Source: Sphingobium sp.
GTDB lineage: Bacteria > Pseudomonadota > Alphaproteobacteria > Sphingomonadales > Sphingomonadaceae
DNA: 43,866 bases
Direction: 5' to 3'
Assembly (NCBI GenBank): GCA_017984895.1
Contig: JAGNYO010000016.1
Span: 1-43,866 of the forward strand
Numbering within the stretch: the first letter of the stretch is position 1; the number at the start of each line of letters is the position of its first letter. Both the position numbers and the translations under genes were made by a program. The notes below the pieces were generated by a model, which saw only the letters and a list, made by a program, of their open reading frames with translations, ran no database searches and was not told where the DNA came from. Positions 1 through 43,866 of this stretch are shown one piece after another.

Positions 1-123
1 TCATGTTTGGCCGCCTCAAGGACTGGCGTCGCGTCGCAACCCGCTACGACAGATGCCCAACAGTCTTCCTCTCCGCCATCGCTCTCGCCGCCACTGTCCT
101 CTTCTGGCTATGAGTCCTGACCC
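1..123 (+). mobile_element. Right end of an IS5-family (IS427-group) insertion sequence, partial
   Basis: The first bases hold the transposase C-terminus followed directly by the right terminal repeat. The sequence GTCCTGACCCTA (114-125) is the exact reverse complement of TAGGGTCAGGAC at 43741-43752. If TA is taken as the target duplication, which is usual for the IS427 group, the element ends at 123 and the flanking TA is 124-125. The left part of this copy lies outside the window. Confidence 0.85.
3..113 (+). CDS. IS5-family transposase, C-terminal fragment
   Basis: The frame is open from the window edge and reads MFGRLKDWRRVATRYDRC and on to a TGA at 111-113. The segment with FGRLK, RRVATRYD and a hydrophobic ALAATVLFW tail is the characteristic C-terminus of IS427-group DDE transposases. 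The catalytic glutamate, which in this family lies a few residues before FGRLK, is just outside the window. The ATG at 3 is an internal methionine and not a start. The gene is cut by the window edge, so whether the copy is intact cannot be told. Confidence 0.85.
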   Translation: MFGRLKDWRRVATRYDRCPTVFLSAIALAATVLFWL

Positions 124-125
124 TA
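114..125 (+). repeat. IS right terminal inverted repeat plus TA target
   Basis: GTCCTGACCCTA begins one base after the transposase stop codon. It pairs base for base with TAGGGTCAGGAC at 43741-43752. The last two bases, TA, are probably the target duplication and not part of the element. Confidence 0.85.
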
Positions 126-138
126 GGAGGCACTGCGC

Positions 139-1479
139 ATGAAGCGACTAAACACACGCGGGAGCACATGGTCGGGCCTGCGCGATCTTCTGCTTTTCGT
201 GCTGGGTGTCGCATTGCTCGCGGCAGCATATGGATATACGGCAGCGCTCAATTCCTGGTTTCCCAAGCGCTATATCGACCAGGCCTTGCTCATGGTGGAG
301 GAACTGCAAGCGAAACTAGGCTGGAAATACCCCTGGTATTACCAGAAGGTCGGAAATCTTCCAGCAATGACGCTTTATCAGCCCGGCAAGATGGCGCCGG
401 GGCTGACGCTGATCACCGGCCTTGGCAGCGAAAACCACCCCGAAGCAAGGGTCATTGATAGCGCCGGCAAGGTCTATCACCGCTGGAGCATCAACTGGTT
501 CGAGCTGTGGCCCGATGCCACGCATATTCCGCCCTTCTCTCGGCCAGTCGGTCTGCCCGGACCTTCCATCCATGGGGTGATGATCGCGGAAAATGGCGAT
601 CTTGTCTTTAATCTCGAGCGGGCTGGCCTGTTCCGGCTGGATGCCTGCGGACATGTGCGCTGGAAGCTCCCGCGCATGACCCACCACGCGCTGTTCCGCG
701 ACGAGGACGGCAATTTCTGGGTGCCCGACCTCAAAAAGGGCAAAATGCATGATCCGCGCCTGCCCGGCTATGTCGACGGGGCCAATGACTACATGTTGCT
801 CAAGGTTTCGCCAGACGGCAAAATCATGAAAGAATGGCGTGTTTTCGATCTGCTGCTCAATAATGGGCTGGAGAGCTATCTCTACATCACCAGCCAGGAT
901 AATGACGACGCGCATATGAGCGGCGATACTCTGCATATGAACGATGCGGAGGTGTTTCCCCGCTCGCTCGCGCCGGGCTTATTCCGCCCTGGTGACGTGA
1001 TGATCTCGCTGCGCAACATCAACATGGTGCTGGTGTTTGATCCCGCCACGGGCAAGGCGCGCCATATCTTCAACGGACCATTCATTCGCCAGCATGACCC
1101 TGATTTCGTGGATGGCGACAGCATTAGCGTGTTCGACAATTACAGCCAGACACGCGAGACGCCCCAGCAGCGCAGCCGCATATTGCAACTCTATGCGGAT
1201 GGCCGCCCGGCGCGCATCCTGTTCGAGGGCAGCAAGGCCCACCCCTTTTTCTCAAATATCATGGGCAAGCATCAGGCGCTTGCCAATGGCAACCGGCTGT
1301 TGACTGAGGCGGCGAATGGCCGCGCGTTGGAAATCAATGCAGCGGGCAACCCGGTTTGGGAATATCGCAATTTCGTGCACACAGGCGTGGTCGGGCTAAT
1401 GGATGAAGCCCAGCGCCTGCCCCTGTTTATGAACCCTGAATTCTTCGCCAAGGCTCGTGCCCGGTGCAGCGCGCGATAG
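139..1479 (+). CDS. Arylsulfotransferase (ASST)-like membrane-anchored protein
   Basis: 446 aa. One N-terminal membrane segment (about residues 15-36) precedes a large domain outside the cytoplasm. That domain is made of short repeats pairing a written-record motif with a beta strand: SIHGVMIAENGDLVFNLE, THHALFRDEDGNFWVPD, HDPDFVDGDSISVFDN, and GKHQALANGNRLLTEAANG followed by WEY. This pattern is typical of the arylsulfotransferase beta-propeller family (Arylsulfotran_2 type). Enzymes of the family move sulfuryl groups between phenols, but most members of this subgroup have no known substrate. The start is the ATG at 139 with AGGAGG at 125-130. The gene ends four bases from the convergent gene at 1484. 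An IS end lies 14 bases upstream, so the native promoter is gone or displaced. Confidence 0.75.
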   Translation: MKRLNTRGSTWSGLRDLLLFVLGVALLAAAYGYTAALNSWFPKRYIDQALLMVEELQAKLGWKYPWYYQKVGNLPAMTLYQPGKMAPGLTLITGLGSENHPEARVIDSAGKVYHRWSINWFELWPDATHIPPFSRPVGLPGPSIHGVMIAENGDLVFNLERAGLFRLDACGHVRWKLPRMTHHALFRDEDGNFWVPDLKKGKMHDPRLPGYVDGANDYMLLKVSPDGKIMKEWRVFDLLLNNGLESYLYITSQDNDDAHMSGDTLHMNDAEVFPRSLAPGLFRPGDVMISLRNINMVLVFDPATGKARHIFNGPFIRQHDPDFVDGDSISVFDNYSQTRETPQQRSRILQLYADGRPARILFEGSKAHPFFSNIMGKHQALANGNRLLTEAANGRALEINAAGNPVWEYRNFVHTGVVGLMDEAQRLPLFMNPEFFAKARARCSAR

Positions 1480-1483
1480 GCGC

Positions 1484-2134
1484 CTATTTTTGCACGCGGC
1501 GGTAACGGATGTCACCCATCGGGTGATGGAGCACGGCCTCACCTTCCGCACCGCCTTCGAGCAGCACGCCTTCAAAAGCCGCAATGCCCATGTCATGGGG
1601 CACCAGTGTAACAATGATGCTGCGAACTTCCTTGCTGATAGCAAACCGCGCGGACCGGAAGCCATGATAGGGATCGGCAAGCTCTATCCATTGCGGCAGG
1701 GCCGTGCCCAAATCACCGAGTGACCAGCCATATTCCTGCGTATAGCCCTCCACCACCGCGCCGGTGTTCAATCCCAGGCGCACGTCCACCCCGGCAATTC
1801 CCCGCCCATCGGGCCAGCGCACCAGCACGAAAAGTGCGGCATCACCCTCCCCTTGTGGCCCCGCATGATCGAGCCTGAACTCGGGCGGCTGAGGCTTGGG
1901 AACAGTCGTGAGGGCTATGCCCCGCTCCATGCGCGTCCAGCGGCCCTCTGCGCGTTCATCGAGCGCGCCATAGGACAAAGCATAAGCGAAACGCCCATCT
2001 TCACCTATTTCCAGGTGCGAGGCCATCTCCGGCCCTTGCACCGCGCGATATCTGCCGGAGGCTACATCGCCCGCTTGGCCCGCTTCGGCCAACAGGGCCA
2101 TCGCTAACGCCGCTATCCTCACGCACCAGGTCAT
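1484..2134 (-). CDS. Secreted hypothetical protein
   Basis: 216 aa from the chosen start. MTWCVRIAALAMALLAEAGQAGD looks like a cleavable signal peptide of about 20 residues, which is why I start here and not at the in-frame upstream codon at 2197. The mature part resembles a small periplasmic beta-rich protein: SGRYRAVQGPEMASHLEIG early, with the segment GRFAYALSYGALDERAEGRW behaving like a lipocalin/META-like strand set. I cannot name a family with confidence. It is convergent with the arylsulfotransferase-like gene and divergent from hisE. Function unknown. Confidence 0.7.
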   Translation of the reverse strand: MTWCVRIAALAMALLAEAGQAGDVASGRYRAVQGPEMASHLEIGEDGRFAYALSYGALDERAEGRWTRMERGIALTTVPKPQPPEFRLDHAGPQGEGDAALFVLVRWPDGRGIAGVDVRLGLNTGAVVEGYTQEYGWSLGDLGTALPQWIELADPYHGFRSARFAISKEVRSIIVTLVPHDMGIAAFEGVLLEGGAEGEAVLHHPMGDIRYRRVQK

Positions 2135-2212
2135 CGTCCGTCCTCTTGCCACACAGGGCGGCATACCCCATTGACGCGGGAGGGGAAAGCAGGCCAAACG
2201 TCAGGCGAGGAC

Positions 2213-2539
2213 ATGATGACCGACAGCTTTTCCCGACTTGAACAGACCATCCGTGCCCGCCGCGCCAACGCAGACCCGGAAGCGAGCTATGTCGCGCGGC
2301 TCAGCGCCAAGGGCCGCGCCAAGATCGCACAAAAGTTAGGCGAGGAGGCGGTGGAAACGGTCATCGCCGCCATGGCAGATGACCGGGCCGAAGTGATCAA
2401 GGAAGGGTCAGACCTCATTTTTCATCTCGCGCTGCTGCTTGCCGACATGGGCCTCTCGCTTGATGACATCCGCGCGGAGCTGGATCGCCGCGAGGGGCTT
2501 TCCGGCCTTGCGGAGAAGGCCGCCCGCGCCGAACCTTGA
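2213..2539 (+). CDS. hisE: Phosphoribosyl-ATP pyrophosphatase
   Basis: 108 aa. It hydrolyses phosphoribosyl-ATP to phosphoribosyl-AMP and pyrophosphate, the second step of histidine synthesis, in the cytosol. The protein has the all-alpha MazG-like fold signature of HisE: ASYVARLSAKGRAKIAQKLG, then EEAVETVIAA, then EGSDLIFHLALLLADMGLS, with the conserved EE and the E-x3-D metal-binding residues. ATG codons at 2213 and 2216 follow AGGCGAGG; either may be used. The HIT gene starts five bases after the stop, so the two probably form one transcript. A free-standing hisE next to a HIT gene is common in alphaproteobacteria, often after hisF, which is not here. Confidence 0.93.
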   Translation: MMTDSFSRLEQTIRARRANADPEASYVARLSAKGRAKIAQKLGEEAVETVIAAMADDRAEVIKEGSDLIFHLALLLADMGLSLDDIRAELDRREGLSGLAEKAARAEP

Positions 2540-2543
2540 GGAT

Positions 2544-2930
2544 ATGCACGCCATGCCGATAGACCCCCGCCTGCCCTATGACGACACCAACATCTTCGCA
2601 AAAATCCTGCGCCGCGAAATCCCGTGCAACAGGGTATATGAGGATGAATGGGCGCTCGCCTTTCACGACATCAACCCGCAGGCGCCTACGCACATTTTGG
2701 TCATTCCCAAAGGCCGCTATGTGAGCTGGGACGATTTTTCAGCCACGGCCACGGCTGAGGAAATTGCGGGCTTCGTGCGTGCTGTGGGTGAAGTGGCGCG
2801 GGCGGCGGGCCATGTCGCGCCGGGATATAGGCTGCTCGCCAATGTGGGTATGGACGCGCATCAGGAAGTGCCGCACCTCCATGTCCATATCTTCGCAGGG
2901 AAACCATTGGGGCCGATGCTGGTGCTTTGA
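2544..2930 (+). CDS. HIT-family nucleotide-binding protein (HinT-like)
   Basis: 128 aa. HIT proteins hydrolyse nucleoside phosphoramidates such as AMP-lysine in the cytosol. The histidine triad is clear near the C-terminus: VPHLHVHIFAG, i.e. H-x-H-x-H followed by a hydrophobic residue. The N-terminus has the usual NIFAKILRREIPCNRVYED and DINPQAPTHILVIPK. Length matches the HinT branch. ATGs at 2544 and 2553 are possible starts; the first lies in the GAGGATATG context directly after hisE. Physiological substrate is not known from sequence. Confidence 0.92.
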   Translation: MHAMPIDPRLPYDDTNIFAKILRREIPCNRVYEDEWALAFHDINPQAPTHILVIPKGRYVSWDDFSATATAEEIAGFVRAVGEVARAAGHVAPGYRLLANVGMDAHQEVPHLHVHIFAGKPLGPMLVL

Positions 2931-2948
2931 GAAGGAGGGGTGGTGCGG

Positions 2949-3116
2949 TTACAACCAGTAATCGGCCACCACATAAACCGCGATCCATAGCACAGCACTC
3001 AGCGGCAGGCCGAACAGCAACCCTTTGAAGCACTGAAGGTCTGCCACCTCCGCATCGCGCGGTTTTGCACAAAACTCTGGGCGTTCCAGCTCGGTAAGCC
3101 AGTTTTCGATACTCAT
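2949..3116 (-). CDS. Small single-pass membrane protein, 55 aa
   Basis: A 55-codon reading frame reads MSIENWLTELERPEFCAKPR at its N-terminus. It ends with a strongly hydrophobic stretch (about residues 33-51, LLFGLPLSAVLWIAVYVVA) and a short DYWL tail. GGAGG lies upstream of the ATG at the usual distance. The charged N-terminal half and single C-terminal helix suggest a tail-anchored inner-membrane peptide. It faces the HIT gene convergently and is divergent from the amino-acid permease. No family recognised; the coding call rests on ribosome site, length and composition. Confidence 0.6.
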   Translation of the reverse strand: MSIENWLTELERPEFCAKPRDAEVADLQCFKGLLFGLPLSAVLWIAVYVVADYWL

Positions 3117-3309
3117 AAGCTATCCCTCCGGCATTGATGGCGAGTGTGTCTGGCAATTCTATTTCAACTAAATAAATAGACAATAGGTTCCGAGGGTATA
3201 GGGATGAAAAAGGGCCAAAGCGTTTTGCTTGCACGGCACGCAGAACTGGCTAGTCTCGCCCGATCACGCGCATGCTGGCCATGCCCCGGACGTAAAAGGA
3301 CGCACATCG

Positions 3310-4920
3310 ATGATCTTTGGCCGTATTAAGGCGCTCGACGCAATTCTGGCGACGGCGGAGAAGAAATCACTGCATCGCTCCCTGGGGCCGGTGCAGCTCA
3401 CGCTGCTGGGTGTCGGAGCGATCATTGGCACAGGTATTTTCGTGCTGACCGCCGCCGCTGCGCAAAAGGCCGGGCCGGGAATAATGTGGAGCTTCGTGAT
3501 CTCGGGCTTCGTCTGCGCGGTCGCGGCGTTGTGCTACTCAGAAATCGCCTCTATGGTGCCGGTGTCCGGCTCCGCTTATACTTATAGCTATGCTGTAATG
3601 GGCGAACTTATCGCATGGATGGTCGGCTGGGCGCTGATCCTCGAATATGCGGTGGCGGCGTCCGCCGTGTCGGTCGGCTGGTCCGGCTATTTCATGGGAC
3701 TGATGAAAAGCTGGACAGGCTTTGAGTTACCCGCATTGCTGCAAGCCGGCCCGGCATGGAGCATGAGCGGGTTCGTCCCGGTCGCGGATTTCAGCCACGG
3801 CGTCATCAATGTGCCTGCAATCGTTGTGGCGCTCAGTGTTACCTGGCTGCTGATGATCGGCACTCGGGAAAGCGCCAATTTCAACGCCGCGCTCGTTGCG
3901 GTAAAGGTAACAGCACTGGTCATGTTCATCGCGCTTACGCTGCCCGCAGTAAAAGGAGAGCATTTCGCGCCGTTCGCGCCTAATGGCTGGTTCGGCCCGG
4001 CAGGCACCACCGGCATGGGCATAGTCGGCGCGGCGGCGTCCATCTTTTTCGCGTATGTCGGCTTCGACGCTGTATCGACGGCGGCCGAAGAAACCAAGAA
4101 TCCGCAACGCAACGTGCCTATAGGGCTGCTCGGCAGTCTTGCCATCTGCACCATATTCTACCTCTTGGTGGCTGGCGGCGCGATCGGTGCGATCGGTGCA
4201 CAGCCAACTGCGCTCGGGGTCGAGCCAGGGTCGGCTGAATTCGCCCGTCAGTGCGCCCAGCTCGCGGCGCAGGGCGAGACGCCGCTGGTCTGCTCCAATG
4301 AAGCGCTGGCCCATGTGCTGCGCTCGATCAACTATACTTGGGCGGGCGACATGATCGGACTTGCCGCCAACCTTGCGCTGCCCTCCGTCATCCTGATGAT
4401 GATGTTCGGCCAAACCCGCATTTTCTTCGTGATGGCGCGCGATGGCCTGTTGCCTGAAAAGCTCGCCAGTGTGCACCCCAAATGGAAAACCCCACATGTG
4501 GTCACGATGGTGACAGGGGTGTTCGTGGCGATTGCGGCGGCGCTGCTGCCGGTAGGCAAACTCGCCGACATTTCCAATTCCGGCACGTTGTTCGCGTTCT
4601 TCATGGTGTCCATCGCGGTGATGATGCTTCGCGTGAGGGAGCCGAACCGGGTACGCCCGTTCCGCACGCCGCTCCTGTGGCTGATCGGGCCAATTACGGC
4701 GGCTGGTTGTGTGTTCCTGTTCTGGAATCTGCCTGTCGATGCGAAGTTGGTCCTCCCCATCTGGGGCGGTATCGGCCTGATCTGCTATTTCGCTTACGGC
4801 TATCGCAAGAGCCATGTCGGGCGCGGACTGGTAGAGGCGCATGAGGAGGATGCCGATGTGCCGCCCCAGCCGGTGCCCCCGCTACCCGGCGCGCATACTC
4901 CCGGTGGCAGCGACGCCTGA
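3310..4920 (+). CDS. APC-superfamily amino acid permease
   Basis: 536 aa, about 12 or more membrane segments. The opening LGVGAIIGTGIFVLTAAAA is the diagnostic first helix of cationic-amino-acid-type APC permeases (YfnA/CAT-like), with the unwound GTG substrate site. YSEIASMVPVSGSAYTYSYA is the matching helix 2-3 motif, and FFAYVGFDAVSTAAEE with NPQRNVP is the helix 6-7 region. It imports an amino acid, probably with protons, across the inner membrane; the substrate cannot be fixed. An extended loop near residues 300-340 with several Cys separates two halves. The ATG at 3310 was chosen because the family motif begins about 30 residues later; AAAAGGA precedes it by about ten bases. It ends eight bases from the convergent exporter gene. 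Confidence 0.9.
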   Translation: MIFGRIKALDAILATAEKKSLHRSLGPVQLTLLGVGAIIGTGIFVLTAAAAQKAGPGIMWSFVISGFVCAVAALCYSEIASMVPVSGSAYTYSYAVMGELIAWMVGWALILEYAVAASAVSVGWSGYFMGLMKSWTGFELPALLQAGPAWSMSGFVPVADFSHGVINVPAIVVALSVTWLLMIGTRESANFNAALVAVKVTALVMFIALTLPAVKGEHFAPFAPNGWFGPAGTTGMGIVGAAASIFFAYVGFDAVSTAAEETKNPQRNVPIGLLGSLAICTIFYLLVAGGAIGAIGAQPTALGVEPGSAEFARQCAQLAAQGETPLVCSNEALAHVLRSINYTWAGDMIGLAANLALPSVILMMMFGQTRIFFVMARDGLLPEKLASVHPKWKTPHVVTMVTGVFVAIAAALLPVGKLADISNSGTLFAFFMVSIAVMMLRVREPNRVRPFRTPLLWLIGPITAAGCVFLFWNLPVDAKLVLPIWGGIGLICYFAYGYRKSHVGRGLVEAHEEDADVPPQPVPPLPGAHTPGGSDA

Positions 4921-4928
4921 GTTGCGCT

Positions 4929-6215
4929 TCAGCGGACCGGGTTTAGTGGTTCTTGGTCCCGCAGATGCGCGTGGCCGGGGCGGGTGAACAGCCTGCCCCG
5001 CTCCGCCCACAATATCAGCAGCAACGTGATCGCGCCAAAGCACAGAAAACCGAGCGAAATGGGGATCGTCGTCCCATTGAACGCGGCGCCAACCATGCCT
5101 CCCAGCAGCGCCGATATCAGCGTGGTGAGCGACGCCTGAAGCGATGAGGCAAAGCCGGCACCCCGCGCGAACGGCTCCATCGAAATGGCACTGAAATTGA
5201 CGCCCGCAAACGAAAAACACATGGTGGTCATCCCCTGGATCAACATGAATATCCAGATGCTCTCCATGCCGGCGAGGGCGACGAGACTGTGGGCGATCGA
5301 GAGTACGATGACCGCGATGACCGCGCTCTGGCTAAGCCGCCGCGCTCCAAAACGCTGCACCAGTCGCCCGTTGAACAGGTTGCCTGCCGCCATCCAGACA
5401 CAAATCACGGCAAAACCGACCGGCAGCATGCCGGGCCGATGAAAAACATCGAAAAACACCTGCTGGATCGACACCAGAAAGCCAAGCAGGCCGCCCATCA
5501 TCACTCCGCTTGCCACCATATAGCCGATTGCGGTGCGGTTGGTGACGACCCGCATGAAGGTGGCGGCCAGTTCGCGCGGATGAACCCGGATATGGTGCGC
5601 AGGGTCCAGCGTTTCCGGCAGCCGCAGCCCTACCCACAGGGCCAGAGCGCCGACAAGAATCGCAAGCAGCCCGAATATCCAGCGCCATTGCGCCAGCGCC
5701 AATATCCCTGCGCCGAGGGCCGGCGCCATCATCGGCACGATCATGAAGGTGAACATGATGAGCGACATGATTCGCGCCATCATGTCACCTTTATAGCAGT
5801 CGCGCACTATGCTCAGGACCAGCACCCGGCCTGCGGCGGCGTAAAAGCCGGCTAGGAAACGGCCGATCAACAAAAGTTGGAAGGAGGAGGCAAAGGTGCA
5901 CAGCAGCGTCGATACCAGCATCAGAACCAGCGCACCCAGCAGCACTGGCCTGCGCCCATGATGATCCGCGAGTGGCCCATAAAAAAGCGCGCCGCCCGCC
6001 AGCCCAAGGAAGAACGTGGTAATGATAAGTTGCCGATCATTAGCGTGCAGCACATGCAGTTCCCGCCCTATATCCGGCAGTGCAGGGAGCATCGTGTCGA
6101 TTGACAGCGCGGTCATCGCCATCAGTGCGGACATCAACGCCACGAACTCACGCAAATCGAGGGTTCCCGGCAGATGAAGATGCAGACTATGGCTTTTGTG
6201 ATCGGTTTCGTTCAT
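4929..6215 (-). CDS. MFS drug exporter of the Bcr/CflA family
   Basis: 428 aa with 12 predicted membrane helices. FVALMSALMAMTALSIDTML followed by PALPDIGREL is the first-helix signature of Bcr/CflA proton-drug antiporters. GPLADHHGRRPVLLGALV is the MFS motif A between helices 2 and 3. Helix 5 carries the antiporter motif C-like P-rich segment IVPMMAPALGAGI. It exports small toxic molecules across the inner membrane; the substrate is unknown. Start is uncertain: ATGs at 6227 and 6215 are both without a good ribosome site. It is divergent from feoAB across a 147-base gap that contains a Fur-like site, so iron control of this gene is possible but not shown. Confidence 0.88.
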   Translation of the reverse strand: MNETDHKSHSLHLHLPGTLDLREFVALMSALMAMTALSIDTMLPALPDIGRELHVLHANDRQLIITTFFLGLAGGALFYGPLADHHGRRPVLLGALVLMLVSTLLCTFASSFQLLLIGRFLAGFYAAAGRVLVLSIVRDCYKGDMMARIMSLIMFTFMIVPMMAPALGAGILALAQWRWIFGLLAILVGALALWVGLRLPETLDPAHHIRVHPRELAATFMRVVTNRTAIGYMVASGVMMGGLLGFLVSIQQVFFDVFHRPGMLPVGFAVICVWMAAGNLFNGRLVQRFGARRLSQSAVIAVIVLSIAHSLVALAGMESIWIFMLIQGMTTMCFSFAGVNFSAISMEPFARGAGFASSLQASLTTLISALLGGMVGAAFNGTTIPISLGFLCFGAITLLLILWAERGRLFTRPGHAHLRDQEPLNPVR

Positions 6216-6330
6216 GCCGGTCTGCATATGGGGGTAGGATAGTGAACGCCAGCAGAGAGTCCCACAACTCACCGATTATTGATGAGGGGAACGAAATGCG
6301 CAGAAAAGACTCGATTTACTGCGCTGGTAT

Positions 6331-6345
6331 TGATAATCGTTCGCA
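6331..6345 (+). promoter_or_regulatory. Candidate Fur box upstream of feoA
   Basis: TGATAATCGTTCGCA matches the 7-1-7 Fur palindrome TGATAATnATTATCA in the whole left arm and 4 of 7 right-arm positions. It lies 18 bases before the proposed feoA start, where binding would block transcription. An Fe(II) importer is the expected target. A GATAAT inside it could serve as a -10 element. Confidence 0.5.
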
Positions 6346-6362
6346 AAACATGGACACCAGCT

Positions 6363-6641
6363 TTGCGTCTTGATCGACTTCCCTCAGGCCTGCCCGCCTA
6401 TATCGACAGTGTGGATTGGGGCAGCCTTTCTCTGGGTGAGGCGCAGCGGCTGCGGGAATTCGGGGTCGACGAAGGCTCCACTATCGAAACCTTGCACCGG
6501 GGCGGCCTGCTGGGAGGCGGAGCACTCGCGTGCCGGATCGGGCGGATGACTGTGGCCATGCGCCGCGAGCATGCCGCGGCCATCCATGTGCGCACCGGGC
6601 CGGACGAAGCGCCGTTGCCTGAGGGTGCCACCCTGTCATGA
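6363..6641 (+). CDS. feoA: FeoA-domain protein
   Basis: 92 aa from a TTG start. FeoA is a small SH3-like cytosolic protein that supports the FeoB ferrous-iron transporter. The SLGEAQRLREFGVDEGSTIE segment and the following beta strands (GGALACRIGRMTVAMRREHA) fit the family, where they read as 'L...G...G..v.vl...p..gp..i.v.g..iaLr...A..I.v'. The frame is open further upstream, with an ATG at 6282, but the Fur-like site at 6331-6345 would then be inside the gene and the extra residues match nothing, so I use TTG 6363. A seven-codon ATG frame (6350-6373) overlaps this start. The stop overlaps the feoB ATG by four bases, indicating coupled translation. Confidence 0.8.
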   Translation: MRLDRLPSGLPAYIDSVDWGSLSLGEAQRLREFGVDEGSTIETLHRGGLLGGGALACRIGRMTVAMRREHAAAIHVRTGPDEAPLPEGATLS

Positions 6642-8497
6642 CCGCAGCGCCGCTTGTTGCGCTGATCGGCAATCCCAATGCCGGCAAAAGCGCGCTGTTC
6701 AACGCACTGACCGGCGCGCGGCAGAAGCTCGGCAATTATCCGGGCGTGACGGTCGAACGCAAATCGGGACGCATGAGTCTGGCCGATGGCCGCCCGATAG
6801 AGCTGGTGGACCTTCCTGGCACCTATAGCCTGACCCCCACCAGCCCAGATGAGCAGGTGACACGTGATGTGCTGATGGGTCGCCAGGCGGGCGAGCGCAT
6901 GCCTGACGCACTGATTATCGTCACGGACGCGAGCAACCTCGAAAACCATTTGCGGTTTGCGCTGGAAGTGCTTGAACTCGGCCTGCCCACCGTAATCGCC
7001 CTGAACATGGTGGATCTCGCCGCGCGGGATGGGCTTGAACTTAGCCCCGATGCTCTGTCGCAAGCGATCGGCGTGCCGGTGGTGTCTACCGTTGCCGTCC
7101 GCAAGCGCGGGCTTGACCATCTGATCGGCGTACTGACGCCCATTATCGGTGCTGGCGCGGTGCAACTGCGGCCAAAGCCGGCCGTGATGAGCTTCGACGA
7201 GAACCGCGCTTATGCGCGCACCCTTGCTCGCGCCACCATAGTTAGAGAAACGCCGTCACGCCGCCTGACACATACGGTAGACAGGCTTGCCCTCCATCCC
7301 CTGCTGGGTCCGGTTCTGCTGTTTGTGCTGCTGTTCATAATGTTTCAGGGGGTTTATGCTTGGTCCGAGGCGCCAATCGCAATAATCGAAGGCTGGATGG
7401 CCATATTGAGCGATGCGGTCGCAGGCGCGGTCGCGCCCGGATATATGCGTTCGTTCCTGATTGATGGCGTCATCAACGGCGTCGGCTCGGTCGTGGTATT
7501 TCTGCCGCAAATTCTGATCCTTTTCTTGTTTATCCTGATGCTGGAAGCGACCGGATATATGACCCGCGCTGCCTTCCTGATGGACGGGCTGATGGCGCGG
7601 GTGGGCCTGTCCGGCCGCGCATTCATTCCGTTGCTGTCCTCTTTCGCCTGCGCGGTTCCGGGCATCATGGCGACCCGCTCGATCTCGGACCCTAAGGACC
7701 GTCTGACGACGATCCTTATCGCCCCGATGATGACATGCTCTGCCCGGCTGCCGGTCTATGCCGTCATTATCGGCGCTTTCATTCCGGCGCGGACCGTCGG
7801 CTGGGGCATCGGCCTGCAAGGACTGGTACTGTTCACCCTCTATGTCGGCGGGATCGTTGGCGCGATGCTGGTGGCGCTCCTGTTACGGCGCACGGTAGCC
7901 AAGGGCAAGAGCAGCGGTTTCCTGATGGAAATGCCTAAATATCAGTGGCCGCGCATGACTGATATCGCGCTGGGCCTATGGCAACGCGCGGTGATTTTCC
8001 TGCGCCGAGCCGGCACCATCATCTTCGCGTCTACCATCATTCTCTGGGCTTTGCTGAGCTTTCCGAAGCCGCCCGCTGGCTCAACCGAATCGCCAGTTAG
8101 TTACAGCGCGGGCGGGCGTATCGCCGAAGGGCTTAATGTCGTCATGGCGCCCATCGGCTTCAACCGCGACATCTCCCTCGCCCTCATTCCGGCGATGGCG
8201 GCGCGCGAAGTGGCCGTCTCGGCGCTCGCCACCACATATAGCATCGACGCCGGAGACGATGAAGCGCGGCTGGAGCAATCGCTCGGTGAGCGCCTGAAAG
8301 GCAACTGGTCGCTGCCCACGGCTTTGGCCTTCCTCGCCTGGTTCGTGTTCGCGCCGCAATGCATATCTACCATCGCCGTCACCAAGCGCGAGACGAATGG
8401 CTGGAAATGGCCTGCATTCATGGTCGGCTATCTTTTTGCGCTCGCCTATGCCGCGGCGGGCCTCACCTACTGGACGGCGGTCGCACTGGGGTTATAA
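6638..8497 (+). CDS. feoB: Ferrous iron transporter FeoB
   Basis: 619 aa. An N-terminal G-protein domain drives or gates Fe(II) import through an inner-membrane domain. G1 is GNPNAGKS (residues 11-18), the switch threonine is in NYPGVTVE, G3 is DLPGTYS, G4 is NMVD (near 125). Two Gate domains with membrane helices follow, including [20 protein letters not shown], then [12 protein letters not shown] with its conserved Cys, then [13 protein letters not shown]. The protein is shorter than the roughly 770 aa of E. coli FeoB, as in many alphaproteobacteria. No feoC-like gene follows; ssb begins 38 bases later. Confidence 0.96.
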
Positions 8498-8535
8498 GAC
8501 TCGGCTCAACACAGCTTCATAAAGAGAGTCACAAC

Positions 8536-9078
8536 ATGGCAGGCAGCGTCAACAAGGTCATTCTGGTCGGCAATCTCGGCGCGGACCCTGAGGTCAAGAG
8601 CTTTCAGAATGGCGGCAAGGTCTGCAACATCCGCATCGCCACCTCGGAAAGCTGGAAAGACCGCAACAGCGGCGAGAAAAAAGAACGCACAGAGTGGCAC
8701 AGTGTCGCCATTTTTTCCGAAGGCCTCGCCGGTGTGGCCGAGCGTTTCCTGCGCAAGGGCAGCAAGGTCTATATCGAAGGGCAGCTCAGAACCCGCAAGT
8801 GGCAGGACCAGTCTGGCAATGACCGCTATACCACCGAGGTTGTGCTTCAAGGTCCGGGGGCGGTGCTGACCATGCTCGACGGTGCGCCGGGCAGTGGCGG
8901 ACAGAGCGGCGGACGCTCTTCCGGCGGGGGCGACTGGTCTGGTGGGTCGTCAGGCTATGGCGGCGGCGATTATGATGATTACGGCAGCACCAGCCGCGCA
9001 TCGGGTGCCAGCGCAGTGCGCGATCGCGCGCCCGAACCCAATTTCAGCAACGATCTCGACGACGAAGTGCCATTCTAG
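8536..9078 (+). CDS. ssb: Single-stranded DNA-binding protein
   Basis: 180 aa. It coats single-stranded DNA in replication, repair and recombination. The OB fold begins with [20 protein letters not shown] and includes [20 protein letters not shown] and [21 protein letters not shown] glycine/serine-rich flexible linker (about residues 115-160) leads to the acidic tip DLDDEVPF, which binds partner proteins. The ATG at 8536 is the family start and follows AAAGAGAG. Typical length and layout; no oddities. Confidence 0.97.
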
Positions 9079-9105
9079 CATCGCACCAAGTGGCAATATA
9101 ACTTG

Positions 9106-9143
9106 GAGCGCGCTGCCTTACGCCAGGGTTACGCAGCGCGCTC
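9106..9143. terminator. Inverted repeat between convergent ssb and acyl-CoA dehydrogenase genes
   Basis: GAGCGCGCTGC at 9106-9116 is the perfect complement of GCAGCGCGCTC at 9133-9143, with a 16-base loop. It sits between the two gene ends, where a two-way terminator is expected. There is no clear T run on either side, so the function is inferred from position. Confidence 0.5.
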
Positions 9144-9191
9144 AAAGGGAGTGGCCTTGTCGGGGCCAATCCCAGCCAAAGCATATTTCTG

Positions 9192-10940
9192 TCAGAACAT
9201 ATCGACTTTGAGAGCCAACACAGGCTCCGGCCCGGCGGCGATCTGGCTCGCCAGTCCCTGCACCTGCGGTAGCATCCGCGTAGCGAAATAGCGGGCCATG
9301 TCACGCTTGGCTGCATGCAGCGGTGTTTCTCCCCCTGCCGCAGCCTGCGCCATGCGCACCCAGATCCAGCCGAAACTCACCAGTGCGAACATTCGTAGAT
9401 AATCGACCGCCGCAGCGCCAAGGCTATCGACATCGGCACCTTTGAGGCTGGCGGTCGTTTGCCGCAGCAGCTCCAGCGCTTCACCTGTCCGCGCGGCGAT
9501 CAGACGCACTCCTTCCGCCTTGCCCGCCTCGGTCAGTTCGGAGGCGACCATATCGAAGAAGCCGTCGACCACTGCACCGCCAGCGAGCGAGAGCTTACGG
9601 CCCGCCAGATCCATCGCCTGCACGCCATTGGTGCCTTCATAAATCTGCGCGATGCGCGCATCGCGGACATACTGCTCCATGCCCCATTCGCGGATATAGC
9701 CATGGCCGCCAAACACCTGCTGCGCCTGCACCGCGCTTTCAAAGCCGAAGTCGGTGAAGCCCGCCTTCACCACCGGCGTCAGCAGCGCGACCAGTGCGTC
9801 AGCCTTCGCCCTCTCGGCCGCATCGGCATGATGATGTGCCCGGTCCATCTGCAACGCGACCCAGCCCGCCAGTGCCCGACCAGCCTCCACAAAGCTCCGG
9901 ACGTTGAGCAGCATTCGTCGCACATCGGCATGCTCGATAATCGGCACGGGGTTGCGCGTGCCATCGGCGCTGCGGCCCTGCAACCGCTCTTTGGCATAGC
10001 CGACCGCCTGCCCATAGGCCGCGCCCGCGATGCCCAGCCCCTGAATGCCCACCATCAGTCGCTCTGCGTTCATCATCGTGAACATCGCTGCGAGGCCGCG
10101 ATTGGGCTCGCCCACCAGCCAGCCGGTCGCGTCGTCATAGTTCATCACGCAGGTCGGCTGGGCGTGGATACCCATCTTCTCCTCCAGCGAGCCAACCGAC
10201 ATACCATTGCGTGCGCCGAGCGCGCCATCCGCCTGCACAAGGAACTTGGGCACAAGAAACAGGCTAATGCCCTTCACCCCTTCTGGCGCATCGGGCAGGC
10301 GGGCGAGCACCAGATGGACGATATTGCCGCCGAAATCATGATCACCGGTCGAGATGAATATCTTCTGACCCGTGATCGCATAGCTGTCATCACCATTGGG
10401 CAAGGCCTTGGTCTTGAGCAGGGCGAGGTCCGTGCCCGCGCCACCCTCGGTCAACGCCATCGCGCCGGTCCATTCGCCGCTCACCAGCTTGGGCAGATAG
10501 GTCGCCTTCAACTCATCGCTGGCATGGGCGGTAATCGCTTCCGCCGCGCCGCGCGACAGGCCCGGCACCAGTCCAAAGGACAAATTGCTGGCCGAAAGCA
10601 TCTCATCTAGCCACAGTTGCAGTATGAAGGGCAAGCCCTGTCCGCCGTAGCGCGGATCAGCGGAAAGCGAAGTCCAGCCGCCTGCCGCGAATTCCCGATA
10701 GGCCGCAGGGAAGCCTTCGGGGGTTTTTACAGCACCATCAACAAGATGGCTGCCTTCCTCGTCTCCGCTGCGATTGAGGGGGTGGAGTGTTCCGGCGCAC
10801 AGCTTGCCCGCTTCCTCCAGCACCGCCGTGGCCAGATCGGCATCGACCTCCATGCCCAGTTCCTGCATCTGCGCATCAAAACCCAGCACCTCCGCCAGCA
10901 GAAAGCGGTAATCCTCGATCGGCGGGATATAATCTTGCAT
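9192..10940 (-). CDS. Acyl-CoA dehydrogenase, long DmdC/AidB-like type with C-terminal extension
   Basis: 582 aa FAD enzyme that oxidises an acyl-CoA to the 2-enoyl-CoA in the cytosol. It opens with the short N-terminal domain found in the 580-600 aa branch (YIPPIEDYRFLLAEVLGF). It then has the FAD/substrate motif GAMALTEGGAGTDLALLKT, the middle-domain GQKIFISTGDHD, and the C-terminal helical domain with QVFGGHGYIREWGMEQYVRD and IAQIYEGTNGVQA, whose Glu is the predicted catalytic base. A final extension of about 100 residues matches the family's extra C-terminal domain. This branch includes 3-methylmercaptopropionyl-CoA dehydrogenase, but most members are uncharacterised, so I give no substrate. 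A TetR gene lies 81 bases upstream in the same direction. Confidence 0.93.
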   Translation of the reverse strand: MQDYIPPIEDYRFLLAEVLGFDAQMQELGMEVDADLATAVLEEAGKLCAGTLHPLNRSGDEEGSHLVDGAVKTPEGFPAAYREFAAGGWTSLSADPRYGGQGLPFILQLWLDEMLSASNLSFGLVPGLSRGAAEAITAHASDELKATYLPKLVSGEWTGAMALTEGGAGTDLALLKTKALPNGDDSYAITGQKIFISTGDHDFGGNIVHLVLARLPDAPEGVKGISLFLVPKFLVQADGALGARNGMSVGSLEEKMGIHAQPTCVMNYDDATGWLVGEPNRGLAAMFTMMNAERLMVGIQGLGIAGAAYGQAVGYAKERLQGRSADGTRNPVPIIEHADVRRMLLNVRSFVEAGRALAGWVALQMDRAHHHADAAERAKADALVALLTPVVKAGFTDFGFESAVQAQQVFGGHGYIREWGMEQYVRDARIAQIYEGTNGVQAMDLAGRKLSLAGGAVVDGFFDMVASELTEAGKAEGVRLIAARTGEALELLRQTTASLKGADVDSLGAAAVDYLRMFALVSFGWIWVRMAQAAAGGETPLHAAKRDMARYFATRMLPQVQGLASQIAAGPEPVLALKVDMF

Positions 10941-11021
10941 CTGTCCTGCTCCTTGCCAGCGGCATCATGCCAGCTTATACCAAACACTTGTTACAATTCT
11001 TACTCCAACCACCTGTGTCGG

Positions 11022-11633
11022 TCAAACTTTAAGTGAAGGCTCTTCGCCCTGCACAATGTCATGTCGAAATATGCGTATGATCTGGCCCGCCACTTCAGAG
11101 GGAGACATCCGGCCGGGGCGAAACCAGTTCTCTACCCCGTTCAATAATGACAATAGCGTAATACGATATACCGCACGGTCTATATCGGGGGGCAACGGCA
11201 AATCCGCCACCAGCTTGCGGAACAGCTCTTCAAAGGCATCTCGCCGTTTTACGAGTTGGCGCCGCACATCTTCTGGCACTTCGCGAAAATCGTTCATTAG
11301 CGGCTGAGTGATGGAGTCGGGCGCGAGCTGGATTTCCAAAAGGGCCGCGCAGGCCGCATGAAGCCGTTCCCAAGGGTCCTTACAGGATGCAATGGCTTTC
11401 ACAATACCCGCTTCGGCAGCATCCAGCGCGGTATTGTGAAGCTCAACGAACAGCGCGTCCTTGGACTTTATATGATGATAGAGCGAGCCACCCAATATAC
11501 CCGCCTGCTCACCAATCTCGCGGATTGAGGTGCCACGATAGCCATTGCGGGCAAACAGGCGGCCCGCTATTTCAAGGATCTGCTGTTTGCGATCTGACTT
11601 GAGCGCAGAAGTTGTTTCTCTCGGCATATCCAT
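11022..11633 (-). CDS. TetR-family transcriptional regulator
   Basis: 203 aa. The N-terminal helix-turn-helix reads GYRGTSIREIGEQAGILGGS then LYHHIKSKDALF (about residues 32-64), a standard TetR DNA-binding domain. The GIL-x-GSLYHH form and the C-terminal ENWFRPGRMSPSEVAGQI resemble regulators of fatty-acid or steroid degradation such as KstR2. This and the acyl-CoA dehydrogenase just downstream suggest a repressor that senses an acyl-CoA. The ligand is unknown. ATGs at 11633 and 11627 are both possible. The adjacent NAD(P)-fold gene on the same strand is 44 bases upstream. Confidence 0.9.
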   Translation of the reverse strand: MDMPRETTSALKSDRKQQILEIAGRLFARNGYRGTSIREIGEQAGILGGSLYHHIKSKDALFVELHNTALDAAEAGIVKAIASCKDPWERLHAACAALLEIQLAPDSITQPLMNDFREVPEDVRRQLVKRRDAFEELFRKLVADLPLPPDIDRAVYRITLLSLLNGVENWFRPGRMSPSEVAGQIIRIFRHDIVQGEEPSLKV

Positions 11634-11677
11634 GAGTCTTACTGCCAGGAAGCATACAGCTCAACCTGCGAGAATGA

Positions 11678-12481
11678 TTATCGCAGCAGGCCGTTCAGCC
11701 CGGTACGGACATCGGGATATGCGGGCCGCCATCTCAGCAGCCGCTTGGCCTTGCCATTCGCCACGCGTCGGTTCTCGGCATAGAAGGCGCGGGCCTGCGC
11801 GCTAAGTCCTGCCTCTTCAAGCGCGATCAGCGGCGGCGCGGGCAACCCGAGCAGACGACAGGCATAGTCGACTACATCATTTTGAGAGGAGGGCGCGTCA
11901 TCAGCGATGTTATAGACGCCGGGTGGCGCATCGAAGCTGGCGAGGATGGCGTAGACGATGTCTTCCACGTGGACGCGGCTGAAAACCTGATCCAACAGGT
12001 CGATTCGGTGCGCCCGGCCTTCCCTCACCCGCTCCAGCGCGCTGCGCCCCGGCCCGTAAATTCCTGGCAGGCGAAATACCCGCATATCGGGGCGCAGAGC
12101 TTGCCAGCCGAGATCCGCCGCCGCGCGGGCTAAACGCCGTCCGCCGCCGATTTCCGCGCTTTCATCGACCCATGCACCCCCGGTATCGCCATAGACCCCC
12201 GTCGAGGAGAGGTAGCCCATCCAGCGCGCAGGCGCCGCGCCGATATCCGCGCCATAGCATGCCAGCACCGGGTCTTGTCCTCCTGCGTCAGGGGGGACGG
12301 AGGACAGGATGTGACTGGCGCGGGCGATTGCGGCGCGGACAGCGGCGGCATCATCGAACGCGAGCACATCCTCGCCCGCCTGCCGCCGCACGCCGGTCAC
12401 GCGCCATCCGCGCGCGATAAGTGCACGCGCAAGCCGCGTTCCGGTGTATCCCATGCCAAAAATGAGCATTTCTTGCGCCAT
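11678..12481 (-). CDS. NAD(P)-binding Rossmann-fold (SDR/YeeZ-like) protein
   Basis: 267 aa. The N-terminus carries a dinucleotide-binding motif (FGMGYTGTRLARALIARGW, a G-x-G-x-x-G variant). Later YLSSTGVYGD and FRLPGIYGPGRSALERV are the extended-SDR strand motifs, and HVEDIVYAI with PPGVYNIADD is the usual C-terminal substrate lobe. The canonical Y-x3-K catalytic pair is not evident after the TGVYGD tyrosine, as in YeeZ-like proteins, so enzymatic activity is uncertain. The gene is divergent from pepN across 74 bases and may be cotranscribed with the TetR gene. Confidence 0.85.
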   Translation of the reverse strand: MAQEMLIFGMGYTGTRLARALIARGWRVTGVRRQAGEDVLAFDDAAAVRAAIARASHILSSVPPDAGGQDPVLACYGADIGAAPARWMGYLSSTGVYGDTGGAWVDESAEIGGGRRLARAAADLGWQALRPDMRVFRLPGIYGPGRSALERVREGRAHRIDLLDQVFSRVHVEDIVYAILASFDAPPGVYNIADDAPSSQNDVVDYACRLLGLPAPPLIALEEAGLSAQARAFYAENRRVANGKAKRLLRWRPAYPDVRTGLNGLLR

Positions 12482-12555
12482 ACCGGCATAGAATAGCAGT
12501 TCGGACGCGATGCAAGATGATTGTGCAGCGCCACCCGCCCGCCTAGAAGAGAGCC

Positions 12556-15174
12556 ATGCTAGACATTCAGACCGCCTCCGCCGATGCCGCTGCCGCCGCC
12601 ACGCCCATAGTCATCCACCGCGAGGACTATTGCGCGCCGGACTGGCTGGTGCCAAACATTGACCTCGATTTCGCGCTCGACGCAGACCGCACAGTCGTCT
12701 CCGCCCGTCTTTCCGTGGCGCTCAGTGGCGCGCATGACCGGCCTCTGGTGCTCGATGGCGAAGGGCTGGAATTGCTGTCCGTAAAGGTTGATGGTGCCGC
12801 CCTCCCGCGCGATCAATGGCCGCAAGGCGATGCGCCGCTGACCATATCCCTCTCCGCCACCACCCATATTATCGAAACCACCGTCGCCCTTTCGCCGGCC
12901 AGCAACAGCCAGCTCATGGGCCTCTATGCCTCCGGTGGCCTGCTCTGCACCCAATGCGAGGCGGAAGGCTTTCGCCGCATCACCTATTTCCCGGACCGGC
13001 CCGATGTCCTCTCGCGCTATACTGTGCGGATGGAAGCGGACAAGGCGCTCTATCCCGTGCTGCTCGCCAATGGCGACCCGGTGGAGAGCGGCGAGGGAGA
13101 AAATGGCCGCCATTGGGCGCGTTGGAACGACCCGTTCCCCAAGCCATGCTATCTGTTCGCGCTGGTGGCGGGCGACCTCGCCTGCAACGCCGACCGCTTT
13201 ACCACGATGAGCGGGCGGGACGTGAAGCTCGGTATCTGGGTGCGGGAAAGCGACCTGCCGCGCACCGCCCACGCGATGAAGGCGCTGAAAGACAGCATGG
13301 CCTGGGACGAGCGCGTCTATGGCCGGGAATATGACCTCGATGTGTTCAACATCGTCGCGGTTGCCGATTTCAATTTCGGCGCGATGGAGAACAAGGGGCT
13401 GAATGTGTTCAACAGCCGCTATGTGCTGGTTGACCCGGAAACCGCGACCGACCTTGATTTTGACGCGGTGGAGGGCGTGGTCGCCCACGAATATTTCCAC
13501 AACTGGTCCGGCAACCGCGTGACGTGCCGGGACTGGTTCCAGCTCTCGCTCAAAGAAGGCTTCACCGTCTATCGCGACCAGTGCTTTTCCGCCGATATGG
13601 GCAGCGCAGCAGTCAAGCGGATCGAGGATGTGCGGATGCTGCGCGCCGCGCAGTTCCCGGAGGATGCGGGGCCGCTCGCGCACCCGATCCGCCCTGAATC
13701 CTACATGGAAATCAGTAACTTCTACACCGCGACCATCTATAACAAGGGCGCGGAGATCATCCGCATGATGGCGACCTTGCTGGGGCCGGAGCGGTTCCGC
13801 CGCGGCAGCGACCTCTATTTTTCAGCCCACGATGGCGAGGCGGCAACCTGCGAGGATTTCGTCAAGGCGATGGAAGAGGGCGGCGGCATCGACCTTGGCC
13901 AGTTCCGCCTGTGGTATAGCCAGGCCGGCACGCCGCGCGTCGCCGCCGTGCTGAGCCACGATGCGCAGAGCCAATCCGCCACACTGACGCTGAGCCAGTC
14001 CACGCCCGATACGCCGGGGCAGGCGGACAAGGCGCCGATGGTGCTGCCCTTGCGCACCGCTTTGTTCGACCGGCAGTCTGGCAAGCGGATCGAGGAGCGG
14101 CTGCTGGTGCTGGATGGCGCGGAGCAGAGCTTTGTGTTCGAGAGTGTGCGCGCCGCGCCGGTGCTGTCTATCAACCGGGGGTTTTCCGCGCCGGTGATCG
14201 TCGATATGCACCGCAGCCCGGACGAGCTGGCGTTTCTGGCGGCGAGCGACGATGACCCGTTTGCGCGCTATGAGGCGATGCAGCTTTTGATGCTCGGGGC
14301 ACTGACCGAGGCGATTGCGGGCGGCGAGGCGGATAATGGCGCGGTGACGGACGCGATCCGCACGGCACTGTCCAACCCGGATCTGGACGACGCGTTCATC
14401 GCCGAAGCGGTGCGCCTGCCGGGCGAGGCCTATGTGGGGGACCAGATGGCGCTGGTCGAACCGGACGCGATCCACAGCGCGCGCGAGGCGCTGATGACCG
14501 AGATCGGCGCGGCGCTGCTGCCGCTATGGCGCGCGGTGCATGCCCGCACGGCGCGGGACGCGTTTTCGCTGGCGGGGGCGGACAAAGGCGCGCGCAAGCT
14601 GCGCACGGTCGCGCTGGCTTATATCGTCGCGTCCGGCGCGGAGGATGGCCCCGCGTTGGCCTATGCGCAATATTCGGGCGCGCATAACATGACCGAGCGG
14701 CAGGGCGCGCTCGCCGTGCTCGCCAGCATCGAATGCGCAGAACGCGCCCAGGCGCTCGATGATTTTTATGCGCGTTTTGGCGGTGATGCGCTGGTGCTCG
14801 ACAAATGGTTCCAGACGCAGGCGCTCGCCTTCCATCCCGATACGGTGGGAATTGTGGCGGCGCTGGGCCAGCACCCGGATTTCACGCTATCGAACCCCAA
14901 CCGCGTCCGGTCGGTCTATGGCGCGTTTGGTGCGAACCAATGGGCGTTTCATTCGGGCGATGGCGCGGGCTATGGCCTGATGTCCGACCTGATCATCGCC
15001 CTCGACCCCATCAACCCGCAGACGGCCGCGCGCATGGTGCCGCCTCTGGGCCGCCATCGCCGCTTTGCCGAGCCACGCGCGGGGCAGATGCGCGCGGCGC
15101 TGGAGCGTATCCTCAGCCAGCCGGGCCTCTCGAAAGACGTAACCGAGCAGGTGAGCAAAAGCCTGGCGGGCTAA
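12556..15174 (+). CDS. pepN: Aminopeptidase N (M1 family)
   Basis: 872 aa zinc peptidase that removes N-terminal residues from peptides in the cytosol. The substrate-binding motif GAMENKGLN is followed by the zinc site HEYFHNW and then LKEGFTVYRD, giving the H-E-x2-H-x18-E ligand set. The N-terminal beta domain, the catalytic domain and a long helical C-terminal domain (about 550-872) match the E. coli PepN branch in order and size. The start is the ATG at 12556. It ends four bases from the convergent lipoprotein gene. Confidence 0.96.
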   Translation: MLDIQTASADAAAAATPIVIHREDYCAPDWLVPNIDLDFALDADRTVVSARLSVALSGAHDRPLVLDGEGLELLSVKVDGAALPRDQWPQGDAPLTISLSATTHIIETTVALSPASNSQLMGLYASGGLLCTQCEAEGFRRITYFPDRPDVLSRYTVRMEADKALYPVLLANGDPVESGEGENGRHWARWNDPFPKPCYLFALVAGDLACNADRFTTMSGRDVKLGIWVRESDLPRTAHAMKALKDSMAWDERVYGREYDLDVFNIVAVADFNFGAMENKGLNVFNSRYVLVDPETATDLDFDAVEGVVAHEYFHNWSGNRVTCRDWFQLSLKEGFTVYRDQCFSADMGSAAVKRIEDVRMLRAAQFPEDAGPLAHPIRPESYMEISNFYTATIYNKGAEIIRMMATLLGPERFRRGSDLYFSAHDGEAATCEDFVKAMEEGGGIDLGQFRLWYSQAGTPRVAAVLSHDAQSQSATLTLSQSTPDTPGQADKAPMVLPLRTALFDRQSGKRIEERLLVLDGAEQSFVFESVRAAPVLSINRGFSAPVIVDMHRSPDELAFLAASDDDPFARYEAMQLLMLGALTEAIAGGEADNGAVTDAIRTALSNPDLDDAFIAEAVRLPGEAYVGDQMALVEPDAIHSAREALMTEIGAALLPLWRAVHARTARDAFSLAGADKGARKLRTVALAYIVASGAEDGPALAYAQYSGAHNMTERQGALAVLASIECAERAQALDDFYARFGGDALVLDKWFQTQALAFHPDTVGIVAALGQHPDFTLSNPNRVRSVYGAFGANQWAFHSGDGAGYGLMSDLIIALDPINPQTAARMVPPLGRHRRFAEPRAGQMRAALERILSQPGLSKDVTEQVSKSLAG

Positions 15175-15178
15175 ACCT

Positions 15179-15787
15179 TTAGTGCGCCTTCACCCAGGCC
15201 GTGACATCAGCCGCGACCTTGTTCGCGGCGTCGCTGATCGGGCCAGCGACACGATCCGCCTCGATCTTGCGCACCGGCACGCGCGCGGTGAAGCGCTGCC
15301 TGAACGCCTCGCCCGGTGTGGCGCTGGTCAGGGTCGCGTCGAAGGTGACGACCGCCTCGTGCGTTGCAGCGTCTATGCCGAATTCGATCAGCGTCCCCGC
15401 GAGGCGCCGGCTGCCCATGATCGCCCCCTGATCGCCGCCCGCCACGAAGATGGCACCATCGGCCGCCACCGTATCGCCGAGCAGGCGGCGGAACATCTGC
15501 CGTGGCGGCTCTGCCCATTGCGCCTTGGGGACATAGGCGACGCTGGTGGCATCGGCCTGCACCGCGACACGTAGCGTGTCTAACGCGCGCGGCACGTCTG
15601 GCGCAAAGATAGCGAGCACCGGCTTGCCCGCGCTGCTCATGCTTTGCCCGGCCTGCGGCGCAGCACCCGAGGATATCGTCAACAACTGAGCGGGCGGTTT
15701 CGCGCCAAACTTGACGCAGCCGGTGGCGGCCATGCACAATGCCAGCGCGGCGGAAAAAACGACGACGGTGCGAGCGATCTGCCTCAT
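15179..15787 (-). CDS. ABC transport auxiliary lipoprotein (PqiC/Mla-associated type)
   Basis: 202 aa. A lipoprotein signal peptide ends in the lipobox AATGC (Cys 24), followed by VKFGAKPPAQLLTISSG, the conserved opening of the ABC_trans_aux family. These outer-membrane-anchored proteins work with MCE transporters that move phospholipids between membranes. It is the last gene of the permease-ATPase-MlaD set. Its ATG at 15787 lies just inside the 3' end of the MlaD gene, so translation is probably coupled. An upstream in-frame ATG at 15847 would bury the signal peptide and was rejected. Confidence 0.88.
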   Translation of the reverse strand: MRQIARTVVVFSAALALCMAATGCVKFGAKPPAQLLTISSGAAPQAGQSMSSAGKPVLAIFAPDVPRALDTLRVAVQADATSVAYVPKAQWAEPPRQMFRRLLGDTVAADGAIFVAGGDQGAIMGSRRLAGTLIEFGIDAATHEAVVTFDATLTSATPGEAFRQRFTARVPVRKIEADRVAGPISDAANKVAADVTAWVKAH

Positions 15788-15791
15788 GGGC

Positions 15792-16754
15792 TTACTCCTT
15801 GTAATCGGGCAGCGACGGCGTGCCGAACAGCGAGCCTGCGCCTTCATGATCGAGCTTTTCCGAAATCGCGCGCAGCGAACGCGACATTTCGCGCAGATCG
15901 CGGATCAGCAGGTTCATCTCCGGCATGGTATCGCGCGAGAAGCTGCGCACGCCCGGCTGCGCCTCCGCGATGGTTTTATCGAACGTATCGAGGCTGCGGC
16001 TCGCGGATTGCAGCGTCTTGCGCAGATCGGCGATCATCGGCCGCCCATCCTCATTAAGCAGCGCGTTGGTCGTGCCGACGAGCTTCGCGATTTCCTCCGC
16101 CGCCAGCCCCGCCTTCTGCACGGTGATGCGCGTTTCGGCGATGGTCGCGCGCATATCGGGCGCGCTCGCTGCCATGGCGTCAGTCAGTACTTCCGTATTG
16201 CGGAGGATGCCCGCAATGCTCTGTTGGTTCTTGTCATTGAGCAGCTCGGTCAGCCGTTCGGTGAGGGTGGAGAGCCGCTCGATAAGCTGCGGGGCATTGG
16301 TCAGCAGCTCGCCCAGCGCGCCGGGCTTGGTGGGTATGACCGGAACACCGTTCGGGCAGGAGGACAAGCGGTTTTGCTCCGGGCAACCAATGCGCGGGGC
16401 GCCCTTCACCGCGCCATCCAGCACGATTTCGGAAACGCCGGTGAAGCCTACGCCCTGTATCGTCGCGGTGGTGCCCTGCAGCACTGGGGTTTCGCCCTTC
16501 ACCGCGATGCGCACGCGCACGAAGCCGGGGTCTTTGTCCCACAGCTCGATTTCCTTGACCTGCCCGGACGGCACACCCGCATAGGAAACGCCAGATCCCT
16601 TGGCGAGGCCTGTGACCGACTGCTTGAAATATATGTCGTAGAACTCGTCCTGCCCATCAGCGATGCGCGAAAACCAGAAGGCGGCGATCATGACCGCGAG
16701 CAGCAGGATAAGCACCACGCTGCCCACCAGCACATGGTTGGAACGGGTTTCCAT
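15792..16754 (-). CDS. MlaD/MCE-domain lipid-transport protein
   Basis: 320 aa. One N-terminal membrane helix (about residues 8-30) is followed by an MCE domain: FYDIYFKQSVTGLAKGSGVS then YAGVPSGQVKEIEL, and GTTATIQGVGFTGVSEIVL. The C-terminal two-thirds is a long helical region that could form a channel or coiled coil. MCE proteins form hexameric rings in the periplasm that bind and pass lipids. This one has a longer helical tail than E. coli MlaD (about 180 aa) and is closer to alphaproteobacterial or plant TGD2-like forms. It directly follows the ATPase gene with no gap. Confidence 0.93.
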   Translation of the reverse strand: METRSNHVLVGSVVLILLLAVMIAAFWFSRIADGQDEFYDIYFKQSVTGLAKGSGVSYAGVPSGQVKEIELWDKDPGFVRVRIAVKGETPVLQGTTATIQGVGFTGVSEIVLDGAVKGAPRIGCPEQNRLSSCPNGVPVIPTKPGALGELLTNAPQLIERLSTLTERLTELLNDKNQQSIAGILRNTEVLTDAMAASAPDMRATIAETRITVQKAGLAAEEIAKLVGTTNALLNEDGRPMIADLRKTLQSASRSLDTFDKTIAEAQPGVRSFSRDTMPEMNLLIRDLREMSRSLRAISEKLDHEGAGSLFGTPSLPDYKE

Positions 16755-17567
16755 CTAGCGTTGGTCCTTTCCGCCCTTTGACGGCTGAGCCGCCCGCCCA
16801 CGCGGGCCATTGAAATATTCCTGTATCCACGGATGCTCGGTTGCCAGCAGATCGTCAATAGTGCCGACCGCGATCACCCGCCTGTCTGCCAGCACGGCAA
16901 CCCTGTCACAAATGGCGTGGAGCGTATCAAGATCATGGGTAATGAGGAAAACGGTCAGGCCCAGCGTTTGTTGCAACTGGCGGGTGCGTTCGTCAAACGC
17001 GGCGGCACCGATAGGGTCCAGCCCCGCCGTCGGCTCATCGAGAAACAACAGATCCGGGTCTATTGCCAGCGCGCGGGCGAGGCCGGCGCGCTTGCGCATA
17101 CCGCCAGAAAGCTCCGCCGGGAATTTGGGGCCTGCGTCGGCTGGCAGGCCGGTCATGCGGATCTTGTAAGCGGCGATCTCGTCACGCAGATGCGGCGCAA
17201 GCTGCGGATAGAATTCGCGCAGAGGCACCTCGATATTCTCCGTCACGGTCAGCGTGGAAAACAGCGCGCCGCCCTGAAACAACACGCCCCAGCGCTTGCG
17301 CAACGCGAGGGTGTCCTCGTCATCGCGGTTGAGGGTCGGTTCGCCGAAAACGCTGATTTCCCCCGCATCGGCCGGTTGCAAACCGATGATCGCGCGCATC
17401 AGCACGGACTTTCCGGTGCCGGAACCGCCGACAACGCCCAAAATCTCGCCCCGGCGCACATCGAGGTCCAGCCCTTCATGCACCACCTGCTCGCCAAAGC
17501 TGGTGCGCAGGCCACGCACGCGGATCGCGAGATCGCTCTCTCCCTCATCCGGCTTCGCCCCGCTCAT
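16755..17567 (-). CDS. ABC transporter ATP-binding protein (MlaF-like)
   Basis: 270 aa. Walker A is GGSGTGKS (residues 47-54), the signature is LSGGMRKRAGLARAL, Walker B is DLLFLDEPT with AGLDP, and the switch histidine is in LITHDLD. The signature with GGM-x-KR is typical of MlaF/Ttg2A lipid-transport ATPases. It powers the permease encoded just upstream. The ATG at 17567 overlaps the permease stop by four bases, so an apparently longer frame reaching 17834 is rejected. Confidence 0.94.
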   Translation of the reverse strand: MSGAKPDEGESDLAIRVRGLRTSFGEQVVHEGLDLDVRRGEILGVVGGSGTGKSVLMRAIIGLQPADAGEISVFGEPTLNRDDEDTLALRKRWGVLFQGGALFSTLTVTENIEVPLREFYPQLAPHLRDEIAAYKIRMTGLPADAGPKFPAELSGGMRKRAGLARALAIDPDLLFLDEPTAGLDPIGAAAFDERTRQLQQTLGLTVFLITHDLDTLHAICDRVAVLADRRVIAVGTIDDLLATEHPWIQEYFNGPRGRAAQPSKGGKDQR

Positions 17568-18688
17568 TCCCACCCTACCCAGGTGAAGAACACCGCGAAA
17601 AAGGCATCGAGCACGATCACCATGAAGATCGCCTGCACCACCGCCGCGGTGGTGCGCATGCCCACTTCCTCGGCGTTGGATTTGACGAGCAGCCCCTGAT
17701 AGCAGCCCGTCATGCCGATGATGAGGCCGAACACCGGCGCCTTGATGAGGCCAATCCACAGATCGTGCAGCGGCACCACCTCGCGCAGCCGCTGAACAAA
17801 GGTGACGGGTGGGATATCCAGCGTAATGGCGCACATGAAACCGCCCCCGATAATAGAGAGGATCGAGGCATAGAAACCCAGCAACGGCATCATCACCACC
17901 GAGGCCATGATGCGCGGCATCACCAGCGCTTCCATCGGTGAGACGCCGATGGTGCGCATCGCATCGATTTCCTCGGTCAGCTTCATCATGCCGAGCTGCG
18001 CCGCGAACGCCGAGCCGGAGCGCCCCGCCACCATGATCGCGGTCATCAGCACGCCCAGCTCGCGCAAGGTGAGCCGCCCCACCAGATTGACGGTCAAAAT
18101 CTCCATGCCGAAGGCGCGGAGCTGCACCGCGCCCTGCTGCGCGATCACGATGCCGATCAGGAAGCTCATCAACCCGATGATGCCGAGCGCCGAAACGCCC
18201 ACCACTTCAAACCGCTGGACCACCGCGTTCCAGCGAAAGCGCGAGGGGTGACGGATTAGCGACCAGCTCGCGATCATCGTCGCGCCGAGGAAACCCACCA
18301 GCCCGCCGAGCGTGGTGAGCGCGACCATCGTGGCGGCACCGATCTGATCGAGAATGCGGATGCCGGGGCTGATCTTTTCGGGGTGCATCACCGGCGGCGG
18401 GCCAGCATCGGCGGCGGGTTTCACCGCCTCAATGAGCCGCTGGGCGTCGTCATCCGCACCCGTGATTGCGCAGCCCCATTTCTGCGAAAGGCTGAGCACC
18501 AGCCACGCGCCGATCGTATCCATGTGGCCCGCTTCGCGCACATCGATGGCGCCGACCGGGCCGGGCACTGCATCCAGCGCATTCGGCAGATCACCCAGGC
18601 AGGCGATCGAAAGCGAGCCGGACAGGCGCAGCACCGGCGCACCGCCCTCGCCCGCTTCCTCCAGTGAAAATGCTGCTGCCTCGGTCAT
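17564..18688 (-). CDS. MlaE-family permease with N-terminal STAS-like domain
   Basis: 374 aa. Residues 1 to about 95 look like a STAS domain (DVREAGHMDTIGAWLVLSLS), normally a separate protein (MlaB) in E. coli. The rest is the MlaE permease: FLIGIVIAQQGAVQLRAFG, then GRLTLRELGVLMTAIMVAGR with SGSAFAAQLGMMKLTEEIDA, and RTIGVSPMEALVMPR. The fusion makes a self-contained permease plus regulatory domain, as in many alphaproteobacteria. It is first in the lipid-transport operon and is divergent from the HAD gene across 62 bases. Confidence 0.94.
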   Translation of the reverse strand: MTEAAAFSLEEAGEGGAPVLRLSGSLSIACLGDLPNALDAVPGPVGAIDVREAGHMDTIGAWLVLSLSQKWGCAITGADDDAQRLIEAVKPAADAGPPPVMHPEKISPGIRILDQIGAATMVALTTLGGLVGFLGATMIASWSLIRHPSRFRWNAVVQRFEVVGVSALGIIGLMSFLIGIVIAQQGAVQLRAFGMEILTVNLVGRLTLRELGVLMTAIMVAGRSGSAFAAQLGMMKLTEEIDAMRTIGVSPMEALVMPRIMASVVMMPLLGFYASILSIIGGGFMCAITLDIPPVTFVQRLREVVPLHDLWIGLIKAPVFGLIIGMTGCYQGLLVKSNAEEVGMRTTAAVVQAIFMVIVLDAFFAVFFTWVGWE

Positions 18689-18750
18689 CAGGGGCGATTA
18701 CTGATCCATAAAGTGTTGCACAGCAAGTCGAAACGCCCCAACGGTGCGAT

Positions 18751-19434
18751 ATGTCCCTGCTGTCTCATAAACTCGCGATCTATGATATGGATCGCACCAT
18801 CACGATCCGGGGCACATACACCCCGTTCCTGCTCCATGTGGCGGCACGGATGGCACCGTGGCGGCTGGTGCTGGCGCCGCTCGTGATGCTCGCGATGCTG
18901 GCCTATGTGCTGAAACTCATCCCGCGCAAACGCCTCAAGGAAATCAACCAAAGGCTGATGATCGGCGGGCGGGTGAGCCGGGCGCGGCTCATGCCCCATA
19001 TCGAGAGCTATGCCGACGCGGTGATGGCGACCAACACCCGCCCGGGCGCGCTGGCGCGGATCGCGCAGGACAAGGCGGAGGGCTATACCCTCGTCCTCGC
19101 CACCGCATCCTACCGGCTTTATGTTGATGCGATTGCGCGGCGGCTGGGGTTCGACGCGGTGATCGCGACCGACCATCTGGGGCAGGATCTGGACTATGTG
19201 CGTGCGCGGATTGCGGGCGACAACTGCTATGACGCTGCCAAGCTGCGGATGATTACCGACTGGATGGCGGGCGAAGGCATACCGCGCGAGGCCGCGCACA
19301 TCCGCGCCTATTCAGACCATGTGTCCGACGCGCCGATGCTGGAATTCGCCGACGAACCCTATGCCGCCAACCCGCACAAGCCGCTGGCGGAGCTGGCGGG
19401 GGAGCGGGGCTGGCCGAGGGTGGATTGGGGGTAG
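18751..19434 (+). CDS. HAD-superfamily (IB, phosphoserine-phosphatase-like) hydrolase
   Basis: 227 aa. Motif I is DMDRT (nucleophile Asp 12 in YDMDRTITIRG), motif II is in LATASYRLYVDAIA, and motif IV is the SDHVSDAPML segment, giving a complete phosphotransferase site. A hydrophobic cap region (APWRLVLAPLVMLAMLAYVL) may touch the membrane. The substrate is unknown; family members act on phosphoserine or small phosphomonoesters. The gene is complete, but its 3' 483 bases plus 14 bases beyond its stop are repeated at 20802-21298. It is the anchor of the accessory segment that follows. Confidence 0.88.
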   Translation: MSLLSHKLAIYDMDRTITIRGTYTPFLLHVAARMAPWRLVLAPLVMLAMLAYVLKLIPRKRLKEINQRLMIGGRVSRARLMPHIESYADAVMATNTRPGALARIAQDKAEGYTLVLATASYRLYVDAIARRLGFDAVIATDHLGQDLDYVRARIAGDNCYDAAKLRMITDWMAGEGIPREAAHIRAYSDHVSDAPMLEFADEPYAANPHKPLAELAGERGWPRVDWG

Positions 19435-19448
19435 GGGGATGGAAGGGA
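18952..19448 (+). repeat. Direct repeat, copy 1 (HAD gene 3' end)
   Basis: These 497 bases match 20802-21298 with about 19 substitutions that I counted by eye and no gaps. The match starts at AGGCTGATGATCGG, runs through the HAD stop codon and ends in GGATGGAAGGGA. Some 14 of the 19 differences fall in the first 140 bases. Confidence 0.95.
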
Positions 19449-19458
19449 AGGGATGGGG

Positions 19459-19471
19459 AGCGGACTGTCTG
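19459..19471 (+). other. AGCGGAC motif, copy 1
   Basis: AGCGGACTGTCTG lies 25 bases after the HAD stop. Similar motifs follow the repeated HAD end (21309-21321) and the pgeF stop (22184-22196, minus strand), and a shorter one lies at 22126-22136 (minus). Their role is unknown. Confidence 0.45.
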
Positions 19472-19567
19472 ATTTGCACTGCGAATGCTCGCCATCTCTC
19501 GCGGCGCTGTTGGAGTCCTTGCCAAGCCGTCTAATCCGGCACATACTTTTGCTGAGGAGACGCTATA

Positions 19568-20791
19568 ATGGGCTACATTCCGAAGAGCATCATAGCACTC
19601 TTAGCGATAGCGTTCGCTTCAACCACCGTATCCGCAGCGTGTTACAACAAAGCGAGGAAGGTTATCCCATGTTCAAGAGCGAAGGTTGCGAAACCTGCTC
19701 CGGTGATACCCATTAATCATGCGGGATGGATTACTGGTGAGGACTATCCATTTCGAGCATTGCGAATGGACCAGTCAGGACGCGTTGCCTACCGAATTAC
19801 GATTAATGGAGATGGGTTCCCTATCCGTTGCGACATCGTGAAAAGCTCCGGTTATGGTTCGCTCGACGGTGATACGTGTTCCCTTCTGCTGAAGCGTGCT
19901 CGCTTCGAGCCTAATCGCGGTGGGGCAGTATTTGAGTCCGCAGTAAATTGGGAGCTGCCACCAGGACCAGACGCGGGGTGCATCAAACACACCTATCAAT
20001 ACGCGCGGCCAACAAGCAAAATTATTGCCACCAACGTTTGCAAGGTAGATCTTCTAGCAAACATCTGTGGTCGCATGGGAGACGACATTGGCACTTATAC
20101 TCAGGGGCAGTTAGTGCCAGGTGGCGGAGAATATAAGTTCGAGTTTTTCAATCCGACCAAGAAGAGTTTCCGCTACAATCTAAATACGTGTCGTCAGGGG
20201 CGTGCATTGCGCAGGGATATTTGTTTGCCTGAGTGCCCGCCCGATGAGAAAAAAATCGAGCGCTCTCCAACTACTCAGCCTGCAATCGCTACGATGTCAC
20301 CCCGTCAAAACATTCCACCAGCGAGCAAAGCGCCTGCCACCAGTTCGACGAACAAAACGGGTAGCCGTGTCTCGACCGCTGCGGGCGCCGGGAAACAAAT
20401 GTGCACTGAAACTATTTTGAAGATCCCTGAACCTGATTTTCCCATGGTATGGGTCCGCAATACCTGTTCCTACCCCATAAAAGTGAAGTGGTGCACCATT
20501 CCTACTGCTGCTCTCCTCGCAGCGCAAAGGGCGAACGGATGGCAACCCGAGGAGGATGACTGCCGGATACGCAACATGGAGTACACGTCCGGGGTTGCAG
20601 GAGTCCTTCAGCCCGGCGGGGAGCATCCTATGGTGCATGCCCGCGTATGGGGGGCTTATGGTAACGGCTACCTGTACGACGCATGCGCAAATGCGTCCTA
20701 CGAAGCCGGGAAGTGCATTCCGGACCCTCAATCGCGGTGGAGGGCGATGGGGTCCCCGCCAACGTCCGAGGCATTGGACGGAAAACATTAG
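19568..20791 (+). CDS. Secreted protein with TonB_C-like domain and a duplicated cysteine module
   Basis: 407 aa. A signal peptide (about residues 1-23) is followed by a TonB C-terminal-like domain (about 52-118: GRVAYRITINGDGFPIRCDI, SSGYGSLDGDTC, KRARFEP), of the kind common in sphingomonad periplasmic proteins. There is no N-terminal anchor or ExbB-contact helix, so it is not a classical energy transducer. Two further modules share cysteine spacing: C138-C158-C167, LVPGGGE, C208, and C279-C300-C309, LQPGGE, C373. A Ser/Thr/Pro-rich linker (about 225-275) lies between them. GAGGAGA precedes the ATG. Base composition is clearly poorer in G+C than its neighbours, and the gene is bracketed by the HAD direct repeats. 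Function unknown. Confidence 0.8.
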   Translation: MGYIPKSIIALLAIAFASTTVSAACYNKARKVIPCSRAKVAKPAPVIPINHAGWITGEDYPFRALRMDQSGRVAYRITINGDGFPIRCDIVKSSGYGSLDGDTCSLLLKRARFEPNRGGAVFESAVNWELPPGPDAGCIKHTYQYARPTSKIIATNVCKVDLLANICGRMGDDIGTYTQGQLVPGGGEYKFEFFNPTKKSFRYNLNTCRQGRALRRDICLPECPPDEKKIERSPTTQPAIATMSPRQNIPPASKAPATSSTNKTGSRVSTAAGAGKQMCTETILKIPEPDFPMVWVRNTCSYPIKVKWCTIPTAALLAAQRANGWQPEEDDCRIRNMEYTSGVAGVLQPGGEHPMVHARVWGAYGNGYLYDACANASYEAGKCIPDPQSRWRAMGSPPTSEALDGKH

Positions 20792-20801
20792 TGCAGCTTG
20801 G

Positions 20802-21284
20802 AGGCTGATGATCGGCGGGCGGGTGAGCCGGGCGCGGCTCAAGCCCCATATCGAGAGCTATGCCGAAGCGGTGCTGGCGAAGAATGTGCGCGCGGGTGCT
20901 CTGGCCCGCATCGCGCAGGACAAGGCGGAGGGCTATACCCTCGTCCTCGCCACCGCATCCTACCGGCTTTATGTTGATGCGATTGCGCGGCGGCTGGGGT
21001 TCGACGCGGTGATCGCGACCGACCATTTGGGGCAGGATCTGGACTATGTGCGTGCGCGGATTGCGGGCGACAACTGCTATGACGCTGCCAAGCTGCGGAT
21101 GATTACCGACTGGATGGCGGGCGAAGGCATACCGCGCGAGGCCGCGCACATCCGCGCCTATTCAGACCATGTGTCCGACGCGCCAATGCTGCAATTTGCC
21201 GACGAACCCTATGCCGCGAACCCGCACAAGCCGCTGGCGGAGCTGGCGGGGGAGCGGGGCTGGCCGAGGGTGGATTGGGGGTAG
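20802..21284 (+). pseudogene. Truncated copy of the HAD hydrolase gene (3' part only)
   Basis: The segment encodes the HAD protein from RLMIGGRVSRARL to the stop and lacks the first 66 or so residues, including the DxDxT nucleophile. It cannot be an active phosphatase. An ATG at 20808 could start a fragment, but no ribosome site is visible and the fragment would lack the catalytic core. The junction lies 11 bases after the stop of the TonB_C gene. The block AEAVLAKNVRAGALARI differs from the intact copy's ADAVMATNTRPGALARI; the rest is nearly identical. Confidence 0.88.
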
Positions 21285-21298
21285 GGGGATGGAAGGGA
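20802..21298 (+). repeat. Direct repeat, copy 2 (HAD gene 3' end)
   Basis: Partner of 18952-19448 at a constant offset of 1850 bases. Both copies include the HAD stop and the same short 3' flank before they diverge. Confidence 0.95.
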
Positions 21299-21308
21299 TG
21301 TTGTGGGA

Positions 21309-21321
21309 AGCGGACCGTTTG
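21309..21321 (+). other. AGCGGAC motif, copy 2
   Basis: AGCGGACCGTTTG lies 25 bases after the pseudogene stop, in the same relative place as the motif after the intact HAD gene, just where the two 3' flanks lose similarity. Confidence 0.45.
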
Positions 21322-21367
21322 CTTAGCGGTTCATTAAATGGATTAACGGTCACTTGCGACTGCTCAC

Positions 21368-22057
21368 TTAGCACTTAAAGGGGTAGAACATTCCCGTTCC
21401 CTTAGGCTTAATTTCGCAAGTGACGTTGGATCGTAGACTCTCTGGGACTGTTGGAGCCGGACCAGACGGAATGCCGGCAAATTTCTGATCCAAGGGAGCG
21501 GCGATCTTTCGCCATCTAATGCTTGCGGAAGACATTTGCTTATAAGCTTCTTTATACGAAACCGCTCCGCCGAGATCTATTTCGGGCGGGAGTTCCAAAA
21601 TAAATTCTCCCGCATCGGTCAGCTGGCCCGGCAAAACATCGAACTCAACTGATCTGTCGTCATAACGGCCAGTGGGTACGGCATTTCCATAAGCGAAACA
21701 TACCGCATCAGGAGGTGGCAACTGTTTGCACATCATGGTGTGCGCCGTCAGCCGGTAATGACCAACAGGCAACGAGTGATAACGGGGCATGCTGTCGGTC
21801 ATATTGGTCCCCGCTAACGGCATTCCTTGCGTACGCGAAAATGAGATCGCATGGTCGGTATCGGATTTCCCGTCTGCAACCTTCGCGAACCAGACATAGA
21901 GAGGCGCAGCATATTGCAGTTGGCTTCGGATGGAAATTCGCACCACACCCTCGTCTCGTGCTATAGCTGCGACGTCTTTGACCTCTTTTGCAGAAGCCGC
22001 TACCACAGTGGTCGTTGCCAAAGAAAATAGAATAGATAGTGCGACTGTCTTGAGCAT
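21368..22057 (-). CDS. Secreted orphan protein, 229 aa
   Basis: A clear signal peptide (MLKTVALSILFSLATTTVVA, cut near residue 20-22) leads into a mature protein with two cysteine pairs: MCKQLPPPDAVCFAYG in the middle and VTCEIKPKGTG ending in FYPFKC. No family recognised. Its base composition is lower in G+C than the flanking conserved genes, like the TonB_C gene upstream, and both lie in the same accessory interval. It is transcribed towards the HAD pseudogene. Probably periplasmic; role unknown. Confidence 0.75.
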   Translation of the reverse strand: MLKTVALSILFSLATTTVVAASAKEVKDVAAIARDEGVVRISIRSQLQYAAPLYVWFAKVADGKSDTDHAISFSRTQGMPLAGTNMTDSMPRYHSLPVGHYRLTAHTMMCKQLPPPDAVCFAYGNAVPTGRYDDRSVEFDVLPGQLTDAGEFILELPPEIDLGGAVSYKEAYKQMSSASIRWRKIAAPLDQKFAGIPSGPAPTVPESLRSNVTCEIKPKGTGMFYPFKC

Positions 22058-22125
22058 ATTACTTCCCCTTCGCTGGCGATGACATGCTTCAGCTTTGAGA
22101 AGCTATCAATCAAAAATGATGAAAA

Positions 22126-22136
22126 CTGAGTCCGCT
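22126..22136 (-). other. AGCGGAC motif, copy 3 (short)
   Basis: On the minus strand AGCGGACTCAG shares the first eight bases with the other copies. It lies between the orphan gene and pgeF. Confidence 0.3.
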
Positions 22137-22183
22137 TTCGGGGATTGCGGTGAGTTTAGGACTGAGAAACTTGTTGTCGGGTC

Positions 22184-22196
22184 CGGACAGTCCGCT
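22184..22196 (-). other. AGCGGAC motif, copy 4, at the pgeF stop codon
   Basis: On the minus strand AGCGGACTGTCCG begins on the last base of the pgeF TAA stop. It contains the 11-base palindrome CGGACTGTCCG. It is inverted relative to the copies at 19459 and 21309, so the two accessory genes lie between opposed motifs. Confidence 0.45.
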
Positions 22197-22984
22197 TATC
22201 TCTTTTCCCCCACCCCAATCACCGAAATCTGCCGCCCGTAGCCCGGCTCGCCCGTGTGGCAGGAGCGGCGATAGCTGTAGAATTTCTCTGGTTGCGCATA
22301 GGTGTCCTGCCCCAGCAGCTCGACCGTGCACACCCCCGCGCTCGCGAGGCGCGCGGCGACATAGGCCTCTATGTCGAACTGCGCGTGGCCGGTGCGGCCA
22401 TCGGTGAAGAAGCGTTCGTTGGCGGGGTCGGCCGCCGTGAAGCGCTCTACGAAGCCCGTATCCACCTCATACGAGGCGCGGGCGATGCACGGGCCGATGG
22501 CGCAGATGATGCGGCTGACATGCGCGCCCAGCGCCGCCATCGCCGCGATGGTGCGGTCGGTCACGCCAGAAAGCGCGCCCTTCCACCCCGCATGCGCCGC
22601 GCCAACCACCCCGGCCTCGCGATCCGCGAACAACACCGGCACGCAATCCGCCGTCAGCACGCCGAGCAGCAGGCCCGGTGTCGCGGTGACGAGCGCATCG
22701 GCAGGCGGGCGGGCGGCGTCATCGGCAAAGGGCGCGCAGACGCTCACCACATCGGGCGAATGGACCTGATGCACGGTGACGAGGCTCGCGCCCGGCATCA
22801 CCGCGCTTACCACGCGGCGGCGGTTTTCGGCAATCGCCGCCCGGTCGTCGTCAGACCCCAGCCCGACATTCAAGCCTGCATAAAGCCCGGTCGATACCCC
22901 ACCGATGCGGCCCAGAAAGCCGTGCGGCAGGCCGGAAAGCAGATCGCTCTGCCACAGCGCCACGCCATTATCCGCGATGTTCAT
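22196..22984 (-). CDS. pgeF: YfiH/PgeF-family protein (purine nucleoside phosphorylase / polyphenol oxidase type)
   Basis: 262 aa. Family members have purine nucleoside phosphorylase and adenosine deaminase activity, or (as PgeF) edit peptidoglycan precursors by cleaving L-Ser from UDP-MurNAc. Key motifs are present: HGFLGRIGGVSTGLYAGLNV at the start, VTVHQVHSPDVV, LLGVLTADCVPVLFAD, GAAHAGWKGALSGV and AIGPCIARASYEV, which hold the conserved His-Cys-His metal site. The ATG at 22984 overlaps the stop of the upstream methyltransferase gene by four bases. Order lgt-midA-pgeF is typical of sphingomonads. Confidence 0.88.
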   Translation of the reverse strand: MNIADNGVALWQSDLLSGLPHGFLGRIGGVSTGLYAGLNVGLGSDDDRAAIAENRRRVVSAVMPGASLVTVHQVHSPDVVSVCAPFADDAARPPADALVTATPGLLLGVLTADCVPVLFADREAGVVGAAHAGWKGALSGVTDRTIAAMAALGAHVSRIICAIGPCIARASYEVDTGFVERFTAADPANERFFTDGRTGHAQFDIEAYVAARLASAGVCTVELLGQDTYAQPEKFYSYRRSCHTGEPGYGRQISVIGVGEKR

Positions 22985-24072
22985 GCAAACCCCTCCGGTG
23001 TCGGCCAATCGGGATGGGTCACGCCCAGCACCCGGAACAAACGCCCCATCTGATCCGGCGCGGCGAGGCGGCGGCGCGCAGCCTCTATCTCTTGCGCACG
23101 GTCCGGCGTGGCCTGCGCCAACATGCGCGCCCGCGCGCCAAGGCCCAGCCGCTCGAGAAAATCGCCCTGCCCCACAGTGCCATACACCCGCAGCTCCTCC
23201 TGCCGCGCGGCATTGCCGAGCAGCGTGAAATCGACATGGGCGGTAAGGTCGTTCTCGCCCGGATCGGCATAGGGATCGGCATGTTTATGGGCGCGCACCG
23301 CTTGCAATGTGTCGCCCAGCGCCGGGCCTTCATAGCCATAGTCGATCACGATCATCGCCCCGCCCTGTCGCGCGATGCGCCGGGCCAGCGTGAGCATGAT
23401 CGTCGCGCCGACGGGACAACTCTCGTGGATTGCGCCTTGCGGCCCATCGCGCAGCGCTTCGGGCACGCGGGCGTCGACGCGGCGCTCGCCAATCACTGGG
23501 GCCAGCGCCCTGCCCTCTCCGCCCAGCCCGACCATCAGCTCGCGCCAGCTTCCGTCCGCTGCCTTCACTGCCTGCGCGATGGGCAACGCATCGAAAAATT
23601 CGTTGGCGACAATGAGTAGCGGCGCATCCGTCGGCAGACTCTCGACATCGTCATGAAACTGCGCGTGGGCCACCGCCGCGCTCTGGTGCGCGCGCAGGGC
23701 CGGACTGGTTTCGACAAAATGCGCCCTGGGCGCGACCCGCGCCTGCTCCATCGCGCGCAAAGCATCCGCCGCCAGGGTGCCGCGCCCTGGCCCCAGTTCG
23801 ATATAATAAGGCGCGCGGGCATGGCCAGTGCGCTGCCAGATGTCTGCGAGGCACAGGCCGATCAGCTCGCCGAACATCTGGCTTATCTCCGGCGCGGTAA
23901 TGAAATCGCCGTCCGCGCCCAGCGGGTTGCGGCTGCCGTAATAATGGCTGTTCGCCTGCGCCATATAATTCGCGAGCGAGATCGGCCCGCCCGCGTGGAT
24001 GCCACGGATCAGACGCTCGGCAAAGCCCAGCTCCTTGCGTCCGAAAGATGCAGGCGCGCCTTTTTCAGGCAA
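22981..24072 (-). CDS. SAM-dependent methyltransferase of the MidA/NDUFAF7 family
   Basis: 363 aa. The mitochondrial relative NDUFAF7 methylates an arginine of a complex I subunit; the bacterial target is not established. Visible motifs are [19 protein letters not shown], the SAM-binding loop [45 protein letters not shown], and [20 protein letters not shown]. The only start that keeps the family N-terminus is a TTG at 24072, eight bases inside the end of lgt, which implies coupled translation. Confidence 0.9.
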
Positions 24073-24940
24073 CGCTCGCGCTGCCCGCCGTCGCCTCCAC
24101 CCGCACCCGCCGCCGCTTGGCCGTAGCGACGAGGTAAAGCCCGCCGACGATCATCGGCAGGGTGAGGAGCTGGCCCATATGGATGTGGGTATAGAGGAAG
24201 CTGCCCTCGAACTGCGCATCCGCCTCGCGCACATATTCGACGCCAAAGCGGAACACGCCATAGCCGAGCAGGAACAGGCCCACGAGCTTGCCCGGCTCAT
24301 AGCGCGCCTTGGTTTTCCAGAAGGCAAACCAGAGGATGAGGAACAGCACGACCCCCTCAAGCCCGGCCTCATACAACTGGCTGGGGTGGCGGGGGATGTC
24401 GCCGCCGGTGGGGAAGATGATCGCCCACGGAACATCGGTCGCCTTGCCCCACAGCTCGCCGTTCACGAAATTGGCGAGGCGGCCGAACAGCAGCCCGAAC
24501 GGCACGCAGCAGGCAACATAATCATGCACACGCAGCCAGTTCAGCCGCTCCTTGCGCGCCATCCAGATGATCGCCACCGTCACGCCGATCATGCCGCCGT
24601 GAAACGACATGCCGCCGTTCCACAATTTCAGCACATCCAGGGGATTGGCCCATATTTCGGGATCGTAAAACAGCACATAGGCGAGCCGCCCGCCGATGAT
24701 GATGCCGAGCGTGGCGTAAAAGATCATGTCGTCCGCATGGCGCCGGGCCATCGGCGCGCCGGGCTGGGCCAGCAGCTTCAGCAAATACCAGTAGCCAATG
24801 AGGATGCCGGACAGATAGGCGAGGCTATACCATTTCAGCGTGAAAAAGCCGAGATCGAGGGCTACGGGGTCCAGCCCAAGAGCCTCGAAACGGAGTGGAG
24901 CGGCAGTTGCGGCGGCGGCAAGCAGGGATTGGGTCAGCAT
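24065..24940 (-). CDS. lgt: Prolipoprotein diacylglyceryl transferase
   Basis: 291 aa inner-membrane enzyme that adds diacylglycerol from phosphatidylglycerol to the lipobox cysteine, the first step of lipoprotein maturation. Seven membrane helices are expected. Signature segments include [53 protein letters not shown] and [14 protein letters not shown]. These hold the conserved His, Arg and Glu residues of the active site. It is the first gene of the minus-strand lgt-midA-pgeF operon and is divergent from marR across 127 bases. Confidence 0.97.
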
Positions 24941-25032
24941 GGTCCGTTCCTTATCGCACCACCCCGCTCAAGGAAAGGCCGTTGCGCCCTGCCCAACCAC
25001 CAGCACTTTTATGCTGCGCTGCACATTAATCA

Positions 25033-25061
25033 TTGCACAATATAAGCATAGTTATTATGTA
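25033..25061 (+). promoter_or_regulatory. Candidate promoter of the marR-emrAB operon
   Basis: TTGCAC (25033-25038) and TATGTA (25056-25061) are 17 bases apart and fit a sigma-70 promoter. Transcription would begin at or next to the marR ATG (25068), so the message could be leaderless. It overlaps the palindrome described separately. Confidence 0.4.
25037..25060. promoter_or_regulatory. Palindrome over the marR promoter, candidate MarR operator
   Basis: The arms ACAATATAA and TTATTATGT pair at 7 of 9 positions around a 6-base centre. AT-rich palindromes of about 20-24 bases between the -35 and -10 are the usual MarR sites, and autoregulation of such operons is common. No binding evidence is available from sequence alone. 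Confidence 0.45.
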
Positions 25062-25067
25062 TCTGAC

Positions 25068-25523
25068 ATGGAATCGAACCTGGCCTTTTTATGTTCGGAC
25101 ATCGGACGACTGTTTCGCAAGCGCTTTGGCGAGCTGGCGCGCGCGAGCGGCCCTACCGGCGTGCAATGGCGCACGTTGCTGGTGTTGCAGAGATGCCCCG
25201 GCATCAATCAGGGGATGCTGGCGGAACAACTTGATATTGAACCGATTACTGTCTGCCGTATGGTGGACCGGCTGGAGCAGGCGAAACTGGTCGAGCGTCG
25301 CCGTGACCTGAAGGACCGGCGGGTATGGCAATTGTTCCTGACCGACGCCGCCGGCCCGGTGGTCGCTGAACTCAAATCCACCGGCACCCGGCTGCTCGAT
25401 TGGGCGACCTCGGATTTGACAGAAGAAGAGGTGGTCATGCTCGGCAATTGCCTGACAAAAATCCGCGACAAGATTGCCATGACCGACGACATCGGAGCAG
25501 CTATGGAGGCGCGCAATGGCTGA
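25068..25523 (+). CDS. MarR-family transcriptional regulator
   Basis: 151 aa. The winged-helix core is GVQWRTLLVLQRCPGINQGM, LAEQLDIEPITVCRMVDRLE and LVERRRDLKDRRVWQLFLT, all standard MarR features including the D-x-R wing. It probably represses the downstream efflux genes until a toxic ligand binds. The ATG at 25068 was chosen because the frame upstream runs through the lgt promoter region without homology. Its stop overlaps the emrA-like start by eight bases. Confidence 0.93.
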   Translation: MESNLAFLCSDIGRLFRKRFGELARASGPTGVQWRTLLVLQRCPGINQGMLAEQLDIEPITVCRMVDRLEQAKLVERRRDLKDRRVWQLFLTDAAGPVVAELKSTGTRLLDWATSDLTEEEVVMLGNCLTKIRDKIAMTDDIGAAMEARNG

Positions 25524-26595
25524 GGCCGACCCTATCATGAGACAATCGGTAAACAAGCTCGAAGCTGTTCCCTCCCCGGAGCCGGCCGCACCGGCCAGGA
25601 CGAGACGGGGCCTGCGCTTGATCCTGATGCTGTCCGTGCCTGTGCTGTTGGCATTGGCCGGGCTGGCCTACTGGCTCCTGACGCGCGGCACCATAGGCAC
25701 AGACAACGCTTATGTGCGGCAGGACGTGGTTGCCATCAGCTCCGACATTACCGGCCGCATCGTCGAGGTTGCCGTTCACGAGAACCAGCAGGTGAAGGCA
25801 GGGGATTTGCTGTTTCGGGTGGACCCGGAGCCTTATCGCGTCGCGCTGGCACAGGCAGATGCGCAGATCGCCACGGCGCAGGTCGATGTAGGCGAGCTTT
25901 CCGCCAAATATCGGGGAACCGGGGTGGATATCGCCAAGGCGCGCACGGATATAGAGTTTGCACGCAAGGAATATGAGCGCCAGCGTGAACTGGCAGCCAG
26001 CGGTTTCACCACCAAATCCCGGTTCGATACCGCCCGCCATGAGCTTGACGTAGCCGAAGCCAGCCTGCGCACCGCCGAGGCGGAGGCCGCCGAAGCACGC
26101 AGCGCGCTGGCGAGCGGGGGACAGGTGCCCGGCGTAAACCCGCGCCTCGCCGCCGCCCGAGCGCAACGAGCCAAGGCCTCGCTTGACCTGCGCCGCACCG
26201 AAATACGCGCCCCGGTATCTGGCAAGATCAGCAATGTCGACCGGTTGCAGATCGGCCAGATGCTGGCAACCGGCCTGCCCGCGGTCAGCATTGTCGCCAA
26301 TAACCGCAGCTGGGTGGAGGCGAATTTCAAGGAAACCCAACTGGGCCTGATCCGCCCCGGCCAGAAGGCCGTCGTTACGCTCGATGCCTATAGTGGGATG
26401 AAGCTCCGGGGTCATGTCGCCAGCATCGGCGGCGGGACTGGCTCCGAATTCTCTGTGCTGCCCGCGCAAAATGCCAATGGCAACTGGGTTAAGGTGACGC
26501 AGCGTGTGCCGGTGCGTATCGCCATAGACCAGTCCTCGCCGCGCCCGCTGATCGCCGGTTTGAGCAGCGAAGTGACGGTCTATGTCAGCGACTGA
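25516..26595 (+). CDS. EmrA-like membrane fusion protein (HlyD family)
   Basis: 359 aa. An N-terminal membrane helix (about residues 33-55) leads to the lipoyl/barrel region TDNAYVRQDVVAISSDITGR then VHENQQVKAGDLLFRVDPEP, a coiled-coil hairpin (about 110-205), and the closing RAPVSGKISNVDRLQIGQML. It links the inner-membrane pump to an outer-membrane channel. No channel gene is in the window. Order marR-emrA-emrB with overlaps on both sides indicates one translationally coupled operon. Confidence 0.93.
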   Translation: MAEADPIMRQSVNKLEAVPSPEPAAPARTRRGLRLILMLSVPVLLALAGLAYWLLTRGTIGTDNAYVRQDVVAISSDITGRIVEVAVHENQQVKAGDLLFRVDPEPYRVALAQADAQIATAQVDVGELSAKYRGTGVDIAKARTDIEFARKEYERQRELAASGFTTKSRFDTARHELDVAEASLRTAEAEAAEARSALASGGQVPGVNPRLAAARAQRAKASLDLRRTEIRAPVSGKISNVDRLQIGQMLATGLPAVSIVANNRSWVEANFKETQLGLIRPGQKAVVTLDAYSGMKLRGHVASIGGGTGSEFSVLPAQNANGNWVKVTQRVPVRIAIDQSSPRPLIAGLSSEVTVYVSD

Positions 26596-28141
26596 CAGTA
26601 TCGCAGCGGGGGCCATGCCGGCCACGGCCATCCCGCGGCATCCGGGATGGCTGAAGGCCGCCGCGATGCTCGCCACCCTGATTCAGGTGCTGGACATGAC
26701 TATCGCCAATGTCGCGTTGCCGCATATGCAGGCCGCGCTTGGCGCCAATCAGGACAATCTGAGCTGGGTGCTGACCAGCTATATCGTTGCTTCCGCGATC
26801 GCGATGCCAGCCACGGGCTGGCTGGCCGATCATATCGGAAGGCGGCGCCTTTATCTTGGCTCCGTGGCGGGGTTTGTCATAGCCTCGGTGCTGTGCGGGC
26901 TGGCCGCCAATCTCGATTCCATGGTCCTGTTCCGCATCTTGCAGGGGCTGGCCGGCGCCTTTCTCTCGCCCCTGGGCCAGACCGTGATGCTCGACAGCAC
27001 CCCGCCGGAAAAGCGCGGACAAGCAATGGCGATATTCGGCATGGGCGTGGTCATCGGGCCGATTATCGGGCCGGTTTTGGGCGGCTGGCTCACGGAAAAC
27101 ATGGATTGGCGCTGGGTGTTCTTCGTCAATGTGCCGCTCGGCCTGATCGCGTTTATCGGCTTGTTCCTGTTTTTGCCGGAGGTGAAGCGCCCATCCCGCG
27201 TGCTCGATGTCATGGGGCTGGCGCTGCTGGGCGTGGGGCTGGCCTCGCTCCAACTGATGCTGGACCGCGGCCAGCATGCCGACTGGTTCAACAGCCTCGA
27301 AACATGGCTGGAGCTGGGGCTGGCCATATCGGCCTTGTGGATGTTTGCTGTTCACAGCCTCACCGCCAGCAATCCGCTGTATTCGCTGGCCATGATGCAG
27401 AACCGCAATCTACTGATCGGGGCCGTGCTGATGTTCATGGTGGGCGTGGTGTTGACCTCGTCCATGGCGTTGCTGCCGGTGATGCTGCAAGGCCTCATGA
27501 ACTATCCGGTGCTCGATGCCGGGCTGCTGATGGCGAGCCGTGGCGTGGGCGTTCTGCTGACTATGGCGATCACCGGGCGCCTGCTTGCCCGCATCAATCT
27601 CAGACTATGGATCATTGTCGGCCTCGCGATCATATCCCTGAGCTTCTGGGAGATGACCGGCTGGAGCCTGGATGTAAGTTGGGGCAGGATGGCGCTTAAC
27701 GGTTTCGTGCAGGGCCTGGGAATGGGCATGATGTTCGTGCCCATCTCGGTCATTTCCTTTTCGACACTCGCGCCCGAACACCGAACCGATGCCTCGGGCA
27801 TAATCAATCTTACCCGCTCGGTCGGTTCCTCGGCGGGCATTTCCCTGGTCATAGCGCTCCTGGCCCGCAATAGCGCGACCAGCCATGAAGATCTTGCGGG
27901 CCACCTCACCTCATACAGCCTCTGGCTCGACCCCCGCCTGTTCACCCTTCCGGGGGATGTGATACCCACCGCTCTGGCCGCGCTCAATGCGGAAGTGACC
28001 CGGCAGGCAACGATGGTCGCCTTTCTCGACGACTTTTATGTGATGATGCTCATGGCTATCGTGGTCATGCCGCTTGCGCTGCTGATCCGCCCGGCTGCGA
28101 AGGGATCGCTCTCTTCCTCCGAGGGGATGATGCTGGACTGA
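26582..28141 (+). CDS. EmrB/DHA2-family MFS drug exporter
   Basis: 519 aa with 14 predicted membrane helices, as in the DHA2 family. Motifs are LDMTIANVALPHMQ, then LTSYIVASAIAMPATGWLAD with GRRRLYLGSV (motif A), FGMGVVIGPIIGPVLGGWLT (motif C) and WRWVFFVNVPLGL. It exports drugs or hydrophobic compounds with proton antiport. The start overlaps emrA by 14 bases. After the stop there are 136 bases before the first chemoreceptor gene, with no clear terminator. Confidence 0.93.
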   Translation: MSATDSIAAGAMPATAIPRHPGWLKAAAMLATLIQVLDMTIANVALPHMQAALGANQDNLSWVLTSYIVASAIAMPATGWLADHIGRRRLYLGSVAGFVIASVLCGLAANLDSMVLFRILQGLAGAFLSPLGQTVMLDSTPPEKRGQAMAIFGMGVVIGPIIGPVLGGWLTENMDWRWVFFVNVPLGLIAFIGLFLFLPEVKRPSRVLDVMGLALLGVGLASLQLMLDRGQHADWFNSLETWLELGLAISALWMFAVHSLTASNPLYSLAMMQNRNLLIGAVLMFMVGVVLTSSMALLPVMLQGLMNYPVLDAGLLMASRGVGVLLTMAITGRLLARINLRLWIIVGLAIISLSFWEMTGWSLDVSWGRMALNGFVQGLGMGMMFVPISVISFSTLAPEHRTDASGIINLTRSVGSSAGISLVIALLARNSATSHEDLAGHLTSYSLWLDPRLFTLPGDVIPTALAALNAEVTRQATMVAFLDDFYVMMLMAIVVMPLALLIRPAAKGSLSSSEGMMLD

Positions 28142-28277
28142 AATTACGGCCCAGGCATTCCCGGCGGCACCCCCTCAGCCTATGGTAAATCCCTGTGCAC
28201 ATGTTTTACAGCGCATTTACCAGTTTTTGACAGCTTCGGCGCTAAGCGGACCCAAGCAAAAAAGCTGTGGGGACTTC

Positions 28278-30083
28278 ATGACTATACATCACTTCGCGCG
28301 TCGTGGCACGAGCGCGCTGATCGCGCTTGTTTTCATTGCAATTCTGGCTTCGGGTATCGCGATCAGGGAAATCGGCTTTGCCGGACCCCTGTTTCAGAAA
28401 AATCAGTTACAAAGCGATCTGGTGGCGGACATATTGCCCCCGCCGCTCTATATTATCGAACCTTTCCTGGAGGCGACCATCATGGTCGAGGACCGGGAAA
28501 CCATGGGGCACGCGGATAATCTCGTTAGCCTGCGTCGGCAGTATGAGGAGCGCAAAGCCTTCTGGCGGACGGCCGACATCTCGGACACACTCAGGCAGCA
28601 GATGGGAACCACCCAGAAAAGCGCGGAGGCGTTTTGGAGGGATGCGGACACCCTCGTTGCGGCGGCCCAGACCGGCGACTGGGTGGGTGCCAAGACCATC
28701 CACGACACCCGGCTGACACCGACCTACATCGCGCACAAGGCGGAGATCATCAAGCTCGTCACGCTTGCCGAACAGGAACGACAAAAGCTGAATGAGCACA
28801 GCGCGATATTGTTCGCGCTTTCCATCGGCGGGCTGCTCCTTTCCGCCGGGGCGATCATGACGGCACTCATCGTCGGGGCGCGGCAGATCAACAGTCGTAT
28901 CGTCAAGCCACTCGGCGATACTGCCACGGAAATGCGTCAGATGGCAGCCGGCCATTATGACATTCCCCTGTCTGGCCAAGGCCGGGCCGATGAAATCGGC
29001 GAGATGGCGACAGCTATGCTCGTGTTCCGCGAGGCAGGCCTCGCCAAGGCCCAGGCGGAAGTGCGGCAGCGTCGGGTCGTTGCAGACCTCGGCGAAGGGC
29101 TGGGGCAGCTCGCCGCCGGCAACATGACTCACCAGATAGAGTCGCCCTTTGCACCGGAATACGAGGGGCTGCGCGCCAGCTTCAACCGCACGATGACAGA
29201 CCTTGGCACCATATTGTCTCGGGTTACGGAATCGGCCACCAATGTCGACACAGGCGCGACCCAGATCCGCGCGGCGGCGGACGATCTGTCTAGTCGCACC
29301 GAGCAGCAGGCCGCCTCGCTGGAAGAAACCTCCGCTGCGATGAACACCGTTATGACCATGGCGCAGGAAACGGCGAAGGCCCGCACCGGTGTGCGCGACG
29401 CGATCGACGAGGCGCACCGCGAAGCGCGCGCTGGCGGCACTGTCGTGCAGCACGCGGTGACGGCGATGGGCGAAATCGAGGCATCTGCCCAGCAGATCAG
29501 CCAGATCATCTCGGTGATCGACGGCATTGCCTTCCAGACCAACCTGCTCGCACTCAATGCGGGTGTGGAGGCGGCGCGGGCGGGAGACGCAGGCAAAGGG
29601 TTCGCCGTTGTCGCCAACGAAGTGCGGGCGCTCGCGCAGCGCTCCGCCGATGCCGCGCGCGACATCAAGAATCTCATCACTACCAGCGCCGATCAGGTCG
29701 AGCAGGGCGTCACTCTTGTTGGCGAGACGGGCAACATGCTCGGCCGTATCGTCGGCAAGGTAAGCGAGGTGAGCGATCTCATCACCAGCATGGCGAATTC
29801 TACCGATACCCAGGCGCAGAACATGATGCAGGTGCATGGCACCGTGACCGAGATAGACACGATGACGCAACAGAACGCCGCAATGGTGGAAGAGACGACT
29901 GCTGCGGCCCGCAGCCTGGCCAGCGAGGCGCATAATCTGCGGCAACTGGTTTCGCGTTTCCGCCTTGATGGTCAGGAGGCATGGCGCCCTTCATCAGCTC
30001 TGCCCCGCGTCTCCCCTGCGCGGTCATCGGGCGGTGGCAACCTCGCTATCGCCATGCCGGCTGACGACTGGAGCGATTTCTAA
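28278..30083 (+). CDS. Methyl-accepting chemotaxis receptor, periplasmic-sensing
   Basis: 601 aa. TM1 is at about residues 12-30, a helical sensor domain of about 145 residues follows (KNQLQSDLVADILPPPLYII, PTYIAHKAEIIKLVTLAEQE), then TM2 at about 175-198. HAMP signalling follows (IVKPLGDTATEMRQMAAGHY), then a second HAMP-like segment (GEGLGQLAAGNMTHQIESPF), then the methyl-accepting domain with the hairpin tip [20 protein letters not shown]. The C-terminus DWSDF matches the xWxxF tether that recruits CheR/CheB in other bacteria. Ligand unknown. GGGG at 28269-28272 precedes the ATG. It heads the chemotaxis cluster. Confidence 0.93.
   Translation: MTIHHFARRGTSALIALVFIAILASGIAIREIGFAGPLFQKNQLQSDLVADILPPPLYIIEPFLEATIMVEDRETMGHADNLVSLRRQYEERKAFWRTADISDTLRQQMGTTQKSAEAFWRDADTLVAAAQTGDWVGAKTIHDTRLTPTYIAHKAEIIKLVTLAEQERQKLNEHSAILFALSIGGLLLSAGAIMTALIVGARQINSRIVKPLGDTATEMRQMAAGHYDIPLSGQGRADEIGEMATAMLVFREAGLAKAQAEVRQRRVVADLGEGLGQLAAGNMTHQIESPFAPEYEGLRASFNRTMTDLGTILSRVTESATNVDTGATQIRAAADDLSSRTEQQAASLEETSAAMNTVMTMAQETAKARTGVRDAIDEAHREARAGGTVVQHAVTAMGEIEASAQQISQIISVIDGIAFQTNLLALNAGVEAARAGDAGKGFAVVANEVRALAQRSADAARDIKNLITTSADQVEQGVTLVGETGNMLGRIVGKVSEVSDLITSMANSTDTQAQNMMQVHGTVTEIDTMTQQNAAMVEETTAAARSLASEAHNLRQLVSRFRLDGQEAWRPSSALPRVSPARSSGGGNLAIAMPADDWSDF
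29496..29690 (+). repeat. Near-identical receptor hairpin-tip segment, copy 1
   Basis: These 195 bases differ from 31040-31234 at only 7 positions counted by eye, although the two receptors diverge on both sides, including at third codon positions. Confidence 0.9.
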
Positions 30084-30247
30084 AATAAGCGCTCCAGCAC
30101 GCGCTGATTGGTCGCGTAGAAATATCTCGGGCTACCGGCGCGCCGGATACGCTCCGTTAACCAATTTCTTATAGCACTATCAGGATAAATACATGGACCG
30201 ACGGCGTGAGGGGTTCACATCGTAGCGAGTCCGGGGAGAACGGAACT

Positions 30248-31651
30248 ATGCTCGACTGGTTCAAACGGCAAGCGCCGATCCGAGTCAAATTCAAGGCACT
30301 TCTGGCAATTCACGGCGTGTGGGGCGTGTGTGGCGCAGCGGCGACAGTCCTGGCTGGCATGGGTATGACACCCATCGCCTATGGCCTTGCGGCTATCGCA
30401 CTGGCAGGCGCGGTGGCCACGGTCGTCATTTCAGGAAAGCTCATATGCGAGCCTTATGTCGATACTGTGGTGCGGATGGAAGGACTCGCCCTGGGCGATC
30501 TGGACAGCCAGATCCACTATTCCGACCATAGCGATTGCGTAGGCCGCATGGTCACCGCCATGGCCAGCTTCCGCGACAACGCGCGGGTGGTGGCGCTCAG
30601 CTCCAAAATATCGCAGGAAGTGGTCGAGGTGCTCGGCAACGGCCTTTCCAGGCTGGCAGAGGGCGACCTCAGTGTTCGTATTACCGAAGGCGTGCCCAAG
30701 GAATATGAGAGCCTGCGTGGTGATTTCAACCGGGCGATGGAGAGCCTGTCCGAAGCGATGACATCGGTAACGCATACTTCGCGCGCGATCCATGCGGGCG
30801 CGGGAGAAATCCGCGCCGCCACCAACGATCTTTCGATGCGCACCGAGCAGCAGGCGGCATCGCTCGCCGAATCTGCCAACGCGATGAACGAGATCACCGG
30901 CATGGTGAAGGAAACCGCGCACAGCGCTTCCCAGGTAACCAACGCGATCAGCGATGCCCACCGCGAGGCCAGCGAGGGCGGCAAGGTCGTCGACAAGGCG
31001 GTCACGGCGATGGGCGCGATCGAGAAAAGCTCTCAGGAAATCAGCCAGATCATCTCGGTGATCGACGGCATTGCCTTCCAGACCAACCTGCTCGCCCTCA
31101 ATGCGGGTGTGGAGGCGGCGCGGGCGGGAGACGCCGGCAAAGGGTTCGCCGTTGTCGCCAACGAAGTGCGTGCGCTCGCGCAGCGCTCGGCGGAGGCCGC
31201 GCGCGACATCAAGAATCTTATCACTACCAGCGCCACGCAAGTGGGCGAAGGCGTCAACCTCGTCGGCGAGGCAGGTATCATGCTGAGCCGTATCGTTACC
31301 AGAGTGGGAGAGATCAGTGCGCTCATCTCCACCATCTCGGAATCGACCGAAACGCAGGCCGCCGGCCTCCAGCAGGTCAATTCCTCGGTCAACGAAATGG
31401 ACAAGATGACCCAGCAGAATGCCGCCATGGTCGAGGAATCGACCGCCGCCGCGCGCAGTCTCGCCAATGAAGCCGAGGATCTCAACCAGCTCATCACCCG
31501 CTTCAAGCTGGCGGGGGGCGCAGGCTCCTCATTCAGCGCCGCACCATCGAAGCCGCGCGTATCGACCAACCTTTCCTCCTCGCGCCCGATGACGCGAACC
31601 AGCGGCAACCTTGCCATCGCCCCCGACGCCGATGACTGGTCGGAATTTTGA
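30248..31651 (+). CDS. Methyl-accepting chemotaxis receptor, second copy, short sensor
   Basis: 467 aa. Two closely spaced membrane helices (about residues 20-39 and 43-63) leave almost no periplasmic part, so sensing is probably cytosolic or membrane-linked. HAMP-like segments ([40 protein letters not shown]) lead to the methyl-accepting domain with [20 protein letters not shown]. The C-terminus DDWSEF is again an xWxxF tether. The start at 30248 follows GGGGAGAA. It lies 164 bases after the first receptor and 32 bases before the STAS gene. Confidence 0.92.
31040..31234 (+). repeat. Near-identical receptor hairpin-tip segment, copy 2
   Basis: Partner of 29496-29690 at a constant offset of 1544 bases. 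Both encode the tip that contacts CheA and CheW. Confidence 0.9.
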
Positions 31652-31683
31652 TCCGTCAGACCTAAGGATAGACGAGCACGAGC

Positions 31684-31962
31684 ATGATTATACTTCCAGC
31701 AGTGATAGATCGCACCACGGCCAGTGCTCTTATTTCTCATCTCGATCAGGCGCTTCAGCCTGAAACGGAGATTGTGGTGGAAGGGCGGGATGTGACCCGT
31801 ATCGGGCAATCTGGCCTGCAACTCATGCTCAGTGCCCAACAAACAGCCGTGGCACGTGGCGTTTCCATGACAGTCCATGCCTCGCCGGCGATGTTCGGTG
31901 CGGCACAGATCGCCGGACTGACGGGTGCATTCAACTGGATCGGACACCGCGATGACCAATGA
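31684..31962 (+). CDS. STAS-domain protein of the chemotaxis operon
   Basis: 92 aa, a single STAS (anti-anti-sigma-like) domain: [20 protein letters not shown], then [20 protein letters not shown], where the serine in GQSGLQ is in the place normally phosphorylated in SpoIIAA-type proteins. Such proteins occur at the head of several alphaproteobacterial che operons; in a few species they influence CheA or adaptation, but this one's role is unknown. Its stop overlaps the cheA start by 11 bases. Confidence 0.85.
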
Positions 31963-34270
31963 TGAAATCCAGAATATCTTTTTCCTGGAATGTGAAGAGG
32001 CGCTGGGCCAGGCCGAGGAAGGCCTGCTGGCGTGCCGGTCAGGCACGGCGGATGCCGACACGGTAAACGGCATCTTCCGCGCGGTGCACTCGATCAAGGG
32101 CGGGGCGGGCGCATTCAGCTTCTCCTTGCTGCAAGCCTTCATCCACAAGTTCGAGACAGTGCTCTCCTATGTGCGCGATGAGGAACTGGGCCTGAGCGAA
32201 GCGCTCAACACCCTGATGCTGCGCGCGTTCGACATATTGGCCGATCATGTCGCCGCCGTGCGGGGCGAAGGCGATACGCCGGACGACGCCGCGATAAGCG
32301 CCGAACTGGAAGATGTTGCGGCCAAGGCGGCGGCTGGCGTGCCGGTGTTCGACGAACCGGCCGAGAGCGCGTGCGACGAGCCCGCCGAACCCGCGCAGGA
32401 CGATGGCACAGCAACGGATGACCTGGGCCTCGATTTCGATCTCGACGGTCTGATGGGCGATCTTTCCGTCGATGAGGAACAAGCCGCCGCGATGGAAGCC
32501 GCCGCCGCTGAAGTCGAGCGGTCCATGGACGAGCGGGACGCTGCGCGCGTCACCAAGGCAGCCGCGAAGCTGGCCGCCGAGAATGCTTCCGGCGACGAAC
32601 ATCATGGCTGGCGGGTCTATGTCCGCTTCCTCGATGGCGCGCTTGGCAACGGCAGCGAGCCGCTGTTGATGCTGCGCGAGCTGGAGGAAATGGGCGCCCT
32701 GTGCCTGGCAGCCGACGCCAGCGCCATCCCGACGCTCGATGCGCTGGATGTCGAGAAAGCCTATCTTTCCTGGACCTTCTTCGTCCCCGCTCACATCGAG
32801 AAGAGCGCGATCGAGGAAGTGTTCGATTTCATCAACAACGAGTGCGAGCTGAAAATCGAGGTGCTCCACGCACCCGTTGCCCGCGATACGATCGAAGTCC
32901 GCTTGCCGCATATTGCGGCAGCCACCCCGAAAAAGCCTAAGGCGAACACCGCACCGGCAACTACAGCCACCAGCATAACGCCCGCTTCCCAAACGGCACC
33001 AGCCGCTCATCCCGCCAAGGTCGCGCTGGTGGAAACGCCGGCCCCGGTTGCGCCCGCCGCGCCCGCCGCTGCGCGCACTGCCGCCTCCGTCGGCCAGACG
33101 GTGCGCGTTGATCTGGCCAAGCTCGACAAGCTCATCGACACCGTGGGCGAACTGGTGATCGCGCAGGCGATGATGGCCCAGCGTCTCGCCAGCCACGGCC
33201 TCAACTCCATCGACGAGATGGGGATGCTCGATCTTCTCACGCGCGACATACAGGAAAGCACGATGTCCATCCGCGCACAGCCGATCGGCTCCGTATTCTC
33301 GCGCGTGCCGCGCATCGTGCGCGAGCTGGAAGCGGATACCGGCAAGCGCGTCGTCCTCACCATGAGCGGTGAAGCCACCGAGCTGGACAAGACGGTGGTG
33401 GAACGCCTCGGTGAGCCACTGACGCACCTCATCCGCAACGCGGTCGATCATGGCATCGAGAAGCCGGACGTGCGCCTTGTCAATGGCAAGCCCGCCGAGG
33501 GCAAGCTGCACCTTTCCGCCGAGCAGCGGTCTGGCCGCATCGTCATCTCCCTTTCGGATGACGGCGCAGGCATCAACCGCGAAGTGGTGCTGCAAAAGGC
33601 GATCGAAAAGGGCTTGGTCGCGCCAGGCACCCAGCTCTCCAACGAGGAGATCGACCATCTCATCTTCGCGCCCGGTTTTTCGACCGCGGACAAGGTTTCC
33701 AACATCTCTGGCCGCGGCGTCGGCATGGATGTGGTGAGACAGAACGTCAAGGATCTGGGCGGGCGCATTTCCATCGAATCGCACCCCGGCAAGGGCTGCA
33801 CCTTCACGCTCGCGCTGCCGCTCACCCTTGCGATTGCGGACGGCATGATCGTTACGGTCGGTGATCAGACGGTGGTGATCCCGCTCACGCATGTGCTGGA
33901 GAGCCTGCGGCCCGAACAGGCCGATGTCCAGCATATCGGCAAGGATCTGATGGTATTGAACAACCGTGGCAAGTTCCTGCCGATCGTGCGGCTCGATCAT
34001 GCGGTCGGTGCACTGGGGGCGGCCGATACGGCCCAGGACGCTGTGCTGATCGTTGTAGATACCGAAAGCCATGGCCAGGCCGTGCTGATGGTGGACAGCA
34101 TCGTCGACCAGCGCCAGTTTGTCATCAAGAGCCTGGAGGCGCATTATCAGCCGGTTACCGGCGTAGCGGGCGCCACCATATTGGGTGATGGCAAGGTCGC
34201 CCTGATCCTCGATGTCGACTCGCTGGTGGCAGACAATTTCGCCCACCACGGGAGCGCGCTGGCGGCATGA
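31952..34270 (+). CDS. cheA: Chemotaxis histidine kinase CheA
   Basis: 772 aa cytosolic kinase. Domains in order: HPt (about 1-110, with the phosphorylated His in [15 protein letters not shown]), an acidic linker, a second globular domain (about 215-310, [20 protein letters not shown]) common in alphaproteobacterial CheA, an Ala/Pro/Thr linker, dimerisation helices ([20 protein letters not shown]), the ATP-binding domain ([11 protein letters not shown] as the N box, [11 protein letters not shown] as G1, GRGVGMDVV as G2), and the CheW-like P5 domain to the end. It relays receptor signals to CheY and the CheB proteins. The start at 31952 was chosen because it gives the standard MTNDEI HPt start. 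It is coupled by overlap to STAS and cheR. Confidence 0.96.
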
Positions 34271-35139
34271 ATCAGCTCGCTCAGGAGAGTTTCACACCCT
34301 TTCCGGGGATTAGCGCGCAGGTCTACTCCCGCGCTGATTTCGAGGCGGTGCGCGACATCGTTTACGACATCGCGGGGATCGTCCTCCCTGCCGGCAAGGC
34401 GACCCTGGTCTATTCCCGGCTCGCTCCACTGGTGCGGGACAGCGGCCAACAGACCTTCTCCCGCTATATCGACTTCATCAAGAAAGACGACGCTGCGCGG
34501 CGCAAGACCATCAATGCGCTGACCACCAATCACACCTTTTTTTATCGCGAGAGCCATCATTTCGAGCATCTGGCGCAACAGGTGCGGCCCCTGCTGCTGG
34601 ACAAGATTCGTTCACGCCAGCCAGTGCGGATCTGGTCCGCGGGCTGCTCGACCGGAGAAGAACTCTACTCGCTGGCAATGACTCTGCTGGGACCGGACAA
34701 GCTGGGCGCCCGTCCGTTTTTGGAAGGCAACCTCGCGATACTCGCCACCGACCTTGCCGACCACGCCGTCGCAGGCGCGAAAGCCGCGATCTATCCGTTA
34801 GAGGCACTGAAGGACGTGCCCCCCGCCCTCACCCAGACCTGGGTGAAGCGCGACGGAGACAAAGCGAAGATCGCCCCCGAATTATGCGCCAAGATTCACG
34901 TCAAACGCCTTAATCTGCTCGGCGACTGGCCGATGAACAAGCAGTTTGACGTGATCTTCTGTCGCAACGTGATGATCTATTTCGACCAACCCACCAAGGA
35001 CAGGCTGGTGGCGCGGTTCGCTGATCAGCTCCTGCCCGATGGGCACCTTTACATCGGCCACAGCGAACGTGTCGCCGGGCCGGCGCAGGAGGTTCTCAAC
35101 CTGGTGGGAAGCACGATCTATCGAAAGGGGCGGATGTGA
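34267..35139 (+). CDS. cheR: Chemoreceptor glutamate methyltransferase CheR
   Basis: 290 aa. It methylates receptor glutamates using SAM. The N-terminal helical domain (FEAVRDIVYDIAGIVLPAGK) is followed by NHTFFYRESHHFEHL, the SAM site IWSAGCSTGEELYSLAM, and FDVIFCRNVMIYFDQPT with SERVAG near the end. The stop overlaps the cheB start by four bases. The xWxxF tails on both receptors fit a tethered CheR. Confidence 0.95.
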   Translation: MNQLAQESFTPFPGISAQVYSRADFEAVRDIVYDIAGIVLPAGKATLVYSRLAPLVRDSGQQTFSRYIDFIKKDDAARRKTINALTTNHTFFYRESHHFEHLAQQVRPLLLDKIRSRQPVRIWSAGCSTGEELYSLAMTLLGPDKLGARPFLEGNLAILATDLADHAVAGAKAAIYPLEALKDVPPALTQTWVKRDGDKAKIAPELCAKIHVKRLNLLGDWPMNKQFDVIFCRNVMIYFDQPTKDRLVARFADQLLPDGHLYIGHSERVAGPAQEVLNLVGSTIYRKGRM

Positions 35140-36194
35140 ACACACGGGTTTTGATAGTCGATGACTCGGCAACCATGCGGGCGATATTGTCGCGCCTGCT
35201 GGGTAGCGAGCCGGACATAGAAGTGATCGGCACGGCAAAGGACGCGATGGAAGCGCGCGGGATGATCCGCGAACTCAATCCTGATGTCGTGACGCTCGAC
35301 ATCGAAATGCCGGGCATGAACGGCCTCGATTTCCTGGAAAAGATCATGCAGCTCCGCCCGATGCCAGTGGTGGTGGTTTCCGGCATCACCCGCAAGGGCG
35401 CCGATACCACGATCCGGGCGCTGGAGCTGGGCGCGGTCGATTGTTACGCCAAGCCCGATGGCTCGGTGAACGCCATGCTCGAAAGCGATGGCGGCACCCT
35501 CGCATCCATGGTGCGCGAGGCAGCGCGCGTGCGGTTTGTGCGGGTAGCGAGCAAGCCCGCGGTCCCGGTCAGCCCGGTGGCGCAGCAGACCATTGTTGCC
35601 TCTCGTTCGACCAGCGCGATCACCAAGCTGATTGCCATCGGCGCATCGACGGGTGGCGTGGAGGCCTTGCACCACCTGCTGCCCGCCTTTCCCACCACCT
35701 GCCCCCCCACGGTGATCGTCCAGCATATCAGCGCGGCGTTCGCGCCCGCCATGGCGGAGCGGCTCGACCGGCAATGCAGCGCCACGGTAAAGCTGATCGA
35801 ATCGGGCGAAGTCCTGAAACCCGGCCATATCTATATCGCACCGGGCAACGACAAGCATGCCATCGTCGGCGGCGGGACAGAGACACTGATCGCCAAGATG
35901 ATCGAGGGAGACAAGGTTTCCGGCCACCGCCCCAGCATCGACGCCATGTTCGAATCGGTCGCGCAAAAGCTCGGGCCGGCGGCAATCGGCATCCTGCTGA
36001 CCGGCATGGGCCAGGATGGCGCACGAGGACTGCTCGCCATGCGCCGCGCGGGTGGCCGCACCATTGCGCAGGACGAGGCCACCAGCACCGTCTATGGCAT
36101 GCCGCGCGCTGCGGCGGACATGGGAGCCGCCGAAAATATCCTTCCCCTGCCCCGCATAGCGGAGCGCGCACTCTCGGCTGCTGGCTTGCAGTAA
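35136..36194 (+). CDS. cheB: Protein-glutamate methylesterase CheB, complete catalytic triad
   Basis: 352 aa. The receiver domain (phospho-acceptor Asp 55 in TLDIEMPGMNG) is followed by a linker and the esterase domain. The triad is complete: Ser in IAIGASTGG, His in VIVQHISAAF and Asp in LTGMGQDGARG. It removes methyl groups from receptor glutamates when phosphorylated by CheA. The start is GTG, in the overlap with cheR. cheD starts directly at the next base after its stop. Confidence 0.95.
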   Translation: MNTRVLIVDDSATMRAILSRLLGSEPDIEVIGTAKDAMEARGMIRELNPDVVTLDIEMPGMNGLDFLEKIMQLRPMPVVVVSGITRKGADTTIRALELGAVDCYAKPDGSVNAMLESDGGTLASMVREAARVRFVRVASKPAVPVSPVAQQTIVASRSTSAITKLIAIGASTGGVEALHHLLPAFPTTCPPTVIVQHISAAFAPAMAERLDRQCSATVKLIESGEVLKPGHIYIAPGNDKHAIVGGGTETLIAKMIEGDKVSGHRPSIDAMFESVAQKLGPAAIGILLTGMGQDGARGLLAMRRAGGRTIAQDEATSTVYGMPRAAADMGAAENILPLPRIAERALSAAGLQ

Positions 36195-36746
36195 ATGCGG
36201 CACGATCCCGATCTTATTGTCGGCGGCCCGGCCCGCATCACGGTAATGCAGGGGCAGGTCTATGTCGGCACCGGCGCGCCTGAAATCCTGACAACCGTGC
36301 TCGGCAGTTGCATCGCCTGCTGCCTTTACGACCCGATAGCGCGGGTAGGCGGGATGAACCATTTCCTGCTCGCAGAGCCATCGCCGGGAAGCGGCACTGT
36401 AGCCGATCAGAATTACGGAATTTTTCTGATGGAGCTGCTTATTAACCAGATGATGACACGTGGCGGTGTAAAGTCCCGCATGAAAGCGCACATTTACGGC
36501 GGAGGAAACATGCACCGGGGAATGACCCGAATCGGGGATGCCAACGCGCGTTTCGCGCAGAGCTTCCTCATGGAGGAGGACATCCCGATTGTGCGGCAGG
36601 ACATAGGCGGGGAGATGGCCCGCAGGGTCGATTTCGATCCGATCCTGGGACGAACCCGCTGCCGGCATGTGGAGAAAATCGCGGTGCCCACAAGCAAACC
36701 GATTACATTGCCCGCATCGGGTGGCGGCGAGCTGGAACTGTTTTAA
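36195..36746 (+). CDS. cheD: Receptor glutamine deamidase CheD
   Basis: 183 aa. It deamidates receptor glutamines to glutamate. The Cys and His of the catalytic triad are visible: TTVLGSCIACCLYD (Thr and Cys) and GGMNHFLL (His). IYGGGNMHRG and GDANARFAQSFLMEEDI are the other family motifs. Its position between cheB and cheY fits a role in adaptation; in some bacteria CheD also binds CheC or CheX, neither of which is seen here. Confidence 0.93.
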   Translation: MRHDPDLIVGGPARITVMQGQVYVGTGAPEILTTVLGSCIACCLYDPIARVGGMNHFLLAEPSPGSGTVADQNYGIFLMELLINQMMTRGGVKSRMKAHIYGGGNMHRGMTRIGDANARFAQSFLMEEDIPIVRQDIGGEMARRVDFDPILGRTRCRHVEKIAVPTSKPITLPASGGGELELF

Positions 36747-36765
36747 GGAAGAAGAGGCCTGTTCT

Positions 36766-37143
36766 ATGTCTGAGTCAATTCGTGTTCTGACCGTGGACGA
36801 TAGCGCCAGCATGCGCGCTTTGTTGCGGTCTGCCCTCTCATCGCGCGGCTATCAGGTGGCGCAGGCAGAGGACGGCGTCGCCGCGCTCGAATGGCTGGCC
36901 GACAACGGCAGCGACATCGACGTGATCGTGACCGACATCAACATGCCGCGCATGGACGGCTTCGGCCTGATCGAGGCTTTGCGCGGCCAATCCCGCTTTC
37001 GCGACTGCCCGATCCTCGTGCTGTCCACCGAAAGTTCGGACGAGAAGAAGGCGCGCGCCCGCTCCGCCGGGGCGACCGGCTGGATCGTCAAACCTTTCGA
37101 CGCGGACAAACTCGATACGGCTTTGCGCCGGGTAACACATTGA
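36766..37143 (+). CDS. cheY: Response regulator CheY
   Basis: 125 aa single receiver domain. Acidic pair DD at 11-12, phospho-acceptor Asp in VTDINMPRMDGFG, Thr/Ser switch in VLSTESSDEKKARARSAGAT and the conserved Lys in WIVKPFDAD. Once phosphorylated by CheA it binds the flagellar motor switch. AAGGAAGAAGAGG lies upstream, though the spacing to the ATG at 36766 is long. No cheZ was seen in the window. Confidence 0.92.
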   Translation: MSESIRVLTVDDSASMRALLRSALSSRGYQVAQAEDGVAALEWLADNGSDIDVIVTDINMPRMDGFGLIEALRGQSRFRDCPILVLSTESSDEKKARARSAGATGWIVKPFDADKLDTALRRVTH

Positions 37144-37173
37144 TATTGGCATCAGGGGGACTGGAGAAGTAAC

Positions 37174-37614
37174 ATGGCACGTCAGCTCATCACTTTTCAT
37201 CTTGGCACCCAGAGCTTCGGCCTGGACATCATGGCGATCCGCGAGATCCGCGCATGGTCGCCCACCACGCGTCTGCCTCATGTTCCGCATTATGTCGCGG
37301 GCGTCGTCAATCTGCGGGGCACTGTGCTTCCGGTCATTGATCTGGCGGCGCGACTGGGCTGGGAGCCTACCTCGCCGACCGACCGCCATGTCATCATTGT
37401 GGCGCAGATCGGCGGGCAATTGCGCGGTCTGATCGTGGATGCGGTGAGCGACATCGTAACCGCGCAGGATGAGGACATCCAGCCGCCTCCCGCCACCACC
37501 ACCGATGGGGTCGTCCCCTATCTCGAAGGACTGGTGGCACTGGAGGACCGTATGGTCATGGTGCTCGATCTGCCCGGCCTGACGACCGATGTCGATCTGG
37601 CCGAAGCTGCCTGA
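37174..37614 (+). CDS. cheW: Chemotaxis coupling protein CheW
   Basis: 146 aa. SH3-like scaffold joining CheA and receptors. LITFHLGTQSFGLDIMAIRE at the N-terminus, HYVAGVVNLRGTVLPVIDLA in the middle and VDAVSDIVTAQDEDIQPPP later are standard CheW motifs. It follows cheY by 30 bases with GGGGACTGGAG before the start. Confidence 0.95.
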   Translation: MARQLITFHLGTQSFGLDIMAIREIRAWSPTTRLPHVPHYVAGVVNLRGTVLPVIDLAARLGWEPTSPTDRHVIIVAQIGGQLRGLIVDAVSDIVTAQDEDIQPPPATTTDGVVPYLEGLVALEDRMVMVLDLPGLTTDVDLAEAA

Positions 37615-37681
37615 CCCGCCAGCTATCGCGCAACAGTGAAACCATCGACCGAGTATAAGAAGTGGGGAAGGTAAGGGCATA

Positions 37682-38761
37682 ATGGCTGCAATTAAGGTTC
37701 TGGTCGTCGATGACTCGATCACGATGCGCGCCCTGTTTTCGAACGCGCTCGAACAATCGAGCGATCTCCTCGTTGTCGGCGCCGCCGCCAACGCCGATGA
37801 AGCGCGCGAGATGATCGAGGAGATGAGGCCCGATGTCGTGACGCTTGACATCGAAATGCCCGGAATGAACGGCATTGATTTTCTGCACGAGATCATGACG
37901 ACGAAGCCGATGCCGATCGTCATGCTGTCCACCCTGACGCAGAAGGGCGCGGAAGTGACGCTGAAGGCGCTGGAGCTGGGCGCGGTGGATTGCTTCCCCA
38001 AGCCCACCAAGGCGACTCCTGACGAATTCGCCAAGATTTCCGGCAAGCTGTGCAAGCTGGTGGCGACCGCTGCCAAGAGCAAGGTCAAGAAATACGACCC
38101 GGAGGCAGCCGCCGCGGCCGCAGCCAAGGCAGCGGCATCGCAGGCAAGCATGGGTGCCGCAAAGCCCTACAAGTGGAACGGCACGATCGTCGCGCTGTGC
38201 GCCTCGACCGGCGGTGGCCCCGCCGTTCTCGAATTACTGACCGCCTGGCCCGCCAACTGCCCGCCTACCATCGTCTTGCAGCAGCTCGAGGAAGGGCTGG
38301 CCGCTCCGTTCGCCGCGCGCCTCAACGAGGCAATCGCACCAGACGTAAAGCTGGCGGAGGACGGCATGATGCTCCAGCCGGGGCAGGTCTATGTCCTCTC
38401 CGCGCCAGACAAGCACGGCCTCGTCGATCGCTGGCCCGGCGGCGCGATTCGCCTCGTGGCGCGCGACCCTGTGAATGGCGTGCGCCCTTCCGCAGACCTG
38501 CTGCTCACCACCGTGGCGAAAGCCGCGCGGGACAAGGCGGTGGGCGTCATCCTCTCCGGCGCAGGCACAGACGGCGCGGCAGGCATGGGCGCGGTCAAGC
38601 AGCTTGGCGGGCTGACGCTCTGTCAGGACAAGGAAAGCGCGATGGTATTCGAAGCGTCTGCCGCGGCGATCGCCAAGGGCGCGGTCGAGGCGCAGCTCTC
38701 GCTTGCCGATCTCGCCAAGGTCATCCTATCCCGGTGCGAGGAGCGGGATCTTGCGGCCTGA
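37682..38761 (+). CDS. CheB-like protein with degenerate methylesterase site
   Basis: 359 aa. An intact receiver domain (DD at 10-11, Asp 56 in TLDIEMPGMNG, Lys 107) is joined by an Ala/Lys-rich linker (about 128-160) to a CheB-type esterase domain. The nucleophile Ser 175 (LCASTGGG) and Asp 297 (SGAGTDGAAG) are kept, but the catalytic His of the QH motif is Gln 201 in IVLQQLEEG. The GMP motif near the C-terminus is VFEASAAA and the R-H-R-P-S segment is GVRPSAD. The protein is probably not an active methylesterase but can still accept phosphate. It may be a phosphate sink or a binding competitor of the true CheB encoded at 35136. Automated annotation would likely call it an ordinary CheB. Confidence 0.85.
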   Translation: MAAIKVLVVDDSITMRALFSNALEQSSDLLVVGAAANADEAREMIEEMRPDVVTLDIEMPGMNGIDFLHEIMTTKPMPIVMLSTLTQKGAEVTLKALELGAVDCFPKPTKATPDEFAKISGKLCKLVATAAKSKVKKYDPEAAAAAAAKAAASQASMGAAKPYKWNGTIVALCASTGGGPAVLELLTAWPANCPPTIVLQQLEEGLAAPFAARLNEAIAPDVKLAEDGMMLQPGQVYVLSAPDKHGLVDRWPGGAIRLVARDPVNGVRPSADLLLTTVAKAARDKAVGVILSGAGTDGAAGMGAVKQLGGLTLCQDKESAMVFEASAAAIAKGAVEAQLSLADLAKVILSRCEERDLAA

Positions 38762-38798
38762 GCCTTGCCCTCTCACTCCTAACGCCTCATGTGGCCCC

Positions 38799-39050
38799 TT
38801 GATCGCGCTGGAGCACCTGCGCGTCAAGATTGCTGCCGAGCTGGATCAGCTACGAGAGGACATGGAGGAAATCGGCGTGCAGCTCTGCCTCGACGAAGAG
38901 GTGATGCTGCGCTGCATGTCGCACCTCCAGCGCCTCGATGAAATGGGCCAGCGCAGCAACTGGCTCGCCGCGATGGTGCGCGCCTCCAACCCGTCCGAAG
39001 TGATCCCCGAGATCACGCTACAGACGCTGGCGGACCGCCTGAAAGAGTGA
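38799..39050 (+). CDS. Small helical protein at the end of the chemotaxis cluster
   Basis: 83 aa if it starts at TTG 38799. The segment IALEHLRVKIAAELDQLRED, then EEVMLRCMSHLQRLDEMGQR and ITLQTLADRLKE suggests two or three amphipathic helices, probably a coiled coil. No ATG or GTG in frame gives a sensible start; TTG codons at 38703 and 38751 would extend it into cheB-like coding sequence. No family recognised. It might be a chaperone or a partner of the che proteins, only because of its place. Confidence 0.55.
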   Translation: MIALEHLRVKIAAELDQLREDMEEIGVQLCLDEEVMLRCMSHLQRLDEMGQRSNWLAAMVRASNPSEVIPEITLQTLADRLKE

Positions 39051-39067
39051 CCACCGCAGAGGGTGAA

Positions 39068-39097
39068 TCTCGGGTTTTTCGCTTTTTGCTCCCGAGA
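39068..39097. terminator. Inverted repeat between the che cluster and methionine aminopeptidase
   Basis: TCTCGGG (39068-39074) and CCCGAGA (39091-39097) form a 7-bp stem with a T-rich 16-base loop between convergent genes. There is no T run after the stem, so a terminator role is inferred from position. Confidence 0.35.
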
Positions 39098-39125
39098 CTC
39101 CGCCCCGCAACCTGCTCGGTATCAG

Positions 39126-39956
39126 CTATCCGGCATAGGGCGGACAGTGCAGACCCTTGGGGCTGATCGTGAAAATCTCGCAACCCGTTTCCGTAATGCC
39201 GATGCTATGCTCGAACTGGGCGGAAAGGGTGCGGTCCCGCGTTACTGCGGTCCAGCCATCCTCCAGCATACGGATGCCGGCCTTGCCGATATTGATCATC
39301 GGTTCGATGGTGAAGAACATGCCGGGTTTCAGCTCAGGGCCGGTGCAGGGGATGCCGACATGCACGACTTCGGGGCTGTCATGGAACACACGCCCCAGCC
39401 CATGCCCGCAAAAATCGCGCACCACGCCATAGCGGTGCTTTTCGGCATGGCGCTGGATTGCATATCCGATATCGCCCAGATGGCCACCCGGTTTCGCCTG
39501 CTCGATGCCCAGCATCAGGCATTCATAGGTCACTTCGACCAACCGCCGTGCCTTGATCGGAGCCTCACCCGCGATATACATGCGGCTGCTGTCGCCATGC
39601 CAGCCATCGACCATCGGTGTTACGTCAATATTGACGATATCGCCCTCGGCCAGCCGTCGATCGCCAGGGATACCGTGGCAGATCACCGTGTTGATCGAGG
39701 TGCAGCAGCTATGCTCATAGCCGCGATAGCCCATGGTAGCGGGCACGCCGCCACCGTCTATCGTCATGCGGCGGACTATATCATCCAGCTCGCCGGTGCT
39801 GACGCCGGGCACCACATGCGGCACCAGCGCGTCAAGGATCTCGGCAGCGAGGCGTCCTGCCTTGCGCATGCCGGCAAAACCGCTCTCGTCATAGAGCTTG
39901 ATCGCGGTCGAGCGGGTTGGCGGGCTTTCCGCGGTCATCGTCATGTAATCAGTCAT
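39126..39956 (-). CDS. map: Type I methionine aminopeptidase
   Basis: 276 aa metal peptidase that removes the N-terminal Met from new proteins. The five metal ligands are visible in order: both Asp in IVNIDVTPMVDGWHGDSS, the His in FCGHGLGRVFHDSPEV, the Glu in FFTIEPMINIG and the Glu in FEHSIGITETG. TMGYRGYEHSCCTSINTVIC is the substrate-side motif. The ATG at 39956 (MTDYMT) and the next one are possible starts; the codon at 39965 is less likely. It is divergent from the GFA gene across 94 bases. Confidence 0.95.
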   Translation of the reverse strand: MTDYMTMTAESPPTRSTAIKLYDESGFAGMRKAGRLAAEILDALVPHVVPGVSTGELDDIVRRMTIDGGGVPATMGYRGYEHSCCTSINTVICHGIPGDRRLAEGDIVNIDVTPMVDGWHGDSSRMYIAGEAPIKARRLVEVTYECLMLGIEQAKPGGHLGDIGYAIQRHAEKHRYGVVRDFCGHGLGRVFHDSPEVVHVGIPCTGPELKPGMFFTIEPMINIGKAGIRMLEDGWTAVTRDRTLSAQFEHSIGITETGCEIFTISPKGLHCPPYAG

Positions 39957-40050
39957 GCGCCACAATATAACCGGATATGGTTAAGATTACGAGGGGCTTG
40001 ATTGGCCCGGTCGTTCGGCGCAAAGTCCTCGGCGTTACAAGGAGCGCGTG

Positions 40051-40539
40051 ATGGATGGTGAGGTTCGGAGTGGTGGCTGCGCTTGCGGGGCCGCCCGCTA
40101 TGAGGTGCGAGGCGAACCGATCTTCGTCAACAACTGCTACTGCCATCAGTGCCAGCGCCAGACCGGCTCTACCTCGGTCGTCAATATGTTTTATGAAGCG
40201 GAGCGGCTGGCGCTGCGCTCCGGCGAAACCACGCGCCATGTGGTGAAGGCGGGCAGCGGCGGGGATCATGTGATAGTGCGCTGTGCCGCCTGTGGAACGG
40301 CATTATGGAGCCATTACCCGCGCCTTGGTGAATATGGCGCGGGCGTCAGGCTCGGCACGCTCGATGAGCCGGGGGGCATCCGCCCCGATGCGGTGGTTTA
40401 TGCAGCCGAAAAGATGGAGTGGACCCAGTTGCCGCCCGATATTCCCGCATTCGAGGCCTATTATAATCCGTCTGAGCTATTGCCACCAGAACGCATCGCC
40501 CGCTTGAAGGCGCTTGCCGCAAAGGCCAGGGCTGCATGA
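40051..40539 (+). CDS. GFA (glutathione-dependent formaldehyde-activating-like) zinc protein
   Basis: 162 aa. Conserved Cys sets fit the CENP-V/GFA fold: GGCACGAARYEV, NCYCHQCQRQTGS and RCAACGTALWSH, about seven zinc-binding cysteines. Most members have unknown substrate; few act on S-hydroxymethylglutathione. AGGAG lies before the ATG at 40051 (a GTG at 40048 also is in frame). The stop overlaps the next gene's ATG by four bases. Confidence 0.88.
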   Translation: MDGEVRSGGCACGAARYEVRGEPIFVNNCYCHQCQRQTGSTSVVNMFYEAERLALRSGETTRHVVKAGSGGDHVIVRCAACGTALWSHYPRLGEYGAGVRLGTLDEPGGIRPDAVVYAAEKMEWTQLPPDIPAFEAYYNPSELLPPERIARLKALAAKARAA

Positions 40540-41291
40540 CTGCACGCATCTGGACAGCGGCGCTGCTCGTCATCGGTGACGAGATCCTCTCAGGCCGCAC
40601 GCAGGACAAAAACGTCGCGCAGATTGCGAGCTGGCTCAATGTGCAGGGCATCCGCTTGCGGGAGGCGCGGGTGGTGGCTGATGTCGAAGAGGACATAATA
40701 GCGGCGGCCAACGCCCTGCGGACCCGCTATGACTATCTCTTCACCACTGGCGGGATCGGGCCAACGCATGACGACATCACCGTCGATGCGATCGCCAACG
40801 CGCTGGATGTGCCCGTTATCGTCCACCCCGAGGCGCGGGCGGTTCTGGAACGCTATTATGAAAGCCGGGGCGGCATCAACGAAGGGCGGCTGCGCATGGC
40901 GCGTGTGCCGGAAGGATCGAGCCTCATTCCCAACCGCTATTCTGGCGCGCCGGGCATCCGCCACGGCAATGTGTTCATCATGGCAGGCGTGCCGCATATC
41001 ACGGCGGGAATGCTCGATGCATTGACCGGCACACTGGAAGGCGGAGAGCCGGTTTTGTCCACTCAGGTCGGCTGCTGGGTGGCGGAGAGCGAGATCGCCG
41101 CGCTGCTGCTCGACACCGAGCGGGCACACGAGGGCAGCCAGATCGGTAGCTACCCCTTCTTCCGCGAGGGGCGCGTCGGCTGCAATTTCGTGATCCGCTC
41201 GACCAGTCAACAGGTGCTGGACACCTGTGCGGCGGATCTCGCGGCTGGGCTGGAGGCAGGCGGCTGGCCAACATTCGCAGGCGGTATTTAG
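40536..41291 (+). CDS. CinA-like molybdopterin-binding-domain protein
   Basis: 251 aa. The MoCF_biosynth domain is clear: TAALLVIGDEILSGRTQDKN, DYLFTTGGIGPTHDDITVDA and VFIMAGVPHITAGML. This is the competence/damage-inducible protein A N-terminal domain without the C-terminal nicotinamide-nucleotide amidase domain, a shorter form usual in alphaproteobacteria. Its reaction is not established. It is coupled to the GFA gene by a four-base overlap. Confidence 0.88.
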   Translation: MTARIWTAALLVIGDEILSGRTQDKNVAQIASWLNVQGIRLREARVVADVEEDIIAAANALRTRYDYLFTTGGIGPTHDDITVDAIANALDVPVIVHPEARAVLERYYESRGGINEGRLRMARVPEGSSLIPNRYSGAPGIRHGNVFIMAGVPHITAGMLDALTGTLEGGEPVLSTQVGCWVAESEIAALLLDTERAHEGSQIGSYPFFREGRVGCNFVIRSTSQQVLDTCAADLAAGLEAGGWPTFAGGI

Positions 41292-41314
41292 AGTTTTGTG
41301 CCCAAAACTGGGCA
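41292..41314 (+). other. Two mutually exclusive small hairpins after the cinA-like gene
   Basis: AGTTTTG (41292-41298) pairs with CAAAACT (41303-41309), and TGCCCA (41299-41304) pairs with TGGGCA (41309-41314). The second arm of the first hairpin contains part of both arms of the second, so only one can form. No T run follows. Confidence 0.4.
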
Positions 41315-41394
41315 TAGGCTCGGTAAAAAGCGATGCGACAACCAAGAATTAGGGCACGCGATTTGCGACTGATTTTACGCTGCGCGCTCTGGCT

Positions 41395-42561
41395 TCAGGG
41401 AAACAGCACTGCTGTCACTTGTGCGAGATCGGCAGGCGCCACGCTATCGAGCATGATGGTTTTTGGCGGGTTGGTGCTGTGGCCAATCAACCGCCCCTCC
41501 GGGTCTGTCGAGAGAGCAAGCACGCGCAGCCCCTCCTTCTCTTTCAGCACGGCCAGCCCGCCCTGCACAGGCGCCCGACCCGGATCGACGATCAACACCG
41601 CCGCGCCAGGGATCGCCGCGCCCAGCGACGCACGGCACATGCGCAGCGCATAAGCCTGCGGGCCGCATCCGGGCGGGGGTATAACATGCTGGGGATTGGG
41701 AAAAGGCTCGATCAGCCCTTCCCCCAGCGGCACGCCCAGCACCGGCAAGGCGCCGGGCAACGCCGGACCCATGACCTCTGCGCCATGCAGCCGGGGTGAC
41801 GCGCACGGGGCCGCCGCGGCCTCCCCCATATCCGTCCGCGCCAGTTCCATGCGCAATGCGCTTATGCGCTCGCGGGTGCGGGCTTCGCGTGCGCTTCGGC
41901 CGGGAATGCGCGCCAGCCACTCCGCCAGAACCCCTGATTCATACGCGCGCCACAGCAAGGCGACCAGCCCCGCCCGATCAGCCACTTCGAACAGCGTGCA
42001 CAACGCAGCGACCGTCTCCTCATTCCAACGGAAAAACGGCTTCGTCGCGTTTTCGAGGCGGGAAATGATCACCGGGGGCAGACGATAGTCCTTCAGCAGC
42101 AATGCGAGGGTCAGCGCGGGCCGACCCGTGCGCAACCGGCGCAACGCCGCCGCCAGCAACATCGCCACCTGCTCCGCCTCCTGCTCCGTCGCCCGGCCTT
42201 CCGCGCGGTCGCCGGCCCACTGCTCGATAGCGAAGCCGGGCGCATCCACATCGAGCAAGAGGTCCGCCGCATCGCTCAAGTCCAGCGCCCGCCCGATGGT
42301 GCGCAACTCCTCGGCGCGCGCAAACACCTCGCCCCGCTCGATCTTGGACAGACGGATATAGGGTATTTGCGGCAAGCGATGCGACAGCGCCAGCAGAGAA
42401 GGCAATCCGGCCGCCAGCCGCCGTTCGCGGATCGCGTTGGGGAACAATATGCTCCGATACGGGTCGAGCGGGATATCCTGCGCGCTACGGGCAAGGGGCG
42501 CTTCATCCCGTTGTGCCAGCAGCTTTCTCCCCACAATATTCATGCCCGCTCCGGGTGTCAT
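41395..42561 (-). CDS. Helix-turn-helix (XRE-type) regulator with large C-terminal domain
   Basis: 388 aa from the chosen start. The N-terminal part has an XRE-like helix-turn-helix: FPNAIRERRLAAGLPSLLAL, IPYIRLSKIERGEVFARAEE and LRTIGRALDLS. A second possible helix-turn-helix is YRLPPVIISRLENATKPFFR. The last 100 residues (GAAVLIVDPGRAPVQGGLAV, LRVLALSTDPEGRLIGHS) loosely resemble the S24/LexA-type fold, but I see no Ser-Lys catalytic pair. The target genes are unknown. Start codons at 42561 and 42543 both have purine-rich upstream sequence. It lies between cinA and the sigma gene, all convergent or tandem on minus. Confidence 0.7.
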   Translation of the reverse strand: MTPGAGMNIVGRKLLAQRDEAPLARSAQDIPLDPYRSILFPNAIRERRLAAGLPSLLALSHRLPQIPYIRLSKIERGEVFARAEELRTIGRALDLSDAADLLLDVDAPGFAIEQWAGDRAEGRATEQEAEQVAMLLAAALRRLRTGRPALTLALLLKDYRLPPVIISRLENATKPFFRWNEETVAALCTLFEVADRAGLVALLWRAYESGVLAEWLARIPGRSAREARTRERISALRMELARTDMGEAAAAPCASPRLHGAEVMGPALPGALPVLGVPLGEGLIEPFPNPQHVIPPPGCGPQAYALRMCRASLGAAIPGAAVLIVDPGRAPVQGGLAVLKEKEGLRVLALSTDPEGRLIGHSTNPPKTIMLDSVAPADLAQVTAVLFP

Positions 42562-42695
42562 GCCTGTTGTCTTTTCCTTCTGGATGATGCGCCGAGCTGC
42601 TCCATCATCCACATAGTCCCCCTCCCAAGGCAAGTCTTACCATGTCCGCCGGGCAAGAAATATGCTCTGCAGGGGGAATTACATCCTAAATGGAT

Positions 42696-42735
42696 CAAAA
42701 AAGCAAAGCGCCCCTCCCGGTGGGGGAGAGGCGCT
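42696..42735 (-). terminator. Rho-independent terminator of the sigma-factor gene
   Basis: Read on the minus strand, an AGCGCC-core stem (42707-42735, about 12 paired positions with one mismatch) is followed by TTTGCTTTTTTG (42696-42707). It lies 29 bases after the sigma gene stop and is a classical stem plus T-run. Confidence 0.8.
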
Positions 42736-42763
42736 CTGATATAGGCGACGGAGGGGGGGTAAA

Positions 42764-43711
42764 TTAATGCCGGACTGAGGCGATACTGGCCGAGGCTCCC
42801 GCGATAAAGGCGTCGAGCGGCTCCATCTCAGGCTCGGTCACCTGAACGGCCTCCGCATCCATAGCTGCATGGGCAGCGCACGGCAGCATGCCCGGCTCGT
42901 CCTTCTGCGCGGTAGCGGCGAAGCGCCGGCTGCTCGATGCCAGCTCGTGCATCAGGCGCGCGGCCCGGCGGGTAATCTGGCGGATGCGTTCCCGGGTCAG
43001 GCCCAGTTCCAGCTCCTCTGGTACATCGTCGCCCTGGCCGAACAGGTGACGGCGCACGATGTCGCTATCGCGCGCGATGCGTTGCTCCAGCCTGCGCAGT
43101 TCCTCCGGGTCGATGTGGGCAGCGCGGCTCTGCACATAGACCGGCAGCGCGCTCGATCGTTCGCGCCGGGTGGCGAGCGGGCGGACTGACGCGGCCTTAC
43201 GCTTGAGCTGCGCGAGGCCAACGCTGCGCAGATGCCCGACATACTGGTCCATCAGCGCGCGCACGGTCTGCTCCGCAAGATGATCGGCAGCGGCGGCCTC
43301 GGTGCGAAGCTCGGCAAGCTCGTCCTCGATCAGGCTTTCGAGCGACATATCCTCGCCCTCCGCGCCGCGCTCCATGGAGTGCAGGGAAATCGTCGTGGCC
43401 TCCACCTTCTTGGCGGAGGGGCGCTGGTCGTCCATCAGGCGAAAGCGCAGCCCTTGCAGCTCGCCGCGAAGCTGCCAGTTCACGAAGGTGGTGAACATCG
43501 CCTTGGCGGGATCATAGGCCTCGATCGCGCGGTGCACGCCGATGGCGCAGACCTGCTCGGCATCGTCCCAATGGGCGGTCAGGCCATATTGCTTGATGAA
43601 ATGGCGGATGCGCGGCGCGATGATCCGCAAGACGGTAGCGAAGGCGCGGTCGGCCATGATACGCTGACGCGCAGTCTGGCGCGCGCCCTCGGCCGGACGG
43701 TTGGCGATCAC
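42764..43711 (-). CDS. Sigma-70-family RNA polymerase sigma factor, 5' end cut by an IS
   Basis: 315 aa from the first usable codon in the resident DNA, a GTG at 43711. Region 2 is visible (FATVLRIIAPRIRHFIKQYG, DDAEQVCAIGVHRAIEAYDP, FTTFVNWQLRGELQGL) and region 4 near the end (LELGLTRERIRQITRRAARL). The long middle part is not a canonical region 3. Promoters served are unknown. The frame continues upstream without a stop as TELLEAAVAE, straight into the IS at 43742. No ATG exists between the IS and the GTG. The natural start and promoter were therefore probably lost, and the frame stays open antisense through the IS end to the window edge. Confidence 0.75.
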   Translation of the reverse strand: MIANRPAEGARQTARQRIMADRAFATVLRIIAPRIRHFIKQYGLTAHWDDAEQVCAIGVHRAIEAYDPAKAMFTTFVNWQLRGELQGLRFRLMDDQRPSAKKVEATTISLHSMERGAEGEDMSLESLIEDELAELRTEAAAADHLAEQTVRALMDQYVGHLRSVGLAQLKRKAASVRPLATRRERSSALPVYVQSRAAHIDPEELRRLEQRIARDSDIVRRHLFGQGDDVPEELELGLTRERIRQITRRAARLMHELASSSRRFAATAQKDEPGMLPCAAHAAMDAEAVQVTEPEMEPLDAFIAGASASIASVRH

Positions 43712-43740
43712 TTCGGCGACGGCCGCTTCCAGAAGTTCGG

Positions 43741-43752
43741 TAGGGTCAGGAC
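43741..43752 (+). repeat. IS left terminal inverted repeat plus TA target
   Basis: TAGGGTCAGGAC is the exact reverse complement of 114-125. TA at 43741-43742 is the likely target duplication and the element proper starts at 43743. Confidence 0.85.
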
Positions 43753-43866
43753 CTATTGATTTGTAAGGCGCAATCTGATTCAGGCTCTGCGAGGAGACTG
43801 AAGATGAGTGATTTGTATTGGCTGACGGATGAGCAGATGGTTCGGTTGCAGCCCTATTTCCCCAAG
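43743..43866 (+). mobile_element. Left end of an IS5-family (IS427-group) insertion sequence, partial
   Basis: The terminal repeat, a 50-base leader with a GAGGAG ribosome site and the transposase start fit the left end of the same element whose right end opens the window. It runs off the window edge. Confidence 0.87.
43804..43866 (+). CDS. IS5-family transposase, N-terminal fragment
   Basis: 21 codons from the ATG at 43804: MSDLYWLTDEQMVRLQPYF and two more residues. WLTDEQ with a following RLQPYFPK is the hallmark N-terminus of IS427-group transposases. GAGGAG precedes the start by eight bases. The gene is cut by the window edge. Confidence 0.87.
   Translation, partial: MSDLYWLTDEQMVRLQPYFPK

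Follow-up and report, generated by a model that had tools for sequence, protein, structure and literature searches.

CheB is the textbook adaptation enzyme of chemotaxis. In E. coli and Salmonella, it binds to C-terminal receptor tethers of the xWxxF type; the site for this pentapeptide lies on residues 130-140 and, by modelling, exists only when the protein is open and phosphorylated, and a catalytically dead S164A phospho-mimic was among the forms measured for receptor binding (available portion of PMC8609364). CheB2 of R. sphaeroides has been modelled as a phosphoryl carrier between CheA proteins, with its two roles described as confounding each other's test, and the same source names CheY1 of S. 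meliloti and CheY6 of R. sphaeroides as sink response regulators, CheY6 also driving the motor (available portion of PMC2924250). S. meliloti further possesses CheT, a protein with a DXXXQ motif that enhances the dephosphorylation of one of its two CheYs and binds CheR (accessible sections of PMC12654446). Among the top-ranked titles and abstract openings of the PMC literature, a collection that leaves most subscription papers outside, we found no description of a catalytically dead CheB.

The window analyzed here is the whole 43,866-nucleotide stretch of Sphingobium sp. contig JAGNYO010000016.1 (assembly GCA_017984895.1, positions 1 to 43,866 of the forward strand), and it contains a chemotaxis operon with two CheB-like genes. 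The first of these (CheB1; 35136..36194, + strand) has intact active-site residues, in agreement with the original prediction of a complete CheB in the same operon. The second, which we call pseudo-CheB (37682..38761, + strand; 359 aa), was identified from the ORF list, its domain matches, and NCBIfam NF001965, the model that names proteins with a receiver and a CheB domain CheB, which accepts it at 330.7 bits against a cut-off of 293 despite its lost active site. Both parts that mark membership of the CheB family by descent are found in pseudo-CheB, namely an N-terminal receiver domain (residues 6-110; 37697..38011, + strand) and a C-terminal CheB_methylest domain (residues 170-348; 38189..38725, + strand), the latter predicted to be inactive. 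The receiver site is complete, with D10, D11, S83, K107, and the predicted phosphorylation site D56 (codon 37847..37849, + strand) all present, as had been claimed. The original prediction also held that Ser 175 and Asp 297 are kept and that the QH motif reads QQ, and alignment to Salmonella CheB (1a2o) bears this out: Ser175 (codon 38204..38206, + strand), Gln201 (38282..38284, + strand), and Asp297 (38570..38572, + strand) fall on the residues of 1a2o that we take to be the catalytic Ser, His, and Asp, respectively, the triad of the window protein reading SQD. Likewise, the GMG segment reads GAG, with Ala294 (codon 38561..38563, + strand) at the position of the oxyanion-hole Met, GMP is replaced by EAS (residues 324-326; 38651..38659, + strand), and SGHRPS of CheB1 corresponds to NGVRPS; the EAS replacement and the alteration of the RHRPS segment had both been read correctly. 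The predicted structure of pseudo-CheB (pLDDT 79, pTM 0.74) resembles 1a2o with a TM score of 0.83, so the dead domain should still fold. At the level of sequence, these comparisons confirm a full-length CheB relative with a broken active site and a fully kept phosphate switch.

We searched for pseudo-CheB in the genus (94 genomes), in 397 genomes of the family, and in 396 genomes of the order. Orthologues with at least 60% identity are present in 11 of the 94 genomes of the genus, the window's own genome counted, and others occur elsewhere in the Sphingomonadaceae; named carriers include Sphingobium fluviale, S. subterraneum, and Sphingobium sp. DEHP117. All 11 genus orthologues stand behind CheA, CheB1, CheD, and CheY, and the small ORF described below adjoins each of them (that of L073 is too divergent for the first search, and CheW is undetected in L072). 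The catalytic His is absent from all 11, while Ser is kept in 10 and Asp in 11. Whether Gln is fixed in a clade, as the original prediction asked, depends on depth: it nearly is among these close relatives (Q in 10, E in 1), and it is not in the wider clade, where it accounts for 37 of 71 sequences. The wider comparison rests on 131 rows, 116 of them distinct, comprising 71 pseudo-CheB rows (55 from the genus and family searches, plus the 30 best order-level matches, minus duplicates) and 45 other CheBs; the residue-by-residue reading covered part of what the family and order searches matched. A complete triad is found in none of the 71 pseudo-CheB rows versus 44 of the 45 other CheBs, the 45th being cut by the end of its locus, and receiver residues D10, D11, D56, and K107 are present in 71/71 pseudo-CheB rows. 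Besides Gln, the His position holds P in 9 rows, A in 8, R in 7, H in 4, N in 3, and E, G, or S in 1 each. Relatives with His, which had been named as potential evidence against the original prediction, therefore do exist, yet all four of them have Asp or Glu at the Ser position, so that no row among the 71 has a complete triad. Ser is found in 53 of the 71 rows and Asp in every one; the oxyanion Met itself is kept in 31, and Glu, Gln, or Asp mostly stands for the Gly of GMP.

Outside the 71 rows are six strongly eroded members (L197-L202), which have lost both Ser and His and kept the receiver, and two plasmid-borne members without the His, from Novosphingobium sp. EMRT-2 and Sphingomonas parapaucimobilis YK209. 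Two of the eroded members (L197 and L198) have a still intact receiver, and the search for other che genes recognized none within 20 kb of them. The che genes that include the plasmid-borne pseudo-CheBs lie on plasmids of 757 kb and 201 kb (L289 and L290), and in YK209 the CheB1, CheD, CheY, CheW, pseudo-CheB, and small genes follow the same order as in the window. In a phylum-wide control, Ser, His, and Asp are all present in 70 of 70 CheB domains (the 30 best and 40 further matches listed), a sample that includes only listed matches and favors the better-scoring ones; since weak matches fall outside this control, further dead CheBs may occur elsewhere.

The pseudo-CheBs form one clade, with a FastTree support of 1.0 for the 71 rows and an SH-aLRT value of 100 in an IQ-TREE quick tree of 35 rows. 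In the latter tree, the CheB1s of the same operon type join them in a group (96), from which the CheBs of a second operon type are separate. We propose a single origin of pseudo-CheB within the Sphingomonadaceae, through duplication of the CheB that the operon already had, and retention of the copy for its receiver. On a 68-row tree that takes in five of the six eroded rows, the minimum number of changes is 0 at D10, D11, D56, S83, K107, and D297, compared to 5 at Ser, 11 at His, and 16 at the oxyanion Met. The active site has been lost in different ways between lineages, and the receiver residues are unchanged. Median dN/dS values (NG86, nine genomes), which like all such figures given here are rough because synonymous sites are near saturation, are 0.065 for the receiver, 0.16 for the linker, and 0.097 for the dead domain of pseudo-CheB, and 0.096, 0.43, and 0.130 for the receiver, linker, and methylesterase domain of CheB1. 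For the five closest genomes, the corresponding values are 0.039, 0.086, and 0.051 for pseudo-CheB and 0.022, 0.130, and 0.070 for CheB1, so that the CheB1 receiver is the more constrained of the two within this group. Pseudo-CheB is under purifying selection. Several positions also mark the clade in the 71 rows: E70, F105, and G167 (71/71 each), L273 (70/71), and W165 (67/71). Selection and these conserved positions together indicate that pseudo-CheB has been kept for something other than the known catalysis and that the dead domain is no free ballast.

These observations bear on two explanations. One is neutral decay, in which pseudo-CheB would be a duplicate becoming a pseudogene. The wide variation of the active site between lineages would suit such a process, but the pseudo-CheBs are a single old clade with dN/dS near 0.1, unchanged receiver residues, and full-length frames (332-364 aa, in rows selected by long matches). 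Neutral decay is thus already contradicted by the present results, and we consider it extremely improbable. Strain-specific decay is ruled out by the orthologues in the genus and the wider family, the lack of any complete triad, and purifying selection. The other explanation is that pseudo-CheB is still an enzyme, be it an esterase, a deamidase, or something else, with a catalytic arrangement that does without the His. The frequent Ser, the invariant Asp, and the Glu, Gln, or Asp that mostly replaces the Gly of GMP speak for it, but within this one clade 18 of the 71 rows lack the Ser, and a Gln, Pro, or Ala in place of the His would not be expected to serve as a general base; we judge this explanation to be quite unlikely. 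Judged by the pattern of conservation, the most likely role of pseudo-CheB is that of a phosphate competitor that can be switched, or of a docking protein, and not that of an enzyme. The predicted loss of catalysis, together with a kept and selected receiver, is well supported and is more general than the original prediction could tell.

Upstream of pseudo-CheB on the + strand are two MCP genes whose products carry C-terminal xWxxF tethers (28182..30083, ending DWSDF; 30206..31651, ending DWSEF), a gene for a STAS protein (31684..31962; weakly similar to the S. meliloti STAS protein, at 8.6 bits) placed between MCP and CheA as in S. meliloti, cheA (31925..34270; start as listed, with a later start possible), an ORF that we take to be CheR by its frame and synteny (34267..35139), CheB1, CheD (36195..36746), the CheY of the operon (36757..37143; start inferred), and CheW (37174..37614). 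After the che genes, on the other strand, is an ORF (39126-39965, - strand) that is presumably a type I methionine aminopeptidase. The order in the window is therefore MCP-STAS-CheA-CheR-CheB-CheD-CheY-CheW-pseudo-CheB-CheT-like, with one CheY, and that in S. meliloti is receptor-STAS-response regulator-CheA-CheW-CheR-CheB-response regulator-CheD-hypothetical. The other operon type of the Sphingomonadaceae has the S. meliloti core, Y-A-W-R-B-Y-D-small protein; it includes two CheYs and lacks pseudo-CheB. Both operon types occur in the window's genome, the second being found at L168 (G000:C6, 14067-17091), where CheR-CheB-CheY-CheD-CheT-like genes are arranged as in S. meliloti, the CheB is intact, and the contig ends inside the cluster. 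Other clusters of this genome also hold CheY-like proteins. A search of the genome with the Pfam models of CheZ and CheX found neither.

Among 49 loci with CheA, pseudo-CheB is present in 26 of the 29 with at most one CheY and in 1 of the 20 with at least two, a contrast that mainly represents two operon lineages and is therefore close to one evolutionary event and weak as statistics. The sole locus with both two CheY matches and a pseudo-CheB (L176) has its second CheY match at the edge. Three one-CheY loci have no pseudo-CheB in reach: two come from other families, one of them with a second CheY cut by the locus edge, and the third has its pseudo-CheB elsewhere in the genome, at L177 (G141). 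This locus is separate from the main che operon, and its pseudo-CheB and small gene have an MCP and a distant CheA-like ORF as neighbors. The contrast does tell something about operon anatomy, in that pseudo-CheB is found where a second response regulator is lacking. Two other arrangements were observed. In a divergent one (L179-L181 and L200-L202), pseudo-CheB is encoded on the other strand, at that end of the cluster which holds CheA, and CheY and the CheT-like gene lie apart from it. In the other (L115, L116, L118, L119, L129, and L131), CheY, pseudo-CheB, and the small gene stand together, and no other che gene was recognized in the 10-kb stretch.

We favor, at close to even probability, the interpretation that pseudo-CheB is a dead, phosphorylatable CheB paralogue that acts as a phosphate sink in place of a second CheY, with its dead domain probably docking at the receptor tether. 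What would be expected of a sink is a complete phosphoacceptor site encoded together with CheA, which pseudo-CheB has; the lack of a second CheY in its operon and of CheZ and CheX in its genome is supporting rather than strictly defining. A sink would also take up phosphoryl groups, including those of CheY~P by way of CheA, and reduce the lifetime of CheY~P. Since the phosphoacceptor site is kept, we infer that CheA~P phosphorylates Asp56 of pseudo-CheB, which would compete with CheY and CheB1. Lacking an esterase output, pseudo-CheB~P could only bind or be dephosphorylated, and it would thereby drain phosphoryl groups from the signaling pool, filling the second-CheY slot of the S. meliloti-type operon.

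The small gene next to pseudo-CheB was absent from the original prediction. It is a helical CheT-like ORF (38751..39050, + strand) whose inferred TTG start overlaps the pseudo-CheB stop, and it contains DEMGQ, an instance of the DxxxQ motif (38937..38951, + strand). No Pfam family matches it at the gathering score. A DxxxQ ORF lies at most 500 nt downstream of 46 of 55 pseudo-CheB genes, the motif itself having served as a filter. A profile of the small protein, built from 28 rows, has 49 members in 60 loci across both Sphingomonadaceae che operon types, with DxxxQ in 49/49, a count that is partly circular since 27 of the 28 seed rows came from the motif-filtered list; the members from the other operon type were picked without using the motif. 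When 136 ORFs from loci of S. meliloti and E. coli were searched with the profile, only one gave a good match (~18 bits, E 1.6e-5), namely the ORF that follows cheD in S. meliloti Ak57, and the DxxxQ motifs of the two are in register. Comparison of the profile with this protein by hhalign gives E 1.8e-4 and a probability of 49%. The Ak57 protein is annotated as hypothetical and was taken as CheT by position. A CheZ-like origin of the small ORF was not supported, given an hhalign probability of 0.4% to E. coli CheZ and the missing Pfam match; Foldseek with the model of the small protein, a weak one (pLDDT 67), gave no CheZ match at E 0.001. A profile search against the PDB returned designed coiled coils (best E 0.00089) and two ArsR-type regulators, which we took as chance matches. 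The small ORF is a candidate CheT-like DxxxQ phosphatase.

This candidate modifies the earlier proposal of a phosphate sink that replaces CheZ. The failure to find CheZ or CheX by Pfam and the lack of a second CheY in most pseudo-CheB operons are in keeping with that proposal, but with a CheT-like candidate directly downstream, dephosphorylation need not rest on pseudo-CheB alone. Instead, the CheT-like DxxxQ protein, or intrinsic hydrolysis, may return pseudo-CheB~P to its free form. A different connection between the two gene products is also conceivable, in which pseudo-CheB~P binds or recruits the CheT-like phosphatase candidate and so sets the place and time of CheY~P destruction. The close linkage of the two genes in 46 of 55 loci and their possible overlap in the window point in this direction, as does the reported complex of S. 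meliloti CheT and CheR, itself a che protein (accessible sections of PMC12654446). However, two-CheY operons contain the CheT-like gene but no pseudo-CheB, the two genes are apart in the divergent arrangements, and we regard such recruitment as rather improbable.

The docking part of the sink interpretation concerns the receptors. Besides the pair in the operon, the genome has one more tethered MCP, which ends DWAEF (3 of 10 loci taken from the 12 MCP matches in the genome, one of them without a reading), and 39 of 47 MCP ORFs in the sampled che loci have an xWxxF end. By alignment to Salmonella CheB, residues 128-140 of pseudo-CheB (38063..38101, + strand), at the end of alpha5, are the counterpart of the pentapeptide-binding segment. 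K132, K134, and Y138 of pseudo-CheB stand at Salmonella R132, R134, and H138, conservative replacements at positions that are not strict across the pseudo-CheB family. The dead domain may be kept for docking, probably at the receptor tether, and a docked sink would act at the array, where it may also shield receptors from CheB1.

Shielding could also be the whole function. Phosphorylated, open pseudo-CheB would then bind the xWxxF tether or the methylation helices and keep CheB1, and perhaps CheR or CheD, off the receptors, damping adaptation at high CheA activity, with phosphate removal as a side effect. The tethered MCPs, the basic residues and aromatic residue kept at the docking positions of the window protein, a linker more conserved than that of CheB1 (dN/dS 0.16 vs 0.43), and a conserved dead domain with its clade-specific W165, G167, and L273 are consistent with such competition, as are the modelled restriction of the tether site to phosphorylated, open CheB in E. 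coli and Salmonella and the inclusion of the dead S164A phospho-mimic among the forms measured (available portion of PMC8609364). On the other hand, the docking residues are not conserved throughout the family, and the most eroded members (L197-L202) have unrecognizable active-site loops and an intact receiver. Moreover, two-CheY operons (L188, L190, and L196) are also near tethered MCPs, yet are without pseudo-CheB, and in six loci pseudo-CheB accompanies CheY and the small gene rather than CheR or CheB. We consider competition for receptors possible but doubtful. A sink, alone or with docking, takes up about one half of our expectation, and pure competition about one quarter.

The sink interpretation agrees with the single CheY of the operons, the failure to find CheZ or CheX, the frequent linkage with CheY and the CheT-like gene, and the known sinks of the class. 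The conserved dead domain and the tethered MCPs agree with receptor binding, which is compatible with a role as a sink. Several observations count against a sink. If pseudo-CheB were nothing more than a sink, it could do without a conserved dead domain of about 180 residues. The third catalytic residue, D297, never changes on the tree, and in the five closest genomes the receiver of pseudo-CheB is under weaker constraint than the CheB1 receiver (0.039 vs 0.022). The contrast between one- and two-CheY operons is close to a single evolutionary event, and CheY-like proteins occur in other clusters of the genome. The CheT-like gene, finally, is also found in two-CheY operons without pseudo-CheB, and separately from pseudo-CheB where the arrangement is divergent.

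Pseudo-CheB appears to be a natural separation of phosphorylation from esterase activity, and it bears on how bacteria without CheZ end the signal. More speculatively, and with well under even probability, a receptor-tethered, phosphorylation-gated sink made from a dead adaptation enzyme, together with a minimal CheT-type phosphatase, may have replaced the sink CheY of the S. meliloti type. If so, it would be a signal-termination element of a new kind that couples receptor occupancy to CheY~P removal.

Pseudo-CheB shares with CheB (Salmonella 1a2o; Pfam PF01339, NCBIfam NF001965) its domain order, fold, receiver site, and descent, but has lost the catalytic His, the oxyanion Met, and the GMP loop, and in some lineages the Ser as well. 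The small ORF resembles the presumed CheT of S. meliloti in its DxxxQ motif, which is in register, but the similarity is weak, the S. meliloti protein is longer (124 aa vs 99 aa from the inferred start), and it is encoded behind cheD rather than behind a pseudo-CheB. Like R. sphaeroides CheB2, pseudo-CheB would be a case of a CheB receiver that handles phosphoryl groups besides esterase control, whereas the methylesterase activity of CheB2 is required for normal chemotaxis (available portion of PMC2924250). With the sinks S. meliloti CheY1 and R. sphaeroides CheY6, pseudo-CheB has in common a phosphorylatable receiver encoded with CheA in an alphaproteobacterium, in this case one in whose genome Pfam finds neither CheZ nor CheX. 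The sink CheYs are single-domain proteins, whereas pseudo-CheB is no CheY and carries a conserved dead esterase domain.
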